DNA of 64,000 nt from Sipunculus nudus. Lineage: Eukaryota > Annelida > Sipuncula > Golfingiida > Sipunculidae. Positions 1 through 64,000 of the stretch are shown one piece after another. The position numbers were made by a program, and so were the translations under genes. How positions within the stretch are numbered: the stretch's first letter is position 1; every line of letters begins with the position of its first letter. The notes under the pieces were generated by a model. It worked only from the letters and a program-made list of their open reading frames with translations, did not search any database and was not told where the DNA came from. The stretch spans positions 678,501-742,500 of the forward strand of contig CM049309.1 of NCBI GenBank assembly GCA_026874595.1. The letters run 5' to 3'.

Positions 1-194
1 CAGAGAGCCTTTCTCCTCTCTCTCTCTTTCCCTTTCTCTCTTTCTCTGGCAGTCTAGCTCTCCTCTCTCTCTTTCTCTCTCTCACCCCTATGCCTCCCTT
101 CCTCCCTCCACCCCATTCTGTTGACAGGTACTATAAACCTGATTTATTTGATATATATGTTGATGCAATTAAGAAATGTGAATCAACTGAAATA

Positions 195-255
<61 letters not shown>

Positions 256-300
256 CTCTAAATGTATAGTTAAATTTTCAAACCTGGAAAAAAAAATGGA
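1..300. repeat. CT-rich and (AT)n microsatellites
   Basis: The first ~110 bases are a CT-rich low-complexity run. A pure (AT)n tract lies at about 198-251. No coding potential is visible. Confidence 0.85.
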
Positions 301-394
301 GTTATAAAAAAGGAATTTATGTAAAAATTGTTCATAATTTCCTGGCTCAGAAGAAACGGAATAAAAATGATTTGCTTTGTTTCTCTAGCTTTCT

Positions 395-720
395 GCCTGT
401 TTTAAATATTTAATAATTATGAATAATTTTTTATTTTCCTGTAAGCACTGACTAATTAAATTTCATATCCTGTACGTATATGCCAGGGTATTTCAACTCC
501 CACAATCCCCTTCCCCCACCCCACTAAGTCTTTGCTCCTTGGCACTGAGAACAATAGTTCTATGGCTATAGAATAAAATTTAATAATTTGAAGAAAATAT
601 ATCCAGAGAGATAGAGGCATTGTAACTCCCATCCTACCCCCCCCCCCCCACCCCCCATCAAGTCCTTCCGCCTGTGGAGTGGGGACTTTATAGCAACTGT
701 ATACATATCATAAAATAGAA
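395..720 (+). repeat. dispersed repeat copy with C-rich duplicated block
   Basis: Two diverged direct copies of a C-rich block lie at about 480-545 and 610-680 (both contain 'aactcccat/ca', a C run, then 'aagtc'). The stretch from about 410 to 500 resembles 55125-55220: both have 'aattatgaat', a T run, 'gcactg', then a purine/AT run and 'ttaactccc' or 'tcaactccc'. This supports an old interspersed element with copies at both ends of the window. No family was recognised. Confidence 0.5.
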
Positions 721-1880
721 AAAAAGTTTATTAAAAAAAATTGGATCTCATTAGACAAATGTGTAAAATGTTGAACTGTCAACAGCCTGTCAGAAAGATA
801 TCCAATGGAAACCCATGGTCAGATCTTAAAATATTATTTGCAACAATTTCTTTAATCATATCAACCAACCATGGCCTAGGTCACCTTTTTCTCTCAGACT
901 TTATCTACATTTCATAATGTTTTAGATTTTAACCTTCCAGGTGTTTAAGTACTGTTGAATGCTCCGTCCCTTTCTCTCCATCTCCTTTTCTCTCTACAAC
1001 CAACCCTCCTTGCTGCCCACACTGTTTCCTTCTCCGAACCCCATCCCAATGTCAGCCTCAGTAAACGAGAACAAGATGAATCAGATATATTCATATTTTT
1101 ATATATTGTATAACTGTTTGTTACCTATGTACATGTCAGAAATTATGTCAATATTGTGTAATATGTAGACGTGGCGGGCATCAATATAATGTACCTTGTC
1201 AAGACCTAAGAGATATCATGTCATACAGTCACAATTTATAAATCCCCTCTTCAGCATAGTTAATCATAAGATTATATCTGTCAAATTGAAATCTTGCGGA
1301 CTTCCATACACTATAGATCCTTCAACAAATAGCCTTATCATCATTCTACCACTGCTTAGTGTACTGTCATTGCATTCATATTTGCTCAAATATATCCCTA
1401 TTTTCAACAGCTCTCAAATAAATGAAAAATAAACCACTATATTTACTCCATAGTAATCCATCAGTCAGGTTATTTCATACATCATTTTCTTACATATTAC
1501 ATTATATTCCTTTATTATAGCCTAACATGTCCATGATATTCATAAGGTTTGTTGACTAATTATGGTATCACAATGGTGATACATTTAAAGTCCAATCATG
1601 ATCAGCTGAGCGCCGTGACCCATGGGTCCCTTGTTTTTGTAAGTAAACAGGATGCTCTCATTTACTTAACCTTTGCTGACAGTCCGCATATCTCCGTATA
1701 GTCTTGTCAATCATAGTAAATGATACAATCAATGCATGATACCACGCAAGGAAATATTTCTATATTGAGTTAAGAATTGTTGTAAAATGATATTGTAAGT
1801 GATAATGTTTAATGAAAGTGCATATATTGTTGCTGATGTCCAGCAGTACAAATGTTTTTTTTTTTTTTGCTTCCACTGCG
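721..1880. other. intergenic, no gene seen
   Basis: AT-rich sequence with only short ORFs that lack family signatures or supporting splice sites. At about 1600-1640 there is a reversed fragment of the pearl-like left end (CAGCTGAGCGCCGTGACCC followed by ATGGGTC). A poly-T run lies at about 1855-1868. Confidence 0.5.
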
Positions 1881-1889
1881 CACCTATCC

Positions 1890-2475
1890 CGTTGGCTACG
1901 GTTCACCACAATGTTAAGGTCTTTGAAGGACTCAGAAGGACGTGGCCTTTCCCCATAGTACACAGTAGGACAACGTGTATTAACGTGGGAGGTCGTAAGT
2001 TGTCAACGTTCTCTCTCTTTGGAATGTTCAAAACGAACGGGACAGAACGGAGCACCTGACATTGAGATATACACTCCTGGCAGCGGGGTCACGGGAAATC
2101 CTCTTGTTAACACAGAACGTGGCCTATTGCCGTAGGCACACGTGGCTGAACGTGGTTACCATGACGCTGCCGTGCCACTGCCGTAGGTGAATGTTAATAA
2201 CCGTGGCAGTACCGTGGCGAGAATTTGGCGAGAACTTGATTGCACGTGGAAAAAGGGGTCTGTCTATAGTAAACAAAGTTTGTTCGTGAGAGAAAGTGGC
2301 AATAACCGTAGGAATACCGTAGGAGTACCGTAGATGAAAGTGAAATACCGTGAGAAGACCGCCCCCCAGAATGTCACGAAAAAGCGATTATCAGTTTCAC
2401 AACCATTCACGGCAATGACCCCTTGGTCACCATGGCGGAACCGTGAGACGCTGTAGAAGACCGTGCTGAGTGAGA
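1890..2475. repeat. CCGTRG/ACGTGG-motif-rich block
   Basis: The hexamers CCGTAG, CCGTGG and ACGTGG recur many times in an irregular arrangement, for example 'ataccgtaggagtaccgtag' at about 2308-2334. The block is more GC- and CpG-rich than its surroundings. There is no fixed period and no long ORF. It could be a degenerate short-unit satellite, a non-coding element or a cluster of binding motifs. Confidence 0.45.
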
Positions 2476-5165
2476 CCTAGGCTTTACTTTTTATTCTCAA
2501 TAAGATAAGGGGACATGAATATCAGTCATTTCAAAGTATTGTTTCACTAATTATATATTCTGCCTTAGACTATAAAGTTATGTGTTTTATATCTCTTTCC
2601 CTCCTGCAAATTTTCAACAAAATTGAACATAAAGTTTTGTATGTCATGCAGGTCATCTGAGCGTCATGACCCATTGGTCACTTGTTTGCATAACTGCTTT
2701 ACAGAAGAATTATAGACGGGTGGTTCATTCAGTTATGACTGCTGTCTCATTTTTATTAGCAGGGTTGATATGAGGAGGGGAACATAAAGCCCTCAGGGCT
2801 GTATTCAATGGGATATGGATTAAAAAAAATATATAGATACAGCTCTAAAGGGAACGGCATCCTATCTACCTCAGACAATACAGTTGTAACAGTGCCTGAT
2901 TCAAATATATCCCGGTCATCTTAACTAATTTGACAAAAAACGGCGAAACAAGATCTTCAAATTGTCACCAACAGCCGTGAAATTTTACTTCCGGTTCATA
3001 TTAATCGATCAAGTAGATAAAAGATCTAATATCATATACTAATTTTTATCTTAATAAATCACATCAGGTATATATATATACATATTTATATACACAAAAT
3101 ATAGAACCAAAAGACGCGGCAGGTACACAAAATATACAACCAAAACACGGACATACACGCTTACTTATGCATTCGGCAGTTACACAAAATACACAAACAA
3201 AACACAGATATACAGACTCACTTATGCACACTACAGGTATACAAGATTCATGGCCAAAAAATATAAACGACCGGTTTAGCATACTATAGGTATATATAAG
3301 ATATAAATCTAACAAGCCCGTCGAGACGACATTTTATTTCATCAAGGTTCACCGGGAATATACGTACAGTGTACAAATACATTAACATCACATGCAGCTT
3401 TCATGGTCAAATCATTCTTATTCATTAAACAATAACTCTTACTGTCAAAATATAACATAAACTCTATATAGGTTCTGCAGGCCAGGAATACTTGCACCGA
3501 GTGGTTATAGAAACATTATCCTTCAGGCCTTTGAGGCTTTCATAAAAGTTTATCCATGGTTCCAAGCGAAATCATTAGTTAAATCAATAAATACAAAGTG
3601 TAAAGGAATGGTCCGTATATATTTGACTGGTCCTAAGCAAATCTTGCCACCTTCATAGCATGTACCGACCCCATGATTCGTTAGTAACTTTATGGTCTGC
3701 CAGTTATCATGACCACAAGGTTCACGTCAAGCTTGCACACGGGATATATCCCATCATCCAATGTTGCACTAGACGGTGCCAACTTGCACTAGACCAGTAC
3801 CAATTTTCACCAGACCAGTACCAATTTACTCTAGGCTGGTACAAATTGATGTCCTTATCAAGTCATATACACTGGCAAATAACCATATGTAACATTATTA
3901 GCGGTTGCAGCTCTTTGCCTTCCTATCCTAAAGAATACATGTGGTTCCCCTCTTACGTAAAATCATACCCCCAATTTGCTTTGTTGTCGTTGATTTGTTT
4001 CGATTTGGACAGAAACAGCACTGACAATTTGCTAGAGGAAATGAAAAGGTTTAATAAGTATATAAGCTAGCATGAGAAAAAGAACCACTCCGAAAATACA
4101 CAAGTTGCAACTGACAATAATTTTAATAGTAATTATAATTTTATAATTTTGTTCACCAGTCTGAAGGATGGGCTAATATAACCGGGGCCGGTATACCAAT
4201 AGAGCAAAATCTGATAAACATGCGTATATTCAATTTATTGTTTTACTTGAATTGTAACCAATTATGATTTTTTTTAATCTGGTTAGTTGAAAAAAGAAGT
4301 TCAGGCTGTACCACAATGGCTTGTCTGAGGGTTTGTTTGGTGTAGAAATGACTATGGAGCAATGGGTTGCCATTGACCACGATACTGACGGTGTAGGGAC
4401 TTCTTTTCTGCCATTTTACTGTTTTGTATTTGATATAAGAATGTTTATGACCAGCTCCAGGTGGGACATTGAACATGTCTGGACCATAACTAATGGAAGT
4501 AAATTGGCAGACATATAGATATGAGATCTATGGTTTAATGTGACACAATTGTCATAAAAATTGCATAATCGTCGATTATAATTTTACTAACACCACGGGC
4601 TCGTACACAGATTTATTTGATGGTACATTCCATATACATGGGGTTTGGCAGCGTGTAAGCTTAGGAGCCTCTGAGATCTGAAATCTACCATATCTTGACG
4701 TCCCTGATACCAATTTGCATTTGGGTTTGTGCACTATGCCCTCAAAATAAGGACATTCTCCGACAATTTCACAGTTTTATAATCGGAACAAAGGAGTTAA
4801 ATCATATTTTACGCTGATTCGTTAACATAGTATATTTACACACAACTATACCCGCCTTTTATTTGCAGAGAGAAATGTTTTAGCATACACGTTTATATAT
4901 GCAGTAAATAATTCTCGCCAAGTTTGTTTTATATATCAAGTAGGATTGTAACATCAGTTTCTATAGATACATATATTATCATGACAAATAATACATAACA
5001 TATTCATTCTTCATCCTCATGAACTCTTCCATATTTGTTAACATATTTGACTACATTTCAACCAATATGTATCAGGCGATAAAAAAGTGTCCATGAAAAT
5101 TTTATATTTTGATCCTCTGAATCTGGAAGGTTCACACGTATAACAAAACTGATAGAATCCATCAT
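2476..5165. other. intergenic with short degenerate repeats, no gene seen
   Basis: A reversed fragment of the pearl-like left end lies at about 2650-2695 (GAGCGTCATGACCC...TGGTCAC). A degenerate tandem repeat of about 60 bp ('tacacaaaatata.aaccaaaa') covers 3085-3260. A short degenerate repeat around 'agaccagtaccaattt' lies at 3765-3850. The open frames here (for example 3660-4070 plus) have no recognisable domain and no splice support. Confidence 0.45.
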
Positions 5166-5174
5166 CCTAGCTGA

Positions 5175-5360
5175 ACATGCACGGTATATGCTGGAGCTAA
5201 AACGTGACTTGATATGCAAGGTATATGCTGGAGCTAAAACCTAACTCAATATGCAACGTATATGCTGGAGCTAAAACGTAATTCATTATGCAAGGTATAT
5301 GCTTGAGCTAAAACGTAACTCAGTATGCAAGGTATATGCTGGAGCTAAAACTTAACCCCC
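5175..5360 (+). repeat. 37-bp tandem repeat, about 5 copies
   Basis: The core 'GGTATATGCTGGAGCTAAAA' begins at about 5183, 5220 and 5257 and continues, giving a 37-bp period with few substitutions. Confidence 0.85.
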
Positions 5361-5547
5361 CGTTCCACTGTACCCCTTCTCAACATTCCTTTGGTAAAAC
5401 GTTCAATATGAAATTAGAGGTGGACTAACTTCTGTCCCTAAGGCAGATGTAGAAAAAGTAATTCTATTGGCTGAGAATTAAAGCATTATGCATATCCAGT
5501 TTCTGTTTCTGCATGTAGCGTCATTTAAGGCTGGTATATTCTTTAAA

Positions 5548-7795
5548 CAAGTGACCCATGGGTCATGACGCTCAGCTGACTGGGAAGAGATTTTATCATC
5601 TGAATGGTAGTATATACCCATTCAACTGAAGCATCAAACAGATTAACCAACAGGCCAAGATTGTGTCTGTATTTATATATCTCAAAAATAGAGAAAAATT
5701 GCGTAAACTTAAAAAAAATACAGGTGGCTCAACCAGTCTGCAGAAACTAATAAAAACACTTAATGGTCAATATCCATGCAAAGAATCATGGTGATCTCTG
5801 CGTTAGTTGTTCAGATACTTCAGCTTTTGTATCAAATTGTCCATTTTCTGAGAGATACTTCGGAGTCCTATGGCTTGAAGGATATGGGTAACAGAGACCT
5901 AATTTCAGGTTTCCACAGACACTTTTCATGGGCCCCCTTGCATTACAAGAATGAAGAATCTAGGTCCAGTTGTTACGATTTGTACCCTGTTGACAGATAA
6001 CAACATCTTTAAAAATCTCAAAAAAAAAGAGAAAAAAATCGTAAATATGAAAAAAATAGAGGTGGCGCACACAGTCTGCAGAAACTGATGGAACACCTCA
6101 TGATCAATATGTATGCCAAAAATCATGAACATCAGTGTTGTAGTTATTGAGATACAGCAGTTTTTGTATCAAATTTTTCATTATTCTAGGGGGTATTTTG
6201 GAGCCATACAGCTTAAAGGATATGAGTAACAGAGACCTAATTTCAGATTTTCATGGAGACTTTTTCATGGGTCTCCCTGTGTGTCAAGGATGAAGATTCT
6301 TGGTCCAGTTGTTATGATTTGTGCCCTGTTAACAGATGTTCATATCTTTAAAGGTCTCAAAAATTGAGAAAAAAAAATCGTTAAAACACCCGAACAAATA
6401 CAGATGGTGCCACCAGTCTGCAGAAACTGATGAAACACTCAATGATTAATATCCATGCAAACAATTATGGTGATCTCTGAATTAGTTGTTCAGATACTTT
6501 TGAATCAAATTTTCTATTATCCTGAGCTGTATTTTGGAGTGCCATAGCTCAAAGGATAAGGGTAACAGAGACCTAATTTCAGGTTTCCAAGGAGACTTTT
6601 CATGGGTCTCCCTGTGTGTCAAGAATGAAGATTCTAGGTCCAGTCGTTACGATTTGTACCCTGTTGACAGATAACTACATCCTTAAAGGTCTCAAAAATA
6701 GAGAAAAAAAATGGTAAAAATTTGTAAAATACAGGTGGCGCAACCAGTCTGCAGAAACTGATGGAACGCCTATGATCAATATGTATGCCAAAAATCATGA
6801 CAATCAGTGTTGTAGTTATTGAGATGTTGCAGTTTTTTTTATCAAATTTTCCATTATTCTGGGGGGGGGGGGGGGTAATTGGGAACCCCAGAGCTCAAAG
6901 GATATGGATAACAGAGACCTTATTTCTGGTTTCCATGGAGACTTTTCATAGGTCTCAGACTGTGTCAAGAATGGAGATACTCGGTCCAGTCTTTACGATA
7001 TGTGCTCTGTTAACGGATGTTCATATTTTTAAAGGTCTCAAAAATTGAGAAAAAAATTCGTAAAAAAATCGAAAAATACCACCAGTCTGCAGAAACTGAT
7101 GAAACATCTCATGATCAATATGTATGCCAAAAATCATGACAATCAGTGTTGTAGTTATTGAGATGTTGCAGTTTTTTTTATCAAATTTTCCATTATTCTG
7201 GGGGGGGGGGGGGGTAATTGGGAACCCCAGAGCATAAAGGATATGGGTAACAGAGACCTAATTTCTTGTTTCCATGGAGACTTTTCATAGGTCTCTCAGT
7301 GTGTCAAGAATGAAGATTCTAGGTCCAGTCTTAACGATTTGTGCCCTGTCAACAGATGTTCACATTTTTAAAGGTTTAAAAATAGAGAAAAAATTCGTAA
7401 AAAATAAAAAAAATACAAGTGGCGCCACCAGTCTGCAGGAACTGATGGAACATTTCATGATCAATATGTATGCCAAAAATCATGACCATCAGTGATGTAG
7501 TTAATGAGATTTTGAAGTTTTTGTATGAAATTTTTGACTATTCTGGGAGGGTACTTTGGGGCCCCATAGCTTGAAGGATATAGGTAACAGAGACCTAATT
7601 TCTGGTTTCCAAGGAGATTTTTCATGGACCTCTCAGAATGTCAAGTTACAAGTTTCTAGGTCCAGCGGTTATGATTTGTGCCAGGTTAACGGACGGACGG
7701 ACGGACGGACGGACGGACAGACAGACAGACGGACAGACGGACAAAGGGTGACCGCTATAGCTCAGATGACTTGCAGTCAGCTGAGCTAAAAATCA
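5548..7795 (+). mobile_element. pearl/HINE-like non-autonomous element with tandem core units
   Basis: The left end carries the 14-bp palindrome TGACCCATGGGTCA and then GCTCAGCTGAC (5570-5580). The right end carries the inverse, GTCAGCTGAGC (7776-7786). Between them are about six diverged core units of about 335 bp, each with a 'ggtaacagagacctaatttc' block, 'ggtccagt.gttacgatttg', 'aggtggcgcc/aaccagtctgcag' and, in several, a poly-G run. An (ACGG)n/(ACAG)n microsatellite sits just before the right end. This layout (left region, tandem cores, ACGG microsatellite, right region) is that described for bivalve pearl elements, now often grouped with Helentron-associated elements. No transposase or Rep/helicase frame is present, so it would be non-autonomous. 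Family assignment is from architecture only. Confidence 0.75.
7690..7742 (+). repeat. (ACGG)n/(ACAG)n microsatellite inside the pearl-like element
   Basis: Uninterrupted ACGG units grade into ACAG/ACGG, immediately upstream of the element's right end. Confidence 0.9.
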
Positions 7796-7799
7796 ATTC

Positions 7800-8361
7800 A
7801 TTTTGTGTGTATTGATTCTGTTTTCCCAACGAAATTAATTCGAATATCGTAATAAAGCAGGTGGGCACCGAAGGCACATCAATGTCAATAAAGATTTCTA
7901 CAGTTTATTCTACACAAGGCTGCAACTTTAAATTTGGCAGTTATATTTAACAAAACGGCACTAAACATGTAAGATTTGATGAAGGAACGGTGGGGAAGCC
8001 TATAAAAAATTTGAAACAAACCAAGAGATACCTCTTAAACTATTTGGGAATGCAATAACGCGTCAATCTGAGAAAACAAGCTAATGTTACTTTATTTCCA
8101 TTCCGCTCATCACGGTCACATGTTATTGGTTACATGCAAAATAATGAATCTGGAGACCACTTGTTGGTAACTGGTCGCAATGAATATTCTAGAAATCTTA
8201 CTATCAAAGAGCCATTGACAACCTTTGTGAAGAAGAACGGCACTTAGCAAGACTATATGTATTTGCACTCCCTGACACTGCAGGTACAATTAAGGTCTGT
8301 TTTCTGTCGGGTCAAGACTTCGTATGGGGACAGCTACCTTCATAACAGCGAGCAGGTTTCC
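7800..8361. other. 3' flank of activin-like gene 1
   Basis: No ORF of note. On the minus strand this is the downstream flank, and probably the 3' UTR, of the gene ending at 8362. A minus-strand AATAAA (plus TTTATT at 8091-8096) lies about 270 bases after the stop and is the nearest plausible polyadenylation signal. Confidence 0.4.
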
Positions 8362-8540
8362 TCAAGCACAACCACACTTCTCAACTATCATACCCTGAAG
8401 ATGTACGACTTTGTAAGAGCCGCCCTTGTGGTACAGCATGGACATGGAGCCTAGGGACTTGGGAGCGCAGCAGGGTGAGACACTGGGATTGTCCAGCAGT
8501 TGGAGGACCGTGGTGTGGTTGTAAGTAGGATTGACCAGAC
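8362..8540 (-). CDS. activin-like gene 1, exon 3 (C-terminal half of ligand domain)
   Basis: The minus-strand acceptor attaccacag precedes base 8540. The first two bases complete a Gly codon begun in exon 2. It encodes LVNPTYNHTTVLQLL..., then SPCCAPKSLGSMSMLYHKGG and the terminal VEKCGCA with TGA at 8364-8362. The pattern CC.P..L..MSMLY and C-G-C are cystine-knot signatures of the activin group. Confidence 0.92.
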
Positions 8541-8589
8541 CTGTGGTAATAAAATATATACATGTTAAAAGTTTCAAAATCAAAGTGCT

Positions 8590-8634
<45 letters not shown>

Positions 8635-11600
8635 TAATGTATGTGTAATATGACCCTTTAACTGCGTGTCCAATTGACAACTGAAGAACGCACGATATCA
8701 CAAGACACGCTCTATTACTTAAATACATGGCCAGTAATAATAAATATAAATAAATATAAATGTATTTATTGGCATCTGTCATACCTTAGAAGACTATCAA
8801 GGTTTCACTTCTGTATGTTATGAATGCAAATGTATTTACTATCATTAATATACACACATATATGAGATGCCAATATCTTAAATGCAGAAACTTTAATATC
8901 ATTGAAATGATATGGCAGCAGTACCAGGACATTTCGGGACTATGTGATGAGATAAAAGCATACACATCTCTGCGTGGCCTTATTTTAAATTACTTCAAAT
9001 CTAGTTTAGAAATCAGAATTAATAAGGCCGTGTGCTACTTCAATTTGTCAACTATGATTAGAGAACAAAAAAGGAAACCGTCGTTCAAATTAATGTCGGC
9101 CAAACCTCCATGTACAAGTTTATAACAAAAATGAAAGAAGGAATCAAATATAAAACTAAATAAAAAATTTATCTAAAGTAAACTGCTAAATTTAAAAAAG
9201 AAACAAAGGGGTCCATTAATGTGGACGGAAGGAGTGCTATGGACTTCGTCAAAGCCTTCTCCTTTTGAGTGCAGTAGAAGCATATATAGGGCGACGTGGC
9301 TGTGCTTGTGCCTAAATAATTTTAGTACATAATAATAAAGTACATACAAATAATATAGTATATTAGTGTTCTGTTCACTCTGGCACTCAGAATGCATGCT
9401 CCATGATTGTCACTGGGCGAAATCAACATTTCTAGGCGCCCAGTTGATCACAATTGATGATAAATTCTCATTGAAATTTGGCGATTACTCTCTGAAACTT
9501 ATCACACAGTTTAGCACTAACGACACCAATGTACTAAAGACTGGGTTTGAGATACCAAGAACATTTATATTTTACAATTTTTGGATTCTTTGGTCTTGTA
9601 GCCAGATGACTAGATGTATCACGACTTTTCATTAAAACTTTCATAGCTTTTTTTCAGAATATACATGGCATCAGAGAGAGCAGGTTTTGTATGTACGTTT
9701 GTGGATATAATGTCAGAATATACTTAATCTTTTGAGATATTTATTACATTCCTTTTTTGATAACAGTTTGCCAGTGCGTTTTTTTTTCATTCTACAGTTT
9801 ACTTACTGCTTGGAACGATCATGTCAATTTTCCAGATTTCAATGGGCGTCCATTTTTAGCATAGTAACGCAGTCAAACAATATTATATTATCTGCTCTGG
9901 CACAACCACTTGATCATGATGCGCCATGACCAGTGATAATACTAACTGGAGAGAAAGCTGCTTGGTCTACATAATAGTCACAGTAGGCTATAACTGTAGT
10001 GACTGATATATAAGGCCTTTTCTCCTTTCAGAAATTCCCATTTCAGTGCTGCTTGAACTATAGGTTCTTCTGATAATATATTTATGGTGTTGATGTTACT
10101 TTAAAAGAAAAGACATAAAGGCATGAGCAGTGCTTAGTTATAAGCTACGTTATAGAAATGGAAACGTGCATTTATTGATCAAGACTGTGAATTCTTACAT
10201 CTTCGTTCACCGCTAAAAATACAGTCTTCATGGCTTTAGGGTGTTTATAGTATTTTGTTAATAAATGTGTATAGGTAACGAAATAGTTCATCCCATTCGT
10301 GACCGAACACATTTATTAACAAAGTACAATATACAGTATGACCATATCACTTGGAAATTTAAGTTCCATATATTACAGAGGATGTAATAGAACTAATTGA
10401 TTTTTATTGCCTTGTATATTTTAACGAGCAGTTGACCCCTATTTGTGCAGATTTAAATGGTAAATGTGCAGATGTTATTCTGGATTTGTGTAGTTCAAAC
10501 GTTAAATGTTCTGTTCAAGTCACGAAAATAAAAACTTTTAAGCCACGCGTAATTTATTGTTTTTTTCTGTACCAATCCAAATCCCTTGGTCTTAACCGTT
10601 TTACAGTTGACCTAATAAAACATAATTTTAATGCTGACTGGGGAATCGTATATACATGTTGTGCAGTTTATAATTTCCTAAGAAAATATCCTTGTGAGTG
10701 CCCTATTACCTAAATGTTATAAAACTCTGATCAAATATTGGTTTACCTCTGCAGGATCCACGGCAGTAGTAGCCTTTGTAATCGAGAGGAGCCGCCACCC
10801 AGGTCCATCCGATTTCAGCAAACGAAAAGCGGAGTTTGTCTCGGCAGCAGACTTTGGTATTGGAGCCACAGTCCAGATCAACGAAACGTTTGTGTCGCTT
10901 GACTGGACGGCCCATGTGTAGAACCAGGAACGGAGCAAATGATCCACCAATGGCGATTGGTGCAGAACCGTTGCATGTTGTGCAAGTTACTCTCAGTCCA
11001 TGTTTTTTATGTGAGCTTTTCATCCAGTGTTTCACCATGTGATGTAGTGGCACCTGTACCCATCCGGCGCGCGCAGTTGCCCTGACTTCCGGTTCCCTTT
11101 GTGATGGGCACCTGGTTCTTGGTCCGTTGTTTGTGCATGAGAGGGTAGTGAACGTCCACTTCGTATAATAATCATTTAAAATATATATCCAAAGGACAGC
11201 CGAACTTATAGAAACATTTTCTTCGACTGAGCTCATATTAAAACGAAGGCACTCGCTGGCTGGTGTAGAAGTACATGATCGATCTGTAGAAAAAAAAAAA
11301 ACACGTTCATTTGGAATGTTTATAAATATGGTACTTTTTGGTCTTCTGGTTAGTATATGTATATTCATATTTAAGCCAAAAATATTACAGATATACAGAT
11401 CTATTAACCAATGTCAGACGCTCATAGACCGCAGTACCAGGGGAACACAAAAGCCCTCTGCGTGCACTGTGTCTCCAGGTAACAGGACATCTACCCCCAT
11501 ATATTATAACCCCCTCCCCACGACAATTATCCCTCGACATTTACCCTCCGGACAATTACTCCGCAGAAAACTACCCCCAGGACGACTAACCCCCGAGACA

Positions 11601-14600
11601 ATTTCCCCCCAGTCAATTAACCCCCCCCCCCATACATTTAACAAAGAGTTCCATTTGTAATGTACAAAATTTTAGGATTATATATCACAGAGGTGCTCTT
11701 TCTTTTGTACTAGTACACAACTTATAGTTTTGTTCAGAATTGGTTGAATTCACTCCAAATCTAAATAAATATCATTTAGATATTCCATAACAAAAATGTG
11801 GAAAGCCATAGCAGTCAGACAGGTTTTACTTGTTTTGTTGGGCAATTATTATTTCAGATCAGGTAAACTTCCCAAATTCGGATAAAGGTATATCTTGATT
11901 TCAAATGAGAAATTAATAAGACATTAAAGGGCCTATTCATATAACAGGCATGTAAAATATACTTTAAATATGGGGTTTTCTCCTTACAAGTTATAAGAGG
12001 ATGGAATGTGCCAATATTTCATTCTTAACAGTTTGTGTAATCCTATACACAAGTGGGGATAAGCTTCTTGTTTGTGAATTGTTGCCACAGCGCAATATCA
12101 GACCTTTGGTCATGTCTTCTTGTTATGGTAAACATACACACTGTTTACTTACATACTGTCCCATAACAATGTATAAAATTTGAATTGGAGATAATAAGTT
12201 CATGTACAAAGATCGTTTAGATGGGCAACTAAGATTTTTGCCCTACATCCCATAGGGGGTGGGTGGTGGAGGGTCTCTGTTTTATCCCCTAACAATAGCA
12301 AGGTGAACAAATTTGATGCTTGAATGAGCACTCTTGTGATATATAATTTTACTAATATTATCCAACAAGACCAGTAGTGGATGTACTTTGCTTTCTCATA
12401 GCTGTAGCTTGTTCTGGCCAGTTAAGCGTCCCAGGTAATCAGAACCACTGGTTACCACATAGATTACAGCTGGTCCAAGCACACCAGGCCAGCAGAGCAG
12501 CTCCAACAATACTGGATACTATAACAATAGGCATATCTTAGAAAGTCACTGGACCAGAACAGGTTAGCTCAGTATCATCTGATCACATGCTTTAAGGCAA
12601 GCAGGAAATGGGAAGTAATAGAAGGTAATACATATTACTCTTATTCTATTATCATTTCCATTAGCTCCGATTTTATATCGATTATATTACTAATACTTTG
12701 AAAATCTGAAAATTTCTTTTACTACATATCATATTATCATCCCATCTCTGATGTGCTAAATTTGTAAATACAAACAATTCAGGAATAGTGATTAGGAAGC
12801 ATTAAAGTTGTTATCATACTTCTTGTGTCACCAATGAGAGGCATTTGTGTTTGATTTTAACCAAATACTGCATGGCTGATCTTCATATTGACCTTGAGCA
12901 ACTTCCAATGAGGGACACTTAAGAAAATATGAAATCCGAATTTTAGTTCATCGGTTCAGATGAAGTAAGTGTCAATTCCAATTCAATTCCATTTCATTCA
13001 TTTTTCCCTTCAATTACCATTCAATTCCAACTGAATTCAGAATTGACCCACAGGTCTAATTGTGATGATGCTTATATATAAAAAGACTTTACAGCGAGTC
13101 TTATCGGTGTCAGATAATATAAGATACACAGATAAAGGCTGCCTTCAGTGCACTGGACCTTACAGTATATTTGATTATAATACTGGATTTGTATAGGACT
13201 TTTTTGTTATACACCTGTCTATAAATATGATTATTTTAAAATCGATTTGATACTACATGTACTTTTTTTTCTAACAAATAGTTTACATGTTTTTGATAAG
13301 TCAAGGTTGAAATACACATTGGAAATAACATATATAAATATCGGCCATCATATTATTCTCAAATTCAAATACTACCTCAAAATATATGTTCTATACAAGT
13401 GGGGTAATTGTCCGGCGGTAATTGTCCGCGGGGTTATTGTCGGGTGGGGGGGGGGGGGAGCTAATTTACCAGGGGGTAATTGACCGGGGGTTAATTATCC
13501 GGGGGTAGTTGTCCGAGGTTATACTTGTCTCGGGGGTAGTTTTCTAAGGGGTAATTGTCCTAGAGTGTATCCATATGCGGTGGTCTCTCCCTTTTATATC
13601 TTCAGATAACATTCAAGGTTATTGGGCAATGTACTTGAGGTGTACATGATAGTATGGTATGTGAAAGGTTAATAACTCCAACAAACAACCATACTATCTT
13701 TCTTTAAACGAGATATACAAATAAATGTACAACGACACTTCCAGTTATACAAGTGACCCAGAGGTCACGACGCTCAGTTGTCTAGAAAGACATTCACAAA
13801 AGGAATTTTATCATCTGAATGCCAAATTTTTTAGATGGTATCCAACATTCGACTGAAGCATAACTCAAAAGGGTATGGGTAACAGCGACCTAAGTTCAGG
13901 TTTCCAATGAGATTTTTCATGGACCTTCCTGGATATCAAGTTAGAAGATTCTAGGTGCAATGGTTACGATTTGTGCCCGCTTAACGGACGACTGCATCTT
14001 TGAAGGTCTCAAAAATAGAAAAATAAATGCGTACAAATTTGAAAAAATATAGGTGGCGCGACATGTCTCTCGGAACTGATGAAACACTCCATGGTGAATA
14101 TGCATTAGGGCCCTGCGCGGGCTGAAAAATTGAACCCGCACCCGCCCCGCATCATGCCCTGTCAGCCCACAGCCCGCCCCGCAATCAAAGAAATAAATTC
14201 AGCCCGCCCCGCACCGTAGTTACTATAATTCTTTCAGCCCGCATCCGCCCCGCAAAATTGTCTTTCAGCCCGCACCCGCCCCGCCCCGCATTTTTCAAGT
14301 TTCTGGCCCGCAGTCCAGCCCGCAAAATAATTAAAAATAGTTTTCGGATCCAAAGGTTTATATATCAAGATATTTAAAAACACATATATCAGACATGCTT
14401 ATTATTAATATATATATGAAATGTTTGATGATTGGAATAAAAAATTAATTTGAATACATTTTTGCAATAATTCAAACCATAATTAATGAAATATTTTTCA
14501 AGACATGTCTGATTTGTTAGATGGATTTAATATATAAATAATAATTTAACACGCCTTAAATATGTTTTCATATTTTACAGCGGAAATAAACTAAGCTTTG

Positions 14601-17600
14601 GTTTATTGTGTCTGTTTCTATTTAAATATATAAAAACTAAAGAAAAAATTAGACTCCTTCAAAGTATGCGTACCCAAAGTTACCCTTTAGAATAGAATTG
14701 GCTAATCACAAGCCATCAGACTACTGAGATGTGTTGCTGGTTAAATTTTTTCAGTCATAATCTGCTAATCAGCTGAAACTGAGACTACTCAGGTCAAGGA
14801 AGTTAAGGGGTAATCTGACCGATGTGGCTTTAGGTTCAGGATGTTCATTGAGATCTAGACATGGCCAGAGCCTTGTTTCTTATAGCAATCATCAACACAT
14901 TATGCTGGGACCAAACAGGGATTTGACCAGCCAGTGGTCAATGTCAGTTACAATTAGACAGCACATGGAGTTACAATTAGATAAGCAGTCCACCTTAGGC
15001 TTTGTGCAGATTCAGGTTAATTGAGTAACCTACAGAGCCAGCTGTAGTCACACACTGTCTATTACAAGATCAAAGGTAATCAAACCCTAGCTTCACTCCC
15101 AGCCATATTATATAATATGTGAGACATGACACAAGTACAGGGTTACAGGCCATGTACAACATCAGGCCAGGTTTTTATACAAAGTTATGACCAGCTCCCT
15201 ATGCAAGGACAATTGTTTAAAGTCTAGATATAGACCTAGAAAAGACACATTTGCATAGTGTTTTTACAACTGTCAGTCAGTGTAAGGAGTTAACAGGAAT
15301 AAATTATTTTTTTTTCAAATTTATCTTTTCATATTACTATTTTTTCAATACCTGCAAACATTTTATAAAAAAATATCAATTTCTTCAAATGATAGTTTTT
15401 TTAAAGTATAATTTTATATTCAAGTTTACTGAATTGCAAGATCATCAACCCGCAGACCGCCCCGCGCCGCACAGACTTCATTTCGGCCCGCCCCGCATTT
15501 TCTTAGATGTAGCCCGCCTCGCCCCGCAAATATTCCTATGCGGGGGCCCGCGGGCTGAAGGTCAAAACCCGCCCCGCGCAGGGCCCTAATATGCATGCGA
15601 AGAATCATGGTGATCAATGCCTTCGTTGTTCAGATACTCGAGCTTTTGTATAAAATTTTTAATTATTCGGAAAGGGGGGGGGGGGGGTACTTCTGAGCCT
15701 CATAGCTCTTAGCATATGGGTAGCAGAGACTAATTTCAGGTGTCCAAGGAGAATTTTCATGGACCTCCGTGGATGATAAGTTAGAAGATTCCTGGTCCAG
15801 CGGTTACGATTTATGCCTGGCTAACCGACAGACGGACAGACAGACGGAGGGACGATGGACAAAGACCGATCACTATAACTCAGATGATTTTTTTGTCAGC
15901 TGAGCTAAGAACTGGCAGGACGTCGATTATAACTTAATGGTTCCCATAGTTCTAATATATAAGTGAGTTAAGGGAGCCCTGGATCTACTGATCATGGTTA
16001 TGCCTCACGTGTCAGTAAAAGAGGGGTATCGTACTCGGAGGGTGGCCTTAAATGGAGTTTTCCTACCGTTTCCTCAGCTGATCAGGGAATATTGTTTTGA
16101 AAGAAAAGGAAGACGAGGTAGGTCTGACTTTAAATCAGGGAAGTTGTAACTGTGAATATGCTGCGACTTCACAGGTCATGGTTCTGTTAGGCTAGAATGC
16201 AAAAACTACAGTTCAAATGTCAGTATATTGGGCGTTATACACAGAAGCCTTGGCAATGTGACATTTAGGCCTTTTTAAAATGATAGGGGCCTGCGAGTCA
16301 TGATACAAGTCAAATTAAAACATCCATTCCAAGGATCAAAATATTTGCTATGTTGTAGTATATTTAACATCAGAGGCTTATATGGTCATGTTTTATTTGC
16401 TAAATAATGAAGAAACAAACGTTGTTGCACAACATTTGTGGTGGTTACCCTGGCAGCAAGAACTGTAGTTTGATACATTTTCGGGTACAGCAGTTACCGT
16501 TGCCAAGCCGTCATGACAAATTTTCCGAGTAAAACCAGCCTCATGATTAATAACTGCTGCATGAATACACGTAAGACAACCGTAAATATAATATTCATTA
16601 TTTTCCTCCAACAGAATAACGTCACCATTGGTCTCTCCTCCTGGAAATTAGAGTTCGACAAGCAGATGAAAATAAAAAAGTACTGTGAGAAATGGCGTAT
16701 ACATCTACTTATACTAGAATTGATCAGAACCCTTTAGCTTGTACTGCCACCTCAACGTCCTCAGTTAATTAAAGATAAGTCAAGTTTAAACCAATATGTC
16801 AATCCAAGCTGGAGTTATCATCCAGAAACAATTATGCTGACAAACTGTCCTGTGACCTTGACCTTTGACGTTGTAACCCGAAAATCAATCAGGTTCTTTT
16901 AATGATTAAAAAAAAAAGAAAAACAGATTGCGCCACGAGCCTTCAGGAACTGAAAAAAACCCAGTCATAATCAATAAACACACCAGGTTTCGGGACACAA
17001 AAAGAAACCAAAATTTGAGAAAGTGACATAGTTGCTGTCATTTGACAGTCTCAAAAACAGAAAAAAATCGCAAAAATAGGAAAAATACAGATGGTGCCTA
17101 CAAACAGCCTTAGTCATGGTCATTATTCAAGGCAAGATTCAGACCAATAAATGCATTAATTATCAAGATACTTGAGGTTTTGTATAAAATTTTAAATTAT
17201 TCTGGGGGGGGGGGGGGAGGGGGGTTTACTAACAAGCCCCATAGCTCGGAGGATAAAGATCACAGTGACCTAATTTCATGTTTCTATGGAGTTTTTTTAT
17301 TGATCTCCCTGGATTCTGGTACAGGTTACTAGGCCAGTGGTTACGATTTGTGCCCTGCTAACGGACGGCGGACAAAGCGAAAATCCTATCGACTTTTGGC
17401 TGGCAGGCTGCCGCTATATATACAGCCCAGGAAATCACGGGTTTTTCTTTGTGTTTATATCTATCGATATTTGGCTTCACCTTACGTTTTAACATTAATA
17501 AATTTGATTTTTCATTTTTTTAGATTTCAAATGTGAATTAAATCAAGATGCTATTTCAAGAACAAGGGCATATTTTTATATCAACCCTCATGTTTTATTA

Positions 17601-20286
17601 GAATAAGAAGTATTAGAATACCATACGTATCAGTAGTATCAGAATACGACACCTAAAGGAAGGATTAGAATACGATACACGTAGAATACACGTAGTATTA
17701 TATAATTCGATACGTACACGTAATATTACATAATTCGATACGTACACGTAGTATTATAAAATTCGATACGTACAAGAATTATTATAATACGATATATACT
17801 ATTAGTATTATAATACGATATAATCAATTAGTGTTAAGCCCAATTTTATGCCGTCATCTCCACACTTCAGGATAATACATAATTAGACAGGCCTTTCATT
17901 TAGTCTGATCGGCAGTTAGCCAATCAAATGCCGATTAACTTATTTCTGGCCATGAATGTTTGGGCTTACACGATCCCGGCCGAATACCACACGCAGGGTG
18001 ACGGTAATTCAATGCCGGACTTCCTGTTGCATCGGTGAATTGTTACAGGTTAAAATGCACGCTTCTTCTCATTTGACGGTTGGTCTGGTAGTAGAATTAA
18101 ACAAGCTGCTTATGCGTGTACTGATATTTTGTGGTAACATTGACAATGGTGTAAGGTGGTTGTTGACAGTCGGGTAAACATATGGTCCCGAGGTCTGAGA
18201 TTCTTTAGTCACGGTCTTGCATGGTCTCGTATTGAATGTGAAATATGTATCTGGCACATAAAGTTTAGAATTGTCTTAGTGCCCTTACAGACAGAAGGGG
18301 ACATTGTTAGAGCTGGAAGTGTGATTCCTCACCGATCTCCGAAATATGGAATACCCGCCCGCCCTTCCTTTTGTCGAGGCCATATGTATAATTATAGCTC
18401 ATTGTAAGTGAAACTCACGTTTCCAACCCCAGAGTCCGCACACAAGTCCATATGTATAATTTTTAGCTCATTCAAAGTGAACCCACATGTGTCACACCCC
18501 AGAGTCCGCATACATGTCCATATGTATAATTTGTAGCTCATTCAAAGTGAACCCATATGTGTCACACCCCAGAGTCCGCATACATGTCCATATGTATAAT
18601 CTGTAGCTCATTCAAAGTGAACCCACGTGTCTAACCCCAGAGTCCGCACACAAGTCCATATATATAATTTGTAGCTTATTCAAAGTGAAACAACATGTGT
18701 CACACCCCAGAGTCCGCACACATGTCCATATGTATAATTTGTAGCTCATTCAAAATGACCCACATGTGTCACACCCCAGAGTCCGCACACGTGTCCATAT
18801 GTATAATTTGTAGCTCATTCAAAATGAACCCACATGTGTCACACCCCAGAGTCCGCACACATGTCCATGTGTATAATCTGTAGCTTATTCAAAGTGAACC
18901 CACATGTGTCTAACCCCAGAGTCCGCACACAAGTCCATAAATATAATTTGTAGCTTATTCAAAGTGAACCAACATGTGTCACATCCCAGAGTCCGCACAC
19001 ATGTCAATATGTATAATCTGTAGCTCATTCAAAGTGAACCCACATGTGTCTAACCCCAGAGTCCGCACACAAGTCCATATGTATAATTTGTAGCTCATTC
19101 AAAATGAATCCACATGTGTCACACCCCAGAGTCCGCACACATGTCCATGTGTATAATCTCTAGCTCATTCAAAGTGAACCCACATGTGTCTAACCCCAGA
19201 GTCTGCACACAAGTCCATATTTATAATTTGTAGCTCATTCAAAGTGAACCCACATGTGTCTCACCCCAGAGTCCGCACACATGTCCATATGTATAATATA
19301 TAGCTCATTAGAAGGGAACCCACATGTGTCTAACCCCAGAGTCCGCACACATGTCCATATGTTTAATTTGTAGCTCATTCAAAGTGAACCCATATGTGTC
19401 TAACCCCAGAGTCCGCACATATGTCCATATGTATAATATGTAGCTCATTAGAAGGGAAAGCCGCGCGTCCATTCCCAGATTCCGAATCTAGTTAAACAGG
19501 TGCTGACAAAATCCGAACTCTTTGTTCTTATTTGAATAGGTCGAGACTACATCGGATTTTTCATCCAAGGATATATTTAATCCCTGTTTATAATGGATTT
19601 TTACATGTCAGCTCCAGTAAAAAAATAATGATATGATACTATATAGGCTGTAACAGAGGGGATATCTAAGGAACGCGTTATATTCATTGGCTTTATACAT
19701 ATAAAGAAAGCCTCTGAAAGCGTAACCTTCATTGCATTTATGGAAGGAAGATTTACAGAGTTACAACAAAAGCAATAAGACGGTTATGTACTCATATTAG
19801 ACAATTCCCTCAGCTGCATTCCTGAAGGCCAACGACTCTTATACGGAGACATAAAATACACGAAAACCAGTCCACTTCAAATTCTAATGTATCATCCACT
19901 GTCAGAGACACCCTTCCTGCACACCCGTGTATACAGATCCCGCAGCATGTTATGATTCTGCCTGATTAATTATGACACCCTTATCCCTCTGCTGCGTCGG
20001 TACATGGCCGCCTGTTTTTCTCATATGTTTTAATAACAAGCCCCCGACCACATGTGTGTCCCCGAGTGCTAACTGATATGGCAATGAAACGGAAAAACGC
20101 CCTGCCCACATCTGTAATATTAAGTAAGACATAATGTAAGAGTTTCAGGCTTTATTGCTGGAAATTCAGCTGAAAGAGAAAAGTGAAGGAATTCTCATGG
20201 AATTTGTGGTTTCAGTGTGATTTTAAAAGTAAATAAATAATGTTTACGAATTACTCTCACTCTCTCCCTCTCCGTCCCTCTCAAAT

Positions 20287-20381
<95 letters not shown>

Positions 20382-20757
20382 ATAATAATAGTGCATCCTT
20401 ACCAATCTGAGCTAGTACAGCAATATCTGTTGTGGATGCGAATTCTCCCAGCTCTATTTCCTCTTCGTGTTGCTCTTGTGCGCGGAAATGTTCCAGGAAA
20501 GGTCCGGGCAGCTTGCCGGGTGCTGGAGCAGTACTGTTTGGAGCAGCGGACATCCTCAGTTTCTGAAGAATCTGGTATTTAATAAATTCAATCCGCAGCT
20601 CTCGCAGTTTATTTGGTGGTAGCGTGTTTTCTTGGCACCCGGAGCAGCCTGACCAAGAATAACGGTCTTTGAGTGAACAGCACACCGGCACCAAGAAAAA
20701 CATACACATCAAATAAAGCATGTACCAGCCGTGGTCCGCCACAACCCACCCTGCCAT
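8362..20757 (-). CDS. activin/inhibin-beta-like TGF-beta ligand, gene 1 (3 exons)
   Basis: Secreted dimeric TGF-beta-superfamily ligand. Coding exons on the minus strand are 20757-20403, 11283-10747 and 8540-8362; both introns are GT-AG and phase 1, giving a 356-residue precursor. Residues 12-27 form a hydrophobic signal segment; the Met at 20757 was chosen because this segment follows it, although the frame is open upstream to 20904. The prodomain has a CSGC motif (38-41) and a basic/hydrophobic helix (LRELRIEFIKYQILQKLRM, 51-69), and ends in a CTTC...PFLVL block as inhibin-beta chains do. The furin-type site RHKR is at 248-251. The mature domain of about 105 residues has nine cysteines (C, CC, C, C, CC, CGC), the first four groups resembling activin/GDF8, and ends CGCA. 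The loop between the fifth Cys and the CC pair is only 24 residues. NHT is a possible N-glycosylation site in the mature part. It could equally be named GDF8/11-like, but PFL and CGCA favour inhibin-beta. Confidence 0.88.
8588..8634. repeat. (AT)n microsatellite in intron 2 of gene 1
   Basis: Uninterrupted AT dinucleotides starting about 50 bases upstream of the exon 3 acceptor on the minus strand. Confidence 0.9.
8635..10746 (-). other. intron 2 of activin-like gene 1
   Basis: GT-AG intron on the minus strand from 10746 to 8541 (GTAAAC donor, ACCACAG acceptor). Apart from the (AT)n tract it is AT-rich, with no further coding signal or recognised repeat. Confidence 0.75.
10747..11283 (-). 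CDS. activin-like gene 1, exon 2 (prodomain, furin site, N-terminal ligand domain)
   Basis: A T-rich acceptor (ttttttctacag) precedes 11283 and the donor AGAG|GTAAAC follows 10747. The 537 bases encode the distal prodomain with possible N-glycosylation sites (NMS, NVS), a C-T-T-C motif, the PFLVL block, RHKR cleavage site and the first five ligand cysteines, ending at YYCRGSCR. The phase-1 boundaries match gene 2 exactly. Confidence 0.92.
11500..13568. mobile_element. foldback-like element: inverted arms of a ~16-bp iterated motif
   Basis: The left arm (about 11500-11635) is built of degenerate 16-17-bp units of the form 'ggacaattaccccc'. The right arm (about 13400-13565) has the same motif in the opposite orientation, 'gggggtaattgtcc'. 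Even a variant unit, AGAAAACTACCCCC, occurs in the left arm and as its complement in the right. Long inverted arms made of short tandem units are typical of foldback-type DNA transposons. The interior (11640-13390) is AT-rich with no transposase frame. It could instead be two independent insertions of a short palindromic satellite. Confidence 0.5.
13751..15909 (+). mobile_element. pearl/HINE-like element, interrupted by a hAT-type insertion
   Basis: The left end (GTGACCCAGAGGTCACGACGCTCAG) and right end (GTCAGCTGAGCT, 15895-15906) match the element at 5.5-7.8 kb. It holds the same core blocks ('ggtaacagcgacctaa', 'ggttacgatttgtgcc', 'aggtggcgcgac') and an ACGG/ACAG-type microsatellite at about 15825-15865. 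Removing the 1.48-kb insertion at 14106-15588 rejoins a core unit, so this element is the older host. Confidence 0.7.
14106..15588. mobile_element. hAT-type non-autonomous DNA transposon, nested
   Basis: The ends are perfect inverted repeats over 16 bases (TAGGGCCCTGCGCGGG), flanked by an exact 8-bp duplication ATATGCAT at 14098-14105 and 15589-15596. An 8-bp target duplication is the hallmark of hAT transposition. Both subterminal regions are unusually GC-rich, with iterated CCCGCCCCGC, while the centre is AT-rich. No hAT transposase frame was found, so it would be mobilised in trans. Confidence 0.85.
15910..16900. other. intronic, nothing recognisable
   Basis: No convincing gene. A minus-strand frame at 16393-16611 is cysteine-rich (SCCQ...KCC) and ends near a possible donor (CCAG|GTAACC), but no family or partner exon was recognised. 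Confidence 0.4.
16900..17390 (+). mobile_element. pearl-like element fragment
   Basis: It contains diverged core blocks seen in the complete copies: 'gattgcgccacgagcc', the poly-G run at about 17205-17225, 'gatcacagtgacctaatttc', and 'ggttacgatttgtgccctg' followed by a short ACGG-like stretch. The terminal inverted sequence is missing at both ends. Confidence 0.6.
17600..17830. repeat. degenerate tandem repeat around 'ATACGTACACGTA'
   Basis: Repeated 'attcgatacgtacacgtag' blocks with a period of about 37 bp near 17700-17780, decaying on both sides. Confidence 0.6.
18395..19462 (+). repeat. 70-bp tandem satellite, about 15 copies
   Basis: The landmark CCCCAGAGTCCGCA recurs every 68-71 bases (for example near 18431, 18501, 18571). 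Each unit also has 'gtccatatgtataattt' and 'gtagctcattcaaagtgaac'. Units fall into subtypes, with either CACACCCCAG or CTAACCCCAG before the landmark. Short open frames inside are by-products. Confidence 0.9.
19463..20280. other. intronic, nothing recognisable
   Basis: Unique-looking sequence in intron 1 of activin-like gene 1. The short minus-strand frame at 19950-20132 has no domain features. Confidence 0.4.
20289..20374. repeat. (CT)n(AT)n compound microsatellite
   Basis: Consecutive CT and AT dinucleotide tracts lie just inside intron 1 (minus strand), about 30 bases downstream of the exon 1 donor. Confidence 0.9.
20403..20757 (-). CDS. activin-like gene 1, exon 1 (signal peptide, prodomain start)
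   Basis: It encodes the signal segment (YMLYLMCMFFLVPVCC), the CSGC motif and the LRELRIEFIKYQILQKL helix. The helix corresponds to the conserved start of activin/GDF8-type prodomains. The donor is ATTG|GTAAGG after 20403. NST is a possible N-glycosylation site. The frame is open to 20904, so a longer N-terminus cannot be excluded. Confidence 0.88.
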
Positions 20758-23700
20758 TGTGCGTGAGACGTTATAGATGACACCTTCACTTTCCTCAGAC
20801 AGTCGGTCGCTTGCTGATGATGGAGCACTGAGAACGGACGACCTGCAGCGGCGCCGGCTGCCTAAACCCAGGAAATGTTGTGTAATGTTCCAGGCGGCAA
20901 ACATACCAGTAGCCTGAAACGCTACAGCTTTTGGGGACTAGCTTATTACAGGGTGCTCTGAACAGCTGATTGGTTATATAGTGTTATCAACTACCACTTG
21001 TTTGACGCTTGTCAGTCTGTCGGTAAACTCGCTTGCCCGCCTCTGTTTCAAATTTCATGATAACCACGTGACCTGGGAATCGCATTAAACCTCCAAGGCC
21101 CCTACCACAGCAGAGGGTAACAGTGAAACAGTCCCAGGGCCTCGATCAGCTGTTCCGTGCACTTAACCATGTTTTCGCGTTAAACAGATGTCAAATAGTA
21201 CTGACAATATAGCTCTGTACTAATCTGTGCAAATGTTCAAAAGCGAAGTTTAAATCTTCAATCGATAATTTCACTGGCATAATCAAATGTGAAGCGCATG
21301 TATACGTATTTATATAATATATATATATATACATGTTTATATATTAGTTTTTATCTTAATACTTTAGCCCTCCGAACTTCTATAGTACACATTTATTATT
21401 AAAAAACAGTATTTAATCAAATTTTTATTAGATTATTTAAAGCTTAAGATATTTCCCTCAGAAACCAGTTCTGAGTATCTATGCCATACAGCATGAAGTA
21501 TACTAGTTTGAGACGAAAAACATTACAAATCTGGGTTTTTATAATAAGTAGAAATAATTGGTTGTAAAAAATAATAAATTCATTTTTGTTTATTGCACCA
21601 ATACTGATTATAATAAAAGCGGTTTATAATGACACCATCAGATTGCCTTTACATGACCTGAATAGCAACAAGTTAAGGGCAGTCTTTACGGGCATTAACG
21701 TTATCCTAGACGAGTCGTATCGCAGGGGGGTTTTCTTTGATCATTTTAGTTTTCTAAGTTCGTTGTCAAAATTAATTCCCTATTGCCATGTCTACAGTAA
21801 ACCTCAGTCGGAAGATGAGGGTTTTTTTTCAACTTAGTTGTGATTCCACGCTGTACTTCGGCCAGGCTGAAGTACTAAACTTAAAGACTGTTTCAAAAAC
21901 TAATAAACGTAAATCTTGCTAACAGCTGCTATCGAAATTTTACTTTATTCATTTATGGAACTGACACAGCTAGAAGACACCCAATTACAATATATATAAC
22001 TAATTACAGAGTGAGGAATGACGACAGGAAACTGGTGTCTCATATTTCGTGCAGGGGCAGTTAAATCATTATTTTTTAAAGTGACATTTTTTATTTGGCT
22101 CGAACATTTCCCTAGCAAATGGTTGTCTCCGAGCGAATATAGTGCACGTGAACTCTACAACCAGTCTGAAATTCATACACTAATAGCAAAGTGTCCCCCT
22201 TTAGCACTAACTTTTTTTTTACATTTCGTATGTACATGACACGTGTAAATATAAGTGAAACTGCATGCACTCTGAGGTCTGGAACAAATTACAATGTATG
22301 AAATTTATTGAATTATGTACATATTTTACATATTCTTATTTTCAATAATAATAATATGAAGAAGAAGACAGCAGACATCCTTTCACCAAGGTCGTTTCTA
22401 TTCAAACCTCTACCTGAAGGCACTGTGAGACGGCCGGAACTTTACAATCAAAATTTGTTAGATATCAAGGAAACACTTCAGTTTACATTTAACACGCGCA
22501 TGATTTGCATAATATTACAAAGTCCTTAACATAATAACACCCATGTTTATGTAATTTGCCTCAAACCAATTCTTATTCAACGTACGCGAACGGACTACAT
22601 CAATCTCTTCACTACATTTAAACCTATATACGCCGTGTATATTTGTAAAACCGTGTATTTGTGAGTTCTCTTGTGATTCAAGTTCTGCGCAGTGTGGACA
22701 GTATATAGGGTCAGTAACTCTAACAAGACTTGCACAGGCATATAGACCGTGCGGTCAGCTAAATGGACACCACATATACAAGACATGCATGTATATTTAA
22801 ACGAATCAGGCACTCCGGTTATAAAGTCAAGGTAATAAACCCTTGTGGAGGATTTTAGTAAAATAATTTTCATAATATGATAACACAACATCCTGTTTTT
22901 AAATATATGAATTGACGTCATAGAGTTAAGGGGATTGCTCGTTAAGAATAAAAAATCAGTTTTAATCGATGTTCACTTCTGAGTCCAAGGAATGTCTAAT
23001 AAATTGACAAAATAGTTGGAAGACCATACTCGGGCAATCCCTATATGAACGGATCATCACAGAATGAACACACCATGCACCAAGTTGAGTAAGCTGTTTA
23101 CCAGCATAGAGTTACAGGGTTTGTTTGTGAATAAGCTGCTGACTGATATATTCATAAAACAGTAACAAGAAGGACCTTGGAAATGATACTTAGCAGGGAC
23201 TAATTTGAACTGGCATATTCTACCAAGTGCGAGGTAAAATGTGCGATCTAAACCACCAAACTAATAAGTGAGTTGTTAAAAGACATCATATATATTTTGC
23301 AATAATAATTGGCTCTTGAAAAGGGGAACGACTTTCAACGAAGGTCAAATGCAAGTGCAATGAATTTTGTTCTCAAGGTCAGTTTTTATATGTACAATTT
23401 ACAAACTTCTCTCCAAAACATAACAAATGGTCTGTTTTGAAGTGTTCTTCATCAGACTCACACAGAGAATGTTAAATTAGCGTGTTTTTACAAAAGAATG
23501 TACCATCAATGCTTGAATGCACCATCTAGTGTGCATGAGTGTTTGGAATGGATGATCCAGTAACAATACTGAATTTCGGGCTGTTGTCAATAAATTGTTA
23601 ACAACAGTTCCTTTCGAGTGAAAAAATATTACAATACTCTGGCTATAAATCACGTTATTCCCTGTATTATTTTTTTCATGGGCGGGACGACCGTTATTAT

Positions 23701-24295
23701 ATTTCTTCGGAAAAAAACCTAGGCACCTATGGGTCTCGCCGCTCAGTTGAATTTATCTACAAGGATGTTTTATGAGTTTTTTTTCAAAATGTTGGTCCGG
23801 GGACCTTGACGCTTGACCTTGTGACCTAAACCAATGTTCTTGACCTGATAATAGGAGCGCCATAAGTGAAGGATGGAAGCTTGAGATGAAAAATTTGGCT
23901 TTCAGTTACGACAGAAGAGCCTTAAGGCTATGACCTTCACCTTCAACCTTGTGAACCAAAACTTCAGTTTGGGATGAAAATGTTGGCATTAAATGTATGA
24001 AAATCTGTCTAAATAAGTAAACAATGTAACCTCGAGTTTTGGCCTTTAATCAGAAGTGTTTGAAGGATTGGAAGGTATGGCATTAAACGTTGACCAGTTC
24101 TTCAAAACATGTATATATATATATTTATATATATATTTACTAGAGGTGTAGTAGTGCTGAACGAATCAAACAGTGCTCTATTAGCCTAATGCTAAGAGCT
24201 GATACACAGAATATATTACAAAAAATGGTCAGCCAAAATGGTCAGTTACACATTTGAATTATATTGTGTATATTCTTTACGGCCTTACTCGAATA
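20758..24295. other. region between the two activin-like genes
   Basis: This 4.4-kb gap (20758-25116) holds the likely promoter of gene 1 and the 3' flank of gene 2. About 22480-22720 is a diverged copy of 26930-27190. At about 23705-24000 there is a pearl-like left-end remnant (CTATGGGTCTCGCCGCTCAG) and a stretch with recurrent TGACCTT and CCTTGTGA motifs. No further gene was recognised. Confidence 0.45.
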
Positions 24296-24297
24296 TA

Positions 24298-24357
24298 CAG
24301 ATAGCTAGATAGATAGCTAGGTAGATACCTTGATAGATACCTAGATAGAGAGATAAT

Positions 24358-24390
<33 letters not shown>

Positions 24391-24466
24391 AATAGCATGG
24401 TAGATAGCTAGATAGATATAAATAGATAGATAGAAAGATAGCTAGGTGGATAGATAGATAACACCA
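24298..24466. repeat. (GATA)n-type microsatellite
   Basis: Imperfect TAGA/GATA units interrupted by 'gctag', 'catgg' and 'ccttg'; purest at about 24363-24392. Confidence 0.9.
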
Positions 24467-25116
24467 CAGCCTAAATATGGAGAAATTACACGAGAAAAAT
24501 CCAATATTGTGGCCTGAACAGCAATCACTTTACAACCGTCGGTCACAGAGAAACGAAATTTCCCACCATATATAGAAAGAGGGGAAGCAAAATGAGGATG
24601 AAGCAAGTCTATTGGAAGTATTTTATTAGTCACTGATAAACCAGAAATGTCCATATAATTAATATCGCCGGGTAGCAGTCCAGGCCAGTGGTGGATACAG
24701 GAATTTAGAATAGGGGGAGCCCACATTGCTAGGCCGCGAACCGCCCGAGGGGGGATGAGGGATATAATGCATTATAAAGCAAGACGTACATTGTAACCGT
24801 TCAATACACTTGGTCTTAAATTTTCGTTATGTGTACTATGCGCCCCCTAACCCCCCCCCCCCCCCCCCCAATATCCGCCCCTGCAGCCAGTTTCTGGTAT
24901 GTTGATAAACAGACCATCTACGAGAAGTGTAAATTAATAAAAAAATATATGATGGGTACACACTGTAGGGCGTCTTCTGACTTCTTTTACTTTCGCGTAT
25001 ATTATCCTAGTATATGACTATCGTATGACATACACAATGATGTTCAGCGTCTATATATAAGAGACTGCGTCTTTTTACAGTACTATTCTGGAAAATGAAA
25101 CAAATCTGCTGCAACT

Positions 25117-25295
25117 TCAAGCGCAACCACAGGCGTCCACAGACATGTCGGCCAAGTGAACTCTCTTGTAGCTCCCGTCTAGATGGTAAAAGATGGACAT
25201 ACCAAGCAGTCTTTTCGGAGCGCAACATGGTTCTAGGCCTTTTCGTTTCAGTAACTGCATTACGAGCGTGTGGTTATACATGGGATTCAGCAAAC
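25117..25295 (-). CDS. activin-like gene 2, exon 3 (C-terminal half of ligand domain)
   Basis: Acceptor tatttgcag precedes 25295. Two bases complete the split Gly codon. It encodes LLNPMYNHTLVMQLL, then EPCCAPKRLLGMSIFYH and a terminal CGCA, with TGA at 25119-25117. Length (179 bases) and phase equal exon 3 of gene 1. This exon is hidden in a frame without a Met, so it is easily missed by ORF calling. Confidence 0.92.
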
Positions 25296-28200
25296 CTGCA
25301 AATAAAAATATTCATATTTTATTATTATGCTCTTCTTCTGAAGAGTGCCACACACTCTGAGCATGTGGTTCGCAACTAATTAGTAATAAAATGCCTGATA
25401 AATACTTAATTTAGTTCATTCTACATGTTCATATTACATCATATATACTCCGTATATATTCATAAATGCGAGTTAAAGATTTTAAAATTAATAAAATGAA
25501 CGTAAAAAGGAAATAATTACAAGCGCGATTGAATTATCAGTTAATGAATAACTTCAGTAAATGCATCCATCATTCGATATTATGTTACAGCACTATATTT
25601 GCAACGCTGACGAAAATACTGCAGCCCAAAAGACAGTCCATAGAAAACGCGATGACAAAATCACAGACGCTAGTTTGGCCGCGTAATTCAGGGAAAGATC
25701 CCAATGAATGACAATGTTACTTAAAACACCCTCAGTTTAGCTGGGCGGTGTCTGTTAAACAGACGGCACTGACTACCCGCCTCAGATAAACTCTCTTAGT
25801 CGGTAATGATGGTACGACGAATGTAAATTATTCATACATTTTGCCACCAGATGGCAGAACCTGCAAGTCTAATAAGCTGTTAGCAGACCGACTGGGTCAG
25901 TCTATCTGTGAATTTAATATAGCTGGCAAAATAGTACGGCATATACCCACTCTAGGTGTGAATAGCTGGCAAAATAGTACCGCATTTACTTAGTCTTGAC
26001 GTGAGTACCTGGCAAAATAATAACGCATATACCAACTCCAGCGGTAAACAGCTGGCAAAATAGTACGGCATATACCAACTCTAGCTGAGAATAGTTGGAA
26101 AATAGTACCGCATATACCCAGAGCCGTGAGTAGCTGGCAAAATAATACGATGAACATATAGCTTGTGTCGCTTTTCACCTGATAAAGTGCTTGGTTCGCT
26201 GACCCTAACATGGAGGCTTTTAGCCTTAGCCTTTAGAGTTTTTAAAATCATCTGATTTTTTTTATTATCTTACAATTTCATTTATTATCGGCAATGCCAA
26301 TATTTGCCTTGATGAATAGAGGGATGCGACATCTCAATAAATGATTGTTGTATTTTCCGTGATTTATACACATACTAGCATTTAGTTATTCTTGGGTGCA
26401 AGAACAGGCCCCATGATTTGGAGAATATAGGTAACAGTGACCTAATTTCAGTTGTCCAGGGAGATTTTCTATGGACCTTCGTAGGTGTTTAGTTAGAAGA
26501 TTCCAGGTCCAGCGGTAACAGTTTGTGCCCTGTTAACAGCCGGACGGACAGACAGTAGGACTGACGGACGACGTACAAAGACTGATCGTTAAAGCTAAGT
26601 TAAAACAAACCTAAAAAAAAAACCGGGGCGGAGTATCGATTCCATGTTCTTCATTCACAGATGGATAAATGTCAGACCGGACCCCAAGCGACCTGCTGTA
26701 AAAGCTTTCCATTTACAACCTATCAACGGCGTGGCACTAAATTATTTTTTGCATGCATATAAAATTGAACCAAATGGTTCCGCCTGACACAAAACTAACT
26801 CGCGTTACGGTTCCTAGCCGCATATTATAAGCTGTTTAATCAAGCTCAGCGGACACTGTTTAGTGGTCTTCCTCTCCATCACAGTCCACGTTTGTTATAT
26901 TGCAAGAGAACACCTTTTGTTTACATTTCTCATACACATGCTTAAAAATATTTCTAATTCCGTAAAGTCCTTACCACAAAAAAACCCATGTTATTGTTAT
27001 TTGTCTTGAAACAATTCTTATCCAACACACTTGAACTGGCTACCTTGTCCGCCTCACTAGATGTTTAACTTATGCCGCTGATGTATTTAGAAGCCCCGGT
27101 GCATTGTTGGTTTCAGATTTTGACTCCAACAATCCCCAAACAGCAGTCATACTCTTGTGAGTCCGAGTCTGCGCGGTATGCGAGACTGCTCAAGGCATCC
27201 TGGCGGGACGGTACCTAGAGTCGTCATCACTATTAATCGAGCCTTTTAAATCAGTTGAAAACAAACGCCCTTGTTTTGACATGGCCGAACTGATTGTAAA
27301 AGGCTGATGCGTCGTAAATGCTCGAGATAAGTAAATTTTTTTTAACTAATGTGGTAATCATGGGCATTGGTGAAGGCGTAATGGAGGCTAAATCCATTCG
27401 AATAGTACAGAAAAAAGGGGTTAGGGTCGTTCAGAGAAGCGCGATGAAAGAAAAAACATACAGATATCTAGAATTATATTAGCGAAAAGGACAAACAAAC
27501 AGACATCCAGAATTTTATTATAGAAAAGGACGGATAGACGGACATCCTGAATTATATTTTAGAAAAGGACAAATAGACAGACATCCAGAATTATATTAAA
27601 ATAAAGGACAAATAGACAGACATCAAGAATTATATTATAGATTTACTTTATTCACATGCTAAGTTAATTTGAGGTCGACTTTTCGTCGATTTCGACTTGT
27701 GACTTTAGCTCGTATTGTTCATGTCACCGAATATTCATGATTTTTAAAAGAAACCGCTACTTGGTTATATGGGGAATACCAATAATAATGTTTGTTTTAC
27801 ATTACCTGATTCCCATTACGGAAAGTAAATATTCCCACGATATTCCACTGCCTTTTAACTGCCGCACGAGCTGAAGTCTATAAGCTGATATTTAACACAT
27901 CTGAAAATCATTTTAATGTGGTTTCCCAATAATCTTCTCAACTAAAACAAGGCTTACAGGCCTAATGCAAACCTGTGCAAAGTTTGGGAGTATGAAACGA
28001 GGTTTATTTTTAAAATTTAATATTGATCCTCTTATGTTCTGCATATCTTCCTTAGTCATTATGATTTCAGCAAAATGGACGTTTCGGACCTGCAAGTTTC
28101 GGACTAGGACATTTTAAAACTGGGATGTATCAGTCAGGATATTTCGGATATGTTCTTTTGCCAGGATGATTATTAGGACAGATGAACGGACAATTTGGCA

Positions 28201-31200
28201 GCATGGTTTCATAGAAGAACATTTTTTAATGTTTTTTAGCTTCTTCCCTATAAAATATAAGAAAATGCAGTTAGCCAAGAAATAAGCAAAATCCAATAGA
28301 ATTTTTTAGCTATGACGCACGACGGAAAACGGACGACGTCCTACCATTGCATAAGCTCACTGATTCACTAACAATGCAAACCAAGTTTTTTCAAACAGTT
28401 GAAAGATATACTTCCAATAGTTCTAATCTGGGCATTCTGCATCTAGACGATGTGTCTAGACGCCTAGACACATTGTCTAGACACCAGACACAGCCAGGTC
28501 AGTTGCCATGGTGATGTCTGGACCCAACCTGGTTGTACTGAGTGACCTCTTGACTTGGCTGCTGAAACTCAGCATGTTGCAAAATCTGTTTTCAAACACA
28601 GAAAGCCTTTTTCAATTGGCTACACTGCTTTTTCTAAGCTGCATTTACCCTATCTATTCTTATAAAATCAACAGAACCCTACCATAGAATAATTCTTGTA
28701 AAGTTTAAACCAATCAGCTTAACTGTTTCATCATAAAACAGTGTATAAGCTAGAAGAGTCTAAAATTTCATTTTCGCTTGTAAAAAACAGATCAATGTAG
28801 GTGGTACCCCAAATACCTTAATTTCATATGTGACATATGTGAAAAAAATTTGGTGATGCTAGCTTCAGCCATTTCTGAGATTTTAATTTTAGTGCGCTTT
28901 TTTGGACAGATGACTACGTTCAACCTACTGTAACTCGGCCAAAAATCTCCGAACTGGAATCATACGACTAAACTTGAGAAAGATTGTTCCAGGGATAATT
29001 TCTGTGAAATATTGGACAATTTGGCTGGACAGTTTCGGAGAAGAAGATTTTTAAAGGTTTTTTAGTTTTTTTCCCTATAAAATCGAAGTTAATACAGATA
29101 CCCAAAAATAAGCTCAATCAGATGAAGTTTGACATATAACTAATTCTTACATGCAATTGGGAGGTGCTAGCTCTGACGGTTTCTGAGATAGCAGTGGTTA
29201 ACGTACGGACGACGGTGGACGGCGGACGGACGACGCTGCACCATCGCATAAGCTCACATGTTCGCTAAGAAGGTGAGATGGAGCCTGCAAGGTTGATGTT
29301 AAAACTGCATTCTGTACACAAATTGTATTCTGTCCTAATTTATCTTTGCTTAACGCCCGTTTCAAACGTCCCTGCAAACAATGCATATTTGTTGAAATCA
29401 GCATGTTTGCAACAGCTTTGCAGCATGTTAATTCACTAGTTGTCAGACAATTTCTAGTCTGACATCGTTTGGAAAAGCCGGCCCCACAAATGAAGATCGT
29501 AGCTCTTCGTGATTAAAGATCCTTAGATTACATATATCTGAGTGATAACAGGTGGCATTTTACTAAATCAGGTTACCCCCCTCTGCTATGAAACCCTAAA
29601 GAGGTTAGTGAAGGTACGTGGATAAATTGCCTTAGTGAAAATTTAAGCAAGAAGCCTTCACATACGTAAATTTTCTGAATTTCAATAGTTTTCAATATAC
29701 TTCCACTGTATACATTAATAAACTCCTATTCAATAATATGTCATATTCTAATCCCACCTAAAAATGGCAGAGTGGAGGTGACGTACAGCATATTGTTTAA
29801 TAATTGTCCTGTACCATGACTGCATGAGACGAGCTCCGACTTAAGGATGTAACTTGTGTAAGGAATGTCAACTCGTGACATGACCACAACAAGTAATATA
29901 AGAGCATCCTTTACTGATATATTGTCTAGCGTTGATTAACAAATCCTCACCTGATCCTGGGCCTTTGCATGACCCCCTGCAGTAGTAGTCGTCGTAACGC
30001 TTGGGATATAGGACCCAGTCCCACTCGATTTCTCTGAAATTGAAGCTGATGTGGTCCCGACAGCAAGTCGTGATCCCCGCGGCACAGTCCTGGTCTGCCG
30101 AACGTTTATTACGGAAATGGTCCAGTCGGAAGTGAACCGCTAGGAACGGCCGGAACGCACCTTTAACAGATATAGGTAATGTTTCAAAACCCTTTCCTGA
30201 GCATGTATTACATTTTATGATGATTCCATACTTGGTCGCCGGCGCCACTGTCCAGTTTTGTATGTATCTTCCGATTTCAAACTTCATCCAGTTTCCGTGA
30301 TGTGTTGGTTGCCCTTCACCGATTGCAACAGTGTTATTTTGTCCGGGAAACCAACGTGCGATGAGAAAGTCACTGTCTGGTTGACTTTCATCAAAATCAG
30401 TTTTTTGTACCCATAATGCCGCTGAACTGATCACGTGACCAAACGACAGAGCCGTGGATTTGAACAGAAAACAAGCAGCCGGTTTGTCAGCGTAACAGGA
30501 AGCGGAACCTGTGAAGGGAGTATAATATTTACTAAGTCCTATAATAGGATAAAATTATTCATCGAATGAACTTCAGTTTTCACCATGTATAAATGTACAT
30601 ATTATTATCAATGTTTAACTAGATTAGTGCATTACTTGAATTTGCTTTCCTTAGCTAAACTTTTCCTTATGTGTTTTGTATGGAAATCAGTTATACTTAT
30701 ATTCAGTAGTTGTATCACTCGCTCCAGTGACTTGAAAACTTTAGGCAACTTACAACTTACAACTTACTTAGTCTCACCATGATATAAAAACTCTGCAAGT
30801 CAGCACTTAAACATGGCAGAAGTTTTAATAGCTGATGATAAAATTATTGCTGGCACTTGTGGGAACCCCACAGATACTGCCTGACATTCGTATTTAATGG
30901 ATAGTTGCAGGAATAGCGCGTGTTAAGCCGCATTTTATGTGTGTTACAAAGTGCATTTTATTTTAGCAGTGCGTTAGAGTTGTGTTTCTGATATGAATAC
31001 CGTCTTAAACTAACAGGTTATTTAGGCTTTCGATAGGATTCCAATTTATTTACTTTGCAAGCTGAAATGATATGAAAGAATAATGTCATATTTCGGTTTC
31101 CTGGATATTAGGTTTCCTCTACAGACTCTCTTAATTTTTTCATACACAATCCAGGAAAGATAAGAGAATATGTTCATATTGTGGCATTACTTCTCATGGA

Positions 31201-31787
31201 CTTTGACGAAATTTCAACCGGAACCATTTTTCTCACATCGTAAAATTCTGAGAAACGTCTTTTCACTTTTAGTAAATTTGTAAACATCAGAAATGCATAC
31301 ATATAACGAATTAGAACACATGCATGTAAGTCACACAGAAAATATAATTATACCTATGTTAAGTCATACTGAAAATATAATTAGACTTACGGTGTTCAGG
31401 CAGAAGCACGACATCTGTGGTTTTTCCGAATCTTTCGGCCGGCTCCGAAAGCTCCTCTGGAACTTTATGGCGTTCGTGCAACTGCTGAAAGAAAGTATCC
31501 GGCATTTTAGGGTGTGCCCCGTTCATTACTGGAGGGGCAGACAATCTCAGTTTCTGTAAGATCTTGGCTTTAACAAGTTCGATTCGCAATTTTCGCAGTT
31601 TTTCTTCAGGAATGTTAGAGGCGGCACATCTTGGACACATCCCCACTGAAGTAACATCACGGCGTCTTTCAGCATCAATCGATATGACGATATAGCATAC
31701 CCACAAATAGAAAAGTATTGTTTCAGCACTATAGGTCGAAAATATGTGACGCGTCATGTTAGTAATTTTAGTAAACTCTTGCAACAT
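25117..31787 (-). CDS. activin/inhibin-beta-like TGF-beta ligand, gene 2 (3 exons)
   Basis: Secreted TGF-beta-superfamily ligand, paralogue of gene 1. Exons on the minus strand are 31787-31391, 30508-29951 and 25295-25117; both introns are GT-AG and phase 1, giving 377 residues (367 if translation begins at the second Met, 31757, right before the hydrophobic segment). The prodomain has CPRC and the helix KLRKLRIELVKAKILQKL. Further on it has CNTC and a RPFLAV block, as in inhibin-beta chains. The furin-type site RNKR is at 265-268. The mature domain of 109 residues has nine cysteines and ends in ACGCA. NNT and NWT in the prodomain and NHT in the ligand are possible glycosylation sites. The loop between the fifth Cys and CC is four residues longer than in gene 1. 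Same strand, structure and order as gene 1, so a tandem duplicate. Well diverged, so the duplication is old. Confidence 0.9.
25920..26150. repeat. ~48-bp degenerate tandem repeat, about 5-6 copies
   Basis: The core 'agctggcaaaatagtacggc' and 'atataccaactct' recurs at roughly 48-bp spacing with substitutions. Confidence 0.75.
26385..26610 (+). mobile_element. pearl-like element, 3' fragment
   Basis: One core unit ('ggtaacagtgacctaatttc', 'ggtccagcggtaacagtttg') is followed by an ACGG/ACAG-type stretch at 26540-26575 and a decayed right end ('agctaagtta'). The left end is absent. Confidence 0.65.
27440..27645. repeat. ~47-bp tandem repeat, 4 copies
   Basis: Units of 'aaaaggacaaatagacagac' followed by 'atccagaattatatt' are repeated four times with small differences. 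Confidence 0.75.
28100..29265 (+). mobile_element. second non-autonomous repeat family with GACGG-rich tail
   Basis: Two diverged copies of one block are present (about 28170-28365 and 29000-29262). Each has 'ttttttagctt/ttttcccta', 'aaataagc' and an ACGG/ACGAC-rich run, and ends 'ccatcgcataagctcac' or 'ccattgcataagctcac'. Architecture is like the pearl elements but the core and ends differ. No coding capacity. Confidence 0.55.
29951..30508 (-). CDS. activin-like gene 2, exon 2 (prodomain, furin site, N-terminal ligand domain)
   Basis: Acceptor ccttcacag precedes 30508 and donor TCAG|GTGAGG follows 29951; 558 bases, phase 1 at both ends. It encodes SASCYADKPAACFLF..., the ISSAALWV segment shared with gene 1 (ISSAVLWI), the C-N-T-C motif, RPFLAV, RNKR and the first five ligand cysteines (DC, TTCC, YYC, GSC). 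Confidence 0.93.
30509..31390 (-). other. intron 1 of activin-like gene 2 (0.9 kb)
   Basis: Donor GTAAGT at 31390, acceptor TTCACAG at 30509. A tenth of the length of the equivalent intron in gene 1, with no recognised repeats. Confidence 0.85.
31391..31787 (-). CDS. activin-like gene 2, exon 1 (signal peptide, prodomain start)
   Basis: It encodes a hydrophobic segment (ETILFYLWVCYIVISI), CPRC and the helix KLRKLRIELVKAKILQKL. It ends LLPEH plus one base before GTAAGT. Two in-frame Met codons (31787 and 31757) are possible starts; the second sits closest to the signal segment. Confidence 0.9.
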
Positions 31788-33875
31788 GTACTAACGAAAG
31801 GAACACAATTATTTGCAGCTGTTTGAATGGTAAATTCAAGAGTAAAGATAATTTCCTTGTCTTCAGATAAAGACGTAGTAAGTTTCTGCGGTCCAAGCAC
31901 GCCTCTCAGCTGTTTTACCGACTCTTATTTTGCCGGTAACCGCAGGCACAGCTGATCGGACTATTACTGAAGCTATGTTGCCAGACGCAGCATTCCACAT
32001 GATACATGATGTATGTCAGTCAACGACCACTCGGTATAAGATGTGCAAAAAGTAATGTTCTCTGGATGGATGAATGAATATATATATACACACACAAGAA
32101 TCAAGTTTCATCCATTGTTCCCACTAAGACCTTGATATGAGACATTCCCCAATATGTTTAGGAACACACATTTCTTAAAGAATCAGATTTAGATTTATGT
32201 TCAGTTTGCCTCTTTCACTCCCAATAAAGTCAATGCCAAGAATGCCAATTTTTATATGTGCGAAATACTATAGGCCTAGTATCATTAAGATACAAAACCT
32301 ACAATACGACCAAACGGAGCAGACGACCGACACCCCGGAACACATGCTCGTGGACAAGATCTATCACCCTTTTATTGATAGGTCCTCATCTTCTAATGTT
32401 ATTTAGTGTTTGCTTGTATCATGTATCCATTTCAAGGCACATTTCATCCAATCATGTATTAAACCACTAGACATGCAAGAACAAACAACCAGTAAATTGC
32501 GTCTGATAAATAAGAACTTTTCTAATATTAGTGGCCTTGCAAGTCTGAATCTGGCATTAAAATTCCTTTTTATTGCTACATAATTTACTTTAGCAGATAC
32601 AAAGTATCAGTTAGCTTGTGTCGTACAAAACCTGGAAGAAAGCTTACACTTTATGTATTTATGAATTCTTAGCAATTCGAAACCTGCTCCGTATGGCGAC
32701 GTAGTTAGCTAGTCTTACAGATCCTTATCTGGTGAGGAAAACCATAAGAGGTTCTCTGATGTCAAGGTCCCACAAGAGCTGCAAAAAGTTCAAGATTGCA
32801 GGAACATCTACCCGCGGGGCATTACATTCGCAATTTGTATGGTAGGCCAATGCCAAGCTTTTCTTCTAAATTTAACAGGACTCATTAGGAGATACAAAGA
32901 TACAATTGCCTGCTGACATGCTGACATACTGATCTACTCTTGGCTGTAAGTGATATGACAGCAGTTACATCATAACTATATGATCACAGTACAAACTGCG
33001 TTTTACTGCAGCCAGTGGCACCGTACCATCAAAGAAGCATTTGTAGGGTAACCATACAATATCCAGCTAGCCCTCACATACAAACATCAAATTGACCGGC
33101 GTATATGTTATGCTCATATCCCCTCCATTCCTAATGTTATTTCTTATTAATTTTGATAAATGGATATAAATCGAGGGGTGGGGGGAGGAGGGATGCAGGC
33201 GGGGAAATAATCGAGCTGATAATCGAACAAAATTACAGCGGTTTTCACTTATATCCTTTAGGCCTTGGGAAACTATGATGAAAACGCGTTAAGAATATCA
33301 AGACAATACCGATTGGGAAACATCCCCGCTCCGCAGAATATTTTTAATGTGTTCGCACTTGTTATTTTATCTTATAAATGTCTCCCCCCCCCCCTTCTTA
33401 CTCACACACACACGCACACAATAGTGTGTGTCTTGCTTCATGTGAAGGTTTTACTTAATTCCTTCGCCTGAGATATGATGTTTCATAAGATTCAAAAGCT
33501 TAAAATATATAAGATGATAAAAAGCCAAACAGGAGAACGAGCCAGGAATTTTGGAACACTTTCCTCACTATATTCCGCATTTCAGAGATAAATGTCATGC
33601 CTTCATCACGCCTGATAAAGTAATGTGCTGAAAGCTCTACGGCAAAATTATTGGAGTCAGCTGAGCTCCTGTCCCCGTAGACAGGTTCGAGTGCTGTTTG
33701 TGAAGTACGTTCACTGTGGCACTTGCCTCAGCTGAAATATACCACTTGCAGCTGTCGGAGGAAGCACCTTCCTTAAATACCTGAATTTGTATATTAGAGG
33801 CTTCTTTTTAAATTATATTTGGTTTAGGTGCCAGCAACATGTTTTGTTAAAATAAAGATAATAAAAGTTGCTTAC
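31788..33875. other. upstream flank of activin-like gene 2, no gene seen
   Basis: Likely includes the promoter of gene 2, but no clear core promoter was identified. Short frames near 32197-32470 contain 'TPEH', faintly like the C-terminus of non-LTR reverse transcriptases, but too little to call. A G-rich run at about 33175-33195 and a C run with (CA)n at 33386-33420 are present. Confidence 0.4.
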
Positions 33876-34055
33876 AGTGGTGGACAATGTATAGATAGCT
33901 GGCCCCTATATTCGAGCCTATCCCTTCCACTGTCATTTTGTATTTAGAAACCCATCCTAGACCTTTATACTGCCACGCATGAACAGGACTGCTGCATCTG
34001 AGAGACACAAAACTATGGATCTCTTCCTTACACCTAGATGGTCCACATGGGGAGC
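33876..34055 (-). CDS. candidate internal exon, possible Ig-like domain
   Basis: 180 bases are bounded on the minus strand by an acceptor (gttcttgcag) before 34055 and a strong donor (CACT|GTAAGC) after 33876. It is open in one frame with phase 1 at both ends, the symmetric phase usual for extracellular modules. The translation has SFVSLRC, then AWQYKG, then YKMTVEGIG and SYLYIVHH. The spacing of Cys, Trp and Tyr recalls an immunoglobulin-like fold (strands B, C, E, F), although the second Cys would lie across the next splice junction. No neighbouring exon was found, so it may belong to a decayed or widely spread gene. Confidence 0.35.
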
Positions 34056-34158
34056 CTGCAAGAACAGCACCGCTACACCTCCTAACCAAAGCACAGCTCG
34101 GTCAAAACCAGGAATCAATATTCCTCCTCCACCGTACTATTACACTCATGAACCAATT

Positions 34159-34160
<2 letters not shown>

Positions 34161-34191
<31 letters not shown>
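34161..34191. repeat. (GA)n microsatellite
   Basis: Fifteen or so uninterrupted GA dinucleotides. Confidence 0.95.
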
Positions 34192-34195
<4 letters not shown>

Positions 34196-34249
34196 CATAA
34201 AATAATGTATATAACTTAACTCCTTTTTCATTTGGAAATTCATTCGATT

Positions 34250-34710
34250 TATTTTCTTATATTTCAAAGATTTGGGTATTCCCCGCCAGTGCCGATTCCA
34301 AAATTTCTCTAGGTCTCACTTATTTTTGAGCAATATTTCAGGTATAACCATATACAAAAATTGTATGCATATTCAAACTTCATTTTATCTTATGTGTTTT
34401 CATAAAGATGCTAAAATTGTCTTTCCTTTAATTCTATATTCCCAACTATTTACAAGTTGAATGCATTTAAAAGCATTGTACAAAAAGGCAAATATTAAGA
34501 CCAGAAGATTAATTTACAAATTTATGTGAAAGATGATATGAAGATGCAAAAATGACACTGCAAGTTCACTCTCACCATAAAACCTGCCACTCATCCCAGC
34601 GGGATTCAAATCTGGACGTCCTTGGTCGTATTAGTTCACAGGAAAAAAAAACATGCAATTGGGTCAACGGGTGAAATAGATGTACTCTCTTACATTCAGT
34701 TCGTCTTGAA
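34250..34710 (+). repeat. diverged direct duplicate, copy 1
   Basis: It shares with 36365-36780 the ordered landmarks 'tttgggt.ttccccg', 'ggtctc.ct', 'agttcacaggaaaaaa', 'gggtcaac/gctcaacgg' and 'cttgaaaa'. Order and spacing agree, so this is one duplicated unit of about 0.45 kb. Confidence 0.6.
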
Positions 34711-36300
34711 AAACCTTCAAGGCCACCCCTTGTATTGTAAGAGCGGAGTTATTTATTAATGGCCGGGGTTATTATACACGTTGGCAGCTGCCATGGTTAA
34801 CATACTCTAGCTGTGTGTTGGCTTTAGTGGATGCTTTATGGTTTTCTATGAAAGGAAAGTGTAAATGTGAGGGCCACTTAACGAACAGCTGTTGGCTTGA
34901 CTTGAGGGGGTAATTTGTTGGATTATGAAGATATGGGATGTTATATATGTTTCCTGCATGGTAGCAAGGTCCTGGCAATAACCGGGACGCAGAGCATTTA
35001 AAAGAGATACATTATCATAAATGTGCTAAGAAATAGCAGGAAAAACTAATGTTTATGATTAATGTATATATCAAATTTAAACAGTTGAAACCTCTCTAAC
35101 GCATTTAATTTTCCAAATTAAAATCAAACACTTCCTGTATCTCATATAAATAACTTTACTACGTTTGCTGTTTTACCGAAATCTTCCATCTCGTCTACGT
35201 AAAAATAAAGAATTTTATCGATTTTGAGGTCACAAGGTCAAAGGTCATGCAAGGCCGTGGACCTATTTTAAGCCAAAGTGTTTGACCTTAACCTTCTTTC
35301 GTTCACATAGGACTCACCTACTAATGAAGGAAGTATCCTCTAAAATGTGAGGTCACAGATAAAAGGTCACAAGGACCACCTTCTTTAAAAAATCTTGTTG
35401 ATGTATTTAAGCCAAGGTTTTCATCCAAAACTTAAGATCTTTATAATTTTGCTCACCTACCACAAAGGGAAGCACCCTATTCATTTTGAGGTCACAAAGC
35501 CACAGGACCGTCTATTGACTTTCACAGTGACCAAGCTTACAGTTGGATTAAACCAGTCTAATAATGCTCTGTGCGAAGGGTTGCTCCGCTTTGCGATGCC
35601 CTTTATGGTTATAAAAGCGTCTCTTCCTGAAGATCTCTTGAACTACATGTGAATTACTGCGAAGCCCTGGAAGACATACGTGCCGAGGACTCCCACCCTG
35701 GTAGCCCTGTTTGCTTCAACTCATAATGTGTGTCTTTATACAGACCCCGGTCCAGGGAGGAGTTGCAGGAATTGCAATCATCTCCGGTCGCAAACCTTGG
35801 AAATATACTAAAAAAGCTAAAAAAAATCACCAATAAAAGTGAATATATTCATCTCAGCTATACCATAATATTAGAAGTTATCTGCGACGGTCTGGTTTTA
35901 CACATTATGTTTTCGTGTTAAAAAAACATGTTTTTGGTTCACGTTTATAATGGATCAGTCCCTCCTCCGCTTTATAGAAATCCTTAATCCGGTCATATTT
36001 TTAAAATGAAATATTTGGCCTACAACACAGATTAAATAAGTTGTTATTAACTTTATAGTGTTTTCATATAATAATTTATAGAATACTTCAATGCGGGAAC
36101 GTCGCTTGTTGCTGGTTTGTTGTCATATCCTATAGTCACAGAGGAATTTTGGTTTAATATTTTACTTTTAACAAATTAAACCGAACATTTCGAACGCCTC
36201 TGGTGTAGGATCCGGTTCTGAATCCCTATACGGATGGTCAACCGGGTGAGAAAAGTCACGCTTAGTTTAATAAAACACAGCTGGTTATCATATACAAGTA
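34711..36300. other. intergenic, no gene seen
   Basis: The short minus-strand frame at 34772-34978 has no domain features. At 35220-35520 there is a stretch with repeated GGTCA half-sites ('gaggtcacaaggtcaaaggt'), resembling the motif-rich stretch at 23.8-24.0 kb. The rest is AT-rich. Confidence 0.4.
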
Positions 36301-36364
36301 TATGATAAAATTACGTATTTTATGAAATTTAAATTTAATATTTAAATACAGAAATAATTGAGCA

Positions 36365-36785
36365 TTGTTTTTTTCTGAAATTCAAATATTTGGGTGTTCC
36401 CCGTTCAATTCCGTTGCAGATAATGGTCTCTATGGCTCACAAAAATGTTTGGTCAATATGTTAAATGTAAGATAATTTGCATAAATTATATATGTATCCA
36501 TATTTTTTTATAATGAGGGTGCCAACACTGCCGCTTGAAATTGCACATTTTTCACTTATTTCAAATTCACATTTAAATAAGGTGTAATCAAAGGAAATAA
36601 TTGAGACAAACATTTACATTTTTCGAATTATTTTTGAAAAAAAATACCTGAAATTGCTAAGTTAAATTACCGTCTGTTAATTGACTCGCACGTCTCTTCG
36701 TATAAGTTCACAGGAAAAAAGAAGCCTTGGGCTCAACGGTGAAACAGAAGCACTCTCTTCATCCAGTTCTTCTTGAAAATGAGGA
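36365..36785 (+). repeat. diverged direct duplicate, copy 2
   Basis: Partner of 34250-34710. It is followed directly by the 105-bp tandem array. Confidence 0.6.
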
Positions 36786-37430
36786 TGAAGCGAAAGATGA
36801 AGGAATTTAAAAGGCAAGATTTATTATAACGAAGTATTGAGTGAAGACAAAATTAATGAAACAAGAGCTGAAAGCAATGAGAGGAACCGGGGAAGCGAAA
36901 GATGAAGGAATTTAAAAGGCAAGATTTATTATAACGAAGTATTGAGTGAAGACAAAATTAATGAAACAAGAACTGAAGCAATGAGGGGAACCGGGGAAGC
37001 GAAAGATGAAGGAATTAAAAAGGCAAGATTTATTATAACGAAGTATTGAGTGAAGACAAAATTAATGAAACAAGAGCTGAAAGCAATGAGAGGAACCGGG
37101 GAAGCGAAAGATGAAGGAATTTAAAAGGCAAGATTTATTATAACGAAGTATTGAGTGAAGACAAAATAAATGAAACAAGAGCTGAAAGCAATGAGAGGAA
37201 CCGGGGAATCGAAAGATGAAGGAATTTAAAAGGCAAGATTTATTATAACGAAGTATTGAGTGAAGACAAAATTAATGAAACAAGAGCTGAAAGCAATGAG
37301 AGGAACCGGGGAAGCGAAAGATGAAGGAATTTAAAAGGCAATATCTATTATAACGAAGTATTGAGTGAAGACAAAATTAATGAAACAAGAACTGAAAGCA
37401 ATGAGAGGAACCGGGGAAGGAAAGCAACAA
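36786..37430 (+). repeat. 105-bp tandem repeat, about 6 copies
   Basis: 'gcgaaagatgaaggaattta' recurs at about 36790, 36895, 37000, 37104 and onward. Copies are nearly identical, so the array is recent. It is purine-rich on the plus strand and leads into the polypurine block. Confidence 0.9.
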
Positions 37431-39715
37431 GGAATAAGGAGAAGTGGTAATGATACACGCATCTAAACAGAAGGGGAAATCGAGTATTAACACACGTAAG
37501 GTGAGAAAGAGAAAAAGGAGGAATAAATGATCAAGGCAAGGCAAATGAAAAGAAAACGAACATGAGAAAGAACGAGTCTAGCAGAATAATTAAGGCAAAT
37601 GAAAGAAAAACACAGAGAAACTTAAAAATGAATCAGGTCTCAGAATGAGAAAGAACTCATAGAACTGGGCACGGAAGAACAACAAAAAGAATACAGGGCA
37701 AAAAAAAAAGAAAAAAGTATCGTGAAGGAATTCAAGCAAAATAAAACAAGTTGGAAGTAAAGGCATGGAGGGAAGAAGGCAAGAAGACAAATGGGATGGG
37801 GAACAAGAAGGCAAGGAGATAGAAAACAAAAAGACAAAGAGGGTAAAAAGCGAAATGCAAAGAGGGATGAAAACAAGAAGACAAAGATGGAGGAAAGATA
37901 GAGGACAAAGAGGATAGAAAACAAACAGGCAAGGATGGAAGAAAACAAGTTGACAAAGAGGTTGGGAAGCCAGAAGGTAAGGAGAGAGGAAAGCAAGCAG
38001 ACAAAGGATGAGAAGCAAGAACACAAAGAGGGTAAGAAGCAAGAAGACAAAGAGGGTAAGGAGCAAGAAGACAAAGAGGGTAAGGAGCAAGAAGACAAAT
38101 AGGGCAAGGAGCAAGAAGACAAAGAGGGTAAGGAGCAAGAAGACAAAGAGGGTAAGGAGCAAGAAGACAAAGAGGGTAAGGAGCAAGAAGACAAAGACGC
38201 TGAGGAGCAAGAAGACAAAGACGCTGAGGAGCAAGAAGGCACAGACGGAGGAAAGATAGAAAAAAAGAGGATGGACAGGAAAAAGGACAATGAGGGTGAG
38301 AAGCAAGAAGACAAAGTGATGTAAAGCAAGGAAACAAGGTCGGAGAAAGCAGGAAGGCAAAGAGGGAGGAAATCGATAAGACAAAGAGGTGGGAAGCTAG
38401 CAGGCAAAGAGCCGGGTAAGCAAGAAGACAAATAGGATAAGAAGCAAGGAGGCAAAGAGGGATGAAAGCAAGAAGACAAGATGGTGGACGGCAAGAAGAC
38501 AAAACAAGAGGACAGCAGATAGAATAAAAGGGGTAAACGCAAAAAGGGAAAGAAGGAAGAAAACAGGAAAGACATAGAAGATAATGCAAAGAGGGAGGAA
38601 AGCAAGAGGACAATGAAGATGACAAGAAGAAGTCATAAAGGGAGGAAGGGCAGAAAATAAAAGAGGACTTGAAGCAATGGGAAATCAAAAAGACAAAGAG
38701 GATGAGAACAAGAAGGTAAAGAGGGTAGAAAGGTAGAAGGCAAAGGGGGGGGGGAGGAGGGAGGAAAGCAAGAAGGCTAGAAGGAGGAAAGCAAGAAGAC
38801 AAAGAGGAAAGCAAGGGAATGAGAATGAGAAGCTACAAGGTAAAGAGGGTGCGATTAGATTGCAAAGAGGATGGAAAGCAAGAAGACAAAGAAGGAGGAC
38901 ACTTAGAAGACAAGGTGTATGGAAATCAAGAAGGCAGGAGGAAGAAAAACAGGCAAGATATAGAATCTCAGAAGCAATAATGCAAAGAGGAAGGAAAGCA
39001 AGAAGACAATGAGGATGAAAAGTTGAAGTCATAAAGAGAGGAAAGGCAGGAAATAAAAGAGGACGAGAAGCAAGAAGGCAAGAATGTAGAAAAGCAAGAA
39101 GAGCAAGAAGGTGTGAAGCAAGGAAGCAAAGAGGGAGGAAAGCAAGAAGACAATGAGGATGACAAGAAGAAGTCAAAAAGGAAGGCATGGGAGGAAGAAA
39201 TCAAAAAGACAAAGAGGATGAGAAGCTAGAAGGCAAAGAGGATGTAAATCAAGAGGGCAAGGAGGGAAGGAGGGAGGGAAGCAAGAAGGCAAGAAGGAAG
39301 GATAGCTAGGACGCAAAGAGGGAGGAAAGCAAGTAGACAAGGTCGGAAGAATCAAGAAGGCAAAGAGGGTGAGACGCGAGAAGGTAAAGAGGAAGGAAAG
39401 CAAGAAGACAAAGAGGATCGACGGCAAGCAGACAAAAAGAGAGGAAAGCAAATAGACAAAGAGGGCTGGAAGCAAGAAGACAAGGAAGGGGAAACAAGAA
39501 AACAAGAAGGTGGGAAGCAATAATGCAGAGAGTGAGGAAAGCAAGAAGACAATGAGGATGACTAGAAGAAGTCAAATAGGGAGGAAAGGCAGAAATTAAA
39601 AGGAAGCAAGAAGACAAAGAGGATGGGAAATTACGTAGGCGAGGAGGGGGGATATCAAGAACATAGAAAAGGTAGGAAGCAAAAAGATAAGGAGGGAGGA
39701 ACGAAGAAGACAACG
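37431..39715 (+). repeat. 2.3-kb polypurine (GA-rich) degenerate tandem block
   Basis: Almost all plus-strand bases are purines, built of irregular units like 'gcaagaagacaaagaggg'. A regular 24-bp array (CAAGAAGACAAAGAGGGTAA plus GGAG) spans about 38020-38235. The minus strand is open for hundreds of codons in several frames as Ser/Leu/Cys/Pro/Phe repeats. These frames are composition artefacts and were not called as genes. Confidence 0.9.
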
Positions 39716-39759
39716 TTCTGGGTCTTACGGTCATGGATCGGGTCTTGTTAATGATAGCC

Positions 39760-40185
39760 TTTCCTCTATAATTCAGAAATATAGGTCACAGGGATCTACT
39801 TTTAATTTTCAAGAAAGGACCTAAATTTGCCTGATGTCTTATCCTTCCTGGACGTTGCGATGACAAATTGAGTCTTGTTTATGACAGACGATTGCTGTTG
39901 GAGTTTTCACGCAATATCCTGGTTCGTACTGGTCACAGCGACCCACTTTTCCTTTTTCACTGAGGACCTGTCAGAGTTGGACAGCAGGTAAAGTTTGAGG
40001 TTCCTGTGTTTTTTTTTTTGTTACGGCTTGTGCCTTGACTGGTGGATCGATTCTTAAGCTTTCCCTTTTATGATTAGATTTGTGCTTTGTTAACGGAAGA
40101 CCCAACAAAGGGGGGCGCAGAAACGGACTATGGACAAGGAGTGAGTGCTATAGATCCGATAACTTTCAGTCAGCTGAGACAAAAA
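39760..40185 (+). mobile_element. decayed pearl-like element fragment
   Basis: Diverged landmarks are present: 'aggtcacagggatctac', 'tttgtgctttgttaacgga', 'ggacaaggagtgagtgctat' and the right end TCAGTCAGCTGAGAC near 40170-40184. No clear left end. Confidence 0.5.
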
Positions 40186-40354
40186 GGAAGAAGAATAAAT
40201 ATGGATTAATTCGTTAAAATAAGGTAAGAAACTCACAAATATTAACCAAAATGGATCCAGTCAGAGATAAAAAGAACCTGGGAAGCAATGATTCAAAGAC
40301 ATGTTAAGAATGCACAGCTCGAATAAACAAGATTATGATTATCGAGGGGTACTA

Positions 40355-40813
40355 TCAAGCAAATATGTCGGAAATCAAATAATATTTTTTTTTTAACTTG
40401 AGGATAAACTCGCTTCTATTTAATTGAATCAATGCCGTATTATACCGTAAATGATGCAAAGGTTCATTGTTCACTGAAAAACCAAGGTCTAAATCAATTT
40501 GTCGAGCGGTAGAATCCTTGGTCGTGAGGTGATGCATGATAAAATATTGATAGTAATGGCTCTCGCAGATATTTTGAATTTCCCTTTCATTTATGTCTTT
40601 CGCATCAAAGATATGTGAGAAATATAACAATGCTTCAAAAATCATCTGTTTAGAATACTCTAATACTCGCTTTTTTATATATTCAAGCACATGTAAACAA
40701 AGATATAACATTTTTGGCAACAGTTTATGCCGTAAGTGAGCTTGTTTTAATTCTGACTGCGTTGATACTGGTGTGAAAGGCTTCTCTGTACATTTTGAAC
40801 TCTTTGTTAACAA
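40355..40813 (-). CDS. unassigned 152-codon ORF (hypothetical protein or exon)
   Basis: Family not recognised. The frame runs 152 codons in non-repetitive sequence with ordinary amino-acid composition. It is rich in Leu, His, Tyr and Lys and predicted largely helical, for example LLPKMLYLCLHVLEYIKKRV and NICESHYYQYFIMHHLTTKD. It ends in a stop at 40355. A possible acceptor (aaaatgtacag) lies near its 5' end at about 40790, so it could be the last exon of a gene reading leftward, a single-exon gene, or the remnant of a mobile element. No signal peptide or catalytic motif is visible. It lies between the polypurine block and the hAT-type MITE. Confidence 0.4.
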   Translation of the reverse strand: MLTKSSKCTEKPFTPVSTQSELKQAHLRHKLLPKMLYLCLHVLEYIKKRVLEYSKQMIFEALLYFSHIFDAKDINEREIQNICESHYYQYFIMHHLTTKDSTARQIDLDLGFSVNNEPLHHLRYNTALIQLNRSEFILKLKKKYYLISDIFA

Positions 40814-41523
40814 TTACAAATATTTAACACATTATTTGAGCAGGACTAATTATCAATAAATTCATAATCTGTCTGAGACCTTGGCCTGTATAAATATAAC
40901 AAATGTCATATTACAAATTCATGTGGTGTTGTAGATGAAAAAGATATAAGCAGTAATGCGCTTCTTGGGTCTCTCATTGTATGTAACCTTGAACTAAACT
41001 GTATGTGGATCTATAAATAATTAGGTGTACAGATACAGCATATCGGAGTTTTGTAGTGTGTTACATGCAGTCAACACCGGGGTAAATGTGGATAAACTGT
41101 TATTTTCTTTTATCTATTTTGTAAAAACAGCATGAATAGTAATCGGAAATTATAATATTATCGAATCTGTGTATAAGAAAGTTCGGCGCTTTCTGAACTT
41201 TGTCATATTTTACATGAATCCCGTACTGAGTGGCGAAAGAAAAGAAAGAAAAATCAAAGGACAAACGAAAGTACGAAATGAAGGAACAAAAATAAACATA
41301 TGAAAGAAAGAACAAGCAAAACAAGAATGAACGAACGAAAGAAAGAAAGACTGGAAGAAAGGGTGAACAAAATAATGAGAAACGAAAGTATGGACAGAAA
41401 AAAAGGAAGAAGACATAAAAGAACGAATAGGCAAACGAATAGAGACAGGATAGAATGAGAGAATTAGCAAATGAAAAGATCAGTAAATGAAGGAAGATGT
41501 AATGAAACAAATAGACGAGCAAC

Positions 41524-41555
<32 letters not shown>

Positions 41556-41710
41556 GATCGAAAGGGATGATCAATCGAACGAACAGACAATCGAAGTCAT
41601 CGTATCTGTCCAAATAACACCATGATGACTGACAAGACCACGCCGATGTATCTCGTATTTATTATATAAATGTGGGGAAAATTTTTGAAGAGATCATGAT
41701 TATATCTAAT
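40814..41710. repeat. intergenic with purine-rich run and (AAT)n
   Basis: 41230-41500 is a GAAAGAAC-type purine-rich run on the plus strand. An (AAT)n microsatellite lies at about 41523-41557. Minus-strand frames over this run are low-complexity (Phe/Ser) and were not called. Confidence 0.75.
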
Positions 41711-42198
41711 CAGTGATGTAAGCCTCAAGTCCGGACTTGGATTCGAGAACCGACCCTTGTCCATTTTTTTATGAACTCGGACCCGAGCATCATGGACTCG
41801 ACTTTGAGGTAAGGACTCGAGAAATCAGGCCGAATCCAATAGAAATAATCATTTATTATTAAGATGTATGCACATGTGCGAACTTCTAACAAAATATTAC
41901 AAAATAATAATATTATATATGCCAAGCTTTGATCAGCATCGGAAGCCATAAATGTAATTACCCATTACAATAAAAACGTGTGAATAACTTAAAATGTTCA
42001 TGATAATCTAACATTTCCGTTTTAATTGCCTTCTATGGATACTTTGTGTTGGACTCGGCCTCTAGTTACAAATGACTTGGACACGAAGAAGGTGGACTTG
42101 GACTCGATCCTCAAGGAGTCGGACTTGGACTGGACTCGGGTAGTCTGGACCCGGACTTGCACTTTGACTGGGAAGGTGTGGACTCGACTACATCACTT
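41711..42198. mobile_element. hAT-type MITE with GGACTCG-rich interior
   Basis: The ends are inverted (CAGTGATGTA at 41711 and TACATCACTT at 42189-42198, one terminal mismatch) and flanked by an 8-bp target duplication with one mismatch (TATCTAAT at 41703-41710, TATTTAAT at 42199-42206). The subterminal parts are rich in GGACTTGGACTCG-type motifs. At 488 bp with no ORF, it is a non-autonomous copy. Confidence 0.8.
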
Positions 42199-42206
42199 TA
42201 TTTAAT

Positions 42207-42903
42207 ATACTTAATGGGTTCTCTGGGTGCTTTATATTCCGACTCTAGCTATACGTCAGGCAAACATGTTCCCACGTAGGTTTATGATGTGAAAGTTTGG
42301 CGCGTCGCACAGTGACGGACAGTATATGAAAAAAAACTTTAATCTAACAACACACATCGATTATATTATTAATGATATCTAGAACCTGTGTCGGCACATG
42401 GCTCCTTTCTTATGCAGACCTCACAGCAGTTTTGACGGTGCCAACAGAAGTGCAGACAGCCTTTTACAAGTCGCACAGTCTCATGTTTTTGTGTACAAAA
42501 AAATGAAAAGAAATAAATTCATGTTTTTTTTAAATCATAAATGGGATCATTTACGCAAAATCTTTATCGAGATCTTTATAGTAAAATGTACAACAGGTCA
42601 ATATAATATTATTTAGAACACAATTGCTTGACCTGATTTAAAATATTCAACACAACTGGTCCATTTACGTTACCATTTATCGTTTATAGATGGCAGCACA
42701 TACTGGTGGAAATGCGCAGCAAAACCCTAAGTCAGCGCCTCCAATCGTGCATTACATGTACTAAGGCGTACAGAGATGGCCAACGGATTCAACGGATTCG
42801 GCCGAGATGTTCCGAGTGTTCCCGCCCATCGACTTGATCGCCACCTCTCGGGAGTCTCGATAAAACCCAATTCTATTTATATCATCAAAGGTAGTCCCTC
42901 AAA
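42207..42903 (+). promoter_or_regulatory. 5' flank and probable promoter region of the dehydrogenase gene
   Basis: About 42700-42880 is more GC-rich than the surroundings, with several CpGs and a TGCGCAGC sequence (42713-42720) that partly matches NRF-1-type sites. No TATA box in a convincing place. The transcription start cannot be fixed from sequence alone. Confidence 0.35.
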
Positions 42904-43156
42904 ATGGCATCCCTTGTGAGAAGCTTTCGGCACCTCCCACTTTTAAAACCACGAAAGTTTGGTGCTGCGGTGACGTCAAACTTCAGCACAGACCCAAAGC
43001 AGCCCAGCACACTGGTAGGTTTTGATGAAATAAAAAGTTTCATCGAAAGATGTATGGTTGCTGTCGGAACAACTCCGAGCCATGCTGCCGCCCTTGCCGA
43101 CAATCTCCGAGCAGCCGACTACAGGGGACACTTCAGTCACGGTCTGAACAGGCTAG
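42904..43156 (+). CDS. dehydrogenase exon 1
   Basis: 84 codons plus one base. It starts [14 protein letters not shown] and ends at the active-site region [10 protein letters not shown], donor CTAG|GTGAGA. The final G joins AC of exon 2 to make Asp. Confidence 0.93.
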
Positions 43157-46100
43157 GTGAGATAGTGACCATGTTAGCAAGTAACTTTAATTGTTGAAAA
43201 CTGTTGCCTTTTCTTTATTCTCTCTGTTAAGCATAGATTCAAAATTCTTAAAAGTAAAAAAAAAAGAAGTTTTTTTTTTACAGTTTTTTCATGTTTTTTG
43301 CCATTTTGTTTACAATTATTTTTAATTCTAGTCTCATTTATAGGCTTAATTTTATCTAATCAGTATAACGACAATTAGACAAAAAACAGTAGGAACAGAC
43401 AACCCTCTCAATTCATTTATGAAAAAAAAAAAATGCAATTATGTTTGCTCTTCATTTTAGGATTTTTAATATGCTGTTTTAAATTAAATGTAATAATGAT
43501 TAAATCATTTACTGTAAACTACTGAAATAAATTTTTGTGGGTTTTTTTACTTGTTGATGTTGTATTCAGGCTTAGAGTAATCTGGAAATTTATATAATAT
43601 TTAAAAAATAATAATAATAATATATGTATATATATATATGTCACAAACATAAAATTGTTTCAATTAACCTTCGGCTCAGTCTGGATCAAATTGACAATTT
43701 GAGCTGGATTTATTTTTCAGACATGTATGTAGCAGACTTCAAAACTGTATCAACAATTTGAGCTGGATTTATTTTTCAGACATGTATGTAGCAGACTTCA
43801 AAACTGTATCAACAATTTGAGCTGGATTTATTTTTCAGACATGTATGTAGCAGACTTCAAAACTGTATCAACAATTTGAGCTGGATTTATTTTTCAGACA
43901 TGTATGTAGCAGACTTCAAAACTGTATCAACAATTTGAGCTGGATTTATTTTTCAGACATGTATGTAGCAGACTTCAAAACTGTATCAACAATTTGAGCT
44001 GGATTTATTTTTCAGACATGTATGTAGCAGACTTCAAAACTGTATCAACAATTTGAGCTTGATTTATTTTTCAGACATGTATGTAGCAGACATCAAAACT
44101 GTATCAACAATTTGAGCTGGATTTATTTTTCAGACATGTATGTAGCAGACTTCAAAACTGTATCAACAATTTGAGCTGGATTTATTTTTCAGACATGTAT
44201 GTAGCAGACTTCAAAACTGTATCAACAATTTGAGCTTGATTTATTTTTCAGACATGTATGTAGCAGACTTCAAAACTGTATCAACAATTTGAGCTTGATT
44301 TATTTTTCAGACATGTATGTAGCAGACATCAAAACTGTATCAACAATTTGAGCTGGATTTATTTTTCAGACATGTATGTAGCAGACTTCAAAACTGTATC
44401 AACAATTTGAGCTGGATTTATTTTTCAGACATGTATGTAGCAGACATCAAAACTGTATCAACAATTTGAGCTGGATTTATTTTTCAGACATGTATGTAGC
44501 AGACTTCAAAACTGTATCAACAATTTGAGCTGGATTTATTTTTCAGACATGTATGTAGCAGACATCAAAACTGTATCAACAATTTGAGCTGGATTTATTT
44601 TTCAGACATGTATGTAGCAGACTTCAAAACTGTATCAACAATTTGAGCTGGATTTATTTTTCAGACATGTATGTAGCAGACATCAAAACTGTATCAACAA
44701 TTTGAGCTGGATTTATTTTTCAGACATGTATGTAGCAGACTTCAAAACTGTATCAACAATTTGAGCTGGATTTATTTTTCAGACGTGTATGTAGCAGACA
44801 TCAAAACTGTATCAACAATTTGAGCTGGATTTATTTTTCAGACATGTATGTAGCAGACTTCAAAACTGTATCAACAATTTGAGCTGGATTTATTTTTCAG
44901 ACATGTATGTAGCAGACTTCAAAACTGTATCAACAATTTGAGCTGGATTTATTTTTCAGACATGTATGTAGCAGACATCAAAACTGTATCAACAATTTGA
45001 GCTGGATTTATTTTTCAGACATGTATGTAGCAGACATCAAAACTGTATCAACAATTTGAGCTGGATTTATTTTTCAGACATGTATGTAGCAGACTTCAAA
45101 ACTGTATCAACAATTTGAGCTGGATTTATTTTTCAGACATGTATGTAGCAGACTTCAAAACTGTATCAACAATTTGAGCTGGATTTATTTTTCAGACATG
45201 TATGTAGCAGACTTCAAAACTGTATCAACAATTTGAGCTGGATTTATTTTTCAGACATGTATGTAGCAGACTTCAAAACTGTATCAACAATTTGAGCTGG
45301 ATTTATTTTTCAGACATGTATGTAGCAGACTTCAAAACTGTATCAACAATTTGAGCTGGATTTATTTTTCAGACATGTATGTAGCAGACTTCAAAACTGT
45401 ATCAACAATTTGAGCTGGATTTATTTTTCAGACATGTATGTAGCAGACTTCAAAACTGTATCAACAATTTGAGCTGGATTTATTTTTCAGACATGTATGT
45501 AGCAGACTTCAAAACTGTATCAACAATTTGAGCTGGATTTATTTTTCAGACATGTATGTAGCAGACTTCAAAACTGTATCAACAATTTGAGCTGGATTTA
45601 TTTTTCAGACATGTATGTAGCAGACTTCAAAACTGTATCAACAATTTGAGCTGGATTTATTTTTCAGACATGTATGTAGCAGACTTCAAAACTGTATCAA
45701 CAATTTGAGCTGGATTTATTTTTCAGACATGTATGTAGCAGACTTCAAAACTGTATCAACAATTTGAGCTGGATTTATTTTTCAGACATGTATGTAGCAG
45801 ACTTCAAAACTGTATCAACAATTTGAGCTGGATTTATTTTTCAGACATGTATGTAGCAGACTTCAAAACTGTATCAACAATTTGAGCTGGATTTATTTTT
45901 CAGACATGTATGTAGCAGACTTCAAAACTGTATCAACAATTTGAGCTGGATTTATTTTTCAGACATGTATGTAGCAGACTTCAAAACTGTATCAACAATT
46001 TGAGCTGGATTTATTTTTCAGACATGTATGTAGCAGACTTCAAAACTGTATCAACAATTTGAGCTGGATTTATTTTTCAGACATGTATGTAGCAGACTTC

Positions 46101-49100
46101 AAAACTGTATCAACAATTTGAGCTGGATTTATTTTTCAGACATGTATGTAGCAGACTTCAAAACTGTATCAACAATTTGAGCTGGATTTATTTTTCAGAC
46201 ATGTATGTAGCAGACTTCAAAACTGTATCAACAATTTGAGCTGGATTTATTTTTCAGACATGTATGTAGCAGACTTCAAAACTGTATCAACAATTTGAGC
46301 TGGATTTATTTTTCAGACATGTATGTAGCAGACTTCAAAACTGTATCAACAATTTGAGCTGGATTTATTTTTCAGACATGTATGTAGCAGACTTCAAAAC
46401 TGTATCAACAATTTGAGCTGGATTTATTTTTCAGACATGTATGTAGCAGACTTCAAAACTGTATCAACAATTTGAGCTGGATTTATTTTTCAGACATGTA
46501 TGTAGCAGACTTCAAAACTGTATCAACAATTTGAGCTGGATTTATTTTTCAGACATGTATGTAGCAGACTTCAAAACTGTATCAACAATTTGAGCTGGAT
46601 TTATTTTTCAGACATGTATGTAGCAGACTTCAAAACTGTATCAACAATTTGAGCTGGATTTATTTTTCAGACATGTATGTAGCAGACTTCAAAACTGTAT
46701 CAACAATTTGAGCTGGATTTATTTTTCAGACATGTATGTAGCAGACTTCAAAACTGTATCAACAATTTGAGCTGGATTTATTTTTCAGACATGTATGTAG
46801 CAGACTTCAAAACTGTATCAACAATTTGAGCTGGATTTATTTTTCAGACATGTATGTAGCAGACTACAAAACTGTATCAACAATTTGAGCTTGATTTATT
46901 TTTCAGACATGTATGTAGCAGACTTCAAAACTGTATCAACAATTTGAGCTGGATTTATTTTTCAGACATGTATGTAGCAGACTTCAAAACTGTATCAACA
47001 ATTTGAGCTTGATTTATTTTTCAGACATGTATGTAGCAGACTACAAAACTGTATCAACAATTTGAGCTTGATTTATTTTTCAGACATGTATGTAGCAGAC
47101 TTCAAAACTGTATCAACAATTTGAGCTTGATTTATTTTTCAAACATGTATGTAGCAGACTTCAAAACTGTATCAACAATTTGAGCTTGATTTATTTTTCA
47201 AACATGTATGTAGCAGACTTCAAAACTGTATCAACAATTTGAGCTTGATTTATTTTTCAAACATGTATGTAGCAGACTTCAAAACTGTATCAACAATTTG
47301 AGCTTGATTTATTTTCCAGACATGTATGTAGCAGACTTCAAAACTGTATCAACAATTTGAGCTTGATTTATTTTTCAAACATGTATGTAGCAGACTTCAA
47401 AACTGTATCAACAATTTGAGCTTGATTTATTTTCCAGACATGTATGTAGCAGACTTCAAAACTGTATCAACAATTTGAGCTTGATTTATTTTCCAGACAT
47501 GTATGTAGCAGACTTCAAAACTGTATCAACAATTTGAGCTGGATTTATTTTTCAGACATGTATGTAGCAGACTTCAAAACTGTATCTACAATTTGAGCTG
47601 GATTTATTTTCCAGACATGTATGTAGCAGACTTCAAAACTGTATCAACAATTTGAGCTTGATTTATTTTCCAGACATGTATGTAGCAGACTTCAAAACTG
47701 TATCAACAATTTGAGCTGGATTTATTTTTCAGACATGTATGTAGCAGACTTCAAAACTGTATCAACAATTTGAGCTTGATTTATTTTTCAGACATGTATG
47801 TAGCAGACTTCAAAACTGTATCAACAATTTGAGCTTGATTTATTTTCCAGACATGTATGTAGCAGACTTCAAAACTGTATCAACAATTTGAGCTGGATTT
47901 ATTTTTCAGACATGTATGTAGCAGAGGTAATTTTTTTCAAACATGTAGGTGGCAGACATTGTATCAACAATTTGAGCTGGATTTATTTTTCAGACATGTA
48001 TGTAGCAGACTTCAAAACTGTATCAACCATTTGAGCTGGATTTATTTTTCAGACATGTATGTAGCAGACTTCAAAACTGTATCAACAATTTGAGCTTGAT
48101 TTATTTTCCAGACATGTATGTAGCAGACTTCAAAACTGTATCAACAATTTGAGCTGGATTTATTTTTCAGACATGTATGTAGCAGAGGTAATTTTTTTCA
48201 AACATGTAGGTGGCAGACATTGTATCAACAATTTGAGCTGGATTTATTTTTCAGACATGTATGTAGCAGACTTCAAAACTGTATCAACAATTTGAGCTTG
48301 ATTTATTTTTCAGACATGTATGTAGCAGACTTCAAAACTGTATCAACAATTTGAGCTTGATTTATTTTCCAGACATGTATGTAGCAGACTTCAAAACTGT
48401 ATCAACAATTTGAGCTGGATTTATTTTTCAGACATGTATGTAGCAGAGGTAATTGTTTTCAAACATGTAGGTGGCAGACATTGTATCAACAATTTGAGCT
48501 GGATTTATTTTTCAGACATGTATGTAGCAGACTTCAAAACTGTATCAACCATTTGAGCTGGATTTATTTTTCAGACATGTATGTAGCAGACTTCAAAACT
48601 GTATCAACAATTTGAGCTGGATTTATTTTTCAGACATGTATGTAGCAGACATTGTATCATTAATTTGAGCTTGATTTATTTTCCAGACATGTATGTAGCA
48701 GACATTGTATCAACAATTTGAGCTGGATTTATTTTTCAGACATGTATGTAGCAGACTTCAAAACTGTATCAACAATTTGAGCTGGATTTATTTTCCAGAC
48801 ATGTATGTAGCAGACTTCAAAACTGTATCAACAATTTGAGCTGGATTTATTTTTCAGACATGTATGTAGCAGACTTCAAAACTGTATCAACAATTTGAGC
48901 TGGATTTATTTTTCAGACATGTATGTAGCAGACTTCAAAACTGTATCAACAATTTGAGCTGGATTTATTTTTCAGACATGTATGTAGCAGACTTCAAAAC
49001 TGTATCAACAATTTGAGCTGGATTTATTTTTCAGACATGTATGTAGCAGACTTCAAAACTGTATCAACAATTTGAGCTTGATTTATTTTTCAGACATGTA

Positions 49101-52100
49101 TGTAGCAGACTTCAAAACTGTATCAACAATTTGAGCTGGATTTATTTTTCAGACATGTATGTAGCAGACTTCAAAACTGTATCAACAATTTGAGCTTGAT
49201 TTATTTTTCAGACATGTATGTAGCAGACTTCAAAACTGTATCAACAATTTGAGCTGGATTTATTTTTCAGACATGTATGTAGCAGACTTCAAAACTGTAT
49301 CAACAATTTGAGCTGGATTTATTTTTCAGACATGTATGTAGCAGACTTCAAAACTGTATCAACAATTTGAGCTTGATTTATTTTTCAGACATGTATGTAG
49401 CAGACTTCAAAACTGTATCAACAATTTGAGCTGGATTTATTTTTCAGACATGTATGTAGCAGACTTCAAAACTGTATCAACCATTTGAGCTTGATTTATT
49501 TTTCAGACATGTATGTAGCAGACTTCAAAACTGTATCAACCATTTGAGCTTGATTTATTTTTCAGACATGTATGTAGCAGACTTCAAAACTGTATCAACC
49601 ATTTGAGCTGGATTTATTTTTCAGACATGTATGTAGCAGACTTCAAAACTGTATCAACAATTTGACCTATATTTATTTTTCAAACATGTATGTAGCAGAG
49701 GTAATTTTTTTCAAACATGTAGGTGGCAGACATTGTATCATCAATTTGAGCTTGATTTATTTTTCAGACATGTATGTAGCAGACTACAAAACTGTATCAA
49801 CAATTTGAACTGGATTAATTTTTTATAGACATGTATGTAGCAGACTTCAAAACTGTATCAACAATTTGAGCTGGATTTATTTTTCAGACGTATGTAGCAG
49901 ACGTAATTTTTTTTAGACATATATGTAGCAGACATTGTATCAACAATTTGAGCTGGATTTATTTTTCAGACATGTATGTAGCAGACATAAAAAAAAACTG
50001 TATTAACAGTCTGAGCTGGATTTATTTTTCAGCCATGTATGTAGCAGACATCAAAACTGTATCAACAATTTGAGCTGGATTTATTTTTCAGACATGTATG
50101 TAGCAGACTACAAAACTGTATCAACAATTTGAGCTGGATTTATTTTTCAGACATGTATGTAGCAGACATAAAAAAAACTGTATTAACAGTCTGAGCTGGA
50201 TTTATTTTTCAGCCATGTATGTAGCAGACATCAAAACTGTATCAACAATTTGAGCTGGATTTATTTTTCAGACATGTATGTAGCAGACTACAAAACTGTA
50301 TCAACAATTTGAACTGGATTTATTTTTTTCAGACGTGTGTATCAGACATCAAAACTGTATCAACAATTTGAGCTGGATTTATTTTTCAGTCATGTATGTA
50401 GCAGACGTAATTTTTTTCAGACATGTATGTAGCAGACATTGTATCAACAGTTTGAGCTGGATTTATTTTTTTCAGACATGTATGTAGCAGACATCAAAAC
50501 TGTATCAACAATTTGAGCTGGATTTATTTTTTCAGACTTGTATGTATCAGACATCAAAACTGTATCAACAGTTTGAGCTGGATTTATTTTTTCAGACATG
50601 TATGTATCAGACATAATTTTTTTCAGACATGTATGTATCAGACATTAAAAGTGGGATCACAGCAAAAGATGGTGAGCCTGAGGTGATACATGAGACTTCC
50701 GCCACAGCCTGTATTGATGGGCGTAACCTGCTGGGTCCAGTAGTAGGCAACAAGGCCATGCAGATGGCAATACAGAAGGCTCAAGAAACAGGGGTCGGAT
50801 GGACTGTAGCTAAGGGTAGGTCCTCCCTCTACCCATCCTTGAAAAGTTTATGATCTGATATTCAGAAAAAGTTTTAGTAAATTGATGGATGAATTTGATT
50901 GCCACCTCCATTTTATGCAGATCCTTTTCTCTTGTGAATGAGTACAAAGTCTTCAGTTATTTTGTGAATGAGTATGTCCTCACTCCTCAGTTATTTTGTG
51001 AATTAGTACCTCCACTTATTTTGTGAGTGAGTACAACATCCTCAGTTATTTTTTGAACAAGTACGTCCTCAGTTATTTTGTGAGTACAACTTCTGCAGTT
51101 ATTTTGTGAACGAGTATATCCTCAGTTATTTTGTGAACGAGTACATCCTCAGTTATTTTGTGAACAAGTACGTCCTCAGTAATTTTGTGAGTACGTCTGC
51201 AGTTATTTTGTGAACAAGTATGTCCTCAGTTATTTTGTGAACAAGCATGTCCTCAGTTATTTTGTGAACGAGCATATCCTGTTATTTTGTGAACAAGCAT
51301 GTCCTCAGTTATTTTGTGAACGAGCATGTCCTCAGTTATTGTGTGAACAAGTACGTCCTCGATTATTTTGTGAGTACAATGTCTGCAGTTATTTTGTGAA
51401 TGAGTATGTCCTCAGTTATTTTATGAACAAGCATGTCCTCAGTTATTTTGTGAACGAGCATATCCTGTTATTTTGTGAACAAGCATGTCCTCAGTTATTT
51501 TGTGAACGAGCATGTCCTCAGTTATTGTGTGAACAAGTACGTCCTCGATTATTTTGTGAGTACAATGTCTGCAGTTATTTTGTGAATGAGTATGTCCTCA
51601 GTTATTTTATGAACGAGCATGTGTTCAGTTATTTTGTGAACGAGCATGTGTTCAGTTATTTTGTGAACAAGCATGTCCTCAGTTATTTTGTGAACAAGCA
51701 TGTCCTCAGTTATTTTGTGAACAATCATGTCCTCAGTTATTTTGTGAACGAGCATGTCCTCAGTTATTTTGTGAACGATCATTTCCTCAGTTATTTTGTG
51801 AACGAGTATGTCCTCAGTTATTTTGTGAACGAGCATGTCCTCAGTTATTTTGTGAATGAGCATGTCCTCAGTTATTTTGTGAACGATCATTTCCTCAGTT
51901 ATTTTGTGAACGAATATGTCCTCAGTTATTTTGTGAACGAGTATGTCCTCAGTTATTTTGTGAACGAGCATGTCCTCAGTTATTTTGTGAACGATCATTT
52001 CCTCAGTTATTTTGTGAACAAGTATGTCCTCAGTTATTTTGTGAACGAGTATGTCCTCAGTTATTTTGTTAACGAGCGTGTCCTCAGTTATTTTGTGAAC

Positions 52101-55100
52101 GATCATGTCCTCAGTTATTTTGTGAATGAGCATGTCCTCAGTTATTTTGTGAAACATCATGTCCTCAGTTATTTTGTGAACGAGCATGTCCTCAGTTATT
52201 TTGTGAACGATCATTTCCTCTGTTATTTTGTGAACGAGTATGTCCTCAGTTATTTTGTGAACGAGCATGTCCTCTGTTATTTTGTGAACGATCATTTCCT
52301 CTGTTATTTTGTGAACGAGTATGTCCTCAGTTATTTTGTGAACGAGCGTGTCCTCAGTTATTTTGTGAATGAGCATGTCCTCAGTTATTTTGTGAACGAG
52401 CATGTCCTCAGTTATTTTGTGAACGAGCATGTCCTCAGTTATTTTGTGAATGAGCATGTCCTCAGTTATTTTGTGAACGAACATGTCCTTAGTTATTTTG
52501 TGAATGAGCATGTCCTCAGTTATTTTGTGAATGAGCAAGTTCTCAGTTATTTTGTGAACGAGCATGTTCTCAGTTGTTTTGTGAACGAGCATGTTCTCAG
52601 TTATTTTGTGAACGAGTAGTCCTCAGCTATTTTGTGAACAAGCATGTCCTCAGTTATTTTGTGAACGAGCATGTCCTCAGTTATTTTGTGAACGAGTATG
52701 TCCTCAGTCATTTTGTGAACGAGTATGTCCTCAGCTAAGTATGTCCTAAGTTATTTTGTGAACAAGTATGTCCTAAGTTATTTTGCGAATGAGTATGTCC
52801 TCAGTTTTTTTTTTGAACGAGTTATTTTGTGAACTGGTGCTCTTGCTTTAATCCCTTCAAAGTATTCATGAATGTGTCATGGAAAATGGACTGAACTTAG
52901 TGTTGTTTCTAGCCACCATTTAAAGAAATGAAGCACTAGGGCTAAAGTTTTGTGTTGTTTCTTCTCACCATTTACAGAACTATAAGTCATCAGAGCTCTA
53001 GTTATGATCCATTGTCTAATGTCCACCTAGTCGTTAGACTGGCACATTTTTAAACTGTTAGATGTACAGATCCAAAATTAGACATACAATTGTGGAAATA
53101 TGCCATTTTTAAAGAATTCAATTTTCTTTAAAATATTTTTAACAAATTAATGATTGAAATAATTTCATCAATTCAATGATTCAAAATGTAATTATATCCA
53201 GCAGGTTGCGCTACCTACCAAAAAAATCCAGAAAGCCGTCCAAGTTGTATACATATGCAAAATTTAAGGCAGATAAGTCAAACCACTACATGTATATGAG
53301 TGATTTTTGCCCTTGGCAGACAAACAGATGGACGCTGTGCAAAAAAGGGTTTCAGGTGGTGCCACCAGTTTAGAGTATGATAAAGAGCTATGTGAGAACT
53401 ATACACATGCAAAACTTTGCCCCAATCGGTCAAACGGTTCCCAAGATATGAGCTTGGATATCTGCTGCATAAACTAGAATGCAGGTGGCGCCACCTGTCA
53501 TAAAATCAAGAGAGCTGTCGGGGATGTATAAACTTGCCAAATTTTAGGCAGATATGTCAAACCACTGCCGAGATATGAGTGATTTTATCCCATGGCAGAC
53601 AAACAGACGGGAGCTGTGCAAACATGGCTGCAGGTGGCGCCACCAGTTTTGCGTATGATGAAGAGCTATGTGAGATTTATACACATGCAAAATTTTGGCC
53701 CAATCAGTCAAACGGTTCCCTAGATATGAGCTTGGATGTCTGCAGCATAAACTTGATTGTAGGTGGCGCCACCTGTCATAAAATCAGAAAAGCTATCCAG
53801 GATGTATAAGCATGCCGAATTTCAGGTGAATTAGTCAAACCACTGCAGAGATATGAGTGATTTTAACCCAAGGCAGACGAACAGATGGACACTGTGCAAA
53901 CATGGTTGCAGATGGCGCCACCATTTTTTGTGTATGTTATAAAGCTCTCCAAGGGCTACATTTGTGCAAAAAAATTTTCCTGATCGGTCAAACGGTTCCT
54001 GAGATATGAGCTTGGATGTCTGCAGCGTAAACATGAATGAAGGTGGCGCCACCTGTCATAAAATCAGAAAAGCTATCCAGGATGTATACGCATGCCAAAT
54101 TTCAGGTGAATTAGTCAAGTCACTGCAGAGATATGAGTGATTTTAACCAAAGGCAGACAAACAGATGGACACTGTGCAAACATGGTTGCAGGTAGCGCCA
54201 CCATTTTTGGTGTATGTTATAAAGCTCTCCAAGGGCTTCATTTGTGCAAAAGAATTTTCCTGATCGGTCAAACGGTTCCCGAGATATGAGCTTGGATGTC
54301 TGCAGCGTAAACGTGAATGTAGGTGGCGCCACCTGTCATAAAATCAGAAAAGCTATCCAGGATGTATACCCATGCCAAATTTCAGGTGAATTAGTCAAGT
54401 CACTGCAGAGATATGAGTGATTTTAACCCAAGGCAGACGAACAGATGGACACTGTGCAAACATGGTTGCAGGTGGCGCCACCATTTTTGGTGTATGTTAT
54501 AAAGCTCTCCGAGGGCTACATTTGTGCAAAAGAATTTTCCTGATCGGTCAAACGGTACCTGAGATATGAGCTTGGATGTCTGCAGCGTAAACGTGAATGT
54601 AGGTGGCGCCACCTGTCATAAAATCAGAAAAGCTATCCAGGATGTTTACGCATGCGGAATTTCAGGTGAATTAGTCAAGTCACTGCAGAGATATGAGTGA
54701 TTTTAACCCAAGGCAGACGAACAGATGGACACTGTGCAAACATGGTTGTAGGTGGCGCCACCATTTTTGGTGTATGTTATAAAGCTCTCCGAGGGCTACA
54801 TTTGTGCAAAAAAATTTTCCTGATCGGTCAAACGGTTCCCGAGATATGTGGGTTTATGTGTGGAAACAGACACACAAACGGACGCAGAGCGCAGAGGAAA
54901 GGTCAGAGGTCAAAACAAAATCGGGGCGCAGCAGTTCACATGTGACCCGAACATAATCCCAGGTTTCGGAAAATTCCGCCCAGCGGTTACGGAGGAGTTC
55001 TCCGGACACTTATGCGGCGGCGGCGGCGGCGGCGTGCAGCTGAAAACATAGTATCCGCAAAACTCTGTTTTGGCGAATACAATTAAGTGATCAGCTTTAT

Positions 55101-57708
55101 TTGTCCATCTATATATTTTTAAACATTTAACAATTATGAATCATTTTTTTCTGCAGGCACTGTTGAATGAAATATAATATCCTTTATATATATGCAAAGG
55201 TGTTTTAACTCCCGCTGTTCTTTACCTCATCAATTACAACTGAGCACCCTGACCTATTGGTCCTTTGTTTTGTTGTTTTTATGCACAATTTAAAGATCTG
55301 AAGCACTATGGACTTGATTTGTGTGTTGTTCAATGCATCATTTAAAGAACTGATGCAAATTCTCTTCCCAGAACATTTCTACTTACTTTTTCTTGACTAG
55401 TAATTAATTTTTGTGTGGGGTTTAAATTATATATAAATATAAAATGTAGGATATTTGTCCATGTGTTGACTATATGAATCAGAGTAGGAGCAGGAAATAT
55501 ATCCAATAATTAAGTAACGTGACAGTAAGGTAACTGGAAATTAGTGTTCAGATCAATGGGGTCTACTTTTCATTTTTGCAATAATGATAAATATATATAA
55601 ATATATAAAAAATGACTGTTGCCAGTCTCCCATCAAACAACTCCAATTTAAAATTTTGGATTTGGTGTTTGGGGAAAAAAAACAACTATTATTTGTCACT
55701 TCATATCCATCTTTTGTAGGTTCCAACCATTATGGCATTGCAGGGTGGTATGCAATGCAAGCCTTGGAAAAAGGAATAATGGTAACATAAAACCTCAATA
55801 CAATTTTGCATTTTAATAACCCTTGACTCTAACTTCTCACTTATGTGATTGTATATAATTATATTTTGTTGAATATTGAGAAAGATTTTTCTAAAATGAA
55901 TATTTTTATTTCAATTCAAGGATTGTATTTTGGATTAGCAGTGATAGCAATATTATTGAGTTTCAGTGTGTCTTTCTGTTAAAGGTTTTATTTATATAAA
56001 CACTTAAAAAGTATACTAATGACTTTTTGACTGCAGAATGTTTTGCATAGCTTATCTGTGGATAAAGTATGTATAATATTTAATTTTATCCTTTAAAGTT
56101 TATTAATTTTATTTACTTTCAGGGTATGTCTTTCACAAACACCTCACCACTTCAGGTACCAACACGAGCCAGACAGGTAAGTAAAAATGGAAAAAAAAGT
56201 CACTCAAGCACACATACATTGAGAGAATGAAAAAGAGTGAGAGATTTAGAGCAAGGGAGAGAGAGAGATTTGTATCAGGTTACAGATTCTTTATGGGTTC
56301 AGAGTTATTACATGATGCAGTCTAAGCAGAAAGCACCAAGAATTTTGTTAATATACAGCTACGTTTCCCATGATATTTTGGAAATGGGTTAAAATCGTAA
56401 TGTTTTTGGCAACAATACTTGACATGTTGATTGGAGGTGTGGACCAGACACCCAATTGAGCCTGGACCTGTCTGGTTCACAATTTTGGTTGGACCAGACC
56501 AGACTGCTAACACAAAATATCAGATCACTTTCGAAACTGGTTTGGACCACCCCATCTTAATTAATTTAATTGCTTGTGTTATAGATGAATTTGTTTCATT
56601 TCTTAAGGTTCAACCAACAATCATACCCTTATTATGGACAATGTGTTTGTTAAGCAACAATAGGACTAGACCACTCTGATGATGGACTGGAACAACAGGA
56701 GATGGTGTGATCTCGTCTGCACCTCTAATGTTGATAAGAGGTTCTGGTCTGAAACTGATTGGCTGAGAACTGATGGTTGCCTGAAATAAAGTTGATACCA
56801 CAGGGGCTGTCATAAACTGATATAAGTTAGAATACTCTGGTTGGCTTTATGCATGTTGGGGATTCTACTTCACAATATCTACAGAATTATGAATAAACAT
56901 GAATAAGATGTCCAATCAACACAGGTGAAAACTACTTTATACAATGGCCTCACTAGCATCTCATTCTTAATTCATGTATGTAGCCTTTACAGTCAAATAT
57001 ACAGTATATCAAAGATAGTGTTACAAATAACATAAAATACACCTTCCTCGTTATTTCTTAAACATACTTTGGAGATATTCTGACAAATGGGCAAACATGG
57101 TTGAACATATACCCTCAGCCACATTGTGTGACACACAGGTAGCTATGGGTGAACACATAATCTCAGCCATATTGTATGACAGACAAACAACATGGGTGAA
57201 CACATAACCTCAGCCATATTATGTGACAAACAGACAGACACGTGTGAACACATAACCTCAGCCATATTGTGTTGCAGACAGAAAAAAAACGTAGCGACAC
57301 ATAATGTCAGCCAGCTTGACTGACAGCTTGCAAGATACCTCAAGCACTGTCTCTTGCTTTGCAGGCAACCTTAGGAACTAACCCAATTGCTGTGGCAGCA
57401 CCAGGTAAAGAGGGAGACAGTTTTGTTCTTGACATGGCTACCTCTACCTGTGCCCTTGGAAAGGTGAGATGATATAACAATGTTTACATAGTGTAACTAA
57501 GTGCAACTTTACACTTACATGGTTGTAAGGTATATACATTCAAACTAACATGTAATGAAATACACCACTGCAGAATGTTTTAGTGAACTTTTGATGGGGA
57601 AAAGGTAAAAAGAGTCATCAGGAGTAAGTTAATGTAGGCTCAAAAAATTCACAGGTCCAAACACAGAGTAACAACTTACTTCTTTTCATTAGTGAGATGA
57701 GAATTGTA

Positions 57709-57758
<50 letters not shown>

Positions 57759-60700
57759 TTATCTACACATTATCACTGTAGGTTGAGCTACATAATGTCA
57801 AGGGTATTCCTATACCTAGAGGCTGGGGAGCAGACTCAAAGGGCAGGGTAAGTAAAAAAATTACTATTATATTTTTTGCCCCAGAAAATACACTGGACTG
57901 ACATTTTGTGGGCAGGTAATGCAAACTTTATGTGTGATGAACTCTCTTGTGGAGACTTTCATGCAAGCATGAGATTTTCAGTGCTACTTGGCTTGCTGTG
58001 TGTTTTCTGTGTTGCATTCCGCTGGTAAAAATACAACTAATAAAATATTAGCCATGCTCCATATCCATGCATGCGATTTGCAGCACAGCAAAAACATGCA
58101 TAAGTTTTGGAATCCAGCAGTCCTAGATTTGTGAGGCAACGGCATGGGAATTCTGCCTAAATGACCTACCATATTTTGTTTCACCACCTGATTTATGAGG
58201 CATCGTCATGGGAGTTCTGCCTAAATGACCTACCATATTTTGTTTCACCACCTGATTTATGAGGCATCGTCATGGGAATTCTGCCTAAATGACCTACCAT
58301 ATTTTGTTTCACCACCTGATTTATGAGGCATCGTCATGGGAATTCTGCCTAAATGACCTACCATATTTTGTTTTACCACCTGATTTATGAGGCATTGTCA
58401 TGGGAGTTCTGCCTAAATGACCTACCATATTTTGTTTCACCACCTGATTTATGAAGCATCGGCATGGGAATTCTGCCTAAATGACCTACCATATTTTGTT
58501 TCACCACCTGATTTATGAGGCATCGGCATGGGAATTCTGCCTAAATGACCTACCATATTTTGTTTCACCACCTGATTTATGAGGCATCGTCATGGGAATT
58601 CTGCCTAAATGACCTACAATATTTTGTTTCACCACCTGATTTATGAGGCATCGTCATGGGAATTCTGCCTAAATGACCTACCATATTTTGTTTCACCACC
58701 TGATTTATGAGGCATCGTCATGGGAATTCTGCCTAAATGACCTACCATATTTTGTTTCACCACCTGATTTATGAGGCATAGTCATGGGAATTCTGCCTAA
58801 ATGACCTACCATATTTTGTTTCACCACCTGATTTATGAGGCATCGTCATGGGAATTCTGCTTAAATGACCTACCATATTTTGTTTCACCACCTGATTTAT
58901 GAGGTATCGTCATGGGAATTCTGCCTAAATGACCTACCATATTTTGTTTCACCACCTGATTTATGAGGCATCGTCATGGGAATTCTGCCTAAATGACCTA
59001 CCATATTTTGTTTCACCACCTGATTTATGAGGCATCGTCATGGGAATTCTGCCTAAATGACCTACCATATTTTGTTTCACCACCTGATTTATGAGGCATC
59101 GTCATGGGAATTCTGCCTTAATGACCTACCATATTTTGTTTCACCACCTGATTTATGAGGCATCGTCATGGGAATTCTGCCTAAATGACCTACCATATTT
59201 TGTTTCACCACCTGATTTATGAGGCATCGTCATGGGAATTCTGCCTAAATGACCTACCATATTTTGTTTCACCACCTGATTTATGAGGCATCGTCATGGG
59301 AATTCTGCCTAAATGACCTACCATATTTTGTTTCACCACCTGATTTATGAGGCATCTTCATGGGAATTCTGCCAAAATGACCTGCCATATTTTGTTTCAC
59401 CACCTGATTTATGAGGCATCGTCATGGGAATTCTGCCTAAATGACCTACCATATTTTGTTTCACCACCTGATTTATGAGGCATCGTCATGGGAATTCTGC
59501 CTAAATGACCTACCATATTTTGTTTCACCACCTGATTTATGAGGCATCGTCATGGGAATTCTGCCTAAATGACCTACCATATTTTGTTTCACCACCTGAT
59601 TTATGAGGCATCGTCATGGGAATTCTGCCTAAATGACTTACCATATTTTGTATCACCACCTGAATTATGAGGCATTGTCATGGGAATTCTGCCTAAATGA
59701 CTTACCATATTTTGTATCACCACCTGAATTATGAGGCATCGTCATGGGAATTCTGCTTAAATGACCTACCATATTTTGTATCACCTCCTGAATTATGAGG
59801 CATCGTCATGGGAATTCTGCCTAAATGACCTACCATATTTTGTTTCACCACCTGAATTATGAGGCATCGTCATGGGAATTCTGCTTAAATGACCTACCAT
59901 ATTTTGTTTCACCACCTGATTTATGAGGCATCGTCATGGGAATTCTGCCTGAATGATCACCATATTTTGTATCACCACCTGATTTATGAGGCATCGTCAT
60001 GGGAATTCTGCCTAAATGACCTACCATATTTTGTATCACCACCTGATTTATGTGGCATCGTCATGGGAATTCTACCTAAATGACCTACCATATTTTGTTT
60101 CACCACCTGATTTATGAGGCATCGTCATGGGAATTCTGCCTCAATGACCTACCATATTTTGTATCACCACCTGATTTATGAGGCATCGTCATGGGAATTC
60201 AGCCTAAATGACCTACCATATTTTGTTTCACCACCTGATTTATGAGGCATCGTCATGGGAATTCAGCCTAAATGACCTACCATATTTTGTTTCACCACCT
60301 GATTTATGAGGCATTGTCATGGGAATTCTGCCTAAATGACCTACCATATTTTGTATCACCACCTGATTTATGAGGCATCGTCATGGGAATTCTGCCTAAA
60401 TGACCTACCATATTTTGTTTCACCACCTGATTTATGAGGCATCGTCATGGGAATTCTGCCTAAATGACCTACCATATTTTGTTTCACCACCTGATTTATG
60501 AGGCATCGTCATGGGAATTCTGCCTAAATGACCTACCATATTTTGTTTCACCACCTGATTTATGAGGCATCGTCATGGGAATTCAGCCTAAATGACCTAC
60601 CATATTTTGTTTCACCACCTGATTTATGAGGCATCGTCATGGGAATTCTGCCTAAATGACCTACCATATTTTGTTTCACCACCTGATTTATGAGGCATCG

Positions 60701-63700
60701 TCATGGGAATTCAGCCTAAATGACCTACCATATTTTGTTTCACCACCTGATTTATGAGGCATCGTCATGGGAATTCTGCCTAAATGACCTACCATATTTT
60801 GTTTCACCACCTGATTTATGAGGCATCGTCATGGGAATTCTGCCTAAATGACCTACCATATTATGTTTCACCACCTGATTTATGAGGCATCGTCATGGGA
60901 ATTCTGCCTAAATGACCTACCATATTTTGTTTCACCACCTGATTTATGAGGCATCTTCATGGGAGTTCTGCCTAAATGACCTACCATATTTTGTTTCACC
61001 ACCTGATTTATGAGGCATCGTCATGGGAGTTCTGCCTAAATGACCTACCATATTTTGTTTCACCACCTGATTTATGAGGCATCGTCATGGGAGTTCTGCC
61101 TAAATGACCTACCATATTTTGTTTCACCACCTGATTTATGAGGCATCGTCATGGGAGTTCTGCCTAAATGACCTACCATATTTTGTTTCACCACCTGATT
61201 TATGAGGCATCGTCATGGGAGTTCTGCCTAAATGACCTACCATATTTTGTTTCACCACCTGATTTATGAGGCATCCTCATGGGAGTTCTGCCTAAATGAC
61301 TTACCATATTTTGTTTCACCACCTGATTTATGAGGCATCGTCATGGGAGTTCTGCCTAAATGACCTACAATATTTTGTTTCACCACCTGATTTATGAGGC
61401 ATCGTCATGGGAATTCTGCCTAAATGACCTACCATATTTTGTTTCACCACCTGATTTATGAGGCATCCTCATGGGAATTCTGCCTTAATGACCTACCATA
61501 ATTTGTTTCACCACCTGATTTATGAGGCATCGTCATGGGAATTCTGCCTAAATGACCTTCCATATTTTGTTTCACCAACTGTAATTGTCAGGAAAGTTTG
61601 CATTTCCCACGTGGCACACACATACAAAATGCTTGCATGGGAAAAGAATGACCACACAGGACTTGCATGCATTTGCTGTATGGCAGATATTGTACTCATG
61701 AAAAGTAATATTAACAATGATATCCTCAGACTGAGAGGTTGTGGATCCTATGGTGTTTGCACTGTGACTGCCATAATCAAATCTTGTACACATGATAACT
61801 ATAAAAATTGTTCACTGATCTCTTTCAAATTTTACATGTGCATAGATATTTTAATTGTTAGTACTACATACCTTGTAAGCAGCATTTAGATATAAGTAAT
61901 GACTATAGGAACATTTTTAAAAGCAATATTACAAGTGTAACATTTCCCTAAACAGAGGATTTCTTTGCAGGAAACCTTTGACCCAAAGGAGATGTTAGAT
62001 GGTGGTGGGCTGCTCCCATTGGGTGGATCTGAACAAAGTAGTAAGTCATGTGGCCTTGAACTGTTTGGAGTGCTCTGGGACTTATAAAAGTAGAGTATAA
62101 ATAAGGGCCATTTAGGGGGTCCTCTGTTTGAGATTTGTATTATAATGTAAGCAGTTGCTTGCTGCTGCTAATGCAAAGTTACTCTTCAAGTTATATATGA
62201 ATTCATTGCAATGAATATAATAATAAGTGTGTAATGAAGTGGTCACAGTCAGGCAAACATATTAGCGCAGAGAAGGTGCCTAGCAGGTAATGACATGGCT
62301 GCCTGCTGGGTTTCCAGCGGTGTTTGAGATCATGTTAAATCTGAAAAATTAGCTTACCTTTTTCAGCCAGGGAAAGGCTTGCCATTGTAGAAAAATGGTC
62401 AAAATCAGGGGAATGGCAAGGAATTTGATTGGCTAAAAGAGAAAATGTTCAGTCTATAATATTGTAACATGTACCTCATGCAAAAATAGCATATCCACTC
62501 AAAGATATGTACAGTACATAATAAGGATTCGGACATGTACAGTAAATAATAGTGATTTAGATATGTACAGTACAATAGTGATTTCGATTTGTACAGTACG
62601 TAATAGTGATTTAGTTTCTCCCTGCAACCACTCTGTACAGCAGCAACATGTCCAACAGGAAATGGCTGATATGATTATCTTTGAAATATGAAAAATTGGG
62701 GGTAAAACTCGGGAAGCTTAATTGTTATATGTGCTGGGAATCGTGTGTAAGTGTAAAGCAGTATAAAAATATAAAAAAATAACAGAAAGATTTTGTAATA
62801 CCATCAAGTAATTGATACCAAATTACTGTATGACTGCCATGACACACCATGTGACACTCCAGTGAGTTTTATGCATATGTTTTGTCTAATTCTCACTAGG
62901 TGGCTACAAGGGTTATGGCCTTGCGATGTTAGTCGAGGTGTTATGCGGAATACTCTCTGGAGCTGAATGGGGACCAAACATCCGAGTATGGCGCAACACT
63001 GACAGGGTCGCTAATCTTGTTAGTATTTTATGTCATTTCACAATTTTTAGATATTATAGTATACACAATGCTAGGAGACCTGTTGGGTCAACATATGAAG
63101 GAAAATGTTTCTAAAATAAAAATATTGAAATGAATAATATGTAATTATTAAGTCTTGATTCCAGGTTTTTATGAACGAGTTTAGGAATGATGTAATTTAT
63201 AAATTGTAACTTGGATTTTCTCAGGGCCAATGCTTCATAGCCGTTGATCCGGCTGCGTTCGGTGTCGGTTTTACAGACAGGATGCAGGCCCTCATGGACA
63301 CCTGTAGGGGACTGGAGCCGGTCAGTACTAGCTTTCTACATTTATCAGCATTTTCATTTTGATACCATCATTACATGCTTAACATTACCTTCTTATTTCC
63401 TCTGCCTGTCTGGCAGTTTAAAAATTGACTGACTGTAATTGTTGTAAATAGTTCTTGAACTGTTTCATGTGATTTTGTAATTTGATTTAGTCTCAGTTAT
63501 GATAAAAGCTCATGTGACAGAGTAAATTTATTTTCAAAGAATCATAGGTAAGCATTTTTAAATTTAGTTTATATGTCATAGTTTTTATATCATTCTCTAA
63601 AATATATTCATATAGATATATTATATAAATTTTTATATCGTCAAGACCTGAGTGCACATATAAGTTGTGATGAATGAGAGGTGACCAGCCCAGGGCTTAT

Positions 63701-63866
63701 TCCTTTACTGAAATGTTCTACAGCTCAGGAGTTAGATATGTTATTATAAAATCAGGCTGAAGGAGAGACAGAGGTGCTGGTGCCCGGTGACCCAGAGAGG
63801 AAGCACATGGCAAAGTGTGATGCACAGGGGGGAATTCAGTACCATCCCAACCAGATCAGCCAACTG
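42904..63866 (+). CDS. malate/L-lactate dehydrogenase, Ldh2/YlbC type (10 exons, 3' end outside window)
   Basis: NAD(P)-dependent 2-hydroxyacid oxidoreductase of the malate/L-lactate dehydrogenase 2 family (Pfam Ldh_2), unrelated in fold to classical LDH/MDH. Exons: 42904-43156, 50627-50815, 55720-55781, 56123-56176, 57365-57463, 57782-57847, 61971-62040, 62900-63018, 63225-63320, 63756-63866. All junctions are GT-AG, the phases agree, and they join to 373 codons. An in-frame stop (TAG 42892) just before the ATG supports the start. Residues 1-30 are basic and Ser-rich with almost no acidic residue, suggesting mitochondrial import. Family motifs in order: [10 protein letters not shown] (75-84), [54 protein letters not shown]. 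By length only the last few tens of residues are missing. Introns 1, 2, 4, 6 and 7 carry tandem arrays. The specific substrate cannot be read from the sequence. Confidence 0.95.
43157..50626 (+). other. dehydrogenase intron 1 (7.5 kb)
   Basis: Donor GTGAGA. The first ~500 bases are AT-rich with A/T runs, and the rest is the 59-bp array that ends at the true acceptor TTTTTTTCAG (50626). Confidence 0.93.
43686..50640 (+). repeat. 59-bp tandem array, ~115 copies, each carrying a copy of the exon 2 splice acceptor
   Basis: The period of 59 bp is exact in most of the array (43751, 43810 and so on). Each unit contains TATCAAC (branch-point-like), 27 bases later ATTTATTTTTCAG, then ACATGTATGTAGCAGAC, which matches the start of exon 2 (ACATGTATGTATCAGAC). 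Substitutions define subtypes: CTGG or CTTG before the T tract, TTC or ATC after GCAGA, and CAGAC or CCAGAC or CAAAC. Units at about 45.05-46.85 kb are almost identical, and those after 49.6 kb are the most diverged. Four longer variants with GCAGAGGTAAT occur at about 47.93, 48.19, 48.45 and 49.70 kb. The last copy overlaps exon 2. Confidence 0.97.
50627..50815 (+). CDS. dehydrogenase exon 2
   Basis: 63 codons' worth, phase 1 to phase 1. Encodes (D)[30 protein letters not shown] and GVGWTVAK. Its first ~17 bases are the sequence duplicated throughout the upstream array. Donor AAGG|GTAGGT. Confidence 0.95.
50930..52850 (+). repeat. 27-bp minisatellite in intron 2, roughly 60 copies
   Basis: The unit is TTATTTTGTGAACGAGCATG plus TCCTCAG. 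As 27 is divisible by three and the unit has no stop in certain frames, long open frames arise on both strands (51210-52619 plus, reading HVLSYFVNE repeats; 51549-52592 minus, reading HKITEDMLV repeats). They have no family similarity and lie inside an intron, so they were not called as genes. Flanks (50930-51200) hold more irregular copies. Confidence 0.95.
52851..53170 (+). other. intron 2 spacer, nothing recognisable
   Basis: AT-rich sequence between the minisatellite and the 280-bp repeat element. No coding signal or repeat recognised. Confidence 0.5.
53190..55045 (+). mobile_element. 280-bp tandem-core element with GGTGGCGCCACC palindromes
   Basis: About six core units of about 280 bp. 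Each contains two half-units, about 150 and 130 bp, centred on the perfect 12-bp palindrome GGTGGCGCCACC (near 53484, 53634, 53761, 54042, 54322, 54472, 54602, 54752). Each also has 'gagatatgagtgattttaac' and 'gatcggtcaaacggt' blocks. The tail has 'cagacacacaaacggacgcag', 'ggtcagaggtcaaaac' and a (GGC)n tract at 55014-55033. Minus-strand frames of about 70 codons recurring every 280 bp are by-products. Probably a non-autonomous element related to the pearl type. Confidence 0.7.
55085..55290 (+). repeat. dispersed repeat copy, partner of 395-560
   Basis: It shares 'aattatgaat', T run, 'gcactg', 'aatatcct' and 'ttttaactccc' with the left end of the window. It also carries a reversed pearl-like end (CAACTGAGCACCCTGACC) at about 55237-55254. 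Confidence 0.5.
55291..55719 (+). other. end of dehydrogenase intron 2
   Basis: AT-rich, ending in the acceptor CTTTTGTAG at 55719. No other feature seen. Confidence 0.7.
55720..55781 (+). CDS. dehydrogenase exon 3
   Basis: Acceptor TTTTGTAG, donor ATG|GTAACA. Encodes (G)[18 protein letters not shown], the conserved SNHxG segment of the family. Phase 1 to 0. Confidence 0.93.
55782..56122 (+). other. dehydrogenase intron 3
   Basis: GT-AG intron of 341 bases, AT-rich, no repeats noted. Confidence 0.9.
56123..56176 (+). CDS. dehydrogenase exon 4
   Basis: 18 codons, phase 0 to 0, encoding [18 protein letters not shown]. Acceptor TACTTTCAG, donor CAG|GTAAGT. Confidence 0.93.
56177..57364 (+). 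other. dehydrogenase intron 4 with a ~47-bp tandem repeat
   Basis: At about 57090-57315 there are five degenerate copies of 'gtgaacacataacctcagcc' and 'atattgtgtgacagac' with roughly 47-bp spacing. The rest is unique-looking and AT-rich. Confidence 0.8.
57365..57463 (+). CDS. dehydrogenase exon 5
   Basis: 33 codons, phase 0 to 0: [14 protein letters not shown], then [21 protein letters not shown] and DMATS are conserved family motifs. Acceptor GCTTTGCAG, donor AAG|GTGAGA. Confidence 0.95.
57464..57781 (+). other. dehydrogenase intron 5 with (AT)n microsatellite
   Basis: A pure (AT)n tract at about 57711-57751 sits 30 bases upstream of the acceptor. Confidence 0.9.
57782..57847 (+). CDS. dehydrogenase exon 6
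   Basis: 22 codons, phase 0 to 0, encoding [20 protein letters not shown] plus GR. Acceptor ATCACTGTAG, donor AGG|GTAAGT. Confidence 0.92.
57848..61970 (+). other. dehydrogenase intron 6 (4.1 kb)
   Basis: Mostly a 64-bp minisatellite. About 61590-61960 is unique AT-rich sequence ending in the acceptor TTTCTTTGCAG. Confidence 0.9.
58125..61585 (+). repeat. 64-bp minisatellite in intron 6, about 54 copies
   Basis: The unit contains GATTTATGAGGCATCGTCAT, GGGAATTCTGCC, TAAATGACCTACCATATTTT and GTTTCACCACCT. Period 64 is exact over most of the array (58190, 58254 and so on). Subtypes are clustered: GGGAGTTC near 61.0-61.35 kb, GGGAATTCAGCC near 60.2-60.75 kb and GTATCACC near 59.65-60.35 kb. Every unit carries an EcoRI site (GAATTC) unless it is the GAGTTC subtype. 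Unlike the intron 1 array, the unit does not resemble the neighbouring exon ends. Confidence 0.95.
61971..62040 (+). CDS. dehydrogenase exon 7
   Basis: 23 codons plus one base: [19 protein letters not shown], then SEQS. Donor AGTA|GTAAGT. In this family an 'LLPLGG' segment precedes the KGYGLA motif. Confidence 0.93.
62041..62899 (+). other. dehydrogenase intron 7
   Basis: Contains a degenerate ~28-bp tandem repeat ('atgtacagtacataatagtg') at about 62500-62615, four copies. Nothing else recognised. Confidence 0.8.
62900..63018 (+). CDS. dehydrogenase exon 8
   Basis: Completes a split Ser codon, then [30 protein letters not shown] and [14 protein letters not shown]...E.L.G.L.GA is the most recognisable family block. 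Donor CTT|GTTAGT is a weaker variant. Confidence 0.94.
63225..63320 (+). CDS. dehydrogenase exon 9
   Basis: 32 codons, phase 0 to 0: [20 protein letters not shown], then [18 protein letters not shown] is the expected C-terminal-domain motif. Acceptor GATTTTCTCAG, donor CCG|GTCAGT. Confidence 0.93.
63321..63755 (+). other. dehydrogenase intron 9
   Basis: 435 bases, AT-rich, acceptor ATAAAATCAG. No repeats noted. Confidence 0.9.
63756..63866 (+). CDS. dehydrogenase exon 10
   Basis: 37 codons: [20 protein letters not shown], then [17 protein letters not shown]. The VPGDPE motif is typical of the family near the C-terminus. Donor CTG|GTGAGT. The last coding part (no stop yet seen) must lie beyond the window. 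Confidence 0.92.
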
Positions 63867-64000
63867 GTGAGTATCTAAACCAGGTCAGACACACTGTAAG
63901 TACCATCCCAACCAAATCAGCCAACTGGTGAGTATCTAAACCAAGTCAGACACACTGTAAGTACCATCCCAACCAGATCAGCCAACTGGTGAGTATCTAA
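63839..64000 (+). repeat. 61-bp tandem repeat copying the exon 10 end and its donor
   Basis: GTACCATCCCAACC recurs at 63839, 63900 and 63961, so the period is 61. Each unit contains the last 28 coding bases of exon 10, the donor CTGGTGAGT and about 24 intron bases. Copy 1 overlaps the real exon. The array runs off the window, so its size is unknown. Confidence 0.93.

Follow-up and report, generated by a model that had tools for sequence, protein, structure and literature searches.

A very large array of acceptor copies in intron 1 of a malate/L-lactate dehydrogenase-type gene of Sipunculus nudus: a new example of an obscure but known class of repeat

Where did more than one hundred copies of a 3' splice site within a single intron come from, and what do they mean for the splicing of the gene that harbors them? 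The host gene, most of which lies in the 64,000-base stretch of Sipunculus nudus DNA analyzed here (the window), has 11 exons on the plus strand and is intact, with an open frame of 388 aa once the exons are joined. Its product matched the PF02615 profile with 391 bits and is, as judged from its sequence, of the malate/L-lactate dehydrogenase type; the alignment to the solved relative 1v9n runs over the exon 1/exon 2 junction with no gap. The features of the locus are as follows:

42904..43156, plus strand: exon 1 of the PF02615 gene, coding part; starts with ATG; donor TAG/GTGAGA
43690..50626, plus strand: acceptor array in intron 1; 118 units with 117 decoys, then the genuine acceptor
50587..50645, plus strand: last direct repeat, period 31 (TRF), joining the final decoy (50595) and the genuine acceptor (50626)
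50627..50815, plus strand: exon 2, source of the exon-derived part in each array unit
55720..55781, plus strand: exon 3 (joined open frame)
56123..56176, plus strand: exon 4 (joined open frame)
57365..57463, plus strand: exon 5 (joined open frame)
57782..57847, plus strand: exon 6 (joined open frame)
61971..62040, plus strand: exon 7 (joined open frame)
62900..63018, plus strand: exon 8 (joined open frame)
63225..63320, plus strand: exon 9 (joined open frame)
63756..63866, plus strand: exon 10; copies of its 3' end and donor (CAACTG/GTGAGTATC) form an array downstream of it
63867..64000, plus strand: last intron, opening part of its donor array, which runs about 1,500 bases past the window
window-equivalent 65804-65851, plus strand: exon 11; the last intron ends at 65803

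Rfam and tRNA scans of the 64,000-base window returned no matches. The window is rich in tandem repeats, 20,453 of its 64,000 bases lying in arrays with a period of at least 10 and at least 2.5 copies.

Wrap-around alignment of 43680-50626 resolved the array in intron 1 into 118 units arranged head to tail. Of these, 99 measure exactly 59 bp and the others 29–31, 41, 53–63 or 84 bp; a partial unit of 41 bases comes first, and 58 of the 118 are one identical sequence. Each unit has an acceptor, or its relic, at its end, after which the first ~19–25 bases of exon 2 are copied. An earlier note on this DNA had counted about 115 copies, a figure that is raised slightly here, with 117 decoy acceptors running from 43720 to 50595 (AG in 112, AA in five); its placing of the genuine acceptor, at 50626, as the last of the series was borne out by the unit alignment. 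Similarly, TATCAAC does precede CAG in the unit as that note described, the spacing being 25 bases end to end by direct reading and not 27. The array contains AGACATGTATGT 104 times and GTATGT 115 times, the latter sitting four bases past most decoy acceptors. With regard to the genuine acceptor, its last 31-bp unit lacks TATCAAC, and its pyrimidine fraction is 0.65, compared to a mean of 0.60 for the AG decoys, only four of which lie less than 400 nt from the exon 2 donor.

The acceptor array arose from the intron 1/exon 2 boundary of the gene itself. A 28-nt stretch across the acceptor and the start of exon 2 is repeated exactly, 31 bp upstream, which confirms that the array is built of copies of the intron's own 3' splice site. 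Furthermore, a 30-nt junction probe matched at 24 or more of its 30 bases in 52 places within the adjoining 2,990 bp, while the maximum in 20 shuffles was 20 of 30, so the likeness of the unit to the start of exon 2 is not coincidental. Exon 2 is the source of the array, because it begins with coding sequence alignable to 1v9n. When a 307-base piece of the array was compared with the 1.43-Gb assembly, at least 69 matches were obtained, all of them in the two copies of this gene, which share one scaffold, and matches elsewhere were not found among those listed for pieces of the donor and acceptor arrays. The richness of the region in tandem arrays would suit a chance likeness to exon 2 or an unrelated satellite from elsewhere; the exact duplication over the junction, the probe matches, the lack of a further copy in the assembly search and the coding nature of the start of exon 2 render such an origin extremely improbable. 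The exon 2 match was also extended past ~25 unit bases, to ask whether the branch-point-like TATCAAC is likewise exon-derived. With the 3'-most unit form, 255 of 5,000 shuffles equaled the alignment of this tail; with the consensus unit, 1,651 of 5,000 did so.

A second copy of the gene lies 0.66 Mb off on the same scaffold. Both copies of the gene are intact; they agree fully in exons 2–11 (100% identity) and to 98.4% in exon 1. The second acceptor array also has 118 units, in a different order: 44 unit types were distinguished over both copies, of which 16 were common to both, and the 11 exon-proximal units are identical. Higher-order periods differ as well (143 bp, with 18.7 copies, in one array versus 202 and 261 bp in the other), with similar flanks. 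The splice AG is lost at five of the 117 decoys in the window copy and at 23 of 117 in the second one, where 94 keep it, and its G varies in nine of the 32 distinct unit forms; the AG is thus not specially conserved across the array. The segment C4:200001-202001 recurs at 100% identity at C4:921280-923279, the remaining 500 bases being found ~22 kb on, at C4:945686, and the homology between the copies stops at a 500-N gap with a chromosome-end-like repeat beyond it. Together, these observations favor the reading that the second copy is the other haplotype, probably retained on the scaffold, and a real segmental duplication is possible. The two assembled copies also bear on whether the assembler inflated or invented the number of units, as the earlier note had considered. 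Long perfect runs such as the 58 identical units are where assemblers err, and a scaffold that seems to hold both haplotypes in series would itself imply some assembly faults. Nevertheless, the two arrays are built differently and yet have flanks that resemble each other and end in identical units, which weakens this possible reading and makes it very unlikely.

The last intron opens, from 63867, with the mirror image of this arrangement, namely an array of its own exon 10 donor, which the earlier note had overlooked. Its period is ~61, in two halves of ~29–32 bp each, and 36 GTRAGT sites occur in 63867-65560, that is, the genuine donor and 35 decoys; the donor intron is identical in both gene copies. 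Amplification affects only two of the 20 splice sites in the gene, one acceptor and one donor. None of the 30-nt probes of the other 18 sites reached 24 of 30 (best matches, 13–18); 16 of them did not exceed the shuffle maximum, and two, for both edges of exon 5, were one base over it.

Joining exon 1 to each of the 117 decoys of the window copy resulted in a stop in all cases, at most 155 nt past the junction. For 103 of them the stop came 41 nt after the junction and the peptide was the one predicted in the earlier note, whose claim that each decoy truncates the protein if used was thereby upheld. Each of the 35 GTRAGT decoy donors likewise leads to a stop 12 nt beyond the end of exon 10. 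A premature stop is therefore predicted from decoy use, as would be expected of a switch acting through nonsense-mediated decay (NMD). In such regulated unproductive splicing, decoys would be used at a set rate, NMD would lower the amount of enzyme and the size of the array would act as a dial, and the resemblance of the decoy pyrimidine tracts to those of real sites is also in keeping with this. However, a retained unit that stems from an intron would be expected to bring in a stop regardless, the AG is unprotected and lost to a different extent in each copy, and unit order differs between the copies, so that we consider regulation of this kind unlikely. To our knowledge, this enzyme's class is not known for NMD-type autoregulation. 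In a bolder form of the idea, which we hold to be distinctly unlikely, the two arrays would turn the gene into a natural experiment on competing splice sites: more than 100 acceptors of similar pyrimidine content would compete for one exon, and array length together with the share of AA units would constitute a heritable, fast-changing NMD dial on output; enzyme output would then reflect the strictness with which the spliceosome prefers the acceptor next to the exon.

The abundance of AGACATGTATGT and GTATGT in the array could also suggest recursive removal, in which exon 1 hops along the array and the GTATGT behind most decoys serves as a new donor. True recursive splice sites are zero-length and leave no bases, whereas each hop here would leave four (ACAT) and shift the frame, and GTATGT is simply part of the Met-Tyr-Val coding start of exon 2; this mode of removal is highly improbable.

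Taken together, we infer that the array is probably a minisatellite of the type called a 'mirage', which grew out of an exon edge and is tolerated because splicing selects the site next to the exon. Among the options raised in the earlier note (NMD regulation, forced choice of the last acceptor, toleration), toleration fits best, since the AG is unprotected, unit order differs while exons 2–11 are identical, and a second array exists in the gene; NMD regulation gained no specific support. A duplication spanning the acceptor would have come first, probably enabled by the direct repeat TCAGACAT, which occurs twice at the genuine exon 2 edge, 15 bp apart (50623 and 50638). The unit may then have multiplied within the intron by unequal exchange or slippage, intron length being free to vary, while selection on the protein would have kept the outermost copy at the exon. 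The spliceosome would most likely ignore the decoys because the donor downstream of exon 2 serves to define that exon and the acceptor nearest upstream wins; any use of a decoy would be discarded as a truncated message, and the array would be close to neutral. A second minisatellite would have grown from the exon 10 donor. Some decoy use is likely, because the genuine acceptor is not locally better and the first decoy (43720) is transcribed 6.9 kb before it, which gives the decoys a head start; such use would give the array a mild cost or a regulatory role.

Mirages were reportedly first described in a paper on lancelet Adh. In lancelets, they are tandem repeats over exon–intron boundaries, both 3' and 5', with examples in Adh3 (unit length, 10–72 bp), troponin C, the globins BflGb6 and BflGb9, and PGBD5; many but not all units keep AG or GT, unit number varies by haplotype, the boundary unit escapes homogenization and splicing is reportedly undisturbed (PMC3087553, PMC3902484). 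Both arrays described here are alike in that the unit spans a real splice site with exon and intron parts; AG or GT is likewise widely kept (112 of 117 and 94 of 117 decoys, and the 36 GTRAGT sites), and the acceptor array differs between the presumed haplotypes, although the donor intron does not. In contrast, ~118 units over 6.9 kb fill one intron here, where the BflGb6 haplotypes are given six and three (PMC3087553), and higher-order periods as well as an acceptor and a donor array occur in one gene. Lancelet mirages are described as leaving splicing normal; here, the exons are intact in both copies. An array of more than 100 acceptors was unreported in the literature searched; thus, the earlier statement that no case had been described stands for the scale and not for the kind, as lancelet mirages including acceptors are on record (PMC3087553), and this array adds a new case of very large size to an obscure repeat class that is already known.

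Comparable to the donor array is human IFI6 (6-16/G1P3), with a minisatellite of donors at an exon end (Turri et al. 1995, via PMC4526556), where two downstream repeat donors are stated to be used and to give further protein isoforms (PMC4526556). Here, however, the main array consists of acceptors, and no such isoforms are predicted, given that all 117 acceptor and 35 GTRAGT decoys lead to an early stop. The Rogers model, as cited in PMC3087553, holds that introns are gained or changed by tandem duplication at exon boundaries, and such duplication also features in a study of human tandem repeats (PMC2812944) and in potato RdRp (PMC4974935). Duplication over a splice site makes extra splice signals in this locus too, but the repeats lie within existing introns and a new intron or exon is not evident.

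The present case would extend a little-known repeat class (lancelets, one human gene) to another animal and to more than 100 copies, and it would offer a clean test of acceptor choice among many alike, setting the distance from the exon and from its donor against sequence. In this one gene, moreover, exon edges seeded minisatellites at either end, which might be a way for new introns or isoforms to arise.

Prevalence was gauged in 20 hand-picked loci out of 75 myosin matches, that is, 40 exon edges, taken as the profile-match ends ± 40 bases; PF00171 was discarded for this purpose, as no more than 11 matches were obtained, each in a single open frame of bacterial appearance. No large edge array was present at the 40 edges. 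Given this sample, two arrays in one gene are unusual. This point counts against the preferred reading of a tolerated minisatellite, as does the instability being seen for the acceptor array only. The edge repeat flagged by self-comparison at one of the 20 loci (L069) is intronic and omits the splice site, and the TRF repeats at L059 and L066 lie away from the exon. At one further sampled exon (L071), flagged by TRF alone, a two-copy donor duplication was found, which looks like an early stage of mirage growth.

The window corresponds to C4:678501-742500 of a 1.43-Gb assembly in 153 contigs, whose exon-split myosin and kinesin genes point to an animal. Homology, reading frame and splice sites together defined a gene of 11 coding exons from 42904 to 65851 (positions above 64000 are window-equivalents beyond the window end), with an open frame of 388 aa whose residues 40-373 matched PF02615 (malate/L-lactate dehydrogenase; 391 bits). 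The best solved relative of its product, 1v9n (E 6.5e-69, aligned over 40-316), aligned gap-free over the exon 1/exon 2 junction, which places the protein-coding start of exon 2 at 50627 and makes exon 2 older than the acceptor array of intron 1, not the reverse. The whole gene was found again on the same contig, at C4:1386478-1410011, with all exons 100% identical except exon 1 (98.4%).

TRF gave the acceptor array a 59-bp period, with 113.7 copies at 43694-50406 and diverged units thereafter as far as exon 2. Wrap-around alignment divided 43680-50626 into 118 units. Of these, 99 measured 59 bp and four 84 bp, the others ranging over 29-63 bp; the series begins with a 41-base partial unit and ends at the genuine acceptor, 50626. 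This confirmed the roughly 115 copies of intron 1's own 3' splice site described in the earlier note, and left 117 decoys, 112 with AG and five with AA. The last unit measured 31 bp and its first 19 bases reproduced the start of exon 2 exactly; an exact 28-base repeat, 31 bp apart, spanned acceptor and exon in the window copy. The dominant 59-bp unit carried ACATGTATGTAGCAGAC as its exon-like part, followed by a weaker continuation whose match past about 25 bases is not secure. As TCAGACAT occurs twice at the exon edge itself, with a spacing of 15 bp, this doubling could plausibly have seeded slippage. In the assembly, a 307-base stretch of the array had at least 69 matches, all at two places on C4 and, among those listed, none elsewhere. 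TATCAAC was indeed present in the long units, although 25 and not 27 bases upstream of the CAG end, and was absent from the short last unit; it is a putative branch point. A possible donor, GTATGT, lay four bases past the decoy acceptor in most units at 43690-50626 (AGACATGTATGT, n = 104), and GAGGTAATT followed a 17-base exon-like piece four times in the same interval.

When exon 1 was joined to a decoy and the array retained, a premature stop was predicted for 117/117 decoys of the window copy, as had been claimed, at 41 nt past the junction in 103 of them and at 155 nt at most. For the array of the second copy, computed with the window copy's exons joined on, the stop fell at 41 nt for 84/117, the largest of the 114 distances listed (of 117) being 245 nt. 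Pyrimidine content averaged 0.60 for AG decoys, within the range of the gene's own ten acceptors (0.47-0.76), and was 0.65 for the genuine acceptor of intron 1. Only four AG decoys lay within 400 nt of the exon 2 donor, with resulting exons of 220, 280, 340 and 395 nt. Decoy use, with nonsense-mediated decay of its products, is possible. AG had become AA in 5/117 units of the window copy and in 23/117 of the second copy. In addition, the final G varied in nine of the 32 distinct forms of near-full-length units compared (six others, of 38, had gaps and were dropped), ranking third behind two columns varying in 10. Because units exchange variants, neither the AG losses nor the changes of the final G are independent events, but they argue against selection for working decoys. 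Both arrays comprised 118 units by the same segmentation, which is probably coincidence; only 16 of 44 unit types were common to both, and the higher-order periods were 202 and 261 bp in the window copy and 143 bp (18.7 copies) in the second.

The earlier note had described the intron 1 array but overlooked a second one, in the last intron (63867-65803, mostly outside the window), which opens at the exon 10 donor with repeats of CCAACCAGATCAGCCAACTG followed, across the junction, by GTGAGTATC:

63867-64000, continuing to window-equivalent ~65500: donor array of the last intron, mirror image of the acceptor array, cut by the window end

Its period of ~61 consisted of two halves of ~29-32 bp each. 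Counting the genuine one, 36 GTRAGT sites lay in 63867-65560, and use of any of the 35 decoys would lead to a predicted stop 12 nt beyond the exon end. A 141-base piece of this array gave at least 24 matches in the assembly, among those listed only in the gene's two copies. For each of the gene's 20 splice sites, the 30-nt sequence across the junction was searched for in as much as 3 kb of the adjoining intron, with 20 shuffles of two-base blocks as control. Two probes stood out, with at least 24/30 matches at 52 and 18 places (shuffle maxima 20/30 and 18/30), while the other 18 reached 24/30 nowhere (best 13-18/30); 16 of these did not exceed their own shuffle maximum, and two, the edges of exon 5, exceeded it by one base.

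Arrays of this kind are known. PMC3087553 describes lancelet mirages, tandem repeats spanning 3' and 5' exon-intron boundaries in Adh3 and two globin genes, which do not evidently disturb splicing; for BflGb6, one haplotype has 6 units and another 3. Homogenisation spares the cluster-boundary units there, much as here. Troponin C and PGBD5 are added in PMC3902484, and human IFI6 carries a donor minisatellite (Turri 1995, as cited in PMC4526556). The statement that no case had been described at such a scale thus stands for the scale, no comparable acceptor array having been found in the open-access literature searched, but not for the kind. What appears new is the scale, the higher-order structure and the presence of both boundary types within one gene. 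The best reading of the acceptor array is a giant, tolerated mirage, in line with one of the interpretations first offered, which are supported in part.

In the stretch that was compared, similarity between the two gene copies began at window 7302 and ran to 70075, stopping at a 500-N gap on the window copy's side; sequence taken 478 kb upstream of the window likewise occurred twice on C4, its second copy split by ~22 kb. The simplest reading, although not proved, is that the second copy is a retained alternative haplotype. Mismatches per kb formed a mosaic. The rate was 0.2-2.2% over 7-20 kb, fell to 0-0.6% over 20-34 kb and rose to 1-4% between 34 and 43.7 kb, where a purine-rich array (38-40 kb) reached 6-10%; downstream of exon 2 it was 0-0.3%, leaving out the 27-bp and 64-bp arrays. 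Two segments before the acceptor array had 40/1,825 and 34/788 mismatches, compared with 7 in 11,772 aligned columns for six chosen segments past it, so that divergence drops across the array (from ~2-4% to <0.1% over 43157-50626 against C4:1386731-1394438). The 11 units adjoining exon 2 were identical between copies, and the order of the remaining units differed. This pattern would be accounted for by a past exchange inside the array or by a switch of phase at that point in the assembly; the donor intron, with 0 differences in 1,937 bp, would accordingly owe its identity to recent shared ancestry and not to constraint. Just past the window, at C4:748576-755500, the 500-N gap was followed by repeats matching near-end stretches of several other contigs: sequence 3.4-6.4 kb beyond the gap matched, among others, stretches at most ~0.4 Mb from an end of C3, C6, C10, C11 and C13 (13 of 1,230 candidates scored), suggesting that a chromosome end of one haplotype may have been joined into the scaffold.

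Tandem arrays occupied 20,453 of 64,000 bases in the window and 233 of 20,113 around 20 myosin exons, samples that are not matched because the latter is exon-biased; for the gene's own exons with 400 bp on either side the figure was 1,352 of 9,967. None of these 20 myosin loci, which had been selected by hand among 75 matches, showed a large array at an exon edge. One of them (C12:77121557-77122467, ~509-578) held a two-copy tandem duplication, period 35, of an apparent donor edge (GAG/GTAGGG), perhaps an incipient mirage. Intron 2 contained a 27-bp array (51039-52811; ~63 copies here, 52 in the second copy) in which both strands have long open frames (469 and 347 aa) and which resembled the exon 2 donor edge no better than shuffles did, and intron 6 a 64-bp array (58126-61581; 54 and 64 copies, respectively). 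Dehydrogenase genes with single open frames also occurred on contigs C61, C62, C72, C74, C75, C77, C82, C83, C85-C89, C93, C109, C111 and C128; bacterial in look, with nine of known length measuring 0.3-3.3 Mb, these contigs look like contaminants or symbionts in the assembly.
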